Shown here: piece after piece, positions 1-64,000 of the stretch
How the letters are laid out: each line of letters starts with the position of its first letter
How positions within the stretch are numbered: position 1 is the stretch's first letter
From: Patescibacteria group bacterium
Lineage (GTDB): Bacteria; Patescibacteriota; Patescibacteriia; 2-12-FULL-60-25
Reading direction: 5' to 3'
Length of the DNA: 64,000 nt
NCBI GenBank assembly: GCA_029004215.1
Contig: JAQULH010000002.1
Span: 1-64,000, forward strand
Made by a program: the position numbers and the translations under genes
Notes under the pieces: model-generated
The model's input: the letters and a program-made list of their open reading frames with translations, nothing else
Told to the model about the DNA's origin: nothing
The model's database searches: none

Positions 1-2623
1 TCTTGTCTCCTTTGGCGCTGACTTCGATTTTATCACCTTCGTTAATTTCGCCTTCGATGACTTTGAGTGACAACTCGTCCAAGACTAAATCCTGGATAGC
101 ACGCTTAAGCGGACGGGCGCCATAAGCCGGGTCATAACCTTTTTCAGCCAATAAATCTTTGGCCGCCTCGGTAAACTCAGTGGTTATCTTCCGCTCAACT
201 AAACGTTTAGTTACTTCATGGAGCTGTAACTCAACAATTTGCCGCAAGTCATCTTTGGATAAGGCATGGAAGACGATTGTTTCATCAACGCGGTTCAAGA
301 ATTCCGGGCGGAAAACATCGCGCAGCATGCCCATGACCTTTTCACGGATTTCCTCACTGTCATTGCTTTTAGCTTTTGACCCATCTTTGAAGCCAATCTC
401 ACTGCCTTTGGTGCCGTAATCCAAGATCATGTCAGAGCCGATATTAGAGGTCATGATGATAATCGTATTCTTGAAGCTGACTGTCCTGCCTTTGCCGTCA
501 GTCAACCTACCGTCATCCAATACCTGGAGCAGGGTATTGAAGACTTCTGGATGCGCCTTTTCAACCTCGTCCAATAACACGACCGAATACGGCTGTCGCC
601 TTATCCTGTCAGTCAGCTGGCCTCCCTCATCATAACCAATGTAGCCCGGCGGGGAACCAATCATGCGAGCGACAGAGTGACGCTCTCCATATTCGCTCAT
701 GTCCAGGCGGATGATTGCATCTTCATTGTCAAAAACAGATGCGGCCAAGGCTTTGGCTAGTTCTGTCTTGCCAACGCCAGTCGGACCCAGGAAAAGGAAG
801 GAACCAATGGGCTTCTTAGGCTCGGAAAGCCCGGCGCGTGAGCGGCGGATGGCATTGGCTATGGCGTGCACGGCTTCTTTTTGGCCGACAACCCGTTTAG
901 CCAGCTCACTTTCCAAGTTGGCCAACTTCTTGGCTTCGCTTTCCAACATGCGGGAAACAGGTATGTGAGTCCAGCGACTGACAACAGTGGCCACATCTTC
1001 CTCGGTCACGGCATCCCTAAGCAAGCCGCGTTGGCCCTGCATCTTTTTCAGCTTAGCCTCGAGGCTCTTTAATTCCTTTTCTTTTTCAGGGGCTTGTCCG
1101 TAGCGGATTTCCGAAACTTTCTCCAAATCACCTTGGCGTTCAGCGATTTCAGCCTGGCTCTTGAGCTTCTCTATGTCTTGTTTGGCAACCCGGCTGGCGG
1201 AAAGGATTTCTTTTTCAGCCTTCCAGGTCAATTCCAACTCATCGGACTTCTCACGCACTTCAGCCAAGTGCCTTTCGAGTTGCTTTAACCTTTCTTTGGA
1301 ATCAGCATCTTCCTCTTTAACCAAAGTCCGTTTTTCAATTTCGAGTTTGACCATTTCGCGCTTGAGCTTGTCCAAGTCTTCTGGCATGGAACCGATCTGC
1401 ATGCAAAGCCCGGAAGCTGCCTCGTCAATCAGGTCAACTGCCTTATCCGGCAAGAAGCGGTCAGAGATGTAACGGGAAGACAATTTAACTGCTGCGATCA
1501 AGGCAGAGTCTGTAATGCGCACACCGTGGTGCAACTCGTATTTATCTTTAATGCCACGCAAGATCGATATGGCATCTTCCTCACTTGGCTCTTCAACCAT
1601 GATGGGCTGGAAACGTCGCTCCAAGGCAGCGTCTTTTTCTATATACTTGCGATATTCTTTGATGGTAGTGGCCCCAATAGCTTTAAGTTCACCACGAGCC
1701 AAAGCCGGCTTAAGCAAATTCGAAGCATCCATGCTGCCGCCTTCGCCAGTCGCGCCAGCCCCAACCAAGGTGTGGAGTTCATCGATGAAGAGGATGACTT
1801 TGCCGTGGCTATCTTGGACTTCTTTGATTAAAGCTTTGAGCCTTTCCTCAAACTCACCACGGAACTTAGTGCCGGCGACGAGTGATCCCAAGTCCAAGGA
1901 GACTAATTCTTTGTCTTTAAGAGTTTCCGGGACATCACCTGAGACAATACGCTGTGATAAGCCTTCAACAATGGCTGTCTTGCCTACGCCAGCTTCGCCG
2001 ATAAGAACCGGATTGTTTTTTGTGCGGCGAGAGAGGACTTGCATGACGCGACGGATTTCCTCATCTCGGCCAATGACAGGATCGAGTTTTTCTTGCCTTG
2101 CCAGTTCTGTCAGGTTGCGTGAATATTTTGATAAAGCCTGGTACTTGTTTTCCGGTTCCGGAGAATCAGCCATGGCACTGCCGCGTAAATCTTTTAAGGC
2201 ATTCATGACCAAGTCAACCGTTACTCCGTGACGGTTAAGAATAGCGCCGACTTCAGTAGGGGAATCGGCTAAAGATAAAAGTAGGTGTTCGGTGGAGATA
2301 TACTCATCCTTGAATAGCTGGGCAGCTTTTTCTGACTGGACCAAGACACGGGCCAAGTCTTGGCTAAAATAAATCTGGCCAATACCTCCCATGCTGGTGG
2401 ATATCATTGGGAGCTGTTTGAGCATGATTTCCAAGTCGCCATGTAAACGTCCCGCATCGACCTGAAGCTTCTTCAAGATCGAGGGCACGACACTGCCTTC
2501 TTGGGCCAATAAGGCCAAGCAAAGGTGGATCGGCTCCAAGGCTTGCTGGCCGTTTTCCTGGGCCAAATGGTGGGCTAATTGGATGGCTTCTTGGCTTTTT
2601 GTAGTGAAATTTTGTGGCATCAT
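1..2623 (-). CDS. clpB: ATP-dependent disaggregase ClpB, C-terminal end cut by window edge
   Basis: Hexameric AAA+ chaperone that works with DnaK to pull polypeptides out of aggregates in the cytosol. Translating the minus strand gives an N-terminal Clp repeat domain starting [13 protein letters not shown], the first AAA module with its [14 protein letters not shown]-type Walker A (near 1990-2010), a long charged coiled-coil middle domain (about 870-1450) and a second AAA module (near 780-800 and below). About 874 codons are present, close to the usual full length, so only the last residues are missing at the left edge. Two ATG codons are adjacent (2621-2623 and 2618-2620) after an in-frame TAG at 2651-2653, so the start is one of these. 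No Shine-Dalgarno is seen; a CIRCE operator lies immediately upstream, implying HrcA heat-shock control. Confidence 0.96.
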
Positions 2624-2627
2624 ATGG

Positions 2628-2654
2628 TTAGCACTCGTTGTCTTTGAGTGCTAA
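2628..2654 (-). promoter_or_regulatory. CIRCE operator (HrcA binding site) upstream of clpB
   Basis: Perfect inverted repeat TTAGCACTC (2628-2636), 9-nt spacer, GAGTGCTAA (2646-2654). This is exactly the CIRCE consensus recognised by the HrcA heat-shock repressor. It ends only five bases upstream of the clpB start, so it lies in the 5' untranslated region or overlaps the ribosome landing area. Confidence 0.96.
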
Positions 2655-2656
2655 TA

Positions 2657-2685
2657 TTCATATCATAGCTCCCAAAAGCCTGCAA
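2657..2685 (-). promoter_or_regulatory. Candidate sigma70 promoter of clpB
   Basis: Read on the minus strand: TTGCAG (2680-2685), 17-nt spacer, TATGAA (2657-2662), immediately upstream of CIRCE. Placement just before the operator fits an HrcA-repressed promoter; the -10 is only a moderate match. Confidence 0.55.
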
Positions 2686-2734
2686 CTGCCAGGGCGGTTG
2701 TGCCTGGCTAACGCCTCGGTTATCATACCTTGCG

Positions 2735-3550
2735 ATGAATACCCAAAAAAAATCACGTTTAGTTAAGGTTACTTTCGCCATAACGCTGGCACTTATCCTA
2801 TGGGGACTGGTAGGTGTATTTTTGGAAAGTTTCTCAGTCACCATGTATTGGGGCATTGGTTTGGGTGTCGTGGCTGGCCTGGCATTTGTTACAAGCCTGG
2901 CCATACAAAAATTTGGAATCAAAAACGGTTTGCTTATCGTCTTGCCTGTTCTGGTTACTGTCTTTGGCGCCTTGTCCTTAAATCAAATGCGCGGCTGGCC
3001 GTTTGGCATGGTAACTTTCCACGATATACTTGGTTGGAAAATTTTCTTAGGCATTTCATGGCCAGTACCTGTTTTTTGGACTTGCATCATCGTCAGTATG
3101 TTGCTTCTGACACAACCCAAAGAATCCAGCAAAGACCCAAAAATTCTATTTTCCTGGGCTTTTGATACAGCCATACTGACGATGCTGGTGTCGCTGATAA
3201 TAGAACCGATCTTAAACAACACTTCGGCTTTGGCCTGGTCTGTCCAAGGGCCTTTTCTGGGCGTGCCCTTCAGTTCTTTCTTGGGTTGGTTTCTGACAGC
3301 TTTTGTGGCCGCCTTTATCGCGATACTGGCAGGTAAACCTTACCTGGTTAATACCCAAGAAAAATCCTTAACCTTATTTATTTCCTTATTGGGATTCGGC
3401 ATTTTAAGTTCAGCTGCTGCCCACAGGTTCAACTTACCTGCCATCGAAATCATGGGCGTTATTTTTTCATTGGCTTTTATTTTTTTATTGATACGCAAAA
3501 TTTGTCATTTCGACCGAAGTAGCGAAGGCGACGAAGTGGAGAAATCTTAG
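2735..3550 (+). CDS. CruF/DUF422-like polytopic membrane protein
   Basis: 271 residues with about seven hydrophobic segments. The segment around residues 177-190 (GVPFSSFLGWFLTAF) resembles the conserved block of DUF422, the family of the carotenoid hydratase CruF, in which a G-V-P-[FWY]-[SN]-N/S-x-x-G-W-F-x-T pattern is typical. Family membership is inferred from this block and the membrane topology; no other carotenoid gene is in the window, so the substrate is unknown. No Shine-Dalgarno precedes the ATG. The last about 15 residues (HFDRSSEGDEVEKS) are encoded by the left arm of an intergenic palindromic repeat, so the native C-terminus was probably extended by repeat insertion. Divergent from clpB. 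Confidence 0.7.
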   Translation: MNTQKKSRLVKVTFAITLALILWGLVGVFLESFSVTMYWGIGLGVVAGLAFVTSLAIQKFGIKNGLLIVLPVLVTVFGALSLNQMRGWPFGMVTFHDILGWKIFLGISWPVPVFWTCIIVSMLLLTQPKESSKDPKILFSWAFDTAILTMLVSLIIEPILNNTSALAWSVQGPFLGVPFSSFLGWFLTAFVAAFIAILAGKPYLVNTQEKSLTLFISLLGFGILSSAAAHRFNLPAIEIMGVIFSLAFIFLLIRKICHFDRSSEGDEVEKS

Positions 3551-3593
3551 TTAACCAAGATTCCTCGACTCGTCTAACTCCCTCGGAATGATA
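3504..3593. repeat. Palindromic intergenic repeat overlapping a gene 3' end
   Basis: Begins GTCATTTCGACCGAAG and ends CCCTCGGAATGAT, with AGAAATCTT (3540-3548) facing AAGATTCCT near the centre. Its right arm resembles elements at 17478-17513, 20686-20722 and 21352-21390. The left arm supplies the final codons and stop of the upstream membrane-protein gene. Confidence 0.7.
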
Positions 3594-3598
3594 AAGTG

Positions 3599-4384
3599 TT
3601 AAGCTCCGGTTGAAGTTGATTCCTGTCCGGGCATCTTTGGCTGTAAGAGCGGCATGCGCGGCCTTTCAATCATGAAAAGGGAATTATAGTCCCTGTATTC
3701 AGATGTTGTTTCACCATTAACCGTCTGGATTTTAATGATCGTAATGTCTTTATTGGCGTTGATGCAGAATTGGATACCCATCATCTTGTCATTCTGCTTG
3801 TACTGCGTTGTGTAATTAACACATTTGCTCGGGTCTTGTTTTAAGGTTATGGGAGCATCATCAGCAATGCCAAAAGAGGCCAACGTGTCATCCGTTATAA
3901 ACATGGTGGCAAAAAAACTGCGGCCATAATCCTTGGCAAAAGCATCATTGCTCATTTCCCAAGTATCTTTGCCGGTGCGCACATAAACCGTTTCACCGAT
4001 AATAATCATCTCCAAAATCTGTTTGTCAGGAGTGTTTAAGGTTGCATGTAACCTCATCGGCTTCACATATTCCAATTCTCCGGTGACAACACCCTGACTC
4101 GTGGGCTGTGTGAGTTTAACTCTAAGGCTTTTGGCCGCCCTAAAACGCTTTATGGCCTCTGATAAGGTCTGCCTATTTTGTACTTCTGGACTTAACTGCT
4201 GTTGTTCAGCCGGGGGAAGGTAGGGCTGTTGCTCCTGCGCCTTGTTAGCTGCCAAGGTTTTCTGAAGTTGCTCCAATGAACGGTTGCGCATGTATTGCCA
4301 ACCAAAAATGCCTAAGGCGATAACCAGCGGCCCAATCAGAAACCAAATTAAATATTTTCTCATCATATAGTTTACAAACGTCAT
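3599..4384 (-). CDS. Membrane-anchored LolA/LppX-like protein, function unknown
   Basis: 261 residues. An N-terminal membrane segment (about residues 12-28) is followed by a Gln-rich linker (about 45-70) and an extracytoplasmic domain. The domain pattern (an R-A-A-K-S-L-R-V-K start, a GELEYVKPMRLHATL strand pair, then IIIGETVYVRTGKDTWE) is typical of the LolA/LppX lipid-binding half-barrel as used in DUF-type outer-surface proteins. I infer a surface-anchored hydrophobic-ligand or lipoprotein-handling role; specific function is not known. ATG at 4384 and a later MMRKY start (about 4366) are both possible. Convergent with the gene to its left, divergent from rsmI. Confidence 0.65.
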   Translation of the reverse strand: MTFVNYMMRKYLIWFLIGPLVIALGIFGWQYMRNRSLEQLQKTLAANKAQEQQPYLPPAEQQQLSPEVQNRQTLSEAIKRFRAAKSLRVKLTQPTSQGVVTGELEYVKPMRLHATLNTPDKQILEMIIIGETVYVRTGKDTWEMSNDAFAKDYGRSFFATMFITDDTLASFGIADDAPITLKQDPSKCVNYTTQYKQNDKMMGIQFCINANKDITIIKIQTVNGETTSEYRDYNSLFMIERPRMPLLQPKMPGQESTSTGA

Positions 4385-4421
4385 TATAGCAAAAAAACAG
4401 ACTCCGTGGCACTATATCCGC

Positions 4422-5105
4422 ATGACAGGAAATCTCTATATCGTGGCCACGCCAATTGGCAACCTAAAAGACTTGACAATCCGTGCCAAAGAAACGCTGG
4501 AAAGCGTTGATTTTATTGTCTGCGAGGACACCCGCGTAACCTCCAAGCTCCTGGCCGGGCTGGGTACAAGGAAGACGCTTTTGGCCCTGCACCAGCATTC
4601 AGCTGACAGCCGACAGTCAACAATTATCAGCCGGCTGGAAAAAGGCGAGAACGCTGCTTATGTTTCAGATGCCGGGACACCGGGCGTCAATGATCCGGGC
4701 GGTAAGCTGGTGGCAGAGGCCTTGGGACAGGGGATTAAGGTCGTTCCAATACCAGGGCCGTCAGCCCTAACGGCCGCCATCTCTGTCTGCGGTTTTCCCA
4801 TGGAACATTTTACTTACCTTGGTTTTGTCCCCCATAAAAAAGGCCGCCAGACATTTTTTAAGGACATTGCAGAACGCGAAGAAGCAGTCATTTTCTTTGA
4901 ATCAACCCACCGCCTCTTAAAAGCCCTTGAGTCACTTGTCGCAACATTGGAACCGGATAGGTTGGTATTTGTCGGACGTGAGCTGACCAAAATCTACGAG
5001 ACCCTGTATCGCGGAACTAGCCAGGAAGTCCTCGAGGCCATTAAGAGCTCCAGCGTTAAAGGCGAGGAAGTCATAGTCATCGCGCCTAAAAACTATCACG
5101 AATAA
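4422..5105 (+). CDS. rsmI: 16S rRNA 2'-O-methyltransferase RsmI
   Basis: SAM-dependent enzyme that 2'-O-methylates C1402 of 16S rRNA. The 227-residue protein shows the family's opening block LYIVATPIGNLKDLTIRA, the CEDTR motif (about residues 36-40), VSDAGTPGVNDPG (about 87-99) and the SAM-site region PIPGPSALTAA (about 112-122), all characteristic of the tetrapyrrole-methylase fold of RsmI. It is slightly shorter than E. coli RsmI, lacking most of the C-terminal extension. The start lies only about 10 nt after a possible -10 box (actatat), so translation may be near-leaderless. It forms a tight run with the next two genes (gaps of 1 and 4 nt). Confidence 0.95.
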   Translation: MTGNLYIVATPIGNLKDLTIRAKETLESVDFIVCEDTRVTSKLLAGLGTRKTLLALHQHSADSRQSTIISRLEKGENAAYVSDAGTPGVNDPGGKLVAEALGQGIKVVPIPGPSALTAAISVCGFPMEHFTYLGFVPHKKGRQTFFKDIAEREEAVIFFESTHRLLKALESLVATLEPDRLVFVGRELTKIYETLYRGTSQEVLEAIKSSSVKGEEVIVIAPKNYHE

Positions 5106-5106
5106 T

Positions 5107-5496
5107 ATGCGTTCAGTCGTAATTTGCGGATCAAAAAAATACCGCGAACAAATCCATCAATTTGCCCTAGAACTCGAAAAGCTGGGAGTCCTTGTGTTCG
5201 AGCCGAACTTCAAAGAACCTTTGCCTGAATACTACAAAGCTGAAACAGAAAACATAACCAACATCATTTTCAAGGGCCTGACACTCGAGCATTTTGATTT
5301 TGTCAGGAAAGCTGATGTCTGTTTTGTTTATAACCACGAAAACTACGCCGGTACGAGCGTGACCATGGAAATGGCGTATGCCCACGCGTTATCCAAACCG
5401 ATTTTCGCCCTCAACAGCACTACCAACGAACCGTGCCGCGATTCCTTGATAGACAAAGTTGCCAAGACACCGGAAGAGTTGGTCAAATTATTATAA
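5107..5496 (+). CDS. Nucleoside 2-deoxyribosyltransferase-like protein
   Basis: 129 residues with a Rossmann-like layout: an opening strand then ICGSKKYRE (about 6-14), a hydrophobic strand ending in V-F-E-P-N, and the C-terminal half ADVCFVYNHENYAGTSVTME (about 69-88) followed by AYAHALSKPIFAL. In the deoxyribosyltransferase-like family the pattern D-x-x-x-x-Y/N...G-T/V-x-x-E-x-x-x-A is the nucleoside-binding and catalytic region with the Glu acting as nucleophile. The reaction is inferred from fold only; nucleotide salvage or a regulatory nucleotide-binding role are both possible. Translationally coupled to rsmI and the HD-domain gene. Confidence 0.7.
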   Translation: MRSVVICGSKKYREQIHQFALELEKLGVLVFEPNFKEPLPEYYKAETENITNIIFKGLTLEHFDFVRKADVCFVYNHENYAGTSVTMEMAYAHALSKPIFALNSTTNEPCRDSLIDKVAKTPEELVKLL

Positions 5497-5500
5497 GATT

Positions 5501-6454
5501 ATGCTTGTCGAGGATCGGCTTTATGGCAAAGTTGAGATTGACTCGCCAATTTTAGTAGAACTAATCAACTCTCCTGCTATCCAGCGGCTCAAAGGCATCA
5601 ACCAGCTCGGCGTGCCAGCCGAGTTTTATCCTTTTCCGAGCTTTAGCCGATATGAACACTCGATTGGCGTTATGTTATTGCTCAGGCGCCTCGGAGCAAG
5701 CGAAGAAGAACAAATTGCCGGACTTTTGCATGACGCTTCGCATACGGCTTTTTCCCATGTGATCGATTGGGTATTAAAGGAAATCGGCGGGCAAGAAAGC
5801 TATCAAGATGAGAATCACCTGATTTATTTAAAAAGGACCGAGTTACCGTCGATCTTGGAAAGTTTTGGATATGACGTTGAAGCAGTTGCAGACCATCATC
5901 GATTTTGCTTACTGGAAAGGGACATACCTAATCTTTGTGCTGACAGGGTTGACTACTCATTGCGTGAATTTCCGGACGATGTGTCACAAGCTTGTTTGTC
6001 GGGCTTGTCAGTCAATAATGGTTTTATAACTTTTAATGACAAACGGTTGGCTAAACTTTTCGCTGAAAATTTCTTGGAACGCCAAAAGTTGAATTGGGGA
6101 GGCTTTGAAGCGGTTAACCGTTATTACTATTTTGCCAAGGCCTTGAGGATAGCCATGGAACTTGGCCTGGTTAAGTTTGAGGATTTTTATATGGACGATG
6201 GCTATGTCATGGATCTGATAAAAGACTGCCCAGATGAGGAATTCAAAAAGATCATGTCTGCCATGAAGGAAAAGTGTTGGGCCAACCGGCCACAGACGGG
6301 GCGACGCATGGAAAAGAAAGTCCGTTACGTTGATCCGTTGTGCGTAAGTGATTCTGGCCTTCAAAATCTAAGCGAACTTGATAATGACTTTAAAAATAAG
6401 CTGGAGGAAGAATTAGCTTTGCAAAAGCCTGGCGTGCCTATCGTTATTATTTAA
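5501..6454 (+). CDS. HD-superfamily phosphohydrolase
   Basis: 317 residues if started at ATG 5501, 4 nt after the upstream stop; an upstream in-frame start would overlap the preceding gene and is less likely. Metal ligands of the HD fold are visible: H in RYEHSIGVM (about residue 53), HD in GLLHDASHTAFSH (about 78-90) and a later D in ADRVDYSLRE (about 147). The arrangement matches SAMHD1/dGTPase-type and YdhJ-like HD hydrolases that act on nucleotides or phosphodiesters. Substrate not determinable; the neighbouring deoxyribosyltransferase-like gene suggests nucleotide metabolism. Confidence 0.8.
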   Translation: MLVEDRLYGKVEIDSPILVELINSPAIQRLKGINQLGVPAEFYPFPSFSRYEHSIGVMLLLRRLGASEEEQIAGLLHDASHTAFSHVIDWVLKEIGGQESYQDENHLIYLKRTELPSILESFGYDVEAVADHHRFCLLERDIPNLCADRVDYSLREFPDDVSQACLSGLSVNNGFITFNDKRLAKLFAENFLERQKLNWGGFEAVNRYYYFAKALRIAMELGLVKFEDFYMDDGYVMDLIKDCPDEEFKKIMSAMKEKCWANRPQTGRRMEKKVRYVDPLCVSDSGLQNLSELDNDFKNKLEEELALQKPGVPIVII

Positions 6455-6471
6455 TCACCCGACCAACTAAA

Positions 6472-6954
6472 AAGATCCCCTGACCCTTCGGGTCTGTCCC
6501 CTTAAAAAGGGGACGTTACAAGTATGAAAGTAAAAGGAGACTATTTTCTTCCTTACAACCCAGAACTAGTGAAGAAGGCTAAGGAAATGCGGCAGAATCC
6601 AACGCCTGCTGAGTTTAAAATGTGGTACTTCTTGCGATTCTTAAGTCCAAGATTTTTACGCCAAAGGCCTATTGATAGCTTTATCGTTGACTTCTATTGC
6701 CCTGAGCTCAACTTGGCAATCGAAATTGACGGCGATCCCCACTTTACCGAAGAGGGCAAGGTTCGAGATGCTGAAAGGACACAAATTTTGAATTCACATG
6801 GGCTCAAGGTCATACGTTTCTCCAATTCAGAAGTTCTGAATAATTTTGAAATTATCAAGAAGCAAATCTCAGAACTAATTAAAGCTTAAATAACGTCCCC
6901 TTAATAAGGGGACAGTTCCTGCCTTTCACAAAAAAGGCAGGAACAGGGGATCTT
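6472..6954. mobile_element. Inverted-repeat-bounded DUF559 unit, candidate small mobile element
   Basis: The DUF559 gene is enclosed by near-mirror flanks. Left: AAGATCCCCTG (6472-6482), a small hairpin (ACCCTTCGGGT), then GTCCCC-TTAAAAA-GGGGAC (6496-6514) and GTTA. Right, in reverse order: TAAC (6891-6894), GTCCCC-TTAATAA-GGGGAC (6895-6913), a hairpin GTTCCTGCC...GGCAGGAAC, then CAGGGGATCTT (6944-6954). Each flank therefore has an outer inverted repeat, an arm-specific hairpin and a shared inner hairpin. No target-site duplication is obvious. This resembles the REP/RAYT arrangement, but with a nuclease-fold gene instead of a Y1 transposase. Confidence 0.65.
6524..6889 (+). CDS. DUF559 family endonuclease-like protein
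   Basis: 121 residues. The core runs LRFLSPRFLRQRPI (about 43-56), FIVDFYCPELNLAIEIDG (about 59-76), then RDAERTQILNSHGLKVIRFSN. The D...E-x-D/E arrangement (VDFYCPELNLAIEID) is the catalytic signature of the PD-(D/E)xK fold shared by DUF559 and Vsr-type mismatch endonucleases, so a DNA nicking or cleaving activity is likely but not shown. It is the only gene between the two hairpin flanks and has no promoter or Shine-Dalgarno that I can see. See the mobile-element entry for context. Confidence 0.85.
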   Translation: MKVKGDYFLPYNPELVKKAKEMRQNPTPAEFKMWYFLRFLSPRFLRQRPIDSFIVDFYCPELNLAIEIDGDPHFTEEGKVRDAERTQILNSHGLKVIRFSNSEVLNNFEIIKKQISELIKA

Positions 6955-6991
6955 ATAGACAAATAGCCTAAATTGCCGTAATCTAAGCCCC

Positions 6992-8596
6992 ATGACCAAC
7001 AAGTTTTACGTCACCACGCCCATCTATTACGTGAATGACAAACCGCATATTGGCTCGACTTACACGACCGTGGCAGCCGATGCTTTGGCGCGCGCCCATC
7101 GCTTGCGTGGCGTGCCAACCCTGTTTTTGACCGGTACGGACGAGAACAGCCAAAAAAACGTGGAAGCTGCGCAAAAAGCCAAAGCTGCTGATTTGCAGAC
7201 TTATCTGGATGACATGGCCGCCATTTGGCAAAAGACTTGGAAGACGTTGGGCATTAGCTTTGACGACTTTATTCGTACGACTGAAGAGCGGCATTTGAAA
7301 GCTGTCAAACGTTTTTGGCGCGCGGTTGAAAAATCCAGCGATATTTACAAAGATTCTTACGAGCGCATGTATTGTGTTGGCTGCGAGGAATTTAAAACGC
7401 AATTTGAAGTTAAAGATGGACATTGCCCGTTGCATCCCAACAAAGAGTTGCAATTGGTTAAAGAAGAAAATTATTTCTTCAAAGCTTCGGCTTACAAAGA
7501 CGAGCTGCTCAAGCTCTACCACACGCACCCTGAATTTGTTCAGCCAGTCAGCCGGATGAATGAGGTCAGGGGTTACGTCAAAGACGCTTTTGAGGATTTT
7601 TCAATTTCACGCGAAGCACAAAAGCTTTCTTGCGGCATTCCTGTGCCTGGCGATGATTCGCAACGCATTTATGTTTGGTTTGACGCGCTTATCAACTACA
7701 TGTCAGCTGTTGGTTACGGAACGGATGACAAACTGTTTAACAAATGGTGGCCAGCTAGCCTCCATCTTGTCGGCAAGGACATCATCAAATTCCATTGCGC
7801 ACTTTGGCCCGCCATGATTATGAGCGCTGCCAAGTCAGATCCGCTTTTGCAAAACGAGAACGGAACACCAAAACTCCCCGAAAGGATCTTTGCCCACGGC
7901 TTCTTTACGATTGACGGACAAAAAATCAGCAAATCTTTGGGCAATGCCATTGATCCGCTTGACCTGGCTAAAGAATATCCGTTCGACGCTATCCGCTATT
8001 TCTTGTTGCGCGAAATTCCTTTTGGCGAAGATGGCGATTTTTCCAAAACTCGTTTAGCTGATCGCTATAACTCTGACTTGGGCAATACTTTGGGCAACTT
8101 GCTCAACCGCGCCATCTCAATGAGCCGAAAGTACTTTGATAACAAAGTTCCGAGTTGCGAGTTACAAGATACAAGAATTGGGTTGGAAGGTACGTCGTGG
8201 GCGGGGAGTGAGGGCATGGACACTCTTTGGCAAGAAGTTGACCAGTATATCGATGCTGCACGATTGGATTTAGCTCTTGAGACTATTTGGAATGGCGAGA
8301 ACTGCTCACTAATCAGCGCCAACAAGTACGTTGAAGAGACGAGGCCATTCAAGCTTGCCAAAGACAACCTCGAACAAACCGGCATTGTGCTCTACACCTT
8401 ACTCGAAGCTTGCCGCCAATACGCCTGGATGCTCGAGCCAATCATGCCCAACATTGCTGAAGAAATTATCCGCCAGCTTGGCCAAGACCCGAAGAAAGAA
8501 CGCAAACAGGGGATTAAAGTCCTCAAAACCTGGGGTGGACTAAAACCCGGCTCAGAATTGCCGGAACCGAAGATATTGTTTCCGAAACTGGTTTAA
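6992..8596 (+). CDS. metG: Methionyl-tRNA synthetase
   Basis: Class I aminoacyl-tRNA synthetase charging tRNA-Met and initiator tRNA. The 534-residue protein has HIGS at 19-22, a zinc-knuckle insert with CVGC (about 128-131) and CPLH (about 145-148), and KISKS at about 310-314. It ends after the alpha-helical anticodon-binding domain and lacks the C-terminal EMAP-like dimerisation domain found in longer forms. Near residues 386-396 the coding sequence contains a periodic stretch (gagttgcgagttacaaga at about 8155) that looks like the organism's short intergenic repeats, yet the frame stays open. No clear Shine-Dalgarno. Confidence 0.97.
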   Translation: MTNKFYVTTPIYYVNDKPHIGSTYTTVAADALARAHRLRGVPTLFLTGTDENSQKNVEAAQKAKAADLQTYLDDMAAIWQKTWKTLGISFDDFIRTTEERHLKAVKRFWRAVEKSSDIYKDSYERMYCVGCEEFKTQFEVKDGHCPLHPNKELQLVKEENYFFKASAYKDELLKLYHTHPEFVQPVSRMNEVRGYVKDAFEDFSISREAQKLSCGIPVPGDDSQRIYVWFDALINYMSAVGYGTDDKLFNKWWPASLHLVGKDIIKFHCALWPAMIMSAAKSDPLLQNENGTPKLPERIFAHGFFTIDGQKISKSLGNAIDPLDLAKEYPFDAIRYFLLREIPFGEDGDFSKTRLADRYNSDLGNTLGNLLNRAISMSRKYFDNKVPSCELQDTRIGLEGTSWAGSEGMDTLWQEVDQYIDAARLDLALETIWNGENCSLISANKYVEETRPFKLAKDNLEQTGIVLYTLLEACRQYAWMLEPIMPNIAEEIIRQLGQDPKKERKQGIKVLKTWGGLKPGSELPEPKILFPKLV

Positions 8597-8601
8597 TAGT
8601 T

Positions 8602-8931
8602 ATGAAACCACAAAAGAAAAATGATAATATTGTAATTGGTTTAGGATCTTTTGTTGGTGTAATCAGTGGGATAACGGCCCAATTGACTTGGCACTACTCC
8701 AACCCTTTAAGCGACTGGTATATGATTGGGACATTGCCAACGTTCCCGGTAGATTTTTTATCTATTCTTTTGTCTTATTTTAATTTATGCAACTGGATTT
8801 GCCCGGCAATTCATCGTTTAGATCTTTATTTCCCTCTCGTCATAGTAACGGACGGGGTTTTGGGTGGGCTAATTTTTTTAGGGTTATACCGTTTTTTAAA
8901 GAGTATCTGGCTAGAAATTAGTGAATCTTAA
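8602..8931 (+). CDS. Small membrane protein, unknown
   Basis: 109 residues starting 5 nt after metG. Three hydrophobic segments are visible (about residues 11-28, 48-62 and 78-100) with a short aromatic loop (TWHYSNPLSDWYMIG). Composition is more A+T rich than metG. No family recognised. The loop and segment spacing resemble uncharacterised integral membrane proteins of this group; proximity to metG is probably only co-transcription. Confidence 0.55.
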   Translation: MKPQKKNDNIVIGLGSFVGVISGITAQLTWHYSNPLSDWYMIGTLPTFPVDFLSILLSYFNLCNWICPAIHRLDLYFPLVIVTDGVLGGLIFLGLYRFLKSIWLEISES

Positions 8932-8985
8932 AAACGTAAAAAAAATTTACTCTGGATTCGGTAATTATGTTAGAATAGCATCAAT

Positions 8986-9462
8986 ATGCTCCTCTTCAAC
9001 ATCATCTTAGTTCTGGCTCTGCTAGCCTTCATAGGCTCAGGCCTCAAAGACGGCTTTATCTACGCCCTGGGACGCATTGTGGGGGCTGTGGTGGGCTTTT
9101 TGATAGCCAAAGCCTTCTATGTCCAGCTGGCCATTGTCTTTTCGCCCTTCATGCCAATTGGCTGGGCAAAAGTCATCGCCTTTTTGCTAATCTTCATGTT
9201 GGCAACTCGCGTCATAGGCTGGATCTTTAAAGCTTTGGACAAGACTTTCCATTTTATTGCCATTGTTCCTTTCATGAAGTCCATCAACCACGCGCTCGGC
9301 GGTGTCTTGGGCTTTTTGGAAGGCATGATAATCATCGGCGGACTAATCTGGGTTATCAAGACGTTTAATCTGATTCCATCAGCCATGATCTACATCAATG
9401 GGTCATCGATAGCCTCTTGGATTTATACTGGGTTTATAAAAATACTTGGAATTTTAGTTTGA
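8986..9462 (+). CDS. CvpA family membrane protein
   Basis: 158 residues with four transmembrane helices and the CvpA/colicin V production pattern: an N-terminal hydrophobic helix, G-x-x-x-G-F/L-I-x-A-L-G-R-I-V-G (about residues 22-36), a middle hydrophobic pair and a C-terminal glycine-rich helix (LGGVLGFLEGMIIIGGLIW). Family members are linked to cell-envelope or division processes, but molecular function is unsettled. tatD starts one base after its stop, so the two are translationally coupled. Confidence 0.85.
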   Translation: MLLFNIILVLALLAFIGSGLKDGFIYALGRIVGAVVGFLIAKAFYVQLAIVFSPFMPIGWAKVIAFLLIFMLATRVIGWIFKALDKTFHFIAIVPFMKSINHALGGVLGFLEGMIIIGGLIWVIKTFNLIPSAMIYINGSSIASWIYTGFIKILGILV

Positions 9463-9463
9463 T

Positions 9464-10327
9464 GTGCTGATCGACACCCATTCCCATCTTCATTTCAAAA
9501 AATACGATGAAGATCGCGAAGCTGTGCATGAACGCATGGCTGAATTTGATATTAAGACGATTACAGTCGGCACGGCCATAAATACGAGCAGAGACGGAGT
9601 GGCTTATGCCGATGAACATCCAGACACTTGGGCGGCAGTTGGTTACCATCCTGACCATGTGACAAGTGATTTTGAAGACGAAGACGAAATCGGGGCATCG
9701 AAAGAACCGTATGACATAAAAGAATTGGAAAACATTGCCAAGTCATCGAAACGTGTGATAGCCATTGGCGAAATCGGGCTTGATTACCACTACTTCACTC
9801 AAGAGGGGACAATGAAGCCAGGCCTGACGATTGAACAAGCTAAAAAAGAACAACAGAAAGTTTTTCTTGAACAAGCTGCTCTGGCATCTAAACTGAACAA
9901 GACTTTGATCGTCCATGCCCGTGACTCTGTGGATGACATGATGCGCATAACGGCCGAGCTGCGTCGCACTGATCCAAACCTTAGAATCGTCATCCATGGA
10001 TTTACTGAGACTTGGCAAACGGCCCAAACGTATTTGGATTTAGGTTGTTATCTTGGTATTGGCGGTATTGTGACATTTAAGCCGCGCAAGACAACAGCTC
10101 CCGAAGACACGCTGGAATCAATCGTCAAAAAGATGCCACTTGATCGTTTACTGCTCGAAACTGACGCGCCTTGGCTGGCTCCCGTGCCTGTCCGCGGTTC
10201 AAGGAACGAACCGGCGTACGTCAGGCACATCGCTGAACACGTTGCTCGGGCTAAGGGAATGGAGTACGAGGAGATTTGCAAAGTAACTACCAAAAATAGC
10301 CAAGAGGCTTTTGCTTGCGAGTTCTAG
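9464..10327 (+). CDS. tatD: TatD family metal-dependent deoxyribonuclease
   Basis: 287 residues, starting at GTG 9464 one base after cvpA; the ATG at 9462 is in another frame. The TatD TIM-barrel metal ligands are present: HSH at 6-8, GEIGLDYH (about 103-110), H in IVHARDS (about 151), H in IHGF (about 176), and ETDAPWL (about 231-237). The family are 3'-5' exonucleases or AP-site nucleases, often placed in DNA repair or fragment clearance. The insert between residues 62 and 90 (acidic, DFEDEDE) is a little longer than in E. coli TatD. Confidence 0.93.
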   Translation: MLIDTHSHLHFKKYDEDREAVHERMAEFDIKTITVGTAINTSRDGVAYADEHPDTWAAVGYHPDHVTSDFEDEDEIGASKEPYDIKELENIAKSSKRVIAIGEIGLDYHYFTQEGTMKPGLTIEQAKKEQQKVFLEQAALASKLNKTLIVHARDSVDDMMRITAELRRTDPNLRIVIHGFTETWQTAQTYLDLGCYLGIGGIVTFKPRKTTAPEDTLESIVKKMPLDRLLLETDAPWLAPVPVRGSRNEPAYVRHIAEHVARAKGMEYEEICKVTTKNSQEAFACEF

Positions 10328-10384
10328 AATTGACCTAATAGCAACGACCTGCGTAAATAGAGCAATCACAAGGAGGAGGTGACT

Positions 10385-10756
10385 ATGTACCGTGCCCTTT
10401 GGCTCATTGTTCTAGCTGTGTTCGCAACGTCCTGCCAGACGCAGCAGGTTACCAAGGTCCCCGAAAAGCCTATCCAGATTTCGGTCAGGGTGACCTCCAT
10501 GTTGCTCAGCCCATTCACGATCATCTCCGTCGCACAACCTCAACATGCGCGTGTCCACTGTGCTGACAAGGAAGCGCAAAAAACATTCCGCGACCTGCGC
10601 GACCTGTTCGGAATAATCTACGAGTGGCGAATGATTCAACCATGGGAATATTACGGTATCTCCTATGTCGAATGTGCCTGCGAAGGCATTACAACCTACC
10701 GGGTGGAGCGCAGCTCGCCCGAAGAAATCACCATCTACTGCGACAAGCCCTCCTGA
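10385..10756 (+). CDS. Putative lipoprotein, unknown
   Basis: About 123 residues from ATG 10385. A strong Shine-Dalgarno (AAGGAGGAGG) sits 5-6 nt upstream, making this a better start than the in-frame GTG at 10379. The N-terminus is a lipoprotein signal (hydrophobic LWLIVLAVFA then TSC at the lipobox), so the mature protein is probably lipid-anchored on the outer face. The mature part has four further Cys, two adjacent (ECACEG), suggesting disulfides. No family recognised. It is monocistronic, with a G+C-rich terminator, and looks unlike the SD-less neighbours. Confidence 0.7.
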   Translation: MYRALWLIVLAVFATSCQTQQVTKVPEKPIQISVRVTSMLLSPFTIISVAQPQHARVHCADKEAQKTFRDLRDLFGIIYEWRMIQPWEYYGISYVECACEGITTYRVERSSPEEITIYCDKPS

Positions 10757-10782
10757 CCGCCTCGAGCGGCTCTTTTTTTATT
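10757..10782 (+). terminator. Rho-independent terminator after the lipoprotein gene
   Basis: Stem CCGC/GCGG around a CTCGA loop, followed by a T-rich run (tcttttttta and ttttt). It lies directly after the TGA stop. Confidence 0.8.
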
Positions 10783-10793
10783 TTTTGGCACCA

Positions 10794-10822
10794 TTGACAT
10801 ATGTATTTCACATGCCTATAAT
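10794..10822 (+). promoter_or_regulatory. Consensus sigma70 promoter of the ATP synthase operon
   Basis: TTGACA (10794-10799), 17-nt spacer, TATAAT (10817-10822): a perfect match to the sigma70 consensus. The first ATG is at 10841, so the leader is only about 10-12 nt. Confidence 0.93.
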
Positions 10823-10840
10823 CTTGGCGTCTTTAAAATC

Positions 10841-11122
10841 ATGATAGTGGAGCCAACACAGCCAAACGAGGGGCTTAAAAAGCCTGTGGATAACGGACTC
10901 TCTTTGCGTCAAGCCTTTGGCCTGGCCTGGGAAATGGGCTATACCATGGCCATTCCCTTGGTTGTACTGGCCCTAACCGGACGTTTGCTGGACAAATACT
11001 ACCAAACCTCGCCTTTATTCCTGCTAATTGGCATAATCCTCTCGATTATTATCTCATCGATCCTGGTTGGTAAAAAAGCTATCTCGATAATTTCTAAAGT
11101 AACGGATGACGATAAACAATAA
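10841..11122 (+). CDS. ATP synthase gene-1 type protein (AtpI/AtpZ-like)
   Basis: 93 residues with two transmembrane helices: AFGLAWEMGYTMAIPLVVLAL-like first helix (about 25-45), then GRLLDKYY and a second helix (about 58-78). The G-R-x-L-D-x-x-x-x-T-S-P turn is typical of AtpZ/AtpI proteins encoded at the head of F-type ATP synthase operons, where they help assemble the c-ring or pass divalent cations. First gene of the operon, behind the consensus promoter; atpB starts 9 nt downstream. Confidence 0.85.
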   Translation: MIVEPTQPNEGLKKPVDNGLSLRQAFGLAWEMGYTMAIPLVVLALTGRLLDKYYQTSPLFLLIGIILSIIISSILVGKKAISIISKVTDDDKQ

Positions 11123-11131
11123 AATCAATTC

Positions 11132-11986
11132 ATGCTTGCAATCTCAATTGGACCGGAAGTCCTTACAACCATAGCGGGTTTTCCCATCACCAATACGATT
11201 TTAGTGACGGTTGTCCTTTTTGTATTGATTTTGATTATCGCTATTTCTGTCAAAAGAAACATGCATCTCAATAAACCGGCTAAAGGATTGGCAGGGGTAG
11301 TGGAAGCGGGGATGGAACTTTTTCTTGATTTTATCGATTCAATTACCAACGATCACAGCAAGACCATTAGAATCTTCCCAATCGTGGCAACGATCTTTTT
11401 TGTCGTGTTGTTTTCCAACTTGGTAGAGCTCTTGCCTGGTTTAGGTTCAATCGGCATTTGGGAAGTACATCATGGAGAAAAGGTGCTCATACCATTTATC
11501 CGTTCAATGTCAGCTGACCTTAACTTTACTTTTGTCGTGGCAATTTTCGCCATGGTCTCGGTGCAAGTCATGGGCATGCGCTTCTTAAAGATTGGACCTT
11601 ACTTGGGAAAGTTTTTCGTAGCGCCTTGGAAAAAGCCTTTTTTCATCGGGACTTTTGTCGGCTTGTTGGAATTCATGTCTGAATTTTCAAAAACACTTTC
11701 CTTTGCCTTCCGTCTTTTCGGCAATATTTTTGCAGGGGAAGTTCTGTTGGCTGTCATGGGATACCTTTCTCCGTTTCTGGCTCCCTTGCCCTTCCTCTTC
11801 CTTGAACTCTTTGTCGGTTTTGTCCAGGCCCTGGTCTTCTCAACTTTGACCATTGTCTTTTTGAGCATGGCCACGACCGGCCACGAACACGAAGAGGAGC
11901 ATGCCAAGCGCGCTGATTATTCCCGCGCAACTTTTGGCGGCAAGCCGGGCGGCGTAGCTGCTGCTGGGCAGGCTTCAGAATCGTAG
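11132..11986 (+). CDS. atpB: ATP synthase F0 subunit a
   Basis: Integral membrane subunit forming the proton half-channels against the c-ring. 284 residues with five to six helices. The key block SKTLSFAFRLFGNIFAGEVLL lies at about 189-209 and contains the essential Arg (FRLFGN); a further FVQALVFSTLTIVFL helix follows. The C-terminus has an unusual hydrophilic tail of about 35 residues (HEHEEEHAKRADYSR..., ending in Gly/Ala-rich sequence) beyond the last helix. No Shine-Dalgarno. About 200 nt, mostly a palindromic repeat, separates it from atpE. Confidence 0.96.
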   Translation: MLAISIGPEVLTTIAGFPITNTILVTVVLFVLILIIAISVKRNMHLNKPAKGLAGVVEAGMELFLDFIDSITNDHSKTIRIFPIVATIFFVVLFSNLVELLPGLGSIGIWEVHHGEKVLIPFIRSMSADLNFTFVVAIFAMVSVQVMGMRFLKIGPYLGKFFVAPWKKPFFIGTFVGLLEFMSEFSKTLSFAFRLFGNIFAGEVLLAVMGYLSPFLAPLPFLFLELFVGFVQALVFSTLTIVFLSMATTGHEHEEEHAKRADYSRATFGGKPGGVAAAGQASES

Positions 11987-12073
11987 GAGCATGCGATAGC
12001 TCGTCGTCCTTCTGACTATGAGCCACTCATTCCCTTACGCCATGCAGCGACTTTAAACAAACTAAACGCAAAA

Positions 12074-12144
12074 GTGACACGTGATACGTGAAACGTGAAA
12101 CGTCTGATATTCTGACGGGTCACAAGTCACGAATCACATGTCAC
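12074..12144. repeat. Periodic palindromic intergenic repeat (atpB-atpE gap)
   Basis: Left arm GTGACACGTGATACGTGA continuing with two more ACGTGAAACGT-like units; the right arm is its imperfect complement, ending AATCACATGTCAC. The arms have an internal 7-8-nt periodicity, and the centre contains attctgacgggtcac. A second copy with the same core lies at 40624-40680 between purL and purB. Confidence 0.75.
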
Positions 12145-12184
12145 TATGCACAGTCGACTGACAAGCGTTAATCTCCATCCACTT

Positions 12185-12442
12185 ATGGCAGCAGAAGCAG
12201 CCAACCTGGTGTCGTCCAACTTGGACTCCATCAAACTGATCGCCATGGCTTTCGCCATCGGCATCGGAGGCATGTTCCCGGCCCTAGGCATCGGCAAAGT
12301 CGGCGCCAAGGCCATGGAATCAATCGGGCGCAATCCCGAGGCAGCCTCCAAGGTCATGACAGCCATGCTTATTGCGGCAGCCTTTATCGAGGCTATCGCC
12401 ATTTACGCTTTGGTCGTCGCTCTGATCATCAAATTCGTCTAA
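12185..12442 (+). CDS. atpE: ATP synthase F0 subunit c
   Basis: Proteolipid of the rotating c-ring. From ATG 12185 it is 85 residues with two hydrophobic helices joined by the polar loop RNPEA. The ion-carrying carboxylate is the Glu in AAAFIEAIAIY in helix 2. The Gln and the Ser/Thr after Glu that mark Na+-type rings are absent, so proton coupling is more likely. A longer reading from ATG 12146 would begin inside the palindromic repeat and add 13 residues (MHSRLTSVNLHPL) not expected in the family; I prefer 12185. Confidence 0.93.
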   Translation: MAAEAANLVSSNLDSIKLIAMAFAIGIGGMFPALGIGKVGAKAMESIGRNPEAASKVMTAMLIAAAFIEAIAIYALVVALIIKFV

Positions 12443-12516
12443 CTGGGTTTCACATTCAGTTGCCGGAAGTCTCACAAGAGGCCTCCGGATACGGACTGTG
12501 AAGTTCCGAAAAAAAT

Positions 12517-13017
12517 ATGTCTGACATGCTCACCAAACTAGGGATCGACGGCAAGCTGTTCATCGCACAGCTGGTCAACTTTTTGATCCTCTTTATCGTG
12601 CTCCGCGCTTTTGCCTGGAAGCCGCTCATCATGACGCTCGAAGGCCGACGCGCCAAGATTAAGAAAGGGATTGATGATGCTGACCACGCCAAGCAAGAGC
12701 TTAAGGATATTGAAAAGGAACGCGATGAAGTCCTGACCAAAGCTCGGACCGAAGCTTTGCGCATTGTAGACCTGGCTGAACAGAAAGCCTCGGGCTTAAA
12801 AGATGAAAAACTTAAGATGGCTAAGGATGAAATTGACCAGCAGATGGTAGAGGCCAAGGAGCAGATCAAGGGTGAACGCGCCGCCACATATAATTCCCTG
12901 AAGCAGGACTTGGCACAGCTCATAGCCGCCGCCACTGGCAAAATCGTCAAGGATTTGGATGCGACAGCCCATGAAAAACTCATTCAGTCAGCCATCAAGG
13001 ACCTCGAGACAGAATAA
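12517..13017 (+). CDS. atpF: ATP synthase F0 subunit b
   Basis: Peripheral stalk subunit. 166 residues: one N-terminal transmembrane helix (about 14-34, AQLVNFLILFIVLRAFAWKP) then a long charged amphipathic helix rich in Ala, Lys and Glu that dimerises and reaches F1. The A-W-K-P-L-I exit from the membrane and the following R-R-A-K-I-K are characteristic. atpH starts 2 nt after its stop. Confidence 0.95.
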   Translation: MSDMLTKLGIDGKLFIAQLVNFLILFIVLRAFAWKPLIMTLEGRRAKIKKGIDDADHAKQELKDIEKERDEVLTKARTEALRIVDLAEQKASGLKDEKLKMAKDEIDQQMVEAKEQIKGERAATYNSLKQDLAQLIAAATGKIVKDLDATAHEKLIQSAIKDLETE

Positions 13018-13019
13018 AT

Positions 13020-13568
13020 ATGGCCAAGAAACAGAACCGGCAAATTTCAGATCTGGCCCAAGGCGCAATCCTGGCAGCCAAAAAGGAAAATAGCGTTCCG
13101 GCTTTTATGGATGACATGGCTTTGTTCGTTAACGTGTTGCAAAGCGACATCAAAGTCGCTGCCACCCTTTCCAATCTTGGCATCCCTATCGAACAACGTT
13201 TTGAAGCTTTGAAAAAAATCTTGGGCGACCAAATGGAACCGTTGAGCATCCATGTAATAGGCTTGCTGATGGAGCGCGGATTAATCAACTCATTCAAGAA
13301 TTTTTACCAAGTGCTCGAGGTTGAAGCCAGGGAAAATGCAAATTATCACCTCTGCCGTGCAGTCTCAGCCATTCCAATGTCAGACCAAGCCAAGAAACAG
13401 TTAATTAAAATCCTTGAGAAGAGATTGTCCGGCACAGTCAAACTCGAATGCGACGTTGACCCAATGGTTATCGGAGGCCTGGCAGTGACTTGCGGCGACT
13501 GGCGCTACCTGGGAACTGTCCAAGCTAAACTGCAGCAATTATCACGACACCTAGTAACCACGAACTAA
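13020..13568 (+). CDS. atpH: ATP synthase F1 subunit delta
   Basis: 182 residues linking the peripheral stalk to the top of the F1 head. N-terminal alpha-helical domain (residues 1-110) and the C-terminal signature region [21 protein letters not shown] (about 140-160), where D-P-x-x-I-G-G is the family hallmark. Spacing of 2 nt from atpF and 4 nt to atpA marks a single operon. Confidence 0.93.
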
Positions 13569-13572
13569 AAAT

Positions 13573-15096
13573 ATGGCAAACACCACCAACGTAACAGCTG
13601 CGGCCAAGATCGCAGAACAGCTCACGGCCAAGATACAGTCCTTCAAGCCCGAAAGCTCGACCGAGGAAATCGGCATTGTGCGCGAAGTCGGAGACGGTAT
13701 CGCGTCCATCACCGGTTTGAAGCATGCCAAATCAATGGAAATGCTCACTTTTGAAGATGGATCGATGGGCGTAGCCTTAAACCTCGAGCAGGACCGGGTC
13801 GGCGCCATGGTCTTAGGCGACTTTACAGGCATCAGGACGGGCCAAACAGTTCGTGGTACTGGCAAAATCCTTTCCATCCCAGTCGGCGAAAGCGTTTTAG
13901 GCCGCGTAGTTGATCCGCTTGGCAAGCCGTTGGATGGCAAAGAGGCTTATGCTTCCAAAATTGATTATCCTATCGAAAAAATTGCCCCGGGTGTCATGAC
14001 CAGGGGTCCGGTCGACACGCCGCTTATGACCGGCATCAAATGCATTGATGCCTTGATCCCAATTGGCCGGGGACAGCGCGAACTTATCATCGGTGATCGC
14101 CAAGTCGGTAAGACGGCCATCGCAGTTGATACGATCATCAACCAAAAAGGCAAGAATGTGATCTGCATTTACGTGGCTATCGGACAAAAGGAATCCAAAG
14201 TCGCTAAGATTGTTGCCAAACTCAAAGAAGCCGGGGCCATGGAATACACTATTGTCGTCTCGGCCAGCGCATCAAACCCGGCCTCAATGCAATACATTGC
14301 GCCTTACGCCGGTTGCTCACTCGGAGAATTTTTTATGGACCAGGGCAAGGATGCGTTGGTGGTTTATGATGACCTTTCCAAACATGCCTGGGCTTATCGC
14401 GAGGTCTCGCTGCTCTTGCGCCGCCCACCAGGCCGCGAAGCCTATCCGGGTGATGTTTTCTACCTCCACTCACGTCTTTTGGAACGCGCCGTGCGCCTTT
14501 CCAAAGAAAACGGCGGGGGATCACTGACAGCTTTACCTATCATCGAAACGCAAGCTGGCGATGTTTCGGCCTATATCCCGACTAATGTCATCTCCATTAC
14601 TGACGGCCAAATCTTCTTGGAAGGTGACTTGTTTTACCGCGGCATCCGCCCGGCCTTAAATGCCGGACTTTCCGTGTCACGCGTCGGCGGCGATGCCCAA
14701 TACAAAATCATGAAAAAGATTGCCGGCCCAGTGCGCCTTGACCTGGCCCAGTTTCGAGAACTCGAAGCTTTCGCACAATTCGCGACTGACTTGGACGAAA
14801 CTACGCGCAAACAGATTGAACGCGGACGCCGTACGGTCGAAGTCTTGAAGCAAGGCCAATACCAACCCATGTCACTCGGCCACCAAATCGTAGTCCTCTT
14901 TGCAGTTACCAAAGGCCTTTGCGATGAAGTACCGACTGAGAAGATTCTGGATTGGGAAGCTGGCTTGCATGAGTACCTGGATAACGAGTCTGACGTCATC
15001 AAGGCCATCGAAGACCAGAAACAGATGTCGCCTGAGCTTGAGAAGGCTTTGACTCAGACCGTCAACGATTGGAACAAAACTTTTCTCGCAAAATAA
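13573..15096 (+). CDS. atpA: ATP synthase F1 subunit alpha
   Basis: Regulatory nucleotide-binding subunit of the F1 hexamer. 507 residues, the usual length. Walker [10 protein letters not shown] at about 173-181, the [20 protein letters not shown] block with [11 protein letters not shown] (about 318-350) and the family signature [13 protein letters not shown] (about 360-372), including the arginine finger that completes the beta active site. Confidence 0.98.
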
Positions 15097-15122
15097 ACTC
15101 GTTACTAGTTACTCGTTACTAA
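15097..15122. repeat. Short tandem intergenic motif (cgttacta family)
   Basis: The atpA-atpG gap is almost wholly cgttactagttactcgttacta, i.e. repeats of an about 8-nt gttact unit. Similar periodic short motifs occur at 12074 (acgtgaa units), 18061-18081 (agttcgt units) and inside metG. Confidence 0.55.
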
Positions 15123-15126
15123 TCAT

Positions 15127-17477
<2,351 letters not shown>

Positions 17478-17513
17478 CGTGCTCCGCATATTCTTCACCT
17501 ACGTTCAGAATGA
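17478..17513. repeat. Intergenic repeat arm (TCCGC...GAATGAC family)
   Basis: The atpD-atpC gap reads gtgctccgcatattcttc then acctacgttcagaatgac, closely matching 20686-20722 and more loosely 21352-21390. It separates atpC from the rest of the operon and would give a false earlier start for atpC at 17510. Confidence 0.65.
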
Positions 17514-17524
17514 CAAAAGTACTT

Positions 17525-18001
17525 ATGAAGCTGATGTTTGAACTCACCACACCGGAAAAAGTCGTCTTCCAACAAGAAGTTGACCAGGTGACGCTGCCTA
17601 CCATGGATGGTGAGATTACGATTTTGCCCAACCACATTGCGCTGGTAGCCCAACTTGTTCCCGGTGTGGCCACTCTCAAAAAAAATGGTGAAAGCGAGGA
17701 TGTGGCGGTTTCCGGAGGATTCATCCAAGTGGATGGTAAAGGCAAAGTCACTGTTTTGGCTGATACTGCCGAACGCGGTATGAATTTGAATTTGGAAGAT
17801 ATTGAAAAAGCCAAGAAACGCGCTGAAGACGTCATGAAAAACGCGGCTCGCGGCAACGATGAGACCTTTGCCCATGCAGCCGCTGAGTTGGAAAGGGAAC
17901 TGGCCCGCTATCGCGTGGCCATGAAATATAAGAAGGAAGGCCATAAAGCCAAGGCTCAGCTAAAAAACACAGAATTGACGGATGACACTGGACCGGTATA
18001 A
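17525..18001 (+). CDS. atpC: ATP synthase F1 subunit epsilon
   Basis: Rotor subunit that couples the central stalk to the c-ring and can inhibit ATP hydrolysis. From ATG 17525 it is 158 residues. The N-terminal beta-sandwich shows F-E-L-T-T-P-E-K-V-V-F, TMDGEITILPNH (about 25-36) and a VSGGFIQVDG block. The C-terminal region is long and helical with many Lys/Arg/Glu. The earlier in-frame ATG at 17510 lies in the upstream repeat and would add MTKVL, so it is disfavoured. Confidence 0.93.
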   Translation: MKLMFELTTPEKVVFQQEVDQVTLPTMDGEITILPNHIALVAQLVPGVATLKKNGESEDVAVSGGFIQVDGKGKVTVLADTAERGMNLNLEDIEKAKKRAEDVMKNAARGNDETFAHAAAELERELARYRVAMKYKKEGHKAKAQLKNTELTDDTGPV

Positions 18002-18081
18002 GGTTTATTCACGAGCTAGAAAATGAATTGCGACAAAAACATCCCGAAAACCTGATGGGATTCGCAGTTCGTAGTTCGTAA

Positions 18082-18633
18082 ATGAAAACTGTGCGTTGCT
18101 TTCTCGGAATACCGATCCCGGCCGATTGCCGGAATGCAATCAGAAACACTTGGGTGGTCCCGGAAAACGAGCGCCTAAGCTTAAAGTTGAGTGATCCTGG
18201 CCAATGGCACATAACCTTGGCTTTTTTTGGAGATGTAGCCTACGACCAGTTGATTCGATTAGTACAGTTTATCGGCCAAGCGCTTGAGACGCCGCCTGAG
18301 GGGGCCTTCCACATCACCAGTATCCAGACTTTTCCTCCCAAGAAACCAACCATGTACGTAGCCACCTGCAAGCCGGAACAAGAAGTTATGTGGCACCAAT
18401 GCGTCAACCAGTTGATTGATATGGCCTCACTCTGCGCACCGCAAACCGACCGCAAGCCATGGCTACCGCATGCCACGTTGGCCAGGACCAGGAGCAGCCG
18501 CATCCTGGAACCGGTAGACATCCCTTTACAAAATATCGGTTGGGTCCCTGAATTTGCCACGCTTTACCGCAGCGAACCGACTGTCACGGGCCATAAATAC
18601 ATTCCTTTGCATGAATACAGACTTAACATTTAG
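18082..18633 (+). CDS. thpR: RNA 2',3'-cyclic phosphodiesterase (ThpR, 2'-5' RNA ligase family)
   Basis: 183 residues of the 2H phosphoesterase fold. Both catalytic motifs are present: HITLAFFG (about residues 43-50) and HATLAR (about 131-136). The family opens 2',3'-cyclic phosphates on RNA ends and can ligate 2'-5' in vitro. The opening RCFLGIPIP matches R-x-F-x-A-I/L-x-x-P of the family. Its 3' end overlaps the start of the next gene by about 23 nt, so the two are coupled. Confidence 0.93.
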   Translation: MKTVRCFLGIPIPADCRNAIRNTWVVPENERLSLKLSDPGQWHITLAFFGDVAYDQLIRLVQFIGQALETPPEGAFHITSIQTFPPKKPTMYVATCKPEQEVMWHQCVNQLIDMASLCAPQTDRKPWLPHATLARTRSSRILEPVDIPLQNIGWVPEFATLYRSEPTVTGHKYIPLHEYRLNI

Positions 18634-19360
18634 TTGCTTTGGCTTGGTCATCCATGGTTATCCGTTAGATAGGATGATGACCGAGGTCCAGACAAGGGCC
18701 GCCCGAGACATGACCACTTGGATAGTTACGGCTAACCCGGAAATTTTATTACATGCCAAAAGAAACCCGGAACATTGGGAAGTTTTGAGGCAAGCTGATT
18801 TTAGGACAGTTGACGGTACTGGCCTCAAATTCGCCGGATGGTTTAAGGGCGCCAGACCAAAAAGATGCGTTGGAGTTGAACTCGCAGAATCCATTGCGAA
18901 ACTCTGCGCACAAAACCATTGGACAATGGCCCTGATTGGCGGGCAAGAAGGCGTCGCCGACAAGGCTGCCTGGCACCTCCGTCACCAATATCCTGACATC
19001 AAAGTTTTTTCTGAACCCGGCGGCAGCGTCAGTATTGATGGACATTTGGACGAAAAAGCCGAAGCTTCGCTGACCCATCTCGTCGAGATCGAGCCGGACG
19101 TCGTCTTGGTAGCTTACGGACACCCCAAACAAGATTTCTGGATCCAGCAACACAGATCACGATTGCCCAAGACAAAAGTCTTCATTGGAGTAGGCGGCAC
19201 GCTCGACTTCTGGTCCGGCGCAGCACAACGTGCGCCGCAGTGGATGAGGACGATTGGCCTCGAATGGCTCTGGCGACTTTTTACCCAGCCCTGGCGCTGG
19301 AAGCGGATTTGGAATGCTTTAGTCGCCTTTCCGATAGCGGTTGTAACAGATAGACGTTAA
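18611..19360 (+). CDS. WecG/TagA/CpsF family glycosyltransferase
   Basis: 249 residues from ATG 18611 inside the 3' end of thpR. The family hallmarks are clear: T-A-N-P-E-I-L (about 39-45), VDGTGL (about 65-70), a Rossmann-like I-G-G-x-x-G-V-A block (about 103-112), then VLVAYGHPKQDFWI (about 160-173) and FIGVGGTLDFWSGAAQRAP (about 184-202). Members transfer N-acetylmannosaminuronate or N-acetylmannosamine to lipid carriers in surface polymer synthesis, so an envelope glycan role is inferred; the sugar is unknown. Confidence 0.93.
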   Translation: MNTDLTFSCFGLVIHGYPLDRMMTEVQTRAARDMTTWIVTANPEILLHAKRNPEHWEVLRQADFRTVDGTGLKFAGWFKGARPKRCVGVELAESIAKLCAQNHWTMALIGGQEGVADKAAWHLRHQYPDIKVFSEPGGSVSIDGHLDEKAEASLTHLVEIEPDVVLVAYGHPKQDFWIQQHRSRLPKTKVFIGVGGTLDFWSGAAQRAPQWMRTIGLEWLWRLFTQPWRWKRIWNALVAFPIAVVTDRR

Positions 19361-19372
19361 GTTTCTTCTTCG

Positions 19373-19660
19373 TTACTTTTCATAACTGAAAAGTAACAAA
19401 AAGGTTTTGGGGGTTCGTTATAACCTCTCATTTCATATTAGGCTTATTCTCTCTTACGACTACGGTAAAGCTCACCCCCAAACCCCCACGTCATTTCAAA
19501 TCGTGGTTTCTTAAGAGAGAATAGAAGTAATTAACAGCTTTCAATGGGGTTCGGGGCAAAATCGGGGAGCCAGGACTTTGTAAATGAGTAGCCACGTAAA
19601 AGAGAGCGGACATTTTGCCCCGAAAGTTTTTGGTTACTTTTTGCTTACAAAAAGTGACAA
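19373..19660. repeat. Hairpin-tipped inverted-repeat element in the gene-free stretch
   Basis: The 346-base gap after the glycosyltransferase holds this structure. Left end: GTTACTTTT...AAAAGTAAC hairpin (19372-19397) followed by AAAAAGGTTTTGGGGG. Right end in mirror: CCCCGAAAGTTTTTGG then GTTACTTTTTgcttaCAAAAAGTGAC (19633-19658). Inside, ATTCTCTCTTA (about 19446) pairs with TAAGAGAGAAT (about 19511), enclosing a CACG/CGTG hairpin. No coding frame of note. It may be a MITE-like element or a degraded mobile unit. Confidence 0.55.
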
Positions 19661-19661
19661 A

Positions 19662-19693
19662 GAAAAAAGCCGCTTCGAGCTTCGAAAACGGCA
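19662..19693 (-). terminator. Rho-independent terminator of the two-gene minus-strand cluster
   Basis: On the minus strand: GCCG...CGAAGCTCGAAG...CGGC followed by TTTTTTCTTTG. It ends the 20623-19707 transcription unit. The loop sequence CGAAGCT recurs in the terminator at 20727-20755. Confidence 0.75.
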
Positions 19694-19706
19694 CATAGTC
19701 TGGGCG

Positions 19707-20153
19707 TCAGTCGGCGACTTCGCCTGTGACATATTTCATCCGGCGGATCTTCTTGGCCACAGCCGGATACTCCTTATCCATGCGATTGAGAGCATCCCAA
19801 TAGCCATGGTCTTTGAGAAAAAGTCGTCTCAATCTTTCCACTTCGTCGTAGTACGGCTCTTCGAAGCAAAACTTCTGCAAGCTGAGTACAACGCAAGTGT
19901 ACACAAACGTCAGGCTGAACACGACAAGTTGAGGGACTAAAGCGGAAGGGAGCTGGTAAAAAACCACCAATAGCCCATGGGCAGCGCCGATTATCACGAC
20001 GCTAATCAACATCGCCCATACGAATGGCAGCATGGTCAGCTTCCGCAGCTTTTTGACCGATCCGCGGAGTTGAGCCATTCGCTCCAGCTCACAGGCTTCG
20101 CGCCTGATGTCCTCGGCGTCATATAGCTCTGGGATCTTTTTTTGAGCGCTCAT
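19707..20153 (-). CDS. Membrane protein, unknown (second of a coupled pair)
   Basis: 148 residues from ATG 20153, which overlaps the TGA of the upstream gene as ATGA. The Shine-Dalgarno (GGAGGCGAG) lies inside the upstream gene. A cytoplasmic charged N-terminal helix (about 1-40, rich in Glu/Arg) precedes two transmembrane helices (about 45-65 and 78-98), then a charged C-terminal helix (about 105-148). The layout, two central helices flanked by charged helical ends, matches the upstream gene, and the two may be distant paralogues. Family not recognised. Confidence 0.65.
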   Translation of the reverse strand: MSAQKKIPELYDAEDIRREACELERMAQLRGSVKKLRKLTMLPFVWAMLISVVIIGAAHGLLVVFYQLPSALVPQLVVFSLTFVYTCVVLSLQKFCFEEPYYDEVERLRRLFLKDHGYWDALNRMDKEYPAVAKKIRRMKYVTGEVAD

Positions 20154-20623
20154 TTGCTCGCCTCCTTTGCCTGGTGCCACCTCGTGTACTTGGCGATCTT
20201 CTCGGCCAATGGCGTGTCGCTCTCCTTCAGTGTCTCGAGCGCGGTCCTGTAGCAGGGATCGGTCAAAGACATCAGCGACCCCAACTCTTCGATCTTATAA
20301 TCACGCCGCTCGTCGTAAACAGATACCTTGAATCCAATCGTGCTGACCATGATCAGAAGAAGTGGAGTACAAGCACCAATCAAGAAGGCGGCGTCAATAC
20401 TGACGTTGGCAAGAATGCCATGCAAGAACGGCCCTACAATTAAGAAAAGAACGATCGAGAGCAAGAAGCCGGTGATGACCCCAAGGCCTAAAGGCGCGAA
20501 TCGCAGGCCTTCAATGTCATCAACAATCTTACGAAGACGGTTAGCGTCTTGATCTCTCTCCTCCGACGCCCCCTCAAGCTCCTCGTTCGCTTGAAGCAAA
20601 CCCTCGTTACTTGTAGCTCTCAT
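20150..20623 (-). CDS. Membrane protein, unknown (first of a coupled pair)
   Basis: 157 residues from ATG 20623 with a strong Shine-Dalgarno (GCAGGAGG) 7-8 nt upstream. An acidic coiled-coil-like N-terminus (about 1-40) leads to two transmembrane helices (about 45-68 and 78-100) and a charged helical C-terminus ending in YTRWHQAKEASK. Its own promoter (TTGACC, 17 nt, TAATAT) lies just upstream. Function unknown; the identical architecture to the overlapping downstream gene suggests the two products form a heteromeric complex. G+C and codon use look closer to purL than to gltX. Confidence 0.65.
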   Translation of the reverse strand: MRATSNEGLLQANEELEGASEERDQDANRLRKIVDDIEGLRFAPLGLGVITGFLLSIVLFLIVGPFLHGILANVSIDAAFLIGACTPLLLIMVSTIGFKVSVYDERRDYKIEELGSLMSLTDPCYRTALETLKESDTPLAEKIAKYTRWHQAKEASK

Positions 20624-20642
20624 TTATCTACCTCCTGCGGCA

Positions 20643-20671
20643 ATATTAAGGGCAAAAAGGCAGGTGGTCAA
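20643..20671 (-). promoter_or_regulatory. Sigma70 promoter of the paired membrane-protein genes
   Basis: Minus strand: TTGACC (20666-20671), 17-nt spacer, TAATAT (20643-20648), about 20 nt before the start codon. Confidence 0.75.
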
Positions 20672-20685
20672 GGGAGGTTATTAAG

Positions 20686-20722
20686 CTCCGCGTATCCTTC
20701 ACCTACGTTCAGGATGACCGAA
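20686..20722. repeat. Intergenic repeat arm (TCCGC...GGATGAC family)
   Basis: aagctccgcgtatccttc then acctacgttcaggatgac; nearly the same as 17478-17513, where it also begins with ctccgc and ends with a g-atgac motif. Confidence 0.65.
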
Positions 20723-20726
20723 TAAA

Positions 20727-20755
20727 AAAAGACCGCCTTCAAGCTTCGAACGCGG
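20727..20755 (-). terminator. Rho-independent terminator of the Cys-rich protein gene
   Basis: Minus strand: GCCGC and TTCGAAGCTTGAA-type stem closing with GGCGGTC, then TTTTTTTA. It shares the TTCGAAGCT core with the terminator at 19662-19693. Confidence 0.7.
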
Positions 20756-20763
20756 CTGATTCC

Positions 20764-21285
20764 TCACGGAAGTTTGAATATCTTTTCGCAACAAGGCTCT
20801 TGACAATCGCCAGGAACAGGGTACTTCTGGTCGCGGATTTGGTTCGCCCGCTCGCAGTTAATATCCCATGATCCAGCGACGCAAATAAGCAGATCGTCGC
20901 AAGTCTTGGCGCCTTCGGGAGAGCAGGCTTGGCCGACGCTGCCCCAGCAGACCTGAAACTCAGGCCAATTTCTGGGATCGTCACAAAGATCAAGAAGCTG
21001 ATCAAAATCCTCCTCTCTGTCGATACGGATTTCACAATCCCCGCACTTATTCTTGACAGTGACGACCGTGCCGACCATACGTTGATGTTTTACACCGTAA
21101 GCGAATGCTCGGGCTTGAGTCGATTCATAAGCCTGCTGACAGGCTAGTTGACGGTCGATGGAAATCCAGAGCAACTTTTCCAACTTGTTATCAAACTTTT
21201 TATACCGTTCAAGCACACCGACGAAGGCAGCGACCGTGGCAACGTATAAGAACGCCCACATCCACATAATCGTAGTGTTTTTCAT
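20764..21285 (-). CDS. Membrane-anchored cysteine-rich protein, unknown
   Basis: 173 residues, ATG 21285 with Shine-Dalgarno GGGAGG 4 nt upstream. One N-terminal transmembrane helix (about 6-24), a short juxtamembrane helix, then an exported domain with about 11 Cys (including CGDC, about 81-84, and a C-terminal CQEPCC, about 161-166), implying several disulfides or metal sites. No family recognised. It has its own promoter and terminator and sits beside the membrane-protein pair, so all three may serve one surface structure, but this is only proximity. Confidence 0.65.
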   Translation of the reverse strand: MKNTTIMWMWAFLYVATVAAFVGVLERYKKFDNKLEKLLWISIDRQLACQQAYESTQARAFAYGVKHQRMVGTVVTVKNKCGDCEIRIDREEDFDQLLDLCDDPRNWPEFQVCWGSVGQACSPEGAKTCDDLLICVAGSWDINCERANQIRDQKYPVPGDCQEPCCEKIFKLP

Positions 21286-21320
21286 AGTTCCTCCCGAGTT
21301 ATGTCGACGAGCAATAGACC

Positions 21321-21349
21321 ATTTAAGAGTAAAACCTCAAAAAAGTCAA
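21321..21349 (-). promoter_or_regulatory. Sigma70 promoter of the Cys-rich protein gene
   Basis: Minus strand: TTGACT (21344-21349), 17-nt spacer, TTAAAT (21321-21326). Confidence 0.7.
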
Positions 21350-21351
21350 GA

Positions 21352-21390
21352 TAAGCTCCGCAGATTCCTCGCCTTCGCTCGGAATGACGG
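21352..21390. repeat. Intergenic repeat arm (TTCCTCG...GGAATGAC family)
   Basis: ataagctccgcagattcctc followed by gccttcgctcggaatgacgg. It combines the ctccgc start seen at 17478 and 20686 with the ctcggaatga end seen at 3504-3593. Confidence 0.65.
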
Positions 21391-21431
21391 AGGTTGCGAT
21401 TATCCATCAAACAGCGTAATATTGCTCCATT

Positions 21432-22916
21432 ATGGCCACAAAACGCGTCAGAGTCAGGGCAGCGCCCAGCCCAACCGGCTACATGCATATCGGCAATTTG
21501 AGGACGTATATTTATGACATGTTGCTGGCTAAGCAGAAGGGCGGGGATTTTGTTTTAAGGATAGAGGACACTGACCAGTCCCGTTTTGTGCCTGACGCGA
21601 CCGAAAGCTTTTGCAGGACGCTCAAACGCTTGGGGATTATCCCAAATGAAGGTGTTTGGCTATCAGAAGATGGCAAATCACTGACTCAACGTGGTAATTT
21701 TGGCCCTTATATCCAATCTGAACGCAAAGCCAAGCACCAAGCCTATGCCCAACAGCTTTTAGACATGGGTAAGGCATATTATTGTTTTTGCACTCAAGAA
21801 CGGCTTGATCAGATGAGATTAACGCAGGAAGCGGCTCACCAGCCAACTGGCTATGACGGACTTTGCCGCAAGATAGACCCTGCTGAGGCTAAACGTCGGG
21901 TTGAAGGCGGTGAACCATCTGTCATCCGTCTAAAGCTTCCAAAAGAGGGAAGTGTAACTGTTAACGATGCGATTCGAGGCAAGGTTACTTTTGACTGGAA
22001 ATTGATAGATGATCAAGTCATCATCAAACAAGATGGAATGGCTACTTACCATTTAGCAGCCATGGCTGATGACCACGACATGGAAATTACCCACATCTTA
22101 CGAGGGGAAGAATGGCTATCTTCGGCGCCCAAGCACATGTTTATCTACGAAGCTTTTGGCTGGGAGCTGCCCGTCTTTGCCCATTTACCACTGTTGCTAA
22201 ATCCGGACAGGACAAAGCTCTCCAAGCGCCAGGGCGACGTATCAGTTGAGTCTTATCTTGATAAGGGATATCTGCCGGAAGCATTGTTCAACTTTTTGGC
22301 TCTTTGCGGTTGGAATCCGTCAGACAAACAAGAAATATATACACCAGATGAACTCTCACCTTTGTTCGACCTCTCAAAAATCAATAAGAGCGGTGCCATC
22401 TTTAATCTGGAAAAATTAAACTGGCTGAATAACCATTACCTGCGTTTGAGACCAATGGAAAATTACGTATCCATGGTAATGCCGTTCCTGCCGGCTGATG
22501 AGAAAGACCTTGATTTTAAACGTCGAGTCGCGGTTTTATTTTGGGAAAGGTTGAACTTGCCTTCTGAGATTACAAACCTCTCATCATTCATGTTCCAGGC
22601 AAACCTAGATTATTCTAAGGTCTCACTGACCTGGAAAGATCACGCCAAAGATGAAGCAATTGAACGTCTTACAGCCGCGAAAAGCTGGATTGAACAACTC
22701 GATGACTCAAAGATGGCTGATGTTAAAAACCTTGAAGAACAAATTAAGGCGTCAATCCAAAGCAAGGGGTGGGGGAATGGGGATACCCTCTGGCCGCTTA
22801 GGGTTGCCTTGTCAGCCCAAGATAAATCACCAAGCCCGTTTGAGCTGATTGTGGCTTATGGCAAAGAGAGGTCAATAAAGCGTGTCGACGAAGCCCTGGC
22901 TTATCTGGTAAAATAG
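21432..22916 (+). CDS. gltX: Glutamyl-tRNA synthetase
   Basis: Class Ic aminoacyl-tRNA synthetase. 494 residues with A-P-S-P-T-G-Y-M-HIGN (HIGN at 19-22), the FVLRIEDTDQSR block (about 40-51) and KLSKRQG at about 261-267. Bacteria without GlnRS use a non-discriminating form that also loads tRNA-Gln for the GatCAB amidotransferase; neither enzyme is in this window, so that cannot be decided. No Shine-Dalgarno. The M23 peptidase gene follows after 4 nt. Confidence 0.97.
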   Translation: MATKRVRVRAAPSPTGYMHIGNLRTYIYDMLLAKQKGGDFVLRIEDTDQSRFVPDATESFCRTLKRLGIIPNEGVWLSEDGKSLTQRGNFGPYIQSERKAKHQAYAQQLLDMGKAYYCFCTQERLDQMRLTQEAAHQPTGYDGLCRKIDPAEAKRRVEGGEPSVIRLKLPKEGSVTVNDAIRGKVTFDWKLIDDQVIIKQDGMATYHLAAMADDHDMEITHILRGEEWLSSAPKHMFIYEAFGWELPVFAHLPLLLNPDRTKLSKRQGDVSVESYLDKGYLPEALFNFLALCGWNPSDKQEIYTPDELSPLFDLSKINKSGAIFNLEKLNWLNNHYLRLRPMENYVSMVMPFLPADEKDLDFKRRVAVLFWERLNLPSEITNLSSFMFQANLDYSKVSLTWKDHAKDEAIERLTAAKSWIEQLDDSKMADVKNLEEQIKASIQSKGWGNGDTLWPLRVALSAQDKSPSPFELIVAYGKERSIKRVDEALAYLVK

Positions 22917-22920
22917 CCTC

Positions 22921-24195
22921 ATGAAAAGGGGGTTAAGGACGTCAGTTGCGATAATTTGTGTAAGCTCTTTATTGGGCCAGTTTTTGTGCATTCCAACAAC
23001 TTACGCAGCCAGCGAGGCCAAGGTCATCAAAGACCAAGCTGATGATTTAAATAAAGACATCACTGACAAGCGATCACGGGTCAAAGAAATCCAGAATTTG
23101 ATTGGCTCATACCAGGATAAAATCAAAAGCCAGGAAAATCAGCAGCTTTCATTAAGCAACCAGATCTTGTTGCTGGACAATCGCATTAAAGAAAAGGAGT
23201 TGCGGCTTGATGTTGCCAAGAAACAAATTGAAATCTTAAATCTCGAAATACAGGCGCTGGGCAGCAATATCACGCGTCAGGAAGAACGCATAAACCTGCA
23301 AAAGGACATGATCAGCGATTTAGTCCGCCGATTACGCCAGGCTGACGATGTGGATACTTTGCAGGTCTTCTTGAGCCGCCCATCACTTTCTGCTTATTTT
23401 GACCGCGTAGAAGAACTAAAACGTCTGGAGGGCGACTTAGGACAAGCTTTGGAAAGGGTTAAGGCTGATAAAGCCACTTTGGAAAGCGATAAGCAAGCCA
23501 GGGAAGATAAAAAGACTGATCTTGAGCAACAAAAAAAGGATCTGAAGGAAGAAGCTTCGCGGTTAGACATGGAAAGGAACTCCAAAATATCCCTTTTAGC
23601 TGAAACCAAAGACCAGCAGGCTGAGTTTAATCGGATGGTCGATGAGTTACGCCAACAAAAAGAGTCAACAGCTGACGAAATAGCCCAATTGGAAACAAGC
23701 TTGAAAGATAAGCTAGCGGCCATTGATGAAGCTTTGGCCAAAGGTGAAACTTTGATGCTTTGGCCAGTTCCGGTTCGCAAAATCACCACAAAATTCCACG
23801 ATCCGACCTATCCTTTCATAAATCTTTTCCAGCATCCAGGTATTGATTTGCGTGCCGACGTTGGAACGCCCATCAGAGCAGCAGCCGGCGGCTATGTAGC
23901 TTGGACTAAACAAGGCAAGATGTACGGCAATTACATCATGTTGATCCACCCCGGTAATTTTGCCACTGTTTACGGCCATCTGACCCGCTTTAACTGTAAA
24001 CCAGGCACCTATGTTGAGCGTGGCGATATCATCGGTTTTACGGGCGGTATGCCCGGCATGCCAGGCGCCGGCCTTTCTACCGGGCCGCACCTACACTTCG
24101 AAGTCAGGCAGGATGGAATTCCTGTTGACCCAATGGGCTTCTTGCCGGAAGCGATTGAAACAGACACTATTCAAGGTCCTGGGGACCAGTCCTAA
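22921..24195 (+). CDS. Exported coiled-coil M23 metallopeptidase (EnvC/NlpD-like)
   Basis: 424 residues. Signal peptide (about 1-29, ending TYAASEA), then a long coiled coil (about 33-280) and a C-terminal M23 domain. Catalytic zinc motifs are present: H-P-G-I-D-L-R-A-D (about 305-313, H and D ligands) and GPHLHFEVR (about 386-394). This is the architecture of murein hydrolase activators and endopeptidases that cut peptidoglycan crosslinks at division. Since both zinc motifs look intact, it is probably an active endopeptidase rather than a pure activator. Its last 29 nt overlap the convergent dus gene. Confidence 0.93.
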   Translation: MKRGLRTSVAIICVSSLLGQFLCIPTTYAASEAKVIKDQADDLNKDITDKRSRVKEIQNLIGSYQDKIKSQENQQLSLSNQILLLDNRIKEKELRLDVAKKQIEILNLEIQALGSNITRQEERINLQKDMISDLVRRLRQADDVDTLQVFLSRPSLSAYFDRVEELKRLEGDLGQALERVKADKATLESDKQAREDKKTDLEQQKKDLKEEASRLDMERNSKISLLAETKDQQAEFNRMVDELRQQKESTADEIAQLETSLKDKLAAIDEALAKGETLMLWPVPVRKITTKFHDPTYPFINLFQHPGIDLRADVGTPIRAAAGGYVAWTKQGKMYGNYIMLIHPGNFATVYGHLTRFNCKPGTYVERGDIIGFTGGMPGMPGAGLSTGPHLHFEVRQDGIPVDPMGFLPEAIETDTIQGPGDQS

Positions 24196-25156
24196 TATCA
24201 GACAAGAGCCTATCCAGATCTTCCATTGTTGAGATACGGACAGCTGAAGCGCGAAACTGGCGAAAGCCTGGTATGCCTTTAAAATACCAAGGAAAATGTT
24301 TGCGTAACTTGACCAGCCCCTTCTCGCCGTAATATTCAACCTGAAGTTCGGCATGGCGGCGCAAACCCTTCAACCTCTCATCTAGTGATGGTTCACCCGG
24401 GTCAGGCTGGCCAGACAAAACAGTCTCGATCCTTTTGAAAATCCACGGGTTGCCAAGAGCACCGCGGCCAATCAAGAGCCCTTTAGCCCCAGACTGACTA
24501 AGCGCTTCTTGAGCTGACAGGGGATCGACAATGTCGCCGTTAATTAAAACCGGAATTTTAACCTTATCAACAACCTTCTTAACCGCAGCCCAATCTGCCT
24601 TACCTGAATATGCTTGATTTTTTGTCCGGGCATGAATCTCAATAGCATCAACACCAGCCTGCTCAAGAACTTGAGCGAAGTCCACAATCTCATCTTGTTT
24701 GCTCCAACCTAGACGCGTTTTGACGCTAAGTGGTAAGCTATTAGTGCTTTTCATGGCGCGGACTATGGCTGCGGCCTTGTTTGGTTCACGCATGAGCGAA
24801 GCACCATTGAAATTCGAAACAGCCTTGTAGACCGGGCAACCCATGTTCACGTCTATGCCATCCGGCTGTGATGTTTGCATGACAATTTGCGCGGCTTTAG
24901 CCAGTGCCTCGGGATCAGAACCAAAAAGTTGCTGGACAAGCGGCCTTTCCGCTTGGCTAAAAGCCAGTGACCCCAAAGTCCTCTTGTTTCCGCGAACAAT
25001 CGCTTCAGCAGCCAGCATCTCGCGAAAAATGACAGCTTCGCCCTCCGCCATAGGCGGACAAGCACATTCGCGCACCAAACGACAAAAAGGCGAATCAGTA
25101 AAATCCGCCATGGGAGATAAGCCGATAATAGGCTTAAACAATTTGGTCCAATCCAT
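24167..25156 (-). CDS. tRNA-dihydrouridine synthase (DusB-like)
   Basis: FMN enzyme reducing uridines in the D-loop of tRNA. About 329 residues from MDWTKLFKP (25156); a start six codons earlier (25174) is possible. Dus features: P-x-x-G-L-S-P-M-A-D-F-T-D-S-P-F near the N-terminus, VNMGCPV with the catalytic Cys (about 105), S-V-K-T-R-L-G-W (about 142), H-A-R-T-K-N-Q-A-Y-S-G (about 173-183) and LINGDI (about 203) for FMN binding, then G-L-L-I-G-R-G-A-L-G-N-P. The subfamily (DusB versus Dus) is inferred. Confidence 0.93.
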   Translation of the reverse strand: MDWTKLFKPIIGLSPMADFTDSPFCRLVRECACPPMAEGEAVIFREMLAAEAIVRGNKRTLGSLAFSQAERPLVQQLFGSDPEALAKAAQIVMQTSQPDGIDVNMGCPVYKAVSNFNGASLMREPNKAAAIVRAMKSTNSLPLSVKTRLGWSKQDEIVDFAQVLEQAGVDAIEIHARTKNQAYSGKADWAAVKKVVDKVKIPVLINGDIVDPLSAQEALSQSGAKGLLIGRGALGNPWIFKRIETVLSGQPDPGEPSLDERLKGLRRHAELQVEYYGEKGLVKLRKHFPWYFKGIPGFRQFRASAVRISTMEDLDRLLSDIRTGPQDLE

Positions 25157-25203
25157 GAAAAGACAGTCTAACAAAACAAACCTTACTAGTCGAGCAGTGC
25201 CAT

Positions 25204-25797
25204 ATGGCCTTTACAGTGCCCCCAACTAGAGCCCCAGAACCCAAAGAACTTGTCTTGAAACCAAAAGGCAAGCCGGGGTTTGATGACGAACGTTTGAAAT
25301 CGCTTATCAAGGTCGTTGCCTGGCAAGGTAGGATTATCGTCTTACTGTTAGTGGTCATTGTAATTTTGGCTATCGTAAAAACTGACAGCTTAAAATTGCC
25401 GATGCAAAAAGCGGTCGCTTCGGCACCGCCCATTTCTGAACAGAGCTTCCAATACAATGTTTTCACTTACCAAGGCCCAAAACCTGTTAAGCACGGCGAC
25501 ATTGTTAGAGCCAATGATGTTTCAATCTTGGGACAAATATTCGACTACAAGGAAATAAAGAAAAAATGGCCTGACCTGATCTTTACGGTCAATGGCGCTG
25601 CCATACCGGTAAATGACAATGGCGCCTACGCCGTTGACATGACACTTAAGATCGGCCCAAATGTAATTGAGACTGCCATGAGCGTCAGTGGCCAAGAATA
25701 CGAAAGAAGGCAGGTTGTCTTGACCTACAACCCGCAGATAGCCACTTCCACACCGCCCGTGATTCAAGCTACAACTACCACGCCGACCAAACCATGA
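25204..25797 (+). CDS. Membrane-anchored protein with a bacterial Ig-like (glucodextranase B type) domain
   Basis: 197 residues. A cytoplasmic N-terminal tail of about 45 residues precedes one membrane helix (about 46-64), then an exported domain (about 100-178). The pattern L-I-F-T-V-N-G-A-A-I-P-V-N-D-N-G-A-Y-A-V...L-K-I-G-P-N-V-I-E-T is typical of Ig-like domains that bind sugars or other envelope proteins. Ends in a Thr/Pro tail (TTTTPTKP). The stop overlaps the ATG of uvrB (ATGA), so the two are translationally coupled, an odd pairing for a DNA-repair gene. Confidence 0.7.
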   Translation: MAFTVPPTRAPEPKELVLKPKGKPGFDDERLKSLIKVVAWQGRIIVLLLVVIVILAIVKTDSLKLPMQKAVASAPPISEQSFQYNVFTYQGPKPVKHGDIVRANDVSILGQIFDYKEIKKKWPDLIFTVNGAAIPVNDNGAYAVDMTLKIGPNVIETAMSVSGQEYERRQVVLTYNPQIATSTPPVIQATTTTPTKP

Positions 25798-27869
25798 AAA
25801 AATTTGATTTGCATCAACCGTATAAACCGGCCGGCGACCAACCGGAAGCCATAAGCCAATTAACTGATCATCTTATAAAAGGTGATCGTTTTTTGACGTT
25901 ATTGGGCGCCACCGGCACAGGCAAGACCTATACCATGGCGCATGTCATCCAAAATATCCAAAAACCGACTTTGGTCATTGCCCACAACAAAACTTTAGCC
26001 GCCCAGCTCTGCAATGAATTTCGAGAATTTTTTCCGAACAATGCTGTTGAATATTTTGTCTCTTACTACGATTATTACCAACCAGAGGCCTATATCGCCA
26101 AGACAGATACTTATATCGAGAAAGAAGCTCAAATCAATGAGGAGATTGACCGCTTGCGCCACAGCGCCACTCAAGCCTTGTTGACCCGCAAGGACGTAAT
26201 CATCTGCGCTTCAGTTTCATGTATCTATGGCCTGGGTGCACCCGAAGCTTATGCTCTGACAATTTTACACATCGAAACGGGCAAGGACCTGACGCGGGAA
26301 GACATGATACATAAGTTGGTCAACATGCAGTTCACGCGCACCAGCGCCGACTTGACTCGTGGCTCTTTCCGTTTAACAGGCCAAGTGTTGGAAGTCATGC
26401 CTGCCCACGAAGAAAAAGTTTATCGCATCGAGACGGCTGGAGGCCGAGTGGAAAGGATTATGCAGGTTGACCCTGTATCGCGGAAAATCTTACGCGAGCA
26501 ACAGGACCTATGGGTTTTCCCGGCCAAACACTTCATAACGCCTGGCCCGGAACGCGAACGGGCAATCAAGGCCATACGCACCGAGCTAAAAGAGCGTTTG
26601 GATTGGTTTGAAAAACATAATTTGCTTTTAGAGGCTGAACGGCTGGAGCGCCGTACCAAATACGACCTGGAAATGATTGAGACCTTGGGTTATTGTTCGG
26701 GAATCGAAAACTATTCACGCCATTTATCAGGACGCAAGGAAGGCGACCCGCCGGATACGCTATTGTCTTATTTTCCAAAGGACTTTTTGCTCATGGTCGA
26801 CGAGTCACATGTCAGCGTGCCTCAAATCGGAGGCATGTATGAAGGTGACCGTTCGCGCAAAAACACACTGGTCGAGCACGGTTTCCGATTGCCATCAGCT
26901 AAAGATAACCGGCCATTGACCTTCAAGGAGTTTGAACAAAGAGTGACCCAAGGAGTATTTGTGTCAGCCACGCCAGGTTTGTTTGAGCTCCAGAACTCAA
27001 AAGCAGTCGTCGAACAAATCATCCGTCCCACGGGCCTGATTGATCCCGAGGTGTTAGTGATACCGATAACGCCCAAAAAAGGCGAGCCTGGCCAGATTGA
27101 TGATGCCATCAAACGCATAGCGCGAGCTACTGACGATGGCCAAAGGACATTGGTCACGACCCTGACTAAAAAGATGGCTGAAGACCTGACAGAATTCCTA
27201 AAAGAAAAGAAAGTAAAAGCCTGCTATTTGCATTCTGATATCAAGACCGTCGAACGGCTTGAAATCTTGTCTGACTTCCGTCGTGGCAAATACGACGTCT
27301 TAGTTGGCGTAAACCTCTTACGCGAGGGTTTGGATTTGCCTGAAGTTTCATTGGTTTGTATTTTAGACGCTGACAAGGAAGGTTTCTTGCGCTCAGAAAC
27401 ATCTTTGATCCAGACCATCGGTCGCGCTGCCCGCAACGTCCGCGGCCAGGTTATCCTTTATGCCGATCGCATTACCGGCAGCATGAAACATGCCATTGCC
27501 GAGACAGATCGCCGTCGTACTAAGCAAATCGCCTATAACCAGCAACATGGCATTACGCCGCAAAGTATCAAGAAGGCCATTACTGATTTACGTGGATCAC
27601 TGGGCTTTGCAGAACCAAAAGATATTAAAGAGATACTTAAGCTTGAACTATCGGCAGAATCTCGCCAACTCGAAGACGTGATCAAACAAAAAGAAGCTGA
27701 GATGAAGACGGCCGCGCTAGAACTGGACTTTGAGTTGGCGACCATCTTGCGCGATGAAATTGTCATAATCAAACAAGAATTGGGCAAGCGGCAGAAGAAA
27801 ATTCCAGCTTCGCAGGACGGAAAAGCTCCCAGGATCAAGCGTCCGCCCAGGCATGGGAGGACTCATTGA
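25794..27869 (+). CDS. uvrB: UvrABC excinuclease subunit B
   Basis: Damage-verifying helicase of nucleotide excision repair. 691 residues. Walker A GATGTGKT at about 38-45, the beta-hairpin segment YYDYYQPEAYI (about 91-101) that clamps DNA, DESH box V-D-E-S-H (about 334-338), helicase motif VI Q-T-I-G-R-A-A-R-N and a C-terminal UVR motif (about 640-675) that recruits UvrC. Length and all motifs are canonical. Confidence 0.98.
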   Translation: MKKFDLHQPYKPAGDQPEAISQLTDHLIKGDRFLTLLGATGTGKTYTMAHVIQNIQKPTLVIAHNKTLAAQLCNEFREFFPNNAVEYFVSYYDYYQPEAYIAKTDTYIEKEAQINEEIDRLRHSATQALLTRKDVIICASVSCIYGLGAPEAYALTILHIETGKDLTREDMIHKLVNMQFTRTSADLTRGSFRLTGQVLEVMPAHEEKVYRIETAGGRVERIMQVDPVSRKILREQQDLWVFPAKHFITPGPERERAIKAIRTELKERLDWFEKHNLLLEAERLERRTKYDLEMIETLGYCSGIENYSRHLSGRKEGDPPDTLLSYFPKDFLLMVDESHVSVPQIGGMYEGDRSRKNTLVEHGFRLPSAKDNRPLTFKEFEQRVTQGVFVSATPGLFELQNSKAVVEQIIRPTGLIDPEVLVIPITPKKGEPGQIDDAIKRIARATDDGQRTLVTTLTKKMAEDLTEFLKEKKVKACYLHSDIKTVERLEILSDFRRGKYDVLVGVNLLREGLDLPEVSLVCILDADKEGFLRSETSLIQTIGRAARNVRGQVILYADRITGSMKHAIAETDRRRTKQIAYNQQHGITPQSIKKAITDLRGSLGFAEPKDIKEILKLELSAESRQLEDVIKQKEAEMKTAALELDFELATILRDEIVIIKQELGKRQKKIPASQDGKAPRIKRPPRHGRTH

Positions 27870-27914
27870 CGGAGTTCCTAGTTTCATCCATCAAGATGCG
27901 CTAACCTCTTTACC

Positions 27915-29714
27915 ATGGATGCTGTTGAAGACATAAAAACCCGCCTAGATATAGCTGATATTGTAGGCGAATATTTGCCGCTCAAGCCGGCCGGGAGCGG
28001 AAGTTTTAAGGCTAACTGCCCGTTCCACCAGGAAAAGACCCCCAGTTTTTACGTTAACCGGCCAAGGCAATCCTGGCATTGTTTTGGATGTAATATCGGC
28101 GGCGACTTGATATCTTTTGTCCAAAAAATAGAGGGCTTGGAATTTATGGAGGCTTTGGAACATTTGGCGCAAAAAGCCGGAGTCCAGTTACCAAGTTACA
28201 ATCCTGAAACGCAAAGCTTGAAGAAGAGACTCCAAGAAGTAAACGACTATGCGGCCCGGCTCATGCAGCAAGTTCTCATCAATGATGCTGATGCTGCCAT
28301 TGCTAGGCAATACGTCCAGAAGCGGGGGATAGATGATTTAACGTCTGACTTGTGGCGCCTGGGATATGCCCCACGTGATTGGCAAAAACTTGAAAAAAAG
28401 TTATACGAAAAAGGTTTTACTGCCGATGAGTTGGTTAAATCCGGCCTAGCGTCACCCAGTGACCGCGGACAGGGGATGTATTTCCGTTTCAAAGAAAGGC
28501 TTATGTTCCCGATCTGCGATGCCATGGGCCATGTTGTCGGCTTTACTGGCAGGATTCTTACTGCAGACAAAGTCGCTAAGTACGTTAACACGCCAGAAAC
28601 TCTGCTTTATAAAAAAAGTGCAGTACTTTATGGATTGGATAAGGCTAAAGGCGACATCAAGCGAGATGATCTGGCGATTATCGTCGAAGGCAACATGGAT
28701 GCACTTACCTCGCACCAATTCCAAGTCGCCAATGTAGTGGCTTCATCTGGCACAGCTCTGACCCAAGACCAACTGAACTTGCTGAAGAGATACACCAACA
28801 ATATTGCCATTGCTTTTGACATGGATCCTGCCGGGCTGATTGCCACTTTGCGCGGACTTGACCTTGCACGCCAAATGGATTTTTCCATCAAAGTCATCCG
28901 CTACGACCAAACAGTGGCCAAAGATCCCGATGAGTTGATCAGAAAAGATGTTGGGCTTTGGAAAGAAGCTGTTCGCCAAGCCAAGCCCATCATGGATTGG
29001 ATATATGTCCAAGCTTTTACCCAATTCCCACCATCAACACCCGAGGGCAAGAGGCAAATCGCCCAATTCGTGTTAAATGAATGCCGCTACCTACCAAATC
29101 CGGTTGAACGAGACGCTTGGATTGCTAAGTTGGCCCGTGACTTGGACATTGCACCGGACGCCTTAAGGCAAGCCATGTCAGCAGCCAGTAACCAGTCTTC
29201 GGTTGCCAACAAAAGATCTGTCATCCAAACTACACAGACAAAAAACCGGCCGCTCGTCGCTGAGCATAGTCCACTGACCAATGAGACTGAGTTGGAAGCC
29301 CTCTGGCTGGCGGCTGTTTTGGCTAAACCCGAGCTTTTCCATGAATTAGACGTTAACTGGGCCCATCTTCCACACGCCAACCTTTACAAGTTGCTGGTTG
29401 ACGGTTATAATTCGGCCATTCCAAACCAAACAAACGAAGCAAAGCCTTTGTTTAATAATGTTGCCCAGCTCCCAGTCCTGGAAGGGGAGCTCAAGCAACT
29501 TGTTGATTTTTTGGCCATATTGGCCGATAGCGAATTCCAGGACCAGTCAGTCGAAGCCTTAAAACACGAGCTATCAACTATTGAGGAGCGCCTCAATGGG
29601 CTAACTCTCGTCCGAAGGCAACAACAGCTAGAACAACAGATGCGCGAAGCCGAGCGGCTCGGCGATGTCGAGCGAATAAAAGCCCTGTTAGCGCAATTCA
29701 ACAACCTTCGGTAG
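27915..29714 (+). CDS. dnaG: DNA primase
   Basis: Makes RNA primers at the replication fork. 599 residues. The CHCC zinc ribbon is C35, H38, C56, C59 (CPFH...CFGC). The Toprim core has VEGNMD (about 257-262) and F-D-M-D-P-A-G (about 298-304). The C-terminal third is more divergent, as expected for the helicase-binding domain. rpoD follows, giving the classical dnaG-rpoD order of the bacterial macromolecular synthesis operon; rpsU is not adjacent. Confidence 0.97.
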
Positions 29715-29785
29715 CCATTCAGGCGACCGACGCTCTCCGCTTCCGCTGGACAAAAATCTTGCGATCCTGGAGTGCTAAAACACTT

Positions 29786-31093
29786 ATGCCACACACATCA
29801 CGCAAACGCCGCACAATTGGGCACTCTTTGAATAAACTGCACTCAACGCCCAAAAACAAGAAACTGGTCAATAAAAAACCAGCCGGAGGTAAGAAAGCTT
29901 ACCAGCCAACATCTTCTTCCAAGGCCAAACAAGCTCAGAAATCCAAAAAACCTCAGGCTAAACAATTCCAACAGCCTAAGACGCCTTACGTCAAAGCCCC
30001 GCCACCAACACCCGAGGCTTTGGACCGTCTTTTCGAAAAAGCTCGCACCAGGAGCTTCATGACAGAAACTGAAATCCTTTATGCTTTTTCTGACATAGAA
30101 GATTATATTCCTGTTTACGAAGCATTTATCGATCGGTTGGATGCTGCTGGTATTGCTGTGGTCGAAATGAAGGAAGGCATACTGGGACGCAAAGATGACA
30201 GGCGGGTCATCATGACCCAGATGAACAGCGCCATCCCGGAACTGGGCGTCAAAGTTGATCCGTTTGATTTGACGGCTGACCATATCCAAATTTACTTGAG
30301 AGAAATCGGCAAGATCCCCCTGCTTAAAGCTGAAGAGGAAATCGCCTTGGCCAAACGCAAGGAAAAAGGGGACAAAGAGGCCGAGAAGAAACTGATCGAG
30401 GCTAACCTGCGCCTGGTCGTCTCCATTGCCAAAAAATTCATGGGCAAATCCTTGGCGCTTTTGGATTTAATCCAAGAAGGCAACATCGGCTTATTCCGCG
30501 CCGTCAAAAAGTTCGAGTACCGTAAAGGTTACAAATTCTCGACTTATGCCACTTGGTGGATTAGGCAAGCCATTACTCGCGCCCTGGCCGACCAGTCGCG
30601 TACCATTCGCATCCCGGTCCACATGGTGGAGACCATCAATAAGTTCCAGCAAATCGAACGCCAATTGATACAGGACTTGGGACGCGAACCATTGCCTGAA
30701 GAAATCGCCGCTGAAATGGGCGAGGATGTTGACAAGGTCCGCCATATCATCAAAATTTCACAAGATACTGTTTCACTCGAAACTTCAGTCGGTGAAGATG
30801 ATGAAGATTCAACTCTTGAGGACTTTATCGAAGACATCAAGAACGTCACGCCTGACCGGGCGGCTGGGCTCCAACTGCTTAAGGATTACGTCAAAGACAT
30901 TATCAAGGACCTTTCACCTCGCGAACAAAAAATTCTCGAGATGAGGTTCGGGTTGGTGGACGGAGTAAGCCACACTTTGGAAGAAGTCGGTAAAGAGTTT
31001 GACGTCACCCGCGAACGTATCCGCCAAATCGAATCAAAAGCTTTGGAAAAGATCCAGCAGCATCCGCTCATCAAGAGACTTGCTGATTACTAA
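29786..31093 (+). CDS. rpoD: Primary sigma factor RpoD (sigma70)
   Basis: 435 residues from ATG 29786. The first about 70 residues are a Lys/Pro/Gln-rich low-complexity tail, followed by a region 1.1-like segment (about 75-140, [20 protein letters not shown]). Region 1.2 is [11 protein letters not shown], region 2 contains [10 protein letters not shown] and [13 protein letters not shown] (-10 recognition), and region 4.2 [10 protein letters not shown] (-35 recognition). This fits the TTGACA/TATAAT promoters seen in the window. A terminator follows about 20 nt after the stop. Confidence 0.97.
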
Positions 31094-31110
31094 AGTACAA
31101 AAAATTATCC

Positions 31111-31136
31111 ACACCCGTCCATTGACGGGTGTTTTG
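31111..31136 (+). terminator. rpoD terminator
   Basis: ACACCCGTC (31111-31119), CATT loop, GACGGGTGT (31124-31132), then TTTT. The stem is a perfect 9 bp. Its right arm doubles as part of the -35 element of the next promoter. Confidence 0.85.
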
Positions 31137-31150
31137 GTCACGAGTAAAAT
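31122..31150 (+). promoter_or_regulatory. Sigma70 promoter of the long non-coding RNA
   Basis: TTGACG (31122-31127), 17-nt spacer, TAAAAT (31145-31150). Expected transcription start is about 31157, one base before the first strand of the terminal helix of the RNA. The -35 box overlaps the right arm of the rpoD terminator, so read-through and initiation may be linked. Confidence 0.8.
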
Positions 31151-31156
31151 ACGTTA

Positions 31157-31868
31157 AGCACCTTGAGATGTGTCGGACTATTTAGTGGGGAAACCCAACA
31201 TTCACAGGAGAGGATTCCTAATCGGGTTCGCAAGGACATGACAAGCGCGGTTCAACCGAGCAAGTCGCCGATAAGGGCCATTTCTGGGGATGGGAGTAAG
31301 ACTACGGTCAAACTCCTAGCAGCACTTCTGATCATTCAGAAGAGTCCGAGCTATGCAGCTCTCCAAGTAAGTGACGGCCACGAGGTTCGACGTTTGCGCA
31401 AACGCATGAAGCGGTGAAGGGAAGGCCCTTGGACGCTAGTGCAAGAGACGTAGACGTTGGGACAGGCATTTGCCGGAGTTCAATCAATGTGAGGTTGCGA
31501 CGAATAATCGGACCAAGCAGCGAGCGATCACTGGCAGAATACGACGAGTGAGGCAATGGTGCCACACACGTCAGTCTAAGGGCAGCGGAAGCTGTAGACC
31601 TTGAGAACCTGACCGCAACCTCCTTTCGGAGAACGTGGACAGGATTGCTCGAAGAGAGCGGTACATGGAAAGAGTCATCCGGCGAACCCAACTCGGGAAC
31701 GGACGGTTCTGGAAATGATGCGAGCGTAGGTCTCGCTAGCTGGAAATGAAAGTGACGCGTGTACTAAACCGACGCGTAGGCTACAGGCCCAGATCTGCTC
31801 AACAACCCACTACGAAAGGTGCAACCACTCCTCACAGCGCACGTGTCCTCCACGGCGCTAATTTTTTT
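31157..31868 (+). ncRNA. Long structured non-coding RNA, family not recognised
   Basis: A transcription unit of about 710 nt with promoter and terminator but no convincing protein. Long-range helices are perfect: GCACCTT 31158-31164 with AAGGTGC 31816-31822 (closes the molecule); GGGTTCGC 31224-31231 with GCGAACCC 31682-31689; AAGGGCC 31273-31279 with GGCCCTT 31424-31430; GAGGTTGCG 31491-31499 with CGCAACCTC 31614-31622. Local hairpins include a GAAA tetraloop at 31186-31197, 31325-31342 (7 bp), 31348-31361, 31391-31404, 31583-31594, 31720-31736 and 31755-31777. The four long helices nest without conflict. It lies just upstream of tRNA-Asn. Conserved motifs of RNase P RNA, tmRNA, SRP RNA and group I/II introns are not visible. 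Large ornate RNAs such as GOLLD or ROOL, also often near tRNA genes, are the closest class in general character; identity untested. Confidence 0.8.
31836..31868 (+). terminator. Terminator of the long non-coding RNA
   Basis: AGCGC, bulged A, CGTG, loop TCCTC, CACG, GCGCT (31836-31859), followed by AATTTTTTT. Confidence 0.88.
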
Positions 31869-31892
31869 GCTAAAAAAGCACGAATAACCCTC

Positions 31893-31921
31893 TTGCCAAG
31901 CCAAAAAGGGTCATATATAAT
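31893..31921 (+). promoter_or_regulatory. Sigma70 promoter of tRNA-Asn
   Basis: TTGCCA (31893-31898), 17-nt spacer, TATAAT (31916-31921). The tRNA begins 15 nt downstream, and it is separate from the upstream RNA's promoter. Confidence 0.85.
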
Positions 31922-31935
31922 CCTTTCGCAATCTT

Positions 31936-32010
31936 TCCGAGGTAGCTCAGCGGTAGAGCAGAGGACTGTTAATCCTTTGGTCGTGGGTTCGATCCCCACC
32001 CTCGGAGCCA
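31936..32010 (+). tRNA. tRNA-Asn (anticodon GUU), CCA encoded
   Basis: Full cloverleaf: acceptor TCCGAGG with CCTCGGA (7 bp), D-stem GCTC/GAGC, anticodon loop CTGTTAA giving anticodon GTT, T-arm GTGGG-TTCGATC-CCCAC, discriminator G and templated CCA at 32008-32010. Its own promoter and terminator make it a single-gene unit. Confidence 0.97.
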
Positions 32011-32020
32011 CGTAAAACAA

Positions 32021-32039
32021 CCCGCGCAAGCGGGTTTTT
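32021..32039 (+). terminator. Terminator of tRNA-Asn
   Basis: CCCGC, GCAA loop, GCGGG then TTTTT. Confidence 0.9.
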
Positions 32040-32090
32040 GCGTGGCAGAGGGAAACGAGTAAACTAGCCGCTCGAGACTCCCTTTATTGA

Positions 32091-32119
32091 TTGACAATAT
32101 ACGAACATTATGCTAAAGA
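32091..32119 (+). promoter_or_regulatory. Sigma70 promoter of the gene at 32159
   Basis: TTGACA (32091-32096), 17-nt spacer, TAAAGA (32114-32119); leader of about 33 nt with a strong Shine-Dalgarno. Confidence 0.75.
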
Positions 32120-32158
32120 GGCTTATGTTCGTTTCATCTCCAAACAGGAGGAATCGCG

Positions 32159-32671
32159 ATGAAAAAACCAAGAGAAACCGTCAGCCGACTCAGCGACGTG
32201 GAGCGCCAGTTGGCAGAGGCCGAGAAGACTTTCGAGGCTCTAAAAAAACTCGACATCCCGCAAGCTTGCGGCGAGACCCGAGCACTGGTCAAAAAATACT
32301 CGGAAGTAGATGACCTTCTGAATGAAAAGAAGACCGAATTTCTCATCCAGCTTTGCTTCACCCTGGAGCACATGGGAAAAAAACTTATGATTGAATCCCA
32401 CGAGATGGATGTTGAGGTTAAGGAAGGGGGCATCGGAGTCAGAAGGCGCGGTGTTGACTTTCTCACATATCCTGGTTTTCCCGAACTCGTGCGCGACCCA
32501 AACTTCCCCTTCACGCGCGTTTGCGAAACCATCATGAGGTGGATCGAGGCCTTCGCCCGTCAATCCCCGAGTACGCACAACGCAGACCTGGAGTTCCTCC
32601 AAAAATCTCTGGCTAAGATGCACCGGATCGCGAAAGACCTGGAGCCTAACTCGAATGCCGCTGGCGACTGA
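32159..32671 (+). CDS. Helical cytoplasmic protein, unknown
   Basis: 170 residues without signal peptide or membrane segment. Mostly helical and charged, with a coiled-coil-like first 50 residues (VERQLAEAEKTFEALKKL) and a central beta-like stretch (KLMIESHEMDVEVKEGGIGVRRRG, split around residues 75-98). Start is fixed by Shine-Dalgarno CAGGAGG about 7 nt upstream. The stop codon is inside the left half of the terminator hairpin. No family recognised. The gene stands alone between its own promoter and terminator. Confidence 0.65.
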   Translation: MKKPRETVSRLSDVERQLAEAEKTFEALKKLDIPQACGETRALVKKYSEVDDLLNEKKTEFLIQLCFTLEHMGKKLMIESHEMDVEVKEGGIGVRRRGVDFLTYPGFPELVRDPNFPFTRVCETIMRWIEAFARQSPSTHNADLEFLQKSLAKMHRIAKDLEPNSNAAGD

Positions 32672-32689
32672 AAAATCCAGCGGTTTTTT
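32658..32689 (+). terminator. Terminator overlapping the 3' end of the gene at 32159
   Basis: CCGCTGG (32658-32664) pairs with CCAGCGG (32677-32683), followed by TTTTTT. The stop codon (TGA) lies in the loop side. Confidence 0.85.
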
Positions 32690-32776
32690 AAATCTAAGTG
32701 GCCATTGATTAAATCTCTTTGTCCCATAATTTTAGGCATGCTACTATAGGTACAATATAATAATCATCTTCTTGAC

Positions 32777-33523
32777 ATGCGTTACAAATCTCTCATTCTC
32801 TCTTCGCTAATGTTCGCATCACTCACGCTCGTTGGGGTTGGATGCGGCCCAGGACCCACAAACACGACGGGCGGACCCAGCACAACAACCTCGGACGCGT
32901 GTGGTAACCCTTACTATCCTTTTAAGCCAGGGATGGCTATTACTTATCACGAAACTTCGAAGACTCTCACCGGCGCTAATTCCGATTACACGCTTCGGAC
33001 CGTCAGCGTCGCTGGCACCACGGCCACAGTCCGCGCGGAGCTCGCGAGCGGTGGATCAGCCGACATGACGGCCGATTGCGCCAGCGGTTCGGTGACAATG
33101 AAGGGATCGTCTGGCCTCGGTGCCGCCGTGCAAGGGACTACATTTAAGACAACTGTCGTTTCCTCAAGCGGTACATTTATGCCGGCGGATGTGAAGGCCG
33201 GTTCTACTTGGGACAGTTCTGAAACTATCAGGATGGATTTGACCGGCAGCTCGGCAGCCAGCATGGGCCCAATCACTGTGACCACAACAGAACAAAGCCT
33301 AGCCATTGGCAACGAGCCAGTTACGGTGCCGGCCGGAACCTTCACTGCCATGAAAGTCGAGATAAAACGTACATCGTCTTCCGCCGCTAAACTCGGCAAG
33401 ATCCCGCCGTCAACCGAAAAATCAACCGAATGGTGGGTAAAAGGCGTCGGTATGGTCAAAAGCGTGACCATTGGCCCGGATGGAACCTCGACCATCGAGG
33501 CGAAGTTAATAACCGGAAAGTAA
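32777..33523 (+). CDS. Putative lipoprotein, DUF3108/TapB-like
   Basis: 248 residues. Lipoprotein signal peptide with lipobox GVGC (Cys about 23), then a Thr/Gly/Pro-rich linker and a beta-rich domain. The final third (VPAGTFTAMKVEIKRT, about 183-198, then STEWWVKGVGMVKS, about 215-228) resembles the end of DUF3108/TapB-like beta-barrel proteins, in which F-x-x-x-x-x-x and W-x-x-x-G-V-G-x-V-K are conserved. Role in the envelope is unknown. Confidence 0.75.
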   Translation: MRYKSLILSSLMFASLTLVGVGCGPGPTNTTGGPSTTTSDACGNPYYPFKPGMAITYHETSKTLTGANSDYTLRTVSVAGTTATVRAELASGGSADMTADCASGSVTMKGSSGLGAAVQGTTFKTTVVSSSGTFMPADVKAGSTWDSSETIRMDLTGSSAASMGPITVTTTEQSLAIGNEPVTVPAGTFTAMKVEIKRTSSSAAKLGKIPPSTEKSTEWWVKGVGMVKSVTIGPDGTSTIEAKLITGK

Positions 33524-33598
33524 CAGCTGGCTCTTGTTTGATAACGAAGAGTGCCATTGATATGATAACAAATGTTAAGTATTAGTTAGTTAAACTAT

Positions 33599-34654
33599 AT
33601 GAACTTTTTTGAGAGATATAATCTCAAAACATCAAATGTCCTAAAAATAGCCGGATTGGCGCTTTTGGCCATCATTGTTTTGGTTGTCGTCTTTCGCCTG
33701 ATCGGTTCATCGTTCAATTCGGTGTTCGAAAAAACCAAAACCGTCAGCATGCCATCCCAAGGCGCACCGGCCTATGATTACGCCAACGATTCCATGGCTG
33801 CCCAAAAAGCCGGGTACGGAGGAGAAAGCGCGATTGGTTTATCAACCAGAAATATCACTGCAACTCCCAGCGTTGCTCCGATTTACGGAAACGGCGGAAC
33901 AACGGGGGATACGGCTGAAGAGTTTGAGGTGACACAATACAGCGCGACAATTGAAACGCGCCAGCTCGATAACACATGTGCGACCATCACCGGCCTGAAA
34001 GCGCGAGAAGATGTTATTTTCGAAAATTCAAGCGAGTATGACCATGGATGCAGTTTTGTCTTTAAAGTCAAACGCGACAAAGCCAGCGAAATCTTAGCTC
34101 TAATCAAGGGGCTTAATCCAAAAGATCTTTCTGAAAATACCTACACCATCAAAAAACTGGTTGATGATTTTACGGGAGAAACGGAAATATTAGAAAAAAA
34201 ATTAGCATCTGTTGATGAGACTTTGAAAAAAGCCGTCACTGCGTATGACGATGTGACCGTTTTGGCCACGCGGGTCGAAAACGTCGAAAGCCTGGCCAAG
34301 ATCATCGACAGCAAAATAAACTTAATTGAAAGGCTTACCCAAGAACGGATTAATATCAATTCCCAGCTCGAGAGATTGGGACGGTCAAAAGCAGAACAGC
34401 TTGATCGGTTGGAATATACCTATTTTCGCATTAGTGTCTCTGAGAACAAATACATTGACTGGCAAAGCCTGAAAGATTCATGGAAGACAACCATTAAACA
34501 GTTCGTGCGCGACTGCAATCAGATTGTACAGGATATTACAATCAACTTAGTTGCGCTTCTTCTCCTTGCGCTGCAATACGCAATTTACCTCTTTATCCTG
34601 CTGATTATCGTTAAATACGGCTGGCAACTTGTTAAATATATTTGGAAGAAATAA
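33599..34654 (+). CDS. DUF4349 membrane protein
   Basis: 351 residues. An N-terminal membrane anchor (about 17-37), an extracytoplasmic Ser/Gly/Thr region, and a DUF4349 core containing a coiled coil (about 190-265, FTGETEILEKKLASVDETL and the INSQLERLGRSKAEQLDRLEY segment), then C-terminal membrane helices (about 315-345). In this family the coiled coil follows a small alpha/beta domain with a conserved Cys pair (here C126 and C145 roughly). Function unknown; an envelope-sensing or scaffold role is often suggested. Confidence 0.85.
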   Translation: MNFFERYNLKTSNVLKIAGLALLAIIVLVVVFRLIGSSFNSVFEKTKTVSMPSQGAPAYDYANDSMAAQKAGYGGESAIGLSTRNITATPSVAPIYGNGGTTGDTAEEFEVTQYSATIETRQLDNTCATITGLKAREDVIFENSSEYDHGCSFVFKVKRDKASEILALIKGLNPKDLSENTYTIKKLVDDFTGETEILEKKLASVDETLKKAVTAYDDVTVLATRVENVESLAKIIDSKINLIERLTQERININSQLERLGRSKAEQLDRLEYTYFRISVSENKYIDWQSLKDSWKTTIKQFVRDCNQIVQDITINLVALLLLALQYAIYLFILLIIVKYGWQLVKYIWKK

Positions 34655-34765
34655 CTGCGCCATGACCGGGCTGTAGCGCATCGTAACGCCAAACCCTTGC
34701 TATTTTCCGCAATATGGTCTATACTTCGGCAACTCTAATAACAACCCCATAAATGCGTAAATATT

Positions 34766-35365
34766 ATGTTTAACCCCCATCGAGGCAACAGTTCAGGAGG
34801 CGGTAAGAGGTTTGGAGACAGGGGCCCCTGGGATAGGGGTTCAGGCGGCAGAGATTCTGGCCGTCCCATGATGCATGATGCAGTCTGCAGCGAGTGCGGC
34901 AAGGATTGCCAAGTGCCTTTTCGTCCGACAGGTAATCGGCCTATTTTTTGCAGCAATTGTTTCAAAAGGGACGAGGATGGCGGAGCGCCAAGTTACGGCG
35001 GAGGCAGGTCAGAAAGGCCAATGTTTGAGGAAAAGCGCATGTTTAAGGCAGTTTGCGACAAATGCGGAGTTGACTGCGAAGTGCCTTTCAAACCGAACGG
35101 CTCAAAGCCCATCTATTGCCGCCCCTGCATGGGCAAGGATGGCCCTCCGATGAAGAGCAACAGCTTTGAAAATAAGGGCATTGACCAGAATAAAGAACAA
35201 TTTAAGGCTATAAACGCCAAGCTGGATGCCATCTTGAAGATTTTGGCTCCTGCTGCTCCTGTTGAGACAGCCAAACCAGCCAAAGTTGAAGCTGACATTG
35301 AAGCTCCTAAGAAGGTTGAAAAGAAAAAGGTTGCACCTAAAAAGAAGAAGGCTGAAAAAGCTTAA
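34766..35365 (+). CDS. Protein with two CxxC-x17-CxxC zinc modules
   Basis: 199 residues. A Gly/Arg-rich N-terminus leads to two copies of a small zinc-binding unit: C41, C44, C62, C65 and about C96, C99, C117, C120, each with exactly 17 residues between the CxxC pairs and shared words V-P-F, [RK]-P, G and F/Y-C-x-x-C. The second half is an Ala/Lys/Pro-rich, probably disordered tail (KKVEKKKVAPKKKKAEKA). The CxxC-x17-CxxC family is common in Patescibacteria. Role probably nucleic-acid related, inferred from the zinc modules and basic tail. Confidence 0.85.
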   Translation: MFNPHRGNSSGGGKRFGDRGPWDRGSGGRDSGRPMMHDAVCSECGKDCQVPFRPTGNRPIFCSNCFKRDEDGGAPSYGGGRSERPMFEEKRMFKAVCDKCGVDCEVPFKPNGSKPIYCRPCMGKDGPPMKSNSFENKGIDQNKEQFKAINAKLDAILKILAPAAPVETAKPAKVEADIEAPKKVEKKKVAPKKKKAEKA

Positions 35366-35397
35366 AATCACAAAAGTGGATAAGAAAGGCTTGCCCC

Positions 35398-35426
35398 TTG
35401 ACTTTTTAGCCAAATTAGTGTATTCT
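35398..35426 (+). promoter_or_regulatory. Sigma70 promoter of the cold-shock gene
   Basis: TTGACT (35398-35403), 17-nt spacer, TATTCT (35421-35426). Predicts an about 85-nt untranslated leader before ATG 35518, of the kind used for thermosensing in cold-shock mRNAs. Confidence 0.75.
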
Positions 35427-35517
35427 GTTAGGGCAAAAAGAGCCTTAGCGTAGAAATTAGTCGATTTTACGCAAATAGCCGTTATTTGCTGTAAACTCAT
35501 TCATTATCGTATATCCT

Positions 35518-35715
35518 ATGCAAGGAACGATTAAAAGCTTGACCGACAAGGGTTTTGGTTTCATCTCCCAAGAAGGTCAGGACAAAGATCTGTTTTTTCA
35601 CCAGACTGCGCTCGTCGGCGTTTTGTTCGACGAACTCAAGGTCGGTGATACAGTGACCTTCGAAACGGAGCAATCCGAAAAGGGTCCTCGCGCCACTAAC
35701 GTGCAACGCGTCTAA
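35518..35715 (+). CDS. Cold-shock domain protein
   Basis: 65 residues, typical CspA length. RNP1 KGFGFI at about 11-16 and RNP2 DLFFH at about 24-28 are the single-stranded nucleic-acid binding motifs of the OB-fold. Acts as an RNA chaperone. Preceded by a long leader and followed by a strong terminator, so monocistronic. Confidence 0.96.
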   Translation: MQGTIKSLTDKGFGFISQEGQDKDLFFHQTALVGVLFDELKVGDTVTFETEQSEKGPRATNVQRV

Positions 35716-35738
35716 TTGTCTAACGACAAATAGTAGAA

Positions 35739-35770
35739 AACCATCCCGCAGCATTGCGGGATGGTTTTTT
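35739..35770 (+). terminator. Terminator of the cold-shock gene
   Basis: AACCATCCCGCA (35739-35750), GCAT loop, TGCGGGATGGTT (35755-35766), then TTTT. A perfect 12-bp stem. Confidence 0.95.
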
Positions 35771-35779
35771 GATAGACAC

Positions 35780-35832
35780 TTGACACCTTTGTTAGAAATA
35801 TGTAACATGTGGATAATGTTAATTATTTCTAA
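35780..35832 (+). promoter_or_regulatory. Promoter with large overlapping operator before the DUF2178/XRE pair
   Basis: TTGACA (35780-35785), 17-nt spacer, TAACAT (35803-35808). An inverted repeat covers the -10 region: left arm TTAGAAATATGTAACAT (35792-35808), 7-nt spacer GTGGATA, right arm ATGTTAATTATTTCTAA (35816-35832), matching at about 15 of 17 positions. Its location over the promoter suggests autorepression by the XRE protein encoded downstream. Confidence 0.8.
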
Positions 35833-35840
35833 CTTTGCAT

Positions 35841-36389
35841 ATGAACCTCAAAACCTTCACGACAATTAAATTGGTTGCGGTTATCATCATTGCCGCGGCT
35901 TGTAGCTTGACCGTCAGCATAAATAATTACCTGATAGCCCTGATCGCCGTTATCCTCGGATCTTTGTTTGTGCTTTTAATGCGCAATCGGGTTAAAGAAA
36001 TAATGGCTGATGAACGCGATTATGAAATTGGCGGCAAGGCGGCCCGTTATGCCATGCAAATCTATAGTTGGATTGCGGTCGTCGCCATGTTCCTGCTTTT
36101 ATGGCAAAAGAACCTGAATCCCAGCTATGAGCCGATTGCTTACACGCTGGCTTATTCGACGTGTCTGCTCTTGATCACGTATTCCCTGATGTTCAAGTAT
36201 TTCTCAAAATATTCTTTAGATAAAAAGAAGACCCTCTATTCAGTTATCGCAGTTATCATCTTTCTGGTGATTTTAATCGGCGGAGTCAGGCTTTTTAGCG
36301 GCGAAGATGACTGGATCTGCTCCCAGGGCCAATGGGTTAAACATGGCAACCCATCATTCCCGGCACCAAGCACTGAGTGCCATAAATAA
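35841..36389 (+). CDS. DUF2178 membrane protein
   Basis: 182 residues from ATG 35841. Four hydrophobic segments (about 9-24, 28-46, 72-88 and 95-112), then a further helix near 130-150 and a Cys-containing tail ([12 protein letters not shown]). A conserved cytosolic loop [13 protein letters not shown] is the DUF2178 landmark, a family usually next to a small HTH regulator. The XRE gene starts 2 nt after its stop, so the pair acts as one unit. Possibly a sensor that holds the regulator at the membrane. Confidence 0.8.
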
Positions 36390-36391
36390 TT

Positions 36392-36583
36392 ATGAAAAAC
36401 CGCATTAAAGAATACCGGGTAGAAACTGGCATGACCCAGGAAGATCTGGCTAAAAAAGCGGGCGTCAGAAGGGAAACTATCGTTTTTCTGGAGCAGGGAA
36501 AATACAACCCTTCTTTGGTCTTGGCCAACGATGTAGCCAAGGCCCTAAAAGCTAAAATCGACGATATTTTCTTGCTTAATTAA
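36392..36583 (+). CDS. XRE-family transcriptional regulator
   Basis: 63 residues, essentially one helix-turn-helix: I-K-E-Y-R (helix 1), [17 protein letters not shown] (helices 2-3), then EQGKYNPSL. The N-P-S-L motif is typical of the YozG/HipB-like small regulators paired with DUF2178. Likely a dimer that binds the operator at 35792-35832. Confidence 0.9.
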
Positions 36584-36619
36584 GGTTTGACATCCTTATA
36601 TATAAGCCTTAACCTTTGG

Positions 36620-36687
36620 CCGTGGTATCCGTGATACGCACGGGTATTTTACATTGACAAGTGAACTAACGCTGGCAAACCAGCGTT
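36620..36687 (+). promoter_or_regulatory. Two-hairpin leader upstream of purL
   Basis: First hairpin: CCGTG, GTATC, CGT, GATAC, (G), CACGG (36620-36643), followed by a T-containing gtatttta. Second: AACGCTGG, CAAA, CCAGCGTT (36668-36687), ending about 10 nt before the Shine-Dalgarno AGAGGAGG. A 12-bp palindrome CTTATATATAAG lies at 36596-36607. The arrangement could be an attenuator or a translation-control leader for purine synthesis; no known purine riboswitch motif is visible. Confidence 0.5.
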
Positions 36688-36709
36688 CAAAGCTCAGAGG
36701 AGGATTCTC

Positions 36710-39700
36710 ATGTTGTTGACCAAGTTGTTCCGTGCCAATGCCCTGACGGCTTCGCAAGCTGCCCAGATCGCGTCCGATGCCTCTGACCGCCTTGGTCTCA
36801 AAATCGGACGGGTCGAGGCAGAGTGGTGCTTCTACATCGAACACAAAGAACCGTTCGACGGCAGGGAGCTAGTGACACTGGACTGGCTGCTGTCGGAAAC
36901 CTTCGATCGTCAAGGCTTCTGTGACACATCCCGCATCTCGGCCAAGACTGTGCTGGAGGTGGGGCCGCGTCTCAATTTCGAGACGCCCTTCTCATCCACG
37001 GCTGTTGCCATCTGCCATAAGTGCGGGCTCTACAAAGTGACCAGACTCGAACGTTCGATTCGCTACGGTCTCGATGTGAACCTGGACGGAGAGCAGGGCG
37101 ACAAGTTCCTGGAACCGCTCCATGACCGCATGGTCCAGATGCGCTACTACGAACCGCTCATTTCTTTCGGCGATGTCCGTAAACCGGAACCGATCCGGGT
37201 CATTGACGTCATGACCGACAACTGGCGCGAGACGCTTCGAACCTATGGCAAGCAGAACGGCTGCGGCTGGGACGAGCAAGACCTGGATTTCCTCGGACGT
37301 CTGTTCCGTGACGACCTGAAACGCAACCCGACAGACGTCGAACTGTTCCAGTTGGCTCAAGCCAATTCAGAACATTCGCGACACGGGTTCTTCAAGGGGC
37401 GCCACGTGATCGACGGAAGACCAGAGGTCATGACGCTCATGGATCTCGTCAAGCAACCCTTGCGGGAAGCTCCGAGCAATTCACTGATCGCTTTTTGCGA
37501 TGACAGTTCAGCCATTCGCGGGCACAAAGTCAGAGCGCTCGAGCTATCCGATCCGTGTGAACACAGCCCGTTCATTCTGACCGTACGTTTGCGGCATCCG
37601 ACGCTCACGGCTGAGACGCACAACCATCCGACCCGCATCTGTCCCCAACCGGGGGCCGAAACCGGCATCGGCGGTGACATCCGCGATGCCGAGGCGATCG
37701 GGCGAGGAGGACTCTGCGGGATGCATGGCGCTGGTTATAGCGTTGGCGCGCTCAAGATACCTGGTTATGAACTGCCATGGGAGATTAATGCTTGGCCACA
37801 TGCGTCCGACGGCGCTTCCCCTTTGCGTATCCTTATTGAGGGATGCCGAGGAGTTCATGCTTACGGCAATTGCTTTGGCGAGCCGACTACGTTCGGTTTT
37901 GTCCGGAGCACTGCCATCACCCTGCCGAACGCCGAGCATTACGCCTACCAGAAGCCTATCCTCTACGTGACGGCCGCCGGTACGGTTGACGATGAGCACA
38001 CGCAAAAGAGGGAGCCTGAAAAAGGCATGCTCGTCGTGCAAATCGGAGGACCGGCTTATCGGATTGGTATGGGCGGCGGATCAGCCAGCTCAATGTCCGG
38101 TGGACAGAACACTGGATCCTTGGATTTCAATTCCGTCCAACGCGGCGACGCGCAAATGGAACAGCGGCATTACCGTGTTATCCAGGCTTGCGTGGCCATG
38201 GGAGAGAAGAACCCCATCGTGTCAGTGCATGACCTGGGCGCTGGCGGCGACTGCAACGCTTTGCCGGAGATTGTTCATCCGGCCGGCGGACGCATTTATC
38301 TGAGCGCTATTCCAAGCGGCGATCCCAGCCTTTCCAAACTCGAAATCTGGGGGAATGAATCACAGGAAAGGATGGTTTTGCTCATCAAGTCCGAGGATCT
38401 GGATATAATCCTGCAGATTGCGGAACGCGAAGGCGTAACTTGTGAGGTCGTCGGATCGGTTACTGGCGATGGACAGCTCGTAGTTTTCGACTCACGAGAT
38501 GATTCAACGCCGGTCAACCTGCCCTTGGAAAAAATCCTCGGCAAGTTGCCACCCAAGTCCTTCGAGGACAAGCACGTGCCGGTCGCTACCAAGCCTCTCG
38601 AGTTGCCAGAAGGACTGACAGTCCTCGAAGCACTCGTAAGGGTCTCGCGGCTGCCGTCAGTCGGTTCCAAGCAATTCCTGACGCGCAACGTTGACCGCAG
38701 CGTGCGGGGACTCACTCCCCAGCAACAATGCGTCGGCCCGAACCACCTGCCGCTTTCGGACTACGCCGTTCGGGCGGATGGATACTTTGACTCCACCGGT
38801 GCGGCGCACAGCTTGGGAGAGAGACCCATGATAGGGCTCATCAATCCTGGCGCCATGGCCCGCATGACGGTCGCCGAAGCCCTGCTCAACATGGTTGGCG
38901 CTCGGATCATCAACCTCAACACCATCAAGGGCTCGGCCAACTGGATGCTGGCAGCTAAGCTAACAGGCCAAGGAGCCTGGCTCTTCGACGCCATGAAGTC
39001 CTTAACCAAGTTCTGCATCGACCTTGGAATCGCGGTCGACGGTGGTAAAGACAGCTTGTCCATGTCGGTCAAGACGACCGATCTGGAAGGTAAGTCTGCC
39101 ACGGTCAAGTCACCGAGTACCTTGGTCTTCTCGGCCTATGCGCCCATGGGAGACGTGACGATGAAGGTCACGCCAGACCTCAAGAAGGCTGGCAATGCCC
39201 TGATCCTGGTCGATCTTGCGCCCGGTAAGCACCGTTTGGGCGGATCAGCCTTGGCTCAGGTCCACAATCAAGTTGGGGAAGAGACACCAGATGTGGACGA
39301 TCCCCAACTAGTCAGAACCGCATTCCAAGCCATCCAAAGGCTCATCGCCGAAGGACGCATCGCTTCGATCCATGATCGGAGTGAGGGCGGACTGATCGTC
39401 ACGTTGCTCGAGATGGCCTTCGGCGGGAACAAGGGTTTCCGCGCCTACGTGAACGAAAATGATGATGCCTTGGCGTGCCTGTTCTGCGAAGAACTGGGAG
39501 CGGTCATCGAGTGCGAGGACAGAATGTCCGTGCTCGAGACGCTTTGGGACGCTGGCGTACAGGCCCAATGCCTCGGCAGCGTCATCTCAGACAACAAGGT
39601 CGTGGTGGACTTCTGCGGACGTATCGTGCTCAAAGAGAGCATGACTGACATGCGCGCCATCTGGGAGAGGACGAGCGACGCGTTGGAGATGCTGCAAGCC

Positions 39701-40615
39701 AATCCCGAATGCGTGCGTTCGGAACAACTGGTTTGCCATCATCTGCTGACCCCGCCACCGTACCTCGCAACTTTCAAGCCGCAGCCGACTCCGGAGGAAC
39801 TCCTGAAGGCCGAGCATAAGCCGCGTGTGGCTATCATCCGCGAGCAGGGGAGCAACGGCGACCGCGAGATGGCGGCTGCGTTCTATACAGCCGGCTTTGA
39901 TCCGTGGGATGTGACCATGACCGACCTATTGGAAGGCCGCGTCTCACTCGACGACTTCCGCGGCATTGCTTTCGTTGGCGGCTTCTCGTATGCCGACGTC
40001 TTCGATGCTGGCAAAGGCTGGGCAGGCGTCATCCGCTACAACGAACGCGTCAGCCAGCAGCTCGAACGCTTCCGTCGACGTGCGGATACGTTCTCGCTCG
40101 GCGTCTGCAACGGTTGCCAGCTCATGGCACTCCTGGGTTGGGTGCCTGGATTCGATCTCATGGCACTCGACGAAACGCAACAACCGCGGTTCATCCGCAA
40201 CGTCTCTGGACGGTTTGAGTCGCGTTTCCCGGCTGTGACGATCGGCGATAGCAAGGCCATCATGCTCAAGGGTATGGAAGGTTCCACCCTCGGAGTCTGG
40301 TCTGCTCACGGCGAAGGCCGATTCCACGCCAATCCCACGATGACTGAACGCATCTTGGCCTTGGACCTCGCCCCTTTCCGTTACGTCGACCCCAAGGGCC
40401 AAACCACCACGTCTTATCCGTTCAACCCGAACGGCAGCCCGCATGGCATTGCCGGCCTTTGCTCGGAAGACGGTCGCCATCTGGCCATGATGCCTCATCC
40501 GGAGCGGGCATTCCTTCTCCGCCAGTGGCCATGGATCCCTGACAACTGGAAACGCCTTGCGGCCAGCCCTTGGCTCAAGATGTTCCAGAACGCCTACGAC
40601 TGGTGCATGCGCTAA
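36710..40615 (+). CDS. purL: Phosphoribosylformylglycinamidine synthase, large single-chain form
   Basis: Fourth step of purine synthesis: converts FGAR and glutamine to FGAM. 1301 residues, the size of the single-chain enzyme of gammaproteobacteria and eukaryotes rather than the split PurLQS form. Visible parts: an N-terminal PurS-like domain, the synthase core with TAETHNHPTRICP (about 303-315) and two AIRS-type halves, and a C-terminal triad glutaminase with GVCNGCQ (Cys about 1132) and HPERAF (His/Glu about 1263-1265). A strong Shine-Dalgarno precedes ATG 36710, unlike neighbouring housekeeping genes, and the gene appears more G+C rich. Probably acquired by transfer. Confidence 0.97.
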   Translation: MLLTKLFRANALTASQAAQIASDASDRLGLKIGRVEAEWCFYIEHKEPFDGRELVTLDWLLSETFDRQGFCDTSRISAKTVLEVGPRLNFETPFSSTAVAICHKCGLYKVTRLERSIRYGLDVNLDGEQGDKFLEPLHDRMVQMRYYEPLISFGDVRKPEPIRVIDVMTDNWRETLRTYGKQNGCGWDEQDLDFLGRLFRDDLKRNPTDVELFQLAQANSEHSRHGFFKGRHVIDGRPEVMTLMDLVKQPLREAPSNSLIAFCDDSSAIRGHKVRALELSDPCEHSPFILTVRLRHPTLTAETHNHPTRICPQPGAETGIGGDIRDAEAIGRGGLCGMHGAGYSVGALKIPGYELPWEINAWPHASDGASPLRILIEGCRGVHAYGNCFGEPTTFGFVRSTAITLPNAEHYAYQKPILYVTAAGTVDDEHTQKREPEKGMLVVQIGGPAYRIGMGGGSASSMSGGQNTGSLDFNSVQRGDAQMEQRHYRVIQACVAMGEKNPIVSVHDLGAGGDCNALPEIVHPAGGRIYLSAIPSGDPSLSKLEIWGNESQERMVLLIKSEDLDIILQIAEREGVTCEVVGSVTGDGQLVVFDSRDDSTPVNLPLEKILGKLPPKSFEDKHVPVATKPLELPEGLTVLEALVRVSRLPSVGSKQFLTRNVDRSVRGLTPQQQCVGPNHLPLSDYAVRADGYFDSTGAAHSLGERPMIGLINPGAMARMTVAEALLNMVGARIINLNTIKGSANWMLAAKLTGQGAWLFDAMKSLTKFCIDLGIAVDGGKDSLSMSVKTTDLEGKSATVKSPSTLVFSAYAPMGDVTMKVTPDLKKAGNALILVDLAPGKHRLGGSALAQVHNQVGEETPDVDDPQLVRTAFQAIQRLIAEGRIASIHDRSEGGLIVTLLEMAFGGNKGFRAYVNENDDALACLFCEELGAVIECEDRMSVLETLWDAGVQAQCLGSVISDNKVVVDFCGRIVLKESMTDMRAIWERTSDALEMLQANPECVRSEQLVCHHLLTPPPYLATFKPQPTPEELLKAEHKPRVAIIREQGSNGDREMAAAFYTAGFDPWDVTMTDLLEGRVSLDDFRGIAFVGGFSYADVFDAGKGWAGVIRYNERVSQQLERFRRRADTFSLGVCNGCQLMALLGWVPGFDLMALDETQQPRFIRNVSGRFESRFPAVTIGDSKAIMLKGMEGSTLGVWSAHGEGRFHANPTMTERILALDLAPFRYVDPKGQTTTSYPFNPNGSPHGIAGLCSEDGRHLAMMPHPERAFLLRQWPWIPDNWKRLAASPWLKMFQNAYDWCMR

Positions 40616-40623
40616 CTCTAAAA

Positions 40624-40680
40624 ATGACACGTGAAACGTGACACGTCTAAATTCTGACGGGTCACGAGTCACAAGTCACA
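40624..40680. repeat. Periodic palindromic repeat (purL-purB gap)
   Basis: TGACACGTGAAACGTG then ACACGTCTAAATTCTGACG, closing with GGTCACGAGTCACAAGTCAC. Same core and layout as 12074-12144. Confidence 0.75.
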
Positions 40681-40682
40681 AC

Positions 40683-40717
40683 AAGTCTCGGTTACTCAAC
40701 CGGGGCTTCTTTTTTTT
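40683..40717 (+). terminator. Terminator of purL
   Basis: AAG..CGGTT (40683-40693), ACTC loop, AACCG..GCTT (40698-40708), then cttttttttt. The stem has a G-T/mismatch near its base. Confidence 0.75.
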
Positions 40718-40744
40718 GACCAGACTCGCTTCCCATGATAAGAA
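40716..40744 (+). promoter_or_regulatory. Sigma70 promoter of purB
   Basis: TTGACC (40716-40721), 17-nt spacer, TAAGAA (40739-40744), directly at the end of the purL terminator T-run. Confidence 0.75.
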
Positions 40745-40787
40745 ATATCCAGCGTTCATCGAAACTCCAACCTGAAAGGAACTGAAC

Positions 40788-42218
40788 ATGGCTCCCAATT
40801 TGATGATGCCCGGCAATCCGCGCTACCAACCCAAGGAACTCGTACAGATTTTCGGCTATGACAACACCATGGCCTCCGTCGGCAAAGTCGAAATCGCAAA
40901 CCTGCAAACCCTGGGCGAGATCGGGGTAATACCCGCTCACGAAATCGCCCTGCTCACGCCAGACGTCATAGAAAAAGTTCTGGCTATCCCGACCAGCGAG
41001 GTGGATACGATCGAACGCTCGATCACTCACCACGACATCCTGGCCTGGATCTACATCGCGCGGCAGATTCTGCCCGAACCCCTGCGTCGTTGGCTGCACG
41101 TGCCGCTCACCAGCTATGATTCCATCAGCACAGCCTATGCCCTCCAGTTCTCCTTGGCTCACCAGCAAGTCCTAGTTCCCAAAACCAGGGAACTGATCGG
41201 GCTCATGGCAGCCATGGTGCGGAAACAAGTTGCCACGCTCCAGATCGGAAGGACGCATGGGCAACACGCCCTGCCCATCACCGTGGGATTCTGGATGGCA
41301 ACTATCCTTTCAAGGATTATGTACTGCACGGCTGAGATTGACCGCCAAGCATCTTCGCTCGTCGGCAAGCTCTCAGGTGCGGTCGGCGCCTATAACGCCC
41401 AAGTCGGGCTCAATATGGACACGAGCCGCAGAGGGCAGTTCGAAGCCAAGGTGCTAGCACGGCTCGGCCTCAAGCCGGCCAGGATCAGCACGCAGATAAC
41501 TCCGCCCGAACCAATAGCCATGTTCCTGTTCTCCTGTCTCATGCTTTCGGCAGCCCTCGGCCAATTCGGCCGCGACGGGCGTAATCTCATGCGTTCAGAG
41601 ATAGGTGAGATACGAGAGGACTTCGAAGAGAACCAGGGCGGGTCATCAACCATGGCCCACAAGCGCAATCCGATCAACTTCGAGAACTTGGAAGGCACCT
41701 GGCTAAAAACCAAGTGTGAATTCGGCAAGGTTCTGGAATGCATGATCAGCGACCACCAGCGCGATTTGGTCGGCAGCAGCATCATGCGGGATTTCCCGAT
41801 CATCGTAATCAACCTCACGCACCAACTGAACACGTTGCTCAAGAAGAACAAACAGGGCACGCCGTTCATCATGAGGGTCTCGGTTGATGCCGAGGCCTGC
41901 CAGCGGAATTTCCAGACCAGCTCCAAAGTAATCCTGGCCGAACCGATGTACATTGCCATGCAGATGGCAGGATACCCTGGCGACGCCCACGCATTGGTCA
42001 ATAAGAGGCTCATGCGGAGGTGCACGCATGAGAATATATCACTCCTCGACGCCATGATCCGCGAGAAACTGGATGACGAGGAAGTGGCACGAGCCTTTGA
42101 CCAAATTCCACATGAGATCCTCGTCCTTCTGACCAAGCCCGAAACCTACACCGGCCTGGCCAGCCAAAAGGCTCTTGAAATCGCCGACCTGGCCGATGAT
42201 TTCGTGAAGACAACCTAG
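40788..42218 (+). CDS. purB: Adenylosuccinate lyase
   Basis: Fumarase/aspartase superfamily enzyme catalysing two steps: SAICAR to AICAR in de novo purine synthesis, and adenylosuccinate to AMP. 476 residues. Signature G-S-S-T-M-A-H-K-R-N-P-I at about 285-296 includes the catalytic Ser loop; the His region is Q-I-G-R-T-H-G-Q-H (about 148-156). Start is set by Shine-Dalgarno AAAGGAAC about 6 nt upstream. With purL it is the only purine-pathway gene in the window, and it shares the same expression style. Confidence 0.96.
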   Translation: MAPNLMMPGNPRYQPKELVQIFGYDNTMASVGKVEIANLQTLGEIGVIPAHEIALLTPDVIEKVLAIPTSEVDTIERSITHHDILAWIYIARQILPEPLRRWLHVPLTSYDSISTAYALQFSLAHQQVLVPKTRELIGLMAAMVRKQVATLQIGRTHGQHALPITVGFWMATILSRIMYCTAEIDRQASSLVGKLSGAVGAYNAQVGLNMDTSRRGQFEAKVLARLGLKPARISTQITPPEPIAMFLFSCLMLSAALGQFGRDGRNLMRSEIGEIREDFEENQGGSSTMAHKRNPINFENLEGTWLKTKCEFGKVLECMISDHQRDLVGSSIMRDFPIIVINLTHQLNTLLKKNKQGTPFIMRVSVDAEACQRNFQTSSKVILAEPMYIAMQMAGYPGDAHALVNKRLMRRCTHENISLLDAMIREKLDDEEVARAFDQIPHEILVLLTKPETYTGLASQKALEIADLADDFVKTT

Positions 42219-42250
42219 AGCGGCGCTCACGCTAGAGCGACCGCTTTTTT
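42219..42250 (+). terminator. Terminator of purB
   Basis: AGCGG (42219-42223) pairs with CCGCT (42241-42245) around an inner CGCT/AGCG stem, then TTTTT. Confidence 0.8.
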
Positions 42251-42256
42251 TATAAA

Positions 42257-42285
42257 TTGACCCGGATATTAATCTACTTTATACT
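42257..42285 (+). promoter_or_regulatory. Sigma70 promoter of the gene at 42309
   Basis: TTGACC (42257-42262), 17-nt spacer, TATACT (42280-42285). Confidence 0.8.
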
Positions 42286-42308
42286 GACATTTGGATTGGA
42301 GGTATACC

Positions 42309-42578
42309 GTGTCAAAATTTGGACAATTCAGCGAGATCGTTACTCGGGCGTTCTGCATCGCGTTCCTCATTGTCTTGGGAGGAAGCATCACATATGGGCT
42401 GTACTCAGCATACACGCTCAACATTCTCATGGGTGCCATCTATACCTTGCCCGCGATCGGCTTCATGTTTACTCTTGGGCTCCTGACCCATGAGTTCATC
42501 CGCCAGATCAAGCTCGTGGCAAGAGGTGAAGAGGTCCCCAAGAACCCATCCCTACTTCAACCGCCTGCTTTCTTCTAG
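42309..42578 (+). CDS. Small two-helix membrane protein, unknown
   Basis: 89 residues from GTG 42309, chosen because a TTGGAGG Shine-Dalgarno sits 6-7 nt upstream; an earlier in-frame TTG at 42291 would overlap it. Two transmembrane helices (about 14-34 and 41-60, joined by YGLYSAYTLN), then a short cytoplasmic tail ending in LLQPPAFF. No family recognised. Confidence 0.6.
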   Translation: MSKFGQFSEIVTRAFCIAFLIVLGGSITYGLYSAYTLNILMGAIYTLPAIGFMFTLGLLTHEFIRQIKLVARGEEVPKNPSLLQPPAFF

Positions 42579-42606
42579 CCGAGCATCAGCTCGCTAAACC
42601 CCTACA

Positions 42607-42629
42607 TAGACCCTCGACGGTCTATTTTC
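42607..42629 (+). terminator. Terminator with recurring TAGACC/GGTCTA stem
   Basis: TAGACC (42607-42612), loop ctcgac-like, GGTCTA (42619-42624), then TTTTCTT. The same stem recurs at 43946-43963, and the GGTCTA-T-run half alone at 43481-43493 and 44637-44650. Confidence 0.75.
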
Positions 42630-42631
42630 TT

Positions 42632-42654
42632 ATAAAAAAATACCTCTTTCGAGG
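42632..42654 (-). terminator. Terminator of the minus-strand gene at 43386
   Basis: Minus strand: CCTCGAAAGAGG hairpin (42643-42654) then a T-run (TATTTTTTTA). It faces the plus-strand terminator, so the two transcripts end back to back. Confidence 0.75.
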
Positions 42655-42660
42655 CGAGAG

Positions 42661-43386
42661 CTATGCGCTTGTTGACCGTGCCTTCTTACGCGCGACCTTG
42701 GGCTTGGCGTATCCGCGCTCAGCAGCTTCTTTGGGAAGTATCTGGCGGACGATGCCGAGAAGATCTATGGCGAAGCACATGGCAGCCGTGATCGAGTTCT
42801 TGATGCCCAGATAGGCCAGGCCCAAACCCGCCTTGCCGGGCAGTAGATTGCCGTATGACCTCATTACTTCTTCAAGAAGATCTGAGTTCCGAGATCTGAA
42901 AGCTATCTCGAAATCGTGATCTTCCTTGATAGTGGCCAGGGAACCACAGAGTTTGACGGCTTCGACGCGACGATTGGTGTAGGCCACGCATTCCTGGATC
43001 TGAGCCGCCAAACGCAGCAGGAACCGGCGCATGAGCGGATCAATCCACATAGCATCCCTCATAGCTTTGGCATCCTTCCGGATCTCGTCGCGGATGCGTT
43101 CGTAATTGGCCTTCTCGACCGGCGAGACTTGATTCGAGATTTCAGCATGCCATTCGGGCATCTCTATCCAGGGTTTGACCTTGCGCTCTTCTTCGTCGGC
43201 GCCGAGGAAGTTGATGATCATCCATCGGGCGATCTGGAGCTGGTCGTTCCTGAAACTTTCACAGGACAGCGTGGTCATCCCGTGCGTGTCCTGCGGCTCA
43301 GCAAGCAGGAGTACCAGTCCCACCTGCTTGTTCAAGGCGTAGTTGGCAACGTGCGAACCGATAAAGGGCAAAGGGTCATTCTTCAT
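42661..43386 (-). CDS. Helical protein with a C-terminal basic tail, unknown
   Basis: 241 residues, ATG 43386 with Shine-Dalgarno AGAGGAGG 6 nt upstream. Largely alpha-helical; a central amphipathic stretch (about 90-140, RIRDEIRKDAKAMRDAM) and a mildly hydrophobic part near 195-220 (GIKNSITAAMCFAIDLLGIV) that might be one membrane helix. Ends in a Lys/Arg-rich tail (PKVARKKARSTSA). No family recognised. It is monocistronic with promoter and terminator and similar in base composition to purL/purB. Confidence 0.6.
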   Translation of the reverse strand: MKNDPLPFIGSHVANYALNKQVGLVLLLAEPQDTHGMTTLSCESFRNDQLQIARWMIINFLGADEEERKVKPWIEMPEWHAEISNQVSPVEKANYERIRDEIRKDAKAMRDAMWIDPLMRRFLLRLAAQIQECVAYTNRRVEAVKLCGSLATIKEDHDFEIAFRSRNSDLLEEVMRSYGNLLPGKAGLGLAYLGIKNSITAAMCFAIDLLGIVRQILPKEAAERGYAKPKVARKKARSTSA

Positions 43387-43422
43387 CTTATCCTCCTCTG
43401 AGCAGCTGAATTTATGTCTGAT

Positions 43423-43452
43423 TGCTTATCATGAAAAAGCCCACTTGGTCAA
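43423..43452 (-). promoter_or_regulatory. Sigma70 promoter of the gene at 43386
   Basis: Minus strand: TTGACC (43447-43452), 18-nt spacer, TAAGCA (43423-43428). Confidence 0.6.
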
Positions 43453-43501
43453 GGCTTAGACTACTCAATGAATTATATCTGAACGGTCTATTTTTTTACT
43501 C

Positions 43502-43530
43502 TTGACTTATTAACTCTTCGTGGCCATATT
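43502..43530 (+). promoter_or_regulatory. Sigma70 promoter of the gene at 43561
   Basis: TTGACT (43502-43507), 17-nt spacer, CATATT (43525-43530), directly after a GGTCTATTTTTTTAC tract. Confidence 0.7.
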
Positions 43531-43560
43531 AGTACCGTCTCTCAAGCAGGAGGAAATACC

Positions 43561-43923
43561 ATGAGTCCGAGCCCGCATCTTCGACCACGCCATCTTATTC
43601 TTCTGTTCGCTCTGACTACACCATGTCTACAATGCATGGCAAGCACCCCGATGTATTACATCGGATTTGAGCCGAACGGAGAGCCGCATCAGTGCAGCTG
43701 CGCTCAAAGGAATCTCTATTCCAAGGATGATCCTTGCCATATAGATCCTGATGGGCTCGACACAGAGTTGTCGAGCTGCGAGGAGCGCAAACCTGACCCG
43801 ATAGCAAGACCTGCGAGCCAGTCTGACCATGCCACTCACGACTGGGGTCCGGATCCGCACACGAGCGGTTCCGACAAAGCCCAACCTGAAAAAGGTGGCC
43901 GAGATAACTCGTCGAAATACTGA
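43561..43923 (+). CDS. Small exported Cys-rich protein, unknown
   Basis: 120 residues. Shine-Dalgarno CAGGAGG about 7 nt before the ATG. N-terminal signal-like hydrophobic stretch (about 12-24, LILLFALTTPCLQC), possibly a lipobox near Cys 22 or 25; mature part has further Cys (C46, C48, C58, C73 approximately) and a Pro/Asp/His-rich, probably unstructured tail. No family recognised. Ends at a TAGACC/GGTCTA terminator. Confidence 0.55.
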   Translation: MSPSPHLRPRHLILLFALTTPCLQCMASTPMYYIGFEPNGEPHQCSCAQRNLYSKDDPCHIDPDGLDTELSSCEERKPDPIARPASQSDHATHDWGPDPHTSGSDKAQPEKGGRDNSSKY

Positions 43924-43945
43924 AACGAGCCACGCTCTTCCTAAC

Positions 43946-43971
43946 TAGACCCTTTGCGGTCTACTTTTTTA
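43946..43971 (+). terminator. Terminator of the gene at 43561
   Basis: TAGACC (43946-43951), loop of six, GGTCTA (43958-43963), then CTTTTTT. Same stem as 42607-42624. Confidence 0.8.
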
Positions 43972-44608
43972 CTACAATCATGGCCGGAGGCAACACAGCG
44001 CGCGAAGAACCGTTGCCCGTGGGATAATCCTGCAAAGCGGTCTGCATGGTTGCCTGCGGGACCTTCCAGCCTGCGCCGTGGATCGTACCCGGATCATTTA
44101 CAATAAAAGAATCCGTTGCAAGATCATAACTATAGACTAAAATCGTATGCTGCAGTGGAGCAGGCTTGCGATAATACGGACTGCCTATTCTGCGGCCATC
44201 GATGGCCACTAACAAAATATTTCCATTTTGAATTTCAGAGATGATGTCAGCCGTCGCAATGTTTTTTCGCACTTCAATCGAAGTAAAGCCCAAATAACGT
44301 TTTAATATATAGTCTGCCGTGTCTTGGATCGAAGTATCCTGGTAAAAACCTAATTTTTTCTTTTCCCAATTTGATATGGCGATGATCTGTTTCCGTCCTA
44401 TATACGGTGAGATTGAGGATTGGCCCTTTGCCCAGGCCACTGCCATAAGCGCTGCCGCTTCCTCGCATCCTTGTGCCAATCGCGGGTCTCCCCAGTTGCC
44501 AAACGGAGCTTGAACTAAGAAGGGGACACTGGCCGCTCTGGCAGGCAAGACGATGGCCATCCCAAATAACACTGCAGCAAAAATCAATGTCAATTTATTT
44601 CTTATCAT
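43961..44608 (-). CDS. Exported C39-like cysteine peptidase
   Basis: 215 residues. Signal peptide (about 1-26, ending PARAAS). Papain-like C39_2 features: Q47-x-C48 (AQGCEEAAA) as the oxyanion Gln and nucleophile, H in QHTILVYSY (about 154) and the third residue in NDPGT (about 172-176). Members cleave peptide bonds after Gly-Gly or act on cell-wall peptides; here export and lack of an ABC domain suggest surface peptidase activity. Convergent with the small Cys-rich gene. Confidence 0.85.
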   Translation of the reverse strand: MIRNKLTLIFAAVLFGMAIVLPARAASVPFLVQAPFGNWGDPRLAQGCEEAAALMAVAWAKGQSSISPYIGRKQIIAISNWEKKKLGFYQDTSIQDTADYILKRYLGFTSIEVRKNIATADIISEIQNGNILLVAIDGRRIGSPYYRKPAPLQHTILVYSYDLATDSFIVNDPGTIHGAGWKVPQATMQTALQDYPTGNGSSRAVLPPAMIVVKK

Positions 44609-44689
44609 TTGTATATTTTATAGTAATACTTCATCGCGGTCTACTTTTTTATCCCTGCGCTTTTCATTTTAATGAAAAAGTGTAGAGTC

Positions 44690-46507
44690 TTAAGCGGGGA
44701 ATGAAGGTGAGGCGACAGCCGTCTGCATCTCTTTTTTAAATGCCTCTAAATTTTCTTGGGATTTTAACCAGTCCGACTCAAGGGCCAGGATTAGCTCGTC
44801 CAGCTCTTTGAGGCGTTTGGCTTTTTTGACATCAACAGGAGTGGGATGTTCGACAAAATATTGGAGGATTGAATTTTTTTCTTTGGTCAGTTCTCCCATA
44901 TCGTGCTCTATACGCTTGAGCGTGTTTTTGGTCTGCTGGATATCGCCGAAAATATCAACCTTGGTCCGCATGTAGGGGATCGTGCCTTCTACGATAGGCT
45001 TATCCTCGTCAGGCAAAGAAAACTTTTCGTGAGTCTTTAACTCGTAAACGTAAATCTCGTAAGGATAAGGATAACGGACAGCGCGGCCGTCTTTGATCTC
45101 CAAAATCGACGTAGCGATCTGTGAGACAAAGGTCCGGCTATGGCTGACAAAGATGATTGTGCCTTCGTATTCTGACAAAGCCTCACCCAAAGCTTCTACC
45201 GTATCAAAATCCAAATGGTTGGTCGGCTCGTCAAAAACCAGGACATCGTAGCGGCCAAGGCAGATGCCAGCCAAACAAAGGCGCGCACGTTCGCCACCGG
45301 ACAAGACAGAGATAGGTTTTTCCAAATCATCTTTGGTAAACAAAAAGTTACCGGCCATGCGCAACATATCTTCGGGCAAAACGCGGCCGGCCGCTGTATG
45401 CAGGTAATCACCGGCCGTTCCAATGGTCGGCAGCATCAACGGCACATGCTGGGCATAGTAGGCTACGCGCAGATTGTGACCCCATTTGTATGAACCGGAC
45501 AGCAGGGGAAGCTGGTCAGCGATCGTTTTCAAGAAAGTTGACTTGCCTTGTCCATTTTCGCCCAAAACAGCCAAGTGCTCGCCGCGATTAATCTCGAAAT
45601 TAATCTGCTCAAGTACAGGTTTATCGGCTTGATAACCAACTGACAAATCCTTGCATTCCAAAGCCAAAGCATTTTTCTGCGGCGGAGCTTGTATCTTAAT
45701 GCGGACTGTCCGCAACGAATGGGCAATCTCAATCGTTTTCAACTTATCTATCTGCTTCATTTTAGATTGGGCTTGTGTTGCCTTGGACGCTTTGTAGCGG
45801 AAACGGTCAACAAAATCCTGCAAGTGGCGGCGCTGGGCTTCTATTTTTTTATTGTAGCGCCTGGCTTCTTCCAAACGCCCTTCCTTGTATTCAAAATAAG
45901 CTTCGATATTGCCGGGGAAGAGAGTGAGTTTCTCGTGTTCAAGTTCCAAGGTATGCGTGCAAACATTCTTCAAAAATTCGCGATCATGCGAGATGAGTAG
46001 CAAGGCACCGCGATAAGTACGCAGAACATCTTCGAGCAACAGGACTGTCTGCAAGTCCAGGTAGTTTGTCGGTTCATCGAGCAGCAGGAGATTGGGCTCG
46101 CGAACAAGAATGCCGGCCAAACGCACGCGCATCTGGTAGCCGCCGGAAAGGCTGAGAAAAGGCGCTTCCAACTTTTCGTGCTTAATCTCAAATGATCCTG
46201 CCATTTTGGCGCATTCCCAAGGTTCGTGGTCTGAGACCCTGACCAAATAATCAATAACCGTCTCGTTGGGAGGAAAAACTTCGTTCTGTTCCAAGTAGCC
46301 AAGGCGGGCGTTGGGGTGGAGGACAACCTTGCCTTCATCCAATTGTTCTTGGCCTAAAATCATGCGCAGAAGCGTTGTCTTGCCGGAGCCATTGGCGCCG
46401 ATCAGCCCAATCCTTTGTCCCTCGGCCACCGAAACCGTGGCCTCGTCAAATAACCTTCGGAGACCGAAGGATTTAGAAATACCTTGTAGCTGAAGGACAA
46501 TAGACAT
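44690..46507 (-). CDS. ABC-F family ATPase
   Basis: 605 residues with two ATPase domains and no membrane part. First domain: Walker A GANGSGKT (37-44), signature LSGGYQMR, Walker B LLLLDEPTNYLD. Second: Walker A GENGQGKS (about 326-333), LSGGERAR (about 418-425), LVFDEPTNHLD. The linker (about 225-270) between them is positively charged, as in ribosome-acting ABC-F proteins (EttA, Uup, antibiotic-resistance ABC-F). The C-terminal coiled coil (about 520-590) resembles Uup. Likely modulates translation; subclass not decided. Confidence 0.93.
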   Translation of the reverse strand: MSIVLQLQGISKSFGLRRLFDEATVSVAEGQRIGLIGANGSGKTTLLRMILGQEQLDEGKVVLHPNARLGYLEQNEVFPPNETVIDYLVRVSDHEPWECAKMAGSFEIKHEKLEAPFLSLSGGYQMRVRLAGILVREPNLLLLDEPTNYLDLQTVLLLEDVLRTYRGALLLISHDREFLKNVCTHTLELEHEKLTLFPGNIEAYFEYKEGRLEEARRYNKKIEAQRRHLQDFVDRFRYKASKATQAQSKMKQIDKLKTIEIAHSLRTVRIKIQAPPQKNALALECKDLSVGYQADKPVLEQINFEINRGEHLAVLGENGQGKSTFLKTIADQLPLLSGSYKWGHNLRVAYYAQHVPLMLPTIGTAGDYLHTAAGRVLPEDMLRMAGNFLFTKDDLEKPISVLSGGERARLCLAGICLGRYDVLVFDEPTNHLDFDTVEALGEALSEYEGTIIFVSHSRTFVSQIATSILEIKDGRAVRYPYPYEIYVYELKTHEKFSLPDEDKPIVEGTIPYMRTKVDIFGDIQQTKNTLKRIEHDMGELTKEKNSILQYFVEHPTPVDVKKAKRLKELDELILALESDWLKSQENLEAFKKEMQTAVASPSFPA

Positions 46508-46550
46508 TGGAGTTTAGTGTCCCGCATTATGCCTATAAACCTATAAAAAA

Positions 46551-47804
46551 TCAATGGTGCGAGGCTGACGTGCCAGCCAAGTGCCCGGTTGCCCAGGAAG
46601 CTTGTAAATTAAAGCCTCCTGTAAAACCATCAATATCCAAGATCTCCCCGGCAAAATAAAGTCCGGGGCAGATTTTTGATTGCATTGTTGTCGGATCAAC
46701 TTCTTTAAGGTTGACTCCGCCGGCCGTAACAAACTCATCGCCAGCACTGCGCGAGATGATATGCAGTGGCACGCCCTTGAGCCAATCCATACACCTAGCC
46801 AAATCTTTTTTGCTGACATCATGCGACTTTTTCTCGCCGTCTATCTTTAACTCAAGACAAATAACCTCGGCTAATGACTTTGGCACAAATTCAGCCAGGA
46901 TATTAAGCCAGCTCTTCCTGGGATTGGCGAGCTTGATAGCTTCGATAGATGAAGTCAGATCACTTACTTTCTTATCAGGTAAGAGGTCAACCACAATTTC
47001 GAGCGGATGTTTGGCGTCAAACTTTTCAAAAGCAATGAGTGACGATAAAGCAAAGACAGCCGGACCGCTGATGCCTTTATGCGTAAACAATATAGGACCT
47101 GACGTCCTTAAGCGTCCTAAGCGTCCTAAGCGTCCTTCGGGTCCTAAACTTACTGATTGGAAAGAAAGACCCGCAATCTTGGCTGGCCAAGTTTCTTGGG
47201 TAAAAAGCGCACTTAAGCTCGGGGCAAGTTCTGTAATCGTATGGCCGAGTGAAGTTGCGAAAGCATAACCATCGCCGGTTGATCCGGTTTGGCGATAAGC
47301 TTGGCCGCCAGTCGTCAAAATAACCTTATCAACCAGCAGGGGAGGCTCATCCTTTAGTTCGACTTCGAAACTTTTTCCGATTTTTTTAATATTAATTACT
47401 TGAGTATTTAAAACCAGTTTGACGTCAGACTTTTTAAAAAGTTTTTCAAAGACACCAACCACGTCATGCCCATCGTTGGAACGGGGAAAGACCCTTGAGT
47501 CGGCTTCGATTTTAAGCGGCACACCATGGGACTCAAACCATTGATAAACATCTGATGGCGAAAACTTATGCATGGCCGACGTCAAAAATTTTCCTCCCCT
47601 CGGGTATTTGGTCAACACGACTTTTATGTCCTGGATACCAGTCGTGACATTACATCTTCCGCCACCTGAAATAATGACTTTTTTGCCAAGGCCATCGTTC
47701 TTATCAATTATAAAAATCTCAGCTTTAGGAGCAGCTTCAAGCAATATGGCAGCTGACATGAGGCCGGCTGCTCCGCCGCCAATAATCGCGACTTTCATGG
47801 GCAT
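46551..47804 (-). CDS. BaiN/HI0933-like FAD-dependent oxidoreductase
   Basis: 417 residues. Rossmann dinucleotide motif VAIIGGGAAGLMSA (about 4-17), a second block GGGRCNVTTG (about 46-55), and the C-terminal GLYFAGEILDIDGFTGGFNLQ (about 384-404). These define the HI0933/BaiN family, proposed to reduce substrates with NAD(P)H. Between about residues 223 and 236 the coding sequence is a 9-nt tandem repeat (see repeat entry), giving GRLGRLGRLR within an otherwise conserved region ahead of LFTHKGISGPA. The frame is open, so the gene is probably functional. Confidence 0.9.
   Translation of the reverse strand: MPMKVAIIGGGAAGLMSAAILLEAAPKAEIFIIDKNDGLGKKVIISGGGRCNVTTGIQDIKVVLTKYPRGGKFLTSAMHKFSPSDVYQWFESHGVPLKIEADSRVFPRSNDGHDVVGVFEKLFKKSDVKLVLNTQVINIKKIGKSFEVELKDEPPLLVDKVILTTGGQAYRQTGSTGDGYAFATSLGHTITELAPSLSALFTQETWPAKIAGLSFQSVSLGPEGRLGRLGRLRTSGPILFTHKGISGPAVFALSSLIAFEKFDAKHPLEIVVDLLPDKKVSDLTSSIEAIKLANPRKSWLNILAEFVPKSLAEVICLELKIDGEKKSHDVSKKDLARCMDWLKGVPLHIISRSAGDEFVTAGGVNLKEVDPTTMQSKICPGLYFAGEILDIDGFTGGFNLQASWATGHLAGTSASHH
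47095..47150. repeat. Tandem 9-nt repeat inside the BaiN-like gene
   Basis: On the plus strand, gcgtcctaa occurs about three times in a row (47111-47140), flanked by AGGACctgacGTCCT and by a cggGTCCTaa end. In the protein (minus strand) it reads as repeated G-R-L. It looks like a palindromic intergenic repeat that has entered a gene without breaking it. Confidence 0.7.
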
Positions 47805-47905
47805 ATTTGTACCACGGATCGCTCCTCGTAACCAGAATAATGACCAGATTCATGAACTTTTTATCTAAAGTAAGCCAAATTATATTTTTCATAAACAGAG
47901 GGGCC

Positions 47906-47934
47906 TTGACAAATACTAGTTTACTGGTAAACTA
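47906..47934 (+). promoter_or_regulatory. Promoter with MarR-type operator
   Basis: TTGACA (47906-47911) followed by TAGTTTAC (47917-47924), TG, GTAAACTA (47927-47934), a perfect 8-2-8 palindrome over the spacer and presumed -10 region. It is 13 nt before the MarR-family start, consistent with autorepression of the efflux operon. The -10 box itself is weak. Confidence 0.8.
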
Positions 47935-47947
47935 TTTTTTCCAATAT

Positions 47948-48436
47948 ATGCTAATCCTCGACGAAGAACATCTACTCAGACAATTAGGCATGACCGCGGC
48001 TCGCATCCAATCTTATGTCAACCGATACTTTTTTGAACCGGTTGGTTTGACGGTGTCCTGCGGCATGATCCTCCATCTGCTTGAGCACCTCGGACCCATA
48101 ACTTCCTCTGAGATTCTCAAGCACACCGGCGGGACTAAATCTAATATAAGCCAAAGACTTAGATTCCTGGAACGCCTAAACTACATAACCCGCGAAGAGA
48201 ATAATTCAGAGGATAAACGCCTGGTCACGATCCAGCTGACTGAAAAGGGACACGAGCTATACCAGTCGCTGCAAAACACTTTATTGGCCAGTGCTAAAAA
48301 ATTTGAAGCAGAGTTGCAGATCACGGACGAAGAAAAAGCAGTGTGCCAAAGAGTCATTTCCAAGATAAACAACTTCATAGACGCTAACCACGAAAATATA
48401 TGTCAGAGACTATGCCATCTCAAAGAAAGCAAATAA
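47948..48436 (+). CDS. MarR-family transcriptional regulator
   Basis: 162 residues from ATG 47948. Winged-helix order: helix L-L-E-H-L-G-P-I-T-S-S-E-I-L-K-H-T-G (about 43-60), recognition helix region T-K-S-N-I-S-Q-R-L-R-F-L-E, then the wing NYITREENNSEDKRLVTIQLT (split about 79-99). MarR proteins repress efflux and stress genes and are relieved by phenolic or drug ligands. Heads the operon with the MFP and RND genes, and overlaps the MFP gene by 37 nt. Confidence 0.9.
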   Translation: MLILDEEHLLRQLGMTAARIQSYVNRYFFEPVGLTVSCGMILHLLEHLGPITSSEILKHTGGTKSNISQRLRFLERLNYITREENNSEDKRLVTIQLTEKGHELYQSLQNTLLASAKKFEAELQITDEEKAVCQRVISKINNFIDANHENICQRLCHLKESK

Positions 48437-50340
48437 GCATCCCCCTTGCCAGTGCCATCATGCTGTTCGTGATAGTTTCGGCCATAGCAGTCGGTTGCAG
48501 CAAGCAGGATCCGCCCAAGGGCGTCCAACCTGACCCCGTGGCGGTTAAAGTCCAGACGGCCCAAGAACATTTTTCGATCGCTTATGCTTTGGATTATCCT
48601 GCCATGGTCGTGGCTGAACAAGAAGCAAAAGTTATTGCCAAAACAAGCGGCACCCTTTCCGAAACTTCTTTTAATGTAGGCGACAAGGTCAACATCGGAG
48701 ACAGGTTGTTTAAGATAGATGACGTCAACGGTTCTTCCCCGACTGACGGTTTTTCAGCTTACCAAATCAAACAAGCTCAACTGGCTGCGCAGCAGGCTTT
48801 TACCTCATACCAGATGGCCCAAAACAATTATGACAACTTAATAGTCACTTCAGCCAAAGATTTGAAACAGGCCGAAATTGCCAAAAGCCAGGCACAAACC
48901 GGTAAGACAAACCTTAACCAGACGACCGCTGACTCGCTTAAGTCAGCACAGCTGGCTTATGACACTGCCAAAATTGCCACAGAACAAGCCCGGCTGGCTT
49001 ATGAAAACCGCAAGGCTATCAGCAATGAAAACTCAACTGACACGGCAGCCAATGCTTCCCTTTCAGTCGGCACTGCCATTGATACCTGCAACACCCTTCT
49101 GACTTCTTTGCTTAACATGTTGGATGTAGACCGCGATGCGGGCGGAATCCAACCATACAGCAACATGTTGGGCATAGCAGAACCTTCTGCCCGCCCCGCG
49201 GGCAGGATGGCTTATCTGGCTGCCAAGGCCGCCATTGATGCCTATCACCTTAACCCGCCCGCCGATGCATCAGCCCGCGTTGATGCAGCCATTGATATTG
49301 CCAAAAAGACCAAAACCCTGACCGACGCATCCAAACGGATTTTGGACAATACTTTCCAGTCAGTATCTTTACCTCTGAGCTCTGCTGCCGGGACTTCCTT
49401 AAACGGTTTGCAATCAACCGTGGCCGGATATCAAGCGCAGGCCAGCGGTTTGGTTACCCAATTGACCAATGTAAAACAAGGCATCACTAACGTAGGAATG
49501 AACAACGACGCCACGTTGGACGGATTGCAAAAGGCGTATGAGCTTGCCCAACAGCAAGAACAGATCTCTGCTCAGAGTTTGCAGAACTTAAAATCCAGCA
49601 TCAAATCACAAATCGATGCGGCTGATTTTGGCTCCCAAGCGGCTGACAACCAATACTCGTCAACTAAATCCAAACTGGATACCCAAATATCCGTCAGCAA
49701 ATCCCAGGCCGACTTGGCAGGTATCCAATACCAGAATGCCTTGACCAACCTGAATAACCTGATCGATATGCATGAGTCAATCGCACCGATCACGGGCGTT
49801 ATCACAAAAAAATACGTTGATAACGGGGCGACAGTCTCGGCCGGCCAGGTTATTGCCGTCATAAGTACCCAAGACGATATAAAAATCCAATTTTTTATTG
49901 ACCAAGCCCACTTGGAAACGATTAGGCCGGGCATGGCCATGACCATCAAGGACAGTGACGGCCAACAGGCTTCTGGCACAATCTTGGCAGTAACTCCCCA
50001 GGCTGATGCCGTGACCAAACGTTTTCTGGTGGAAGCTAAAGCTAACGGGACATCCAAAGCCAACTTAACGCTTGGGACTATTGCCACCGTAACGCTCCCC
50101 ATCATTAAAATTGCGCCGCAAGGTTCTTTGCTTATGCCTCTGGCAGCAGTTGACATCGGCCAAAGTGGCGCCAGTATTTTTACCCTGGAAGGGGAGACTG
50201 CTAAAAAAGTTTCTGTCCAGGTTGGGAAAATCGAAGGCGAGACGGCCGAGGTCATCGTGCAGTTGCCTGAAGACGCAAAAATTGTAGTGGACGGCAATAA
50301 ACTAATCCAAGACGGAGATAAAGTTCGGATTGCGCAATAG
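48400..50340 (+). CDS. Lipid-anchored RND efflux adaptor (membrane fusion protein)
   Basis: 646 residues, long for an HlyD/AcrA-type adaptor (usual 350-400). Lipoprotein signal with lipobox A-V-G-C33. A first half-lipoyl segment (about 70-110, V-I-A-K-T-S-G-T-L-S-E), an extended alpha-helical hairpin rich in Ala/Gln (about 125-460, with an internal segment likely inserted), second lipoyl half (about 465-490, A-P-I-T-G-V-I-T-K-K-Y-V), then beta-barrel and membrane-proximal domains. An internal start at 48412 gives a more usual N-terminus. The helical hairpin normally docks to TolC. Confidence 0.88.
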   Translation: MSETMPSQRKQISIPLASAIMLFVIVSAIAVGCSKQDPPKGVQPDPVAVKVQTAQEHFSIAYALDYPAMVVAEQEAKVIAKTSGTLSETSFNVGDKVNIGDRLFKIDDVNGSSPTDGFSAYQIKQAQLAAQQAFTSYQMAQNNYDNLIVTSAKDLKQAEIAKSQAQTGKTNLNQTTADSLKSAQLAYDTAKIATEQARLAYENRKAISNENSTDTAANASLSVGTAIDTCNTLLTSLLNMLDVDRDAGGIQPYSNMLGIAEPSARPAGRMAYLAAKAAIDAYHLNPPADASARVDAAIDIAKKTKTLTDASKRILDNTFQSVSLPLSSAAGTSLNGLQSTVAGYQAQASGLVTQLTNVKQGITNVGMNNDATLDGLQKAYELAQQQEQISAQSLQNLKSSIKSQIDAADFGSQAADNQYSSTKSKLDTQISVSKSQADLAGIQYQNALTNLNNLIDMHESIAPITGVITKKYVDNGATVSAGQVIAVISTQDDIKIQFFIDQAHLETIRPGMAMTIKDSDGQQASGTILAVTPQADAVTKRFLVEAKANGTSKANLTLGTIATVTLPIIKIAPQGSLLMPLAAVDIGQSGASIFTLEGETAKKVSVQVGKIEGETAEVIVQLPEDAKIVVDGNKLIQDGDKVRIAQ

Positions 50341-50342
50341 CT

Positions 50343-53300
50343 ATGGACCAACTACCCATGGATGAGATCCAATTGATTCCGCCACCTCAGCTGACAAGGC
50401 CGATAATCGCGGAGCCGGTTGAATCAATACCTCCTGAAAAACCACCTGAAAAAAAGGAAGATAAATCTTCCGACCATTTGTATTTGGAACGTTTGACATT
50501 TGACCCTGCCCTGCGCAAAAGCTGGCTGAATTTTTTCGTCAGTAACTTTCGCGTTGTCATATTGCTTATCATCCTCTTGACTGGTTGGGGCGTTTACTCG
50601 TTCATCACGCTGCCGCGCGAATCAAATCCGGAAGTCAAGATTCCGATCGCCATGGTAGTCACGACTTATCCCGGAGCTTCACCGGCTGACATCGAGGAAT
50701 TAGTCACAAAAAAAATCGAAACCTCGGTGACCGGCCTCAAGGGCATCAGCAAGATTACAGCCAATTCCTCCAACTCAATCTCTTCCATTCGTGTCGAGTT
50801 TGACTCTTCGGTCAATCTGGATGATGCCATCCGCAGTTTGCGCGACCAGGTCAATGACGCCAAAAGGAACCTGCCTACCGATGCCAACGACCCGGCCGTC
50901 ATCGCTGTTTCTTTGGATGATTCTCCTATTTGGACAGCTTCTTTTACCAGCCCGGTGGACGGTTTTACGATGCGCAAGGAAGCTGATGATATCAAAGACG
51001 AACTGGAAAAAATCCCGGGAGTGCGCCAAATTAACATCTCAGGAGGCGACCAAAGGGAATTTGAGATTGCTTACGATCCCCAAAAACTGACTTATTACAA
51101 CTTATCGCCCGACCAAGCCAACCAGCTGGTCAAGGCCGCAAATTTAGCCATACCGGCCGGCAGCTTTGAAGGCCAAAAATTTAATTTCCCGGTCCGCGCT
51201 GACGGGCGCTTTTGGACTGCGGAAACCCTGTCCAACTTGCCGCTCTTCCACACGGATGACGGGGCCCAGGTTTTACTGAAAGACATTGCCAAAGTTCAAG
51301 AAAACGCGATTGAGAAAACCGTTTATTCTAGGTTCGCAAACGAAAGCGACCAAAAATCCCAGGAAAACATTACAATCCAGGTCGTCAAAAAGACCGGCGG
51401 TAACATCGTAAGCACTGTCAAAGAAGTTGAGGCTAAGATGGACGAGATGGTCGGCAAAATGCCAAAAGGCACAAACTATTCTGTAGTCTTGAGTGCTGCA
51501 GATACAATCAATACGGATTTTAACCATCTGACGCGTGATTTTCTCTTGACGATAAGTTTGGTGGCTTTAGTCTTGTTCCTTATTGTCGGCTTGAAAGAAG
51601 CTTTCGTGGCCGGGTTGGCCGTACCACTGGTGTTCTTCGCGACCTTTGGCATCATGGGTCAGACCGGAACAACCCTGAACTTCCTCTCCATGTTCTCGTT
51701 GATCCTGGCCCTGGGCTTACTGGTGGACGACGCCATCGTGGTCGTAAGCGCCACCAAGCAATACATGAACACCGGCAAATTCACGCCCGAAGAGGCTGTC
51801 TTGCTCGTGCTCAATGATTTCAAGGTAGTGTTAACTACCACAACCCTCACGACTGTTTGGGCCTTTTTGCCGCTCTTGGTTTCAAAAGGCATTATCGGTG
51901 AATTCATCAAATCAATACCTATTACCGTTTCGACGACCCTGATTGCTTCGCTTGTCATCGCCCTACTTATCAACCATCCTCTAGCTGCCGTGCTTGAGCG
52001 CATACGTTTGACCAAGAACTTTTTCTGGGCGATTTTGGCAGGCTTGGCGCTCTTAGCTGTTGGCTTGGGCCTGATTGTTTTTCCTTATGGCCTAGCTATC
52101 GCTTTGCTACCAACCATGGTCTTAGGCCTTTTGTTGCGCTGGTACTATCGCGGTGGGAAAGAAAAATTAGAAGACAATGCCAAGCTGGCGGATGCCGAAT
52201 GGCGCGATGATGACCTGATCAAACAAAAACTTAAATCGCAGGCCAATGGCCATGACAGCGGTTTTTGGTCGCGCTTGATGCATGGCATCATCCGGTTCGA
52301 TCGTCTCGTGCCAATCTACGAAAAATACTTGAACAAAATTCTAGCCACTAAGCGGACGCGTTTGTTAACCTTGGGCAGCGTCTTCCTGATTTTCTGTTTG
52401 GCTATCGCCTTGCCAATTACGGGCGTAGTCCAAAGCGAATTCTTCCCACGAACTGATTCGGACAGCGTTAACATCAGCATTGAGGCGCCAACCGGCTTAA
52501 AACTGGATGAAACGGACGCCATTGTGCGCCAAGTCGAATCCAGGCTCTTGTCCTATCCCGAAGTTGACAGCTACTCAACCCTGGTTGGCAATGGGGGATC
52601 GAGCGGCATGTTTTCTGTTAATTCCGGCAACTCATCCAACATGGCCAGCGTTACGGTCAAGCTTAAGGACGCTTCGGAACGCAAACGCAAATCTTACGAG
52701 ATCGCCGACGCCATGCAAAAAGATTTTTCCAACATCCACGAAGCTACGGTCAGCGCCACGACTCAAAACGCCGGTCCGCCTTCCGGCGCAGATTTTGAAG
52801 CGCACATAGCAGGCGACGATTTGCAGGAATTGGATAAGCTTGCGCAAGAGTTAAAACCCGAGCTGGCTTCGATCACAGGCGTGGTCAATCCCAAAATATC
52901 GTTAAAGATGGCCCCGGCTGATTATACTTTCGTGCTTGATCCGGCCCGCATGGAACTCTACAACTTGAATACCGCTTATGTCGGCTCGGTCCTCCGCACG
53001 GCTATTGCCGGCACGGAAGTGACTACCGTCGTTCTGGACGGGCAGAGGATTTCGGTCATGGCTCGCTTTGATAAGGAAAAAATTCCCAATCTTGAAGCTA
53101 TCCAGAACCTCCAGATCCTGAACAACGCCAAGCAACCAGTGTTCTTAAAGGATGTAGCCACCATCCAACTCGAGCCTTCGGTGGATACCATAACCCGCAT
53201 CGACAAGAAAAGGACAGTCGTGCTCTCTGCCAGCGTCAATGGCGCCAACAAACCGGCTGACGTAGTTAAGGAGTTCCAAGCTCGTGTTGCGGAAAAACAT

Positions 53301-53894
53301 AAGTTGCCCAGCGGCTATACAATCACGTACGGCGGCCAGAACGAACAGAACGCGGAATCAGTCACTTCAGTCATTCAGGCCATGTTAATTGCCGGCTTAC
53401 TCATCATCTCGACGCTCGTCATTCAATTCAATTCTTTCCGCAAAGCCCTGATAGTCCTCGTGACCATCCCGCTCGGATTGATTGGCGTCTTCTTCGGATT
53501 GGCGGCTCTCGGGATCAGCCTTTCCTTCCCGGGTCTGATCGGCATCGTTGCCTTATTCGGCATTGTCGTCAAAAACGCTATCATTCTAGTCGATAAAATC
53601 AACCTGAACTTGAAGAGCGGTATTGCTTTCAAAGAATCGATTGTTGACGCCGGAAAATCACGCTTGGAAGCCATCTTCATCACTTCCATCTGCACTATCT
53701 TGGGCATGATTCCCATTACATTATCCAATGCCACATGGACTGCTTTGGGCAGCGCCGTGATTTTCGGCCTCATGCTCTCATCCTTCTTCACCTTGTTCAT
53801 CGTGCCCACGCTCTTCATGACATTCGTCAAGGATGACCGCCGCCACGTGGATGGCCCTGTCAATGAGCTGGAACTGCAAAGGGCCTCTTTGTAA
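50343..53894 (+). CDS. RND superfamily efflux transporter (AcrB/MmpL-like HAE1 group)
   Basis: Proton-driven inner-membrane pump. 1183 residues with twelve predicted helices in two 6-helix halves, each with a large extracytoplasmic loop. The proton-relay motif L-L-V-D-D-A-I-V-V (D462, D463 approximately) matches the paired Asp of AcrB helix 4; the helix-10/11 region has IVVKNAIILVDKI (about 1076-1088). An extra N-terminal tail of about 55 residues (Pro-rich) precedes the first helix. Follows the adaptor gene by 2 nt. No TolC-type partner is in the window. Confidence 0.95.
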   Translation: MDQLPMDEIQLIPPPQLTRPIIAEPVESIPPEKPPEKKEDKSSDHLYLERLTFDPALRKSWLNFFVSNFRVVILLIILLTGWGVYSFITLPRESNPEVKIPIAMVVTTYPGASPADIEELVTKKIETSVTGLKGISKITANSSNSISSIRVEFDSSVNLDDAIRSLRDQVNDAKRNLPTDANDPAVIAVSLDDSPIWTASFTSPVDGFTMRKEADDIKDELEKIPGVRQINISGGDQREFEIAYDPQKLTYYNLSPDQANQLVKAANLAIPAGSFEGQKFNFPVRADGRFWTAETLSNLPLFHTDDGAQVLLKDIAKVQENAIEKTVYSRFANESDQKSQENITIQVVKKTGGNIVSTVKEVEAKMDEMVGKMPKGTNYSVVLSAADTINTDFNHLTRDFLLTISLVALVLFLIVGLKEAFVAGLAVPLVFFATFGIMGQTGTTLNFLSMFSLILALGLLVDDAIVVVSATKQYMNTGKFTPEEAVLLVLNDFKVVLTTTTLTTVWAFLPLLVSKGIIGEFIKSIPITVSTTLIASLVIALLINHPLAAVLERIRLTKNFFWAILAGLALLAVGLGLIVFPYGLAIALLPTMVLGLLLRWYYRGGKEKLEDNAKLADAEWRDDDLIKQKLKSQANGHDSGFWSRLMHGIIRFDRLVPIYEKYLNKILATKRTRLLTLGSVFLIFCLAIALPITGVVQSEFFPRTDSDSVNISIEAPTGLKLDETDAIVRQVESRLLSYPEVDSYSTLVGNGGSSGMFSVNSGNSSNMASVTVKLKDASERKRKSYEIADAMQKDFSNIHEATVSATTQNAGPPSGADFEAHIAGDDLQELDKLAQELKPELASITGVVNPKISLKMAPADYTFVLDPARMELYNLNTAYVGSVLRTAIAGTEVTTVVLDGQRISVMARFDKEKIPNLEAIQNLQILNNAKQPVFLKDVATIQLEPSVDTITRIDKKRTVVLSASVNGANKPADVVKEFQARVAEKHKLPSGYTITYGGQNEQNAESVTSVIQAMLIAGLLIISTLVIQFNSFRKALIVLVTIPLGLIGVFFGLAALGISLSFPGLIGIVALFGIVVKNAIILVDKINLNLKSGIAFKESIVDAGKSRLEAIFITSICTILGMIPITLSNATWTALGSAVIFGLMLSSFFTLFIVPTLFMTFVKDDRRHVDGPVNELELQRASL

Positions 53895-53935
53895 CTTGCC
53901 AAAACACCTCAAGCACGGTGAAATATCTTGAGCCT

Positions 53936-54334
53936 ATGTCTAAAATCATTATCGCTTCCGGCCCGGTCATTGTAGAAGAGGGCAAAGTCCTGCTGAATAA
54001 GCATGGCGATACGACTTTTTGGAAATTTTGCGGCGGGAGGGTTGAAAATTTCAACGAAAGTTTGATGGACGCGGCCCGGCGCGAAGCCAAAGAAGAAGTT
54101 GGCGTTGATCTTGAGTTCCTTGATAAGGAACCGTTCATCCTGTACACGACCAAGCAGACAGAAGAGGGGACAGTTGACGTTATTTTGGTCCACTTCTTGG
54201 CCAAACGCATAAGCGAGGTCAAACTCGGGCCAGACATCCGCGAGTACGCCTGGTTAGACATCAAGGCTTTACCGGATGATGACCTGGGTCCTAATATCAA
54301 ACCAACCCTCAAACATTTTGGTTTACGGAACTGA
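53936..54334 (+). CDS. NUDIX hydrolase
   Basis: 132 residues from ATG 53936 (an in-frame GTG at 53918 would add six residues). Nudix box with G-x5-E-x7-REAKEEVGV: GGRVENFNESLMDAARREAKEEVG at about 32-55 (written in parts), including the metal-binding REAKEE. Hydrolyses nucleoside diphosphate-linked substrates, for example oxidised nucleotides or NDP-sugars; substrate unknown. Starts about 40 nt after the RND gene. Confidence 0.93.
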   Translation: MSKIIIASGPVIVEEGKVLLNKHGDTTFWKFCGGRVENFNESLMDAARREAKEEVGVDLEFLDKEPFILYTTKQTEEGTVDVILVHFLAKRISEVKLGPDIREYAWLDIKALPDDDLGPNIKPTLKHFGLRN

Positions 54335-54375
54335 CGGGTATTGCCAGTTATCTTTTTTCAAAGATGGAAGTCTGA

Positions 54376-54912
54376 TTAATAAACTTCAACTGTCACATAC
54401 CTGACGCCAAAACGGACGGCCTGCGTGCGAGTTGGCATCCAAAGGTCTAACCGGTTGTAATAACGGTCGTTCATGCGATCACGTACAACAAAAATTTGGT
54501 CCCCGAAAAATTCGGGGATTTTGACGATGGCATGCAAGGGAAGGAAGTTGGAAGCGATTGTATTGGCTGCCCCATAACGTGCGTAGTTCTCGCAAACGTC
54601 ATAACCGGTGGCAGTCAGACAAGGGGTATCGTCCGTTTGGTCCAAAGTGCTGGAGTAGGCAGTAGCCAAAACCCTGACTTTCTTTTTAGGCTCTGGCGAT
54701 TGGCGGCAGATTGGCGTCTCCCTTTGGCCTTCCCAAACCAAGCGAGGTAAAGGCATCCTGGGAACCATGACCAAAATCCAGGCGGCTATGGATATGATAA
54801 TCAGCGACAGCACTAAAAATGCGGCTGTTACCCACATTTTGACGCTCAGCGGTATCTTTTCACATTCTTCCGGCGGGCAAAGCTTGATTGATTTTCCTGT
54901 TTCGTTTGGCAT
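54376..54912 (-). CDS. Membrane-anchored 3D-domain protein
   Basis: 178 residues with a cytoplasmic tail, a membrane helix (about 25-49) and an exported 3D domain: T-A-Y-S-S-T (about 88), C-x-T-A-T-G-Y-D-V-C, N-T-I-A-S-N-F-L-P-L-H-A-I-V (about 117-130), and V-V-R-D-R-M-N-D-R-Y (about 142-151) with the three conserved Asp of the name. The fold is the double-psi barrel seen in MltA and RlpA-like peptidoglycan-active proteins, so a wall-binding or lytic role is likely. It is divergent from the SDR gene. Confidence 0.85.
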   Translation of the reverse strand: MPNETGKSIKLCPPEECEKIPLSVKMWVTAAFLVLSLIIISIAAWILVMVPRMPLPRLVWEGQRETPICRQSPEPKKKVRVLATAYSSTLDQTDDTPCLTATGYDVCENYARYGAANTIASNFLPLHAIVKIPEFFGDQIFVVRDRMNDRYYNRLDLWMPTRTQAVRFGVRYVTVEVY

Positions 54913-54994
54913 CTGACTACATTATAACTCCAATATTAGACAATAGCGAGATATTGGGTTTAAATAAGGCCAGCGAAAGCCTAACCAAACTATT

Positions 54995-55849
54995 ATGACT
55001 GACCAGAATTTGTCGCTCGTGCAGCCAACGATTGACCACGCCATCCAAGCGGCTCCCGAAAAGCCCAAGCTGGAAGCTGCCCCCAAAGAGATAAAAAAGG
55101 ACTACGCCTTGATCACTGGCGCATCATCTGGCATAGGCGAAGCTTTTGCCAAAGTTTTGGCAGCCAAAAAGAAACCCTTGATACTAATTGGCAAGAATGA
55201 AACTAAACTCAAAGCGTTGGCTGAAGAGTTAAGGACAAGGGAGGGGATAGACGTGCGTTTTTTGCCGATTGATCTGGCCCGCTCAAAGGAACTTCCACTC
55301 TTACCCGGCAAACTCCAAAATATGGGAATCACTGTTGACGTTTTGATTAACAATGCTGGTTTTGGCAAATACGGCCAAGAAAGTGAAATCCGCTATGAAG
55401 ATGATTTAAACATGGTTAACTTGAATTGCCGAGCTGTCTTGGCTTTAACCAAACTCTTCTTGCCTAGCATGCTAGCGAGGCGGAAAGGCGCCATCATCAA
55501 TGTAGCCTCAACTGCCGGCTTTTTTCCGTGGCCGACTATGACAACTTACGCCGCGACCAAAGCCTTTGTCATTAGCTATTCACAGGGTTTAGCCGAGGAA
55601 CTCAAAGGCAAGGGCGTCAAAGTCCTTTGCACTTGCCCTGGTCCGGTTGCCACCTCATTCCAGGAACGTGCCGGCTTAAAAGTTGATCCCAATGATTATA
55701 AACGCTACTCCGACCCCCAGACAATTGTCGAAAAAACCTTAGAAGCGCTCAAATCAAACAAGAGCCTGGTCATTGTCGGCAACTCAACAGGCTGGACAAA
55801 GTGGGCGCTAAAACTATTGCCTCGCTCGCTGTTCATCAAGCTCGTCTAG
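54995..55849 (+). CDS. Short-chain dehydrogenase/reductase
   Basis: 284 residues. After a 30-residue hydrophilic N-terminal extension (not typical of the family) come T-G-A-S-S-G-I-G (about 40-47), N-N-A-G (about 118-121), and the catalytic Ser plus Y-A-A-T-K (about 170 and 185-189). NAD(P)-dependent oxidoreductase; the DltE/YqjQ-type subgroup is plausible from the C-terminal pattern, but the substrate is unknown. Confidence 0.92.
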   Translation: MTDQNLSLVQPTIDHAIQAAPEKPKLEAAPKEIKKDYALITGASSGIGEAFAKVLAAKKKPLILIGKNETKLKALAEELRTREGIDVRFLPIDLARSKELPLLPGKLQNMGITVDVLINNAGFGKYGQESEIRYEDDLNMVNLNCRAVLALTKLFLPSMLARRKGAIINVASTAGFFPWPTMTTYAATKAFVISYSQGLAEELKGKGVKVLCTCPGPVATSFQERAGLKVDPNDYKRYSDPQTIVEKTLEALKSNKSLVIVGNSTGWTKWALKLLPRSLFIKLV

Positions 55850-55857
55850 TAACACCT

Positions 55858-55932
55858 GTCATTGCGAGCGAAGTTCGACGTAGCGCGGCAATCTCCGGAG
55901 ATTGCTTCGTCGCTGCAGCTCCTCGCAATGAC
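55858..55932. repeat. Long palindromic intergenic repeat
   Basis: Outer arms GTCATTGCGAG (55858-55868) and CTCGCAATGAC (55922-55932); centre GCAATCTCC-GGAGATTGC (55888-55905). The same type of sequence (GTCATTGCGAGCGAAG...) is common as a dispersed repeat in many bacteria. Confidence 0.85.
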
Positions 55933-56000
55933 GAACAGAGCTTCGATATGCTATACTGTCATCGGGGCGCGTTTTGTTAGCAGCGCACCATATTGAAAGT

Positions 56001-56819
56001 ATGCCAAAGCCTCGAACTAAAAAGACCAAGCCTATAACCTGGAAACACGCTGACAGCGTTTGGGCAACCCTTAGCGTCATCAGTTTCCCGACTGTCGCCC
56101 TTTCATTGGCCAGCTTGGGATGGCAACCCTATGCCGCTTTTCTCATGGCCTGCGTAGGCACCTTGGCAGTCCTTTTTATCGAAGCTATAGTGCGCGGCAA
56201 GAGCTGGATTTTCCAAGATGCTTACCGCCACATATTTGAACACCAAGAAACTCCTTTTCGTATTTTAGTCGTGACTGGCGGCGTGCTGTTGATATTGGAA
56301 ACTTTATTGGTATTTGAGTTTTTACAAAACCCGGCCGTTGACGGCATGGTGCTTAATGTCCTGGCCCGTAAGCAATGTACTACACCGCAAGCGCCTTTTG
56401 CCCATCTTGTCTGTCCGATGTTTGAAAAAAAGCCAACCATCAACAGGCAAGAGTTTGCCCTGACTTATTCGTTGGAAGAGGCTGCCAAGAAACATTTGAT
56501 ACCTTCGGCTCTGGCCGGATCCTGCATTGTGCTCCCCACTGAAAAGCTGGACTTAACTCAATCCAACCTGACTTTTTTTGCTTATTGCCAAACTTGGCAA
56601 GCTGATACGTGCCAAGCATTAAAAACAGGGGAGTCAGCCATGGTAAACGCTCAGATGAACCGAGATGGCCAAGGTTTTTATACCCCGACTGCCTGGCAAG
56701 AGGATAAGCAATCAACCCAATACCAAAGCCTGACCGCCAATAAGAGCTTGCTTGAATATCTTGACCAACAACTGAACCGAAGGTGCTTAACCGACCTTAA
56801 GCAACCTGTAAGATTCTAA
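56001..56819 (+). CDS. Membrane protein with exported domain, unknown
   Basis: 272 residues from ATG 56001. Three hydrophobic helices (about 19-40, 44-62 and 88-110), then a soluble region of about 155 residues with five or six Cys and no recognised fold. The first helix is preceded by a Lys/Arg-rich N-terminus (PKPRTKKTKPITWK). Composition similar to its neighbours. Confidence 0.55.
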   Translation: MPKPRTKKTKPITWKHADSVWATLSVISFPTVALSLASLGWQPYAAFLMACVGTLAVLFIEAIVRGKSWIFQDAYRHIFEHQETPFRILVVTGGVLLILETLLVFEFLQNPAVDGMVLNVLARKQCTTPQAPFAHLVCPMFEKKPTINRQEFALTYSLEEAAKKHLIPSALAGSCIVLPTEKLDLTQSNLTFFAYCQTWQADTCQALKTGESAMVNAQMNRDGQGFYTPTAWQEDKQSTQYQSLTANKSLLEYLDQQLNRRCLTDLKQPVRF

Positions 56820-56841
56820 ACCGTCATGCTAAACTAGTGGC

Positions 56842-58191
56842 ATGCTCGTCACGCTTTTTGGAGCTGCTCGGGAAGTTACTGGCTCGTGCTATTACATAGA
56901 ATCCAATAAAACCAGAATCCTGGTTGATTGCGGCCTTTTTCAGGGCACGACTTTGGCGCATTCCAAAAACTTTGAGCCCTTTGGCTTTGATGTCTCCAGG
57001 CTTGATGCTGTGGTTGTCACGCACGCTCACCTTGATCATGTCGGGCGCTTGCCGGTCCTGGTCAAAAATGGCTTCAAAGGCCGGATTTTTCTGACGCCTC
57101 CCACGGCCAAACTGACCCAGCTCGTCTTAGAGGATGCGGCTGAAATCATGGACGAAGAATTCCAGAGGTCATATACGCCTAAACTATATTCGAACGAAGA
57201 CGTGGCAGGTGTCGTTTCTCTTTTTAAGACGATTGACGATAACTCCCCAATTAAAATTAAAGACCTTAAAGTCACTTATCATAACGCGGGCCACATTTTT
57301 GGCAGCTCCTTTTTATCTATCGAGGCAGGGGATGGCTCGAGGGCGGTTTTTTCCGGCGACCTTGGCAATGTCAACACGCCTTTACTCCAGCCCAAAGATG
57401 CTTTAACCATGACTGATACGCTCTTTATCGAGTCAACTTACGGCAACCGTATCCATGAAAATGAAAGCATCCGGGCCGAGTTGTTAAAAAAGACAATCGT
57501 GGAGACTATCAATAAAAAAGGCGTGCTCATGATCCCGTCCTTTGCCATCGAACGCACCCAGGAGATTCTCTTTGAATTGAATCATTTTGTCGAAAACCGG
57601 CTCATGCCGCCCGTGGACATCTATCTCGACAGTCCCATGGCTATCAAGGCCTCTGTTATCTTCGACCAATTCCCGAAATACTATAACCGGGAAGCTTTGA
57701 GGCTGATCACAGCCGGAGATAAACTTTTCGAATTCCCAGGCCTAAAAGAGACTTTGTCGCGGGAGGATTCCAAAACCATCAACCAAGCACCCCGTCCTAA
57801 GGTCATTATTGCCGGTTCTGGCATGATGAATGGCGGGCGTATCCTGCATCATTTGGTCCGTTATTTGGGCGATAAAAATTCAACCGTGCTGATCATCGGT
57901 TACCAGGCCGAAGGCACGCTCGGCAGACGTCTTTATACGGGCGAAAAACACGTAACTGTCCTTAGCGAGAGGATTGACGTTAAAGCCAAGATAACCAGCA
58001 TCGGTGCCTACAGCGCCCACGCCGACCAGCGTATGCTATTGGATTGGATCAAAACTGCCGCCAAGCTCCCCAAAAAAATCTACTGCACGCATGGCGAAGA
58101 AGCAGCCTCAGCCGCCTTAGCCACCCGCATCAAAGATGAAATGGAAGTGACGGCTGACGTGCCAAGGTTTGGGGAGACGATTGAGATATAA
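56842..58191 (+). CDS. Metallo-beta-lactamase/beta-CASP RNA nuclease
   Basis: 449 residues. HAHLDH (about 60-65) and the second H/D set are the binuclear zinc site; the C-terminal beta-CASP region includes the paired blocks with GSGMMNGGRILHHL (about 327-340) and T-H-G-E-E (about 415-419). This CPSF73-like family (YSH1/Rv-type, RNA specificity domain) processes or degrades RNA from the 5' end. Four-nt gap to the next gene, so they are likely co-transcribed. Confidence 0.93.
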   Translation: MLVTLFGAAREVTGSCYYIESNKTRILVDCGLFQGTTLAHSKNFEPFGFDVSRLDAVVVTHAHLDHVGRLPVLVKNGFKGRIFLTPPTAKLTQLVLEDAAEIMDEEFQRSYTPKLYSNEDVAGVVSLFKTIDDNSPIKIKDLKVTYHNAGHIFGSSFLSIEAGDGSRAVFSGDLGNVNTPLLQPKDALTMTDTLFIESTYGNRIHENESIRAELLKKTIVETINKKGVLMIPSFAIERTQEILFELNHFVENRLMPPVDIYLDSPMAIKASVIFDQFPKYYNREALRLITAGDKLFEFPGLKETLSREDSKTINQAPRPKVIIAGSGMMNGGRILHHLVRYLGDKNSTVLIIGYQAEGTLGRRLYTGEKHVTVLSERIDVKAKITSIGAYSAHADQRMLLDWIKTAAKLPKKIYCTHGEEAASAALATRIKDEMEVTADVPRFGETIEI

Positions 58192-58195
58192 AGCT

Positions 58196-61100
58196 ATGCC
58201 TGAACCAAAATTTCCTAATCCCTTTGCCGAAACTCCAACTACTCAGGAGTCTCATGTTCAGCAAACTGCGGAAACAGAACCATCCAGAGAAGAGATCCTT
58301 GATAAGGCCGTGGAGCTTATGAGTAAAGCTAGCTATGGGGAAGGGATCGATGAATTTTATAAATTCCTAGAAAAGAATGAAAAATTCCATAAAGACATTG
58401 TCCTTAAGCTTATCGAGGAGAAATACGGTCATTACGTAGTTAACATTTTTGATAAATTTAGCGGACTAGACCATCAAGACATGGCTCTAAAGTTTATTGA
58501 AGCAGGGTTAGGGGCATTCGTTGCGCAAAACCTGAATAAATTCCATGGACTGGATCATGAAGCCATCGCCCTAAAACTTATCGAGGCAGGAGATGGAAAC
58601 TCCGTTGCTTATAATCTGCCGTCTTTCCAAGGCTTAGACAAAGAACTTGCCTTTAAGCTGATCGAGGCATCGGAAGAAGGAGCACATGTGGCTTACAATA
58701 TGGATAAATTTCCGAGACAGGACCACGCGGCCATCGCCCTTAAACTCTTCGAAAAGAGGCGGGGAAACGACGTCGCTTTAAATCTCGAATCTTTCCATGG
58801 ACTGGATCATAAAGCCATCGCCCTAAAACTTATCGAGGCAGGCTTGGCTAAATCACTCGCGGATAATATAAACAAATTCAAAAATCTGGATAAAGAAGTC
58901 GCACTTAAACTCATCGATACACCAAAGGCCTCCCATATCGTCTATCAACATCCTGAAAAATTCCATGGCCTGGATGCTGAGGTGACGGTAAGGCTGAAGT
59001 ATTTGAAGATGGATCTCGACATTCCCAGCCGTCCGGAATTAGTCCCGAATGAAAGTTCACCGGAATGGGTGCGCGATGCCTGGGCGCTTTATGACGACCC
59101 CAAGATGCCACTCAAAATTAGGGAAAGTCAGGAAAATGCAGACGCTGTAGTGAAGAGCACGGAACAACAAAGGGAGTTATTGCCTAAAGCCTTGCGAGCG
59201 CGCCTGACATGCAAGCTTTCGCCCCATGAATATCTGTGGATCGCCAGTGAAACTGATCCCGCCATGCTTGATTCCCGGCAATTGATTGAGCGTATTAAAG
59301 GCGGGATTGATCAAAATCTCGGGCAACAACTCGATTTGGGCAGTGAAATTTTTGGTGATAAGAACATGTTGGAGTACATGAACCGGGCTGACATGATTCG
59401 CCACGACGCCTTGCATTTCATGCCGCAATTAATCGCCGTCTTCAAAAATAGTGGTCTGTCGGCGGATGAATTTGCCAAAAATATTTTGCTGCAAGTGGCT
59501 AAGGATCAATCAAGCGACGAAACAGGTACGGCCCACCATAAGCTGGCCATGCTCTGCCAAAGTCTGGAAAATAGTGATCCGGAAGAAATTAAGAATAAAC
59601 TCAAACAATACTCCAATGTCGAGGCGCTTCAGAAATTGGCCCAGGGCATGGATATGACCGGGTCTTTTACCTCTTGGAAAGCGATGAAGAAATATTGCGA
59701 TGTGATCTCATTACTGAACAAAACCGAGGTGCTGGATCAGCTTAATGACCCGTCTCTTTCGCCCAAAATGCGCGCTTTCGTGGAAAAACTGGCTTTCCAT
59801 CCCAACATCGCCATGGACAGCGTCATGCAATTCTGGCGGGAACCGGCTAAATTCCTGGGTATTGACGACCGGCACACCGACCAACAAATCAACCAAGTCA
59901 AAAAACCGAGCAATTATATTTCATTGCCCTACTTAGGCTTGACGGCCGAGGATTTACGGGATGCTTACGTTGAAGGGAACATTGATCAAATACAAACTCT
60001 GCCCCCCATGGAATCTGAGTACAGCAAGATCGGATTGAGTGACGCAGACAACCCAGAAACGTCAGAGGGTCTGCATAATTATTTGATTAAAGCCTTAGGC
60101 CAGGAACGCAAAGGAGTCAAAGGCCAGGCTAAGCGACCCAAGAAACTTTTTGATAACGTCAAACGTTTTTGCAAGGAAAATGCTTTAGATTTCGGGCGAC
60201 TCGTTTCCGACCCTGTGGCCGTGGCAGGATTAGACCAAGCCAAACGTGCGACACTCCATGAGTTGGTTTTCGATGCGGAAACCGGGATGAACGAACCTGA
60301 AGACTTGGGCGAAACTTACCGCGTCCGCCTGGGCCGCAAGAGCGATCCGGACATGACCGTGGCCGGCAATGATACGGCCAGCTGCATGCCGTTCGGCTCC
60401 GGCAAGAACAATGTCTACATGTTCAACCCGAACTGCGTCCAATTGGTATTGGAACGGCGGACAGAGGACGGTAAATGGCGCACCGCCGCCCAATCGGTGG
60501 TGACCATAGACCATAAAGCCACGAAAAAGACACCTGAATTAATCAATGGCTACAAAGAGCACCAGGCGCTTAAAGATTTGTTCGAGGCGGAAGATTTTGC
60601 GAATCTACCGGTCGTGACTTGTGACAACATAGAAATCGCCAAGAACGAGGAGGGTAAGCGTTCTCAGAATATCCGCCAAGCGTACGAGCTTTTTTTCAAA
60701 AAATACTTGGCCGAGAATGCACTGACCTTGGGGGTCGACCCCACGCGCGTGGCCATAGGCACGGGTTACACGCCCGATGCCCTCGGCCTAAAGAAAGAGG
60801 AGAATCATTACGTGCCGCAAGCGCCCATGGGCTACTCGGACAATGTCCATGACCAGTGTTATGTCATGGAAACCGGTTTGCCGGCCGGCGAACGCCTGGC
60901 CCAGGCGCAAACCAAACCGCTCATCGTGCGTGATGCGATCGCCGCGGCTTATATCGAAGGCAAGGCTTACGCAGACAATGACAGCCTGATGGAATATTTG
61001 CACAAAGTCCAAAACAACATCATAGGTTCTCAGATCGCCAATGAATACTTCCACCGGCCCAACCTGTCTTTCATCACCAAAGACGAAAGGGGAGTGCCTC

Positions 61101-61471
61101 AAGGTTACATGGTCGCTTATGAGGGAAAAGCTGAAGATAAACCAATGGTCTATATTTCTGATCTGGCGGCCGACCCGGAAAACAAAATAGCCGGGGTGGT
61201 ATTGGTCAGAAAATTCCTCCGCAGTTATTTTGAGGCTTATGGCGTGGCCAATAAACCCTATCTCCCCATTTTTACCAACGCACGCGAAAAGACATCTTAC
61301 CAATGGATCCTCAAACTGGCCGAGGCCGAAGCCAAGAAGCGTGGCTGCGTGGTCGAACTTTTCGAAACCGGAACTTACAAGCAAGGAACCGACACCATGC
61401 ATAATATTTATATTTTAATCGGGAAAGATAAACAGGAAATTGAAATGCAGAAAAAAGAAATTAAGCTATAA
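58196..61471 (+). CDS. Giant repeat protein with unknown cysteine-containing core and GNAT-like end
   Basis: 1091 residues from ATG 58196, 4 nt after the beta-CASP gene. No signal or membrane segment. Residues about 60-265 are seven to eight tandem units of about 28 residues with consensus N-x-x-K-F-x-G-L-D-x-x-x-I-A-L-K-L-I-E-A-G-x-G-x-x-V-A, predicted helical solenoid. A long middle part includes GNDTASCMPFGSGKNNVY (about 722-739), suggestive of a conserved Cys active or binding site. The end (about 960-1085, VYISDLAADPENKIAGVVLV and IFTNAREKTSYQWILKLAE) has the strand-helix order of a GNAT acetyltransferase. No known family was recognised for the whole. Confidence 0.8.
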   Translation: MPEPKFPNPFAETPTTQESHVQQTAETEPSREEILDKAVELMSKASYGEGIDEFYKFLEKNEKFHKDIVLKLIEEKYGHYVVNIFDKFSGLDHQDMALKFIEAGLGAFVAQNLNKFHGLDHEAIALKLIEAGDGNSVAYNLPSFQGLDKELAFKLIEASEEGAHVAYNMDKFPRQDHAAIALKLFEKRRGNDVALNLESFHGLDHKAIALKLIEAGLAKSLADNINKFKNLDKEVALKLIDTPKASHIVYQHPEKFHGLDAEVTVRLKYLKMDLDIPSRPELVPNESSPEWVRDAWALYDDPKMPLKIRESQENADAVVKSTEQQRELLPKALRARLTCKLSPHEYLWIASETDPAMLDSRQLIERIKGGIDQNLGQQLDLGSEIFGDKNMLEYMNRADMIRHDALHFMPQLIAVFKNSGLSADEFAKNILLQVAKDQSSDETGTAHHKLAMLCQSLENSDPEEIKNKLKQYSNVEALQKLAQGMDMTGSFTSWKAMKKYCDVISLLNKTEVLDQLNDPSLSPKMRAFVEKLAFHPNIAMDSVMQFWREPAKFLGIDDRHTDQQINQVKKPSNYISLPYLGLTAEDLRDAYVEGNIDQIQTLPPMESEYSKIGLSDADNPETSEGLHNYLIKALGQERKGVKGQAKRPKKLFDNVKRFCKENALDFGRLVSDPVAVAGLDQAKRATLHELVFDAETGMNEPEDLGETYRVRLGRKSDPDMTVAGNDTASCMPFGSGKNNVYMFNPNCVQLVLERRTEDGKWRTAAQSVVTIDHKATKKTPELINGYKEHQALKDLFEAEDFANLPVVTCDNIEIAKNEEGKRSQNIRQAYELFFKKYLAENALTLGVDPTRVAIGTGYTPDALGLKKEENHYVPQAPMGYSDNVHDQCYVMETGLPAGERLAQAQTKPLIVRDAIAAAYIEGKAYADNDSLMEYLHKVQNNIIGSQIANEYFHRPNLSFITKDERGVPQGYMVAYEGKAEDKPMVYISDLAADPENKIAGVVLVRKFLRSYFEAYGVANKPYLPIFTNAREKTSYQWILKLAEAEAKKRGCVVELFETGTYKQGTDTMHNIYILIGKDKQEIEMQKKEIKL

Positions 61472-61478
61472 TTGAAAT

Positions 61479-62405
61479 ATGACTTGGATTATCATCGCTC
61501 TTATCGGTCACGCAGCCAACGGATTTGCCTTCGTGATCGATAAGATACTTCTCAAGAACGCTTTCAAGCGCAGCGCCACTTATGCCGGCATGGTCGGGCT
61601 TTTGTCGGGCTTAGCCATCGTGCTGATCCCTTGGGTTACCAGCTGGCCAATCGGAGTCGACATCTTGTGGGCCATCCTTTGCGGCATAACCTTTATGGCC
61701 GCGCTTTGGACGTTTTTTGCGGCCTTGTCGCGGGGTGAAGCCAGCCGCGTAGTGCCAATCATCAGTGCCCTGATACCGGTCATGACTTTGATTGGGGCCT
61801 ACTCTTTTTTAGGCGAACGTCTCTCTTACCAGCAATTGATTGGCTTTGCCCTTTTGATTGTCGCCACTATCCTTTTGGCCGGAGGTAAAGCGCAGACCAG
61901 GCTGACCAAAACCACCATCTTATTATGCATACTTTCGGCTTTGATGTTTGCCGTGAGCGCCATCAGCGGCAAAGCAGTTTATGACAGCGCCGGTTTCCTG
62001 GGTGGGTTTGTGACCACCCGAATCGTGGCGGCTGCCACGGCGCTGATCTTAGCTTGCTTGATTGACCCGATGTCTGGCGCTGAAATGTTATCCATTATCC
62101 ACGCTCATAAAGGCAAGAAAAAAGGCGAGGCAATATCCGGTTCATCAGCTGCCAAGCTGGCCGTGGTCGGCCAGGTTTTGGGCGGCATTGGCTTCATACT
62201 GCTCCAATATGCTATTTCCTTGGGCAGCGCTTCCATCGTCAATGCGCTGCAAGTCATGCAGTTCGCCTTACTAGTCATCATAGCTTTTGTCCTTAAATCA
62301 AAGGCCCAAACCTTGCTTGGCGAATCCTTGAAACGAAACGTCATTGCCCTTAAAGCAGTTGCCCTGGTTGTCATGGCTGTTGGGTTGGCGATGATTAGTT
62401 TATAA
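61479..62405 (+). CDS. EamA/DMT family transporter
   Basis: 308 residues, ten transmembrane helices in two EamA repeats (first about 5-135, second about 145-305), with a basic loop between helices 7 and 8 (AHKGKKKGEAIS). Drug/metabolite transporter superfamily members export amino acids, nucleotide sugars or other small molecules; substrate not determinable. Starts 8 nt after the repeat protein and 2 nt before the next gene. Confidence 0.9.
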   Translation: MTWIIIALIGHAANGFAFVIDKILLKNAFKRSATYAGMVGLLSGLAIVLIPWVTSWPIGVDILWAILCGITFMAALWTFFAALSRGEASRVVPIISALIPVMTLIGAYSFLGERLSYQQLIGFALLIVATILLAGGKAQTRLTKTTILLCILSALMFAVSAISGKAVYDSAGFLGGFVTTRIVAAATALILACLIDPMSGAEMLSIIHAHKGKKKGEAISGSSAAKLAVVGQVLGGIGFILLQYAISLGSASIVNALQVMQFALLVIIAFVLKSKAQTLLGESLKRNVIALKAVALVVMAVGLAMISL

Positions 62406-62407
62406 AT

Positions 62408-63409
62408 ATGAAAAAAACCACAAAAAAGACACTGAAAATAGTCGGCCTGGTGCTAGCGGCCTGTTTTATCGTCATTGTCTGCGGCTTTTTAGCCATGAGC
62501 TTAAGGCTGCCAATGCAGCAGACAGTTGGTGTGACCTTTAGTAAACCTTACGCCGAAGAATTCAAACTTGATCCGGACCAAGTCCTGTCAGCAAGTTTAA
62601 ACGACTTGAATATCAGGCGTTTCCGCATCCCGGCCTACTGGAGCCTGCTCGAACCGCAAAAAGGAGAATGGAACTGGTCTTGGCTGGACAATGAATTGGA
62701 CAGCATTGCCGCCAAACAGGGGAGCGTTGTCTTGGCAGTCGGAGAAAAATTGCCGCGCTGGCCAGAATGCTGGATACCTGACTGGGCCATTAACCTGTCG
62801 AATGCAGAGCGGGAACAAGCTGTTTTGGATTATTTGAACCAAGTCATTAAACGTTACAAAGGCCACCCGGCAGTCAAGAGTTGGCAGGTAGAAAATGAGC
62901 CGGGTTTCCCGTTTGGCAAATGCCCGGAAACGGCTGATGGCTTGTTTGATAAAGAACTTCAGCTAGTTCGTTCGCTGGACACTAAACCAATAGCCACAAC
63001 TGATTCCGGTGAGTTGTCTTTTTGGACATTAGGCCACAGGGTCGACCGCTTGGGCGTCAGTGTCTATCGCGTAGTCATTGGCCCATTGGGCATCTTCCAT
63101 TATTGGTTCGTGCCTCCGCAATTTTATCTGCGCAAGGGTCAAGTCATGGGTTTGCTCTGGGGCATAAAAGAGTTTTACGTCAGCGAGTTCCAAATGGAGC
63201 CATGGACCAAACGCGCAACCCTGCTCGAAACTCCCATCGACGAGCAAATGCAGACTTTTGACATCAAACAAATGAAAGATAATATCGATTTTGCCAAAAA
63301 TTCCGGCATTTCGACAATCGATTACTGGGGTGTAGAATGGTGGTATTGGATGAAGACCACCCAAAACCATCCAGAATTCTGGGAAACAGCTAAAACCATC
63401 TTCCAATAA
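62408..63409 (+). CDS. Membrane-anchored glycoside-hydrolase-like TIM-barrel protein
   Basis: 333 residues. One N-terminal membrane helix (about 9-31), then a TIM-barrel: R-R-F-R-I-P-A-Y-W-S-L-L-E-P-Q-K-G (about 72-88), V-E-N-E-P-G (about 162-167, candidate acid/base Glu) and S-E-F-Q-M-E-P-W (about 257-264, candidate nucleophile Glu). The pair of Glu after strands 4 and 7 and the opening Y-W-x-x-x-E-P-x-x-G are clan GH-A features (families such as GH42 and GH5). Probably an outer-surface glycosidase; specific family not determined. Confidence 0.75.
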   Translation: MKKTTKKTLKIVGLVLAACFIVIVCGFLAMSLRLPMQQTVGVTFSKPYAEEFKLDPDQVLSASLNDLNIRRFRIPAYWSLLEPQKGEWNWSWLDNELDSIAAKQGSVVLAVGEKLPRWPECWIPDWAINLSNAEREQAVLDYLNQVIKRYKGHPAVKSWQVENEPGFPFGKCPETADGLFDKELQLVRSLDTKPIATTDSGELSFWTLGHRVDRLGVSVYRVVIGPLGIFHYWFVPPQFYLRKGQVMGLLWGIKEFYVSEFQMEPWTKRATLLETPIDEQMQTFDIKQMKDNIDFAKNSGISTIDYWGVEWWYWMKTTQNHPEFWETAKTIFQ

Positions 63410-63410
63410 T

Positions 63411-63875
63411 ATGAAAAGTCCTACCTCGCGACAAAAACCATCAAAAGGCCTTAGCCTGGTTCTTGAGTTGGGGCAGGATGTTAAATTAACCAGCCAAACG
63501 ACCGGAAGCAAGCCAATAACCGCGGCTCTGAACATGTTGGTCGCCAATTTCCAGGAAGCCTTGGACGTCCCGCACGAGAGTTATCTGCTGAAAGATTTTT
63601 GCGGTTCTGACTTTTTCAAACGGAAATCAGGCTTAAGCGCCGAAACAATCTATCACAAAACTCAGGAGGGCGACCCCGAAGGAGCTGAACTTTTTGTGGA
63701 ATATGGGTCCCACTTGGGAGCTTTGGTTGCCAACCTGGAAAGGTTGCTCCAACCAACTGACATTACGATCAAAGGGCCTATGGCCAAGACATTTGACGCC
63801 TGGGGCCATGCCATGGGCAAAGCCCGGAAACAGCATTTAGGCAAAAAACCGTCGGTAAAAATCACCATAGCCTAA
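63411..63875 (+). CDS. ROK-like C-terminal domain protein, possible truncated kinase
   Basis: 154 residues. The second half follows the C-terminal half of ROK sugar kinases: A-E-T-I-Y-H-K-T-Q-E-G-D-P-E-G-A-E-L-F (about 78-96), then G-S-H-L-G-A-L-V-A-N-L and Q-P-T-D-I-T-I-K-G-P. The N-terminal ATPase half (D-x-G-x-T) and the H-x-C-x-C-G-x-x-G-C zinc motif of a full ROK protein are missing. It could be a retained domain of a broken gene or an independent regulator. Begins 1 nt after the glycosidase-like gene; its stop lies in the repeat that follows. Confidence 0.6.
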   Translation: MKSPTSRQKPSKGLSLVLELGQDVKLTSQTTGSKPITAALNMLVANFQEALDVPHESYLLKDFCGSDFFKRKSGLSAETIYHKTQEGDPEGAELFVEYGSHLGALVANLERLLQPTDITIKGPMAKTFDAWGHAMGKARKQHLGKKPSVKITIA

Positions 63876-63955
63876 CTCCTCCTGCCTCCTCTTACTTCGC
63901 AAGAGGAGGTTCTGACAGAACCCTCTCTTGTTTAAGAGAGGGCGGGGTGAGTTAG
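63872..63955. repeat. Nested palindromic repeat at a gene 3' end
   Basis: CTAACTC (63872-63878) faces GAGTTAG (63949-63955). Inside are two hairpins: CCTCCTCTT/AAGAGGAGG (63885-63893, 63901-63909) and CCCTCTCTT/AAGAGAGGG (63921-63929, 63934-63942). The outer left arm overlaps the stop of the ROK-like gene. Confidence 0.8.
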
Positions 63956-63959
63956 GACG

Positions 63960-63988
63960 TTGACTTATTTTGAGTTTTAACGTACACT
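63960..63988 (+). promoter_or_regulatory. Sigma70 promoter for a gene running off the right edge
   Basis: TTGACT (63960-63965), 17-nt spacer, TACACT (63983-63988). An ATG follows at 63997-63999 at the window edge, giving only one codon of the downstream gene. Confidence 0.65.
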
Positions 63989-64000
63989 TCGCACCTATGG

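Follow-up and report, generated by a model that had tools for sequence, protein, structure and literature searches.

Large structured RNAs of bacteria

GOLLD RNAs, many of which exceed 800 nt, adopt an ornate multi-domain fold with a conserved 3′ part and a variable 5′ part and lie in the neighborhood of tRNA genes (PMC12286853). ROOL is likewise a large and ornate RNA that is often near tRNA genes and has no known protein partner (PMC12286853), and OLE is described as an RNA of Gram-positive extremophiles that is part of a ribonucleoprotein complex (PMC11332333). The window analyzed here, a stretch of 64,000 nucleotides from a Patescibacteria genome, contains a putative RNA gene, termed RNA A, that resembles GOLLD in its size class, its ornate fold, its conserved 3′ and variable 5′ parts and its tRNA neighbor. 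Unlike GOLLD, however, it gives no covariance-model match, lies in a chromosomal housekeeping locus rather than in a phage or prophage, has its own rRNA-like start sequence and appears to be restricted to one genus. With ROOL it has in common that it is ornate, large and near a tRNA gene, but it matches neither the covariance model nor any phage record, and with OLE that it is large, complex, free-standing and bacterial, but again the model finds no match.

We propose that RNA A represents a new family of structured RNA, independently transcribed and ~700 nt in length, and from the sequence comparisons presented herein we place the probability of this reading at about 0.82. As far as our searches reached, the family is most likely confined to a single genus of Patescibacteria. 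To our knowledge, few bacterial non-coding RNAs of such size exist, and we know of no established function for GOLLD or ROOL.

The RNA gene and its neighbors

RNA A lies in the ~840-base gap between rpoD and tRNA-Asn, where the following features are found.

29759..31093, + strand: rpoD, the upstream neighbor (start codon position approximate)
31111..31132, + strand: terminator hairpin on the rpoD side (ACACCCGTC/GACGGGTGT)
31122..31150, + strand: promoter of RNA A, TTGACG-N17-TAAAAT, 10 of 12 consensus positions, kept in genomes G002 and G003
31157..31868, + strand: large non-coding RNA A, ~712 nt including the terminator
31158..31164, + strand: 5′ arm of the closing helix P1, GCACCTT, with an equivalent of changed sequence in all relatives
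31816..31822, + strand: 3′ arm of P1, AAGGTGC, identical in RNA B
31823..31831, + strand: conserved linker AACCACTCC between P1 and the terminator, AACYACTC in G002/G003
31836..31868, + strand: intrinsic terminator, AGCGC-A-CGTG-TCCTC-CACG-GCGCT + T7, kept in G002 and G003
31893..31921, + strand: separate promoter of tRNA-Asn, TTGCCA-N17-TATAAT, resembled by a promoter in G004, where the site is empty
31936..32010, + strand: tRNA-Asn(GTT), the downstream neighbor

Both the promoter and the hairpin-plus-T-run terminator had been called in the sequence-only reading and were located as claimed; shuffled controls gave 0.4±0.6 promoters in the same region. The –35 box of the RNA A promoter falls within the loop and 3′ arm of the rpoD terminator hairpin, an overlap that the sequence-only reading had passed over and that is also present at loci L002 and L023. 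Since tRNA-Asn has a separate promoter, RNA A is not a tRNA leader. The open reading frames listed around RNA A are those of housekeeping genes (rpoD/dnaG/uvrB context), with no phage genes evident.

Non-coding status and search for known families

We refer to the RNA of the window as A, to that of G002 as B, to the pairs of G003 and G001 as C, D and E, F, respectively, and to that of G006 as G. That no credible protein is encoded, as had been supposed, is confirmed by the lack of any Pfam match for the five ORFs of the RNA A stretch and with the pattern of indels between A and B, 13 of 14 of which are 1, 2, 4 or 16 nt in length, the other being 3 nt. When cmscan was run against all of Rfam 15 (4227 families), with E up to 10 for A and up to 5 for B to G, nothing in RNA A reached the gathering score and only chance-level matches to unrelated families appeared at E up to 10, while no family matched the relatives' RNAs. 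The GOLLD, ROOL, OLE, RNase P and intron models were all without a match, and for the suggestion that RNA A is a divergent member of GOLLD, ROOL or OLE we find nothing positive beyond size and the adjoining tRNA gene.

RNA A is similar to RNase P RNA and tmRNA in being structured, several hundred nucleotides long and apparently of the stable-RNA type. Identity with either is rejected because no model matches (ARAGORN also finds no tmRNA in RNA A) and both genes are at other sites in the same genome, RNase P RNA (RF00010) at G000:C34:8110-8575 (E 6.7e-54) and tmRNA (RF00023) at G000:C38:8163-8557. Group I and group II introns are also large and structured, but RNA A matches neither model, is intergenic rather than within an exon or any other part of a gene, and has its own promoter and terminator, so an intron is likewise rejected. 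RNA A has what is expected of a free-standing structured non-coding RNA, namely a promoter and a terminator of its own, the absence of coding capacity, a covarying structure and purifying selection. The original proposal, of a large structured RNA that belongs to no known family and is transcribed independently in a reduced-genome lineage, is upheld by the lack of an Rfam match together with strong covariation and selection. Our search of the literature, largely open-access, on non-coding RNA in Uhrbacteria and the candidate phyla radiation found nothing describing such an RNA.

Conservation, folding and covariation

Blast recovered a single close relative, in G002, with 84% identity over the matched stretch. 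The ungapped identity of A and B is 87.1%, compared with 59.4% at rpoD fourfold sites of the same genomes, and it ranges from 0.57 to 1.00 per 40-nt window, with windows of 93–100% alternating with windows of 57%. The 93–100% segments include paired helices with compensation. A and C have in common a 3′ domain of ~230 nt with 69% identity. Three internal regions are distinguished.

31397..31436, + strand: least conserved internal stretch, 0.57 A/B identity, variable hairpins
31477..31676, + strand: conserved central core, 0.85–1.00 identity to G002 in 40-nt windows
31656..31800, + strand: 3′ domain, closed by 31656-31661/31795-31800, with six helices and 13 compensated pairs

As a single sequence (712 nt), RNA A folds with a minimum free energy of –263 versus –232±7.6 for shuffled sequences (z –4.1), and the opposite strand is also somewhat better than shuffled (z –2.5). 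The corresponding z values are –4.05 for C, –4.6 for E, –4.8 for F, –5.0 for G and –1.9 for D. For alignments, folding z is –7.2 for A and B (reverse strand –2.6) and –6.8 for the 3′ domain of A, B and C (reverse strand –4.2). Across the three species, 13 of the 43 base pairs of the 3′ domain are compensated, as against 5.7±1.8 in shuffles, none of 500 of which reach 13, while slid controls never exceed 4; standard pairing over the 43 pairs is 92%. The long-range helix 31656-31661/31795-31800 has five of its six pairs compensated; its strand 31656-31661 can also pair locally, in competition with the long-range partner. We regard the covariation of the 3′ domain as strong, short of formal proof at the low power afforded by three internally alignable sequences (A, B and C), and the compensatory changes indicate that the folded shape of the RNA is kept by selection.

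The sequence-only reading was therefore right that the RNA is structured, on the grounds of fold z and covariation, though not for the helices on which it had relied. Of the four long-range helices that it claimed, the 7-bp closing helix is kept and is identical in B, while the other three are not kept in G002, the closest relative: the 8-bp helix spanning 466 nt has lost its 5′ arm there, and the 7-bp (158 nt) and 9-bp (132 nt) helices are broken without compensation, so that we reject all three as chance pairings. Indeed, RNA A contains ten perfect helices of at least 7 bp, about the number that chance would give (~12, estimated as position pairs × 0.25^7), and thus the long-range perfect helices carried no evidence of structure. 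The closing helix P1 is GCACCTT/AAGGTGC in A and B, GCACTTG/CAAGTGC in D and GCACCTTG/CAAGGTGC in E, and in G it consists of CTTGAG/CTCAAG plus GGCAC/GTGCC; the individual matches are only moderately improbable, being equaled by 0.3–14% of shuffles, and the 5′ sequence GCACCTT is one with which transcripts of the genus commonly begin. Dimerization through a 14-nt palindrome of A (31391-31404) is unsupported, as the palindrome is not kept in B.

The rpoD/tRNA-Asn slot across the genus

RNAs of 289–788 nt lie between rpoD and tRNA-Asn in five of eight species of one genus, which the loci of named genomes place near Candidatus Uhrbacteria (Patescibacteria). The eight species are those in which the locus is assembled; G005, where a long ORF follows rpoD and tRNA-Asn is not nearby, is counted as having no slot RNA, and G007 is outside the count because none of its contigs has an rpoD match. 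The inserts of G003, G001 and G006 are non-coding and have a promoter, a 5′/3′ closing helix and a terminator. G003 contains tandem RNAs of 595 and 334 nt, G001 tandem RNAs of 508 and 289 nt, and G006 a single RNA of 788 nt, and the slot is empty in G004 (~70 bases) and G008 (~110 bases). In both tandem pairs (L023 and L024) the long RNA is first and the short one second, and the 3′ ends are more alike within than between genomes (C–D, E=2e-6; E–F, E=7e-7; C–E, C–F and D–E, 0.009–0.05).

Covariance models run without filters found nothing in common between the interiors of E, G, D and F and those of A to C. The interiors in G001 and G006 are unrelated despite a neutral divergence similar to that of G003, the rpoD fourfold identity to the window genome being 47% for G001, 46% for G006 and 49% for G003. 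What D to G have in common with A to C is synteny, the promoter type, a closing helix of changed sequence and a short 3′-end similarity; of these, synteny, the common design and the short matches at the 3′ ends are the basis for proposing that the two sets are homologous. The slot thus appears to retain an RNA design while swapping the interior. Alternatively, the RNAs may be distant homologs that have undergone extreme drift, with no replacement of the interior.

Range outside the genus

Covariance models R1 and R2 together with blast were applied to 41 genomes of the family and 286 of the class, and no further member was found; the weak matches that appeared were considered false or close to chance level. 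An R1 match in G010 (E 3e-5) was rejected as an alignment to a tRNA T-arm plus terminator, and one in G022 (E 0.02) because many pairs are broken. Searches of the 286 class genomes with the 3′ domain or with the interiors of C to G returned only the source genomes and short near-chance matches: two distant genomes gave matches of 22 and 41 bases, and G006 gave one of 27 bases at another site. BLASTN against 50,697 phage and 72,556 plasmid records gave no match, nor did an exact pattern search of viral contigs. In other genera, the rpoD–tRNA-Asn gaps that we inspected contain protein genes or short spacers.

Start sequence

The large RNAs start with a GCACYTT-type sequence that also forms the 5′ strand of P1 and resembles the start of the rRNA operons of the genus, CGCACYTT. 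The 16S rRNA operons begin from TTGAC...CGCACCTT, and in a pattern scan the motif TTGAC-N25-37-GCACYTT occurs 74 times, summed over the genus, versus 34 in the control, about a twofold excess. Among these matches are several promoters that drive tRNA genes or the 16S rRNA operon, along with promoters of mRNAs. The rRNA-like start suggests transcription of the stable-RNA class. We rejected GCACCTTG after a promoter as a signature of the RNA family: because this start is common to the rRNA operon, tRNAs and mRNAs, it is by itself no evidence of homology.

Proposed mode of action and alternatives

The sequence comparison shows that the 5′ and 3′ ends of the RNA pair, closing the molecule. We put forward a hypothetical mechanism with transcription from the rRNA-class start sequence at the level of a stable RNA. 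The RNA would function in trans, folded into a compact particle or scaffold that may consist of RNA alone or may include proteins encoded elsewhere. Its mode of action would be like that of the ornate RNAs GOLLD, ROOL and OLE without homology to them. Such action in trans is a tentative part of our reading, to which we give less than even odds. More speculative still is the idea of a fast-turnover ornate-RNA locus, in which the closing helix, linker, rRNA-like start and terminator are kept while the interior is replaced and doubled into long-plus-short pairs; the interior turnover would fit an arms race or a mobile cassette. If true, a fast-turnover slot would lie beyond all known families, as a novel class of RNA machine or of RNA subject to an arms race. 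The retention by selection of a new RNA family in a ~1.2 Mb genome of a reduced-genome lineage implies that it would have a useful job, and the locus, which occurs naturally with a single RNA, with a tandem pair or as an empty site, provides variants with which the roles of such RNAs can be tested.

Of the other explanations, that of a decayed protein gene or an unconstrained spacer folding by accident is extremely improbable. It could draw on ORFs of 84 and 119 codons and on the wholly different interiors in G001 and G006, but the conservation of the RNA far exceeds the neutral yardstick, the indels break the frame, Pfam finds nothing, and the conserved promoter and terminator and the compensatory changes already contradict it. 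We consider it very improbable that RNA A is a highly divergent GOLLD or ROOL RNA, that is, a phage-derived nanocage RNA stranded next to a tRNA gene. Such an origin would account for the size, the ornate closed fold, the tRNA neighbor and the conserved 3′ and variable 5′ parts; against it are the Rfam, phage, plasmid and viral-contig searches described above and the surroundings, which have a single tRNA neighbor and housekeeping genes in place of the phage or prophage and tRNA island that are typical of GOLLD and ROOL.

The RNA might instead be a processed precursor, an antisense RNA or a sponge, its function residing in short unpaired segments and the fold serving as a stabilizing scaffold. 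The fast interior turnover between species, the RNA's own promoter with its rRNA-like start and the long-plus-short tandem pairs would suit such a role, which we nevertheless consider rather unlikely, since the segments of 93–100% conservation contain compensated paired helices. It is less likely again that the RNA in the slot does not serve the host but is a selfish or mobile cassette, such as a ribozyme element devoid of an ORF. Presence and absence within one genus, unrelated interiors between common ends and the other genes that occupy the slot in other genera are all in keeping with a cassette, as is the group I intron that, as a second RNA, invades the adjoining tRNA in G002. However, neither the group I nor the group II intron models match the slot RNAs, no integrase or reverse transcriptase was noticed in the immediate flanks, a separate promoter and terminator accompany every RNA, and A and B are under purifying selection.

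Other features of the locus

The anticodon of tRNA-Asn in G002, next to RNA B, is interrupted by a group I intron of ~580 nt (RF00028, E 4.9e-17; L002 149-417, minus strand). The intron has an apparent HNH-type ORF, and the tRNA-Asn of the window is without an intron. In G006 and G035 the intact tRNA is closely preceded by partial copies of the tRNA-Asn 5′ end (TTCCGGGGTAGCT...; L025 3691-3704 and L044 3405-3446, approximate), as if the slot were used for insertions. At L002, L024 and L028, palindromic repeats of the type TTCGAAATTCGATATTCGAA separate tRNA-Asn from the RNA or from the empty site, and they also occur at L191. It should also be noted that GCACYTT after TTGAC promoters (e.g., L189, L191, L201, L209, L211 and window positions 31122-31164) is possibly a start-site element of the lineage.
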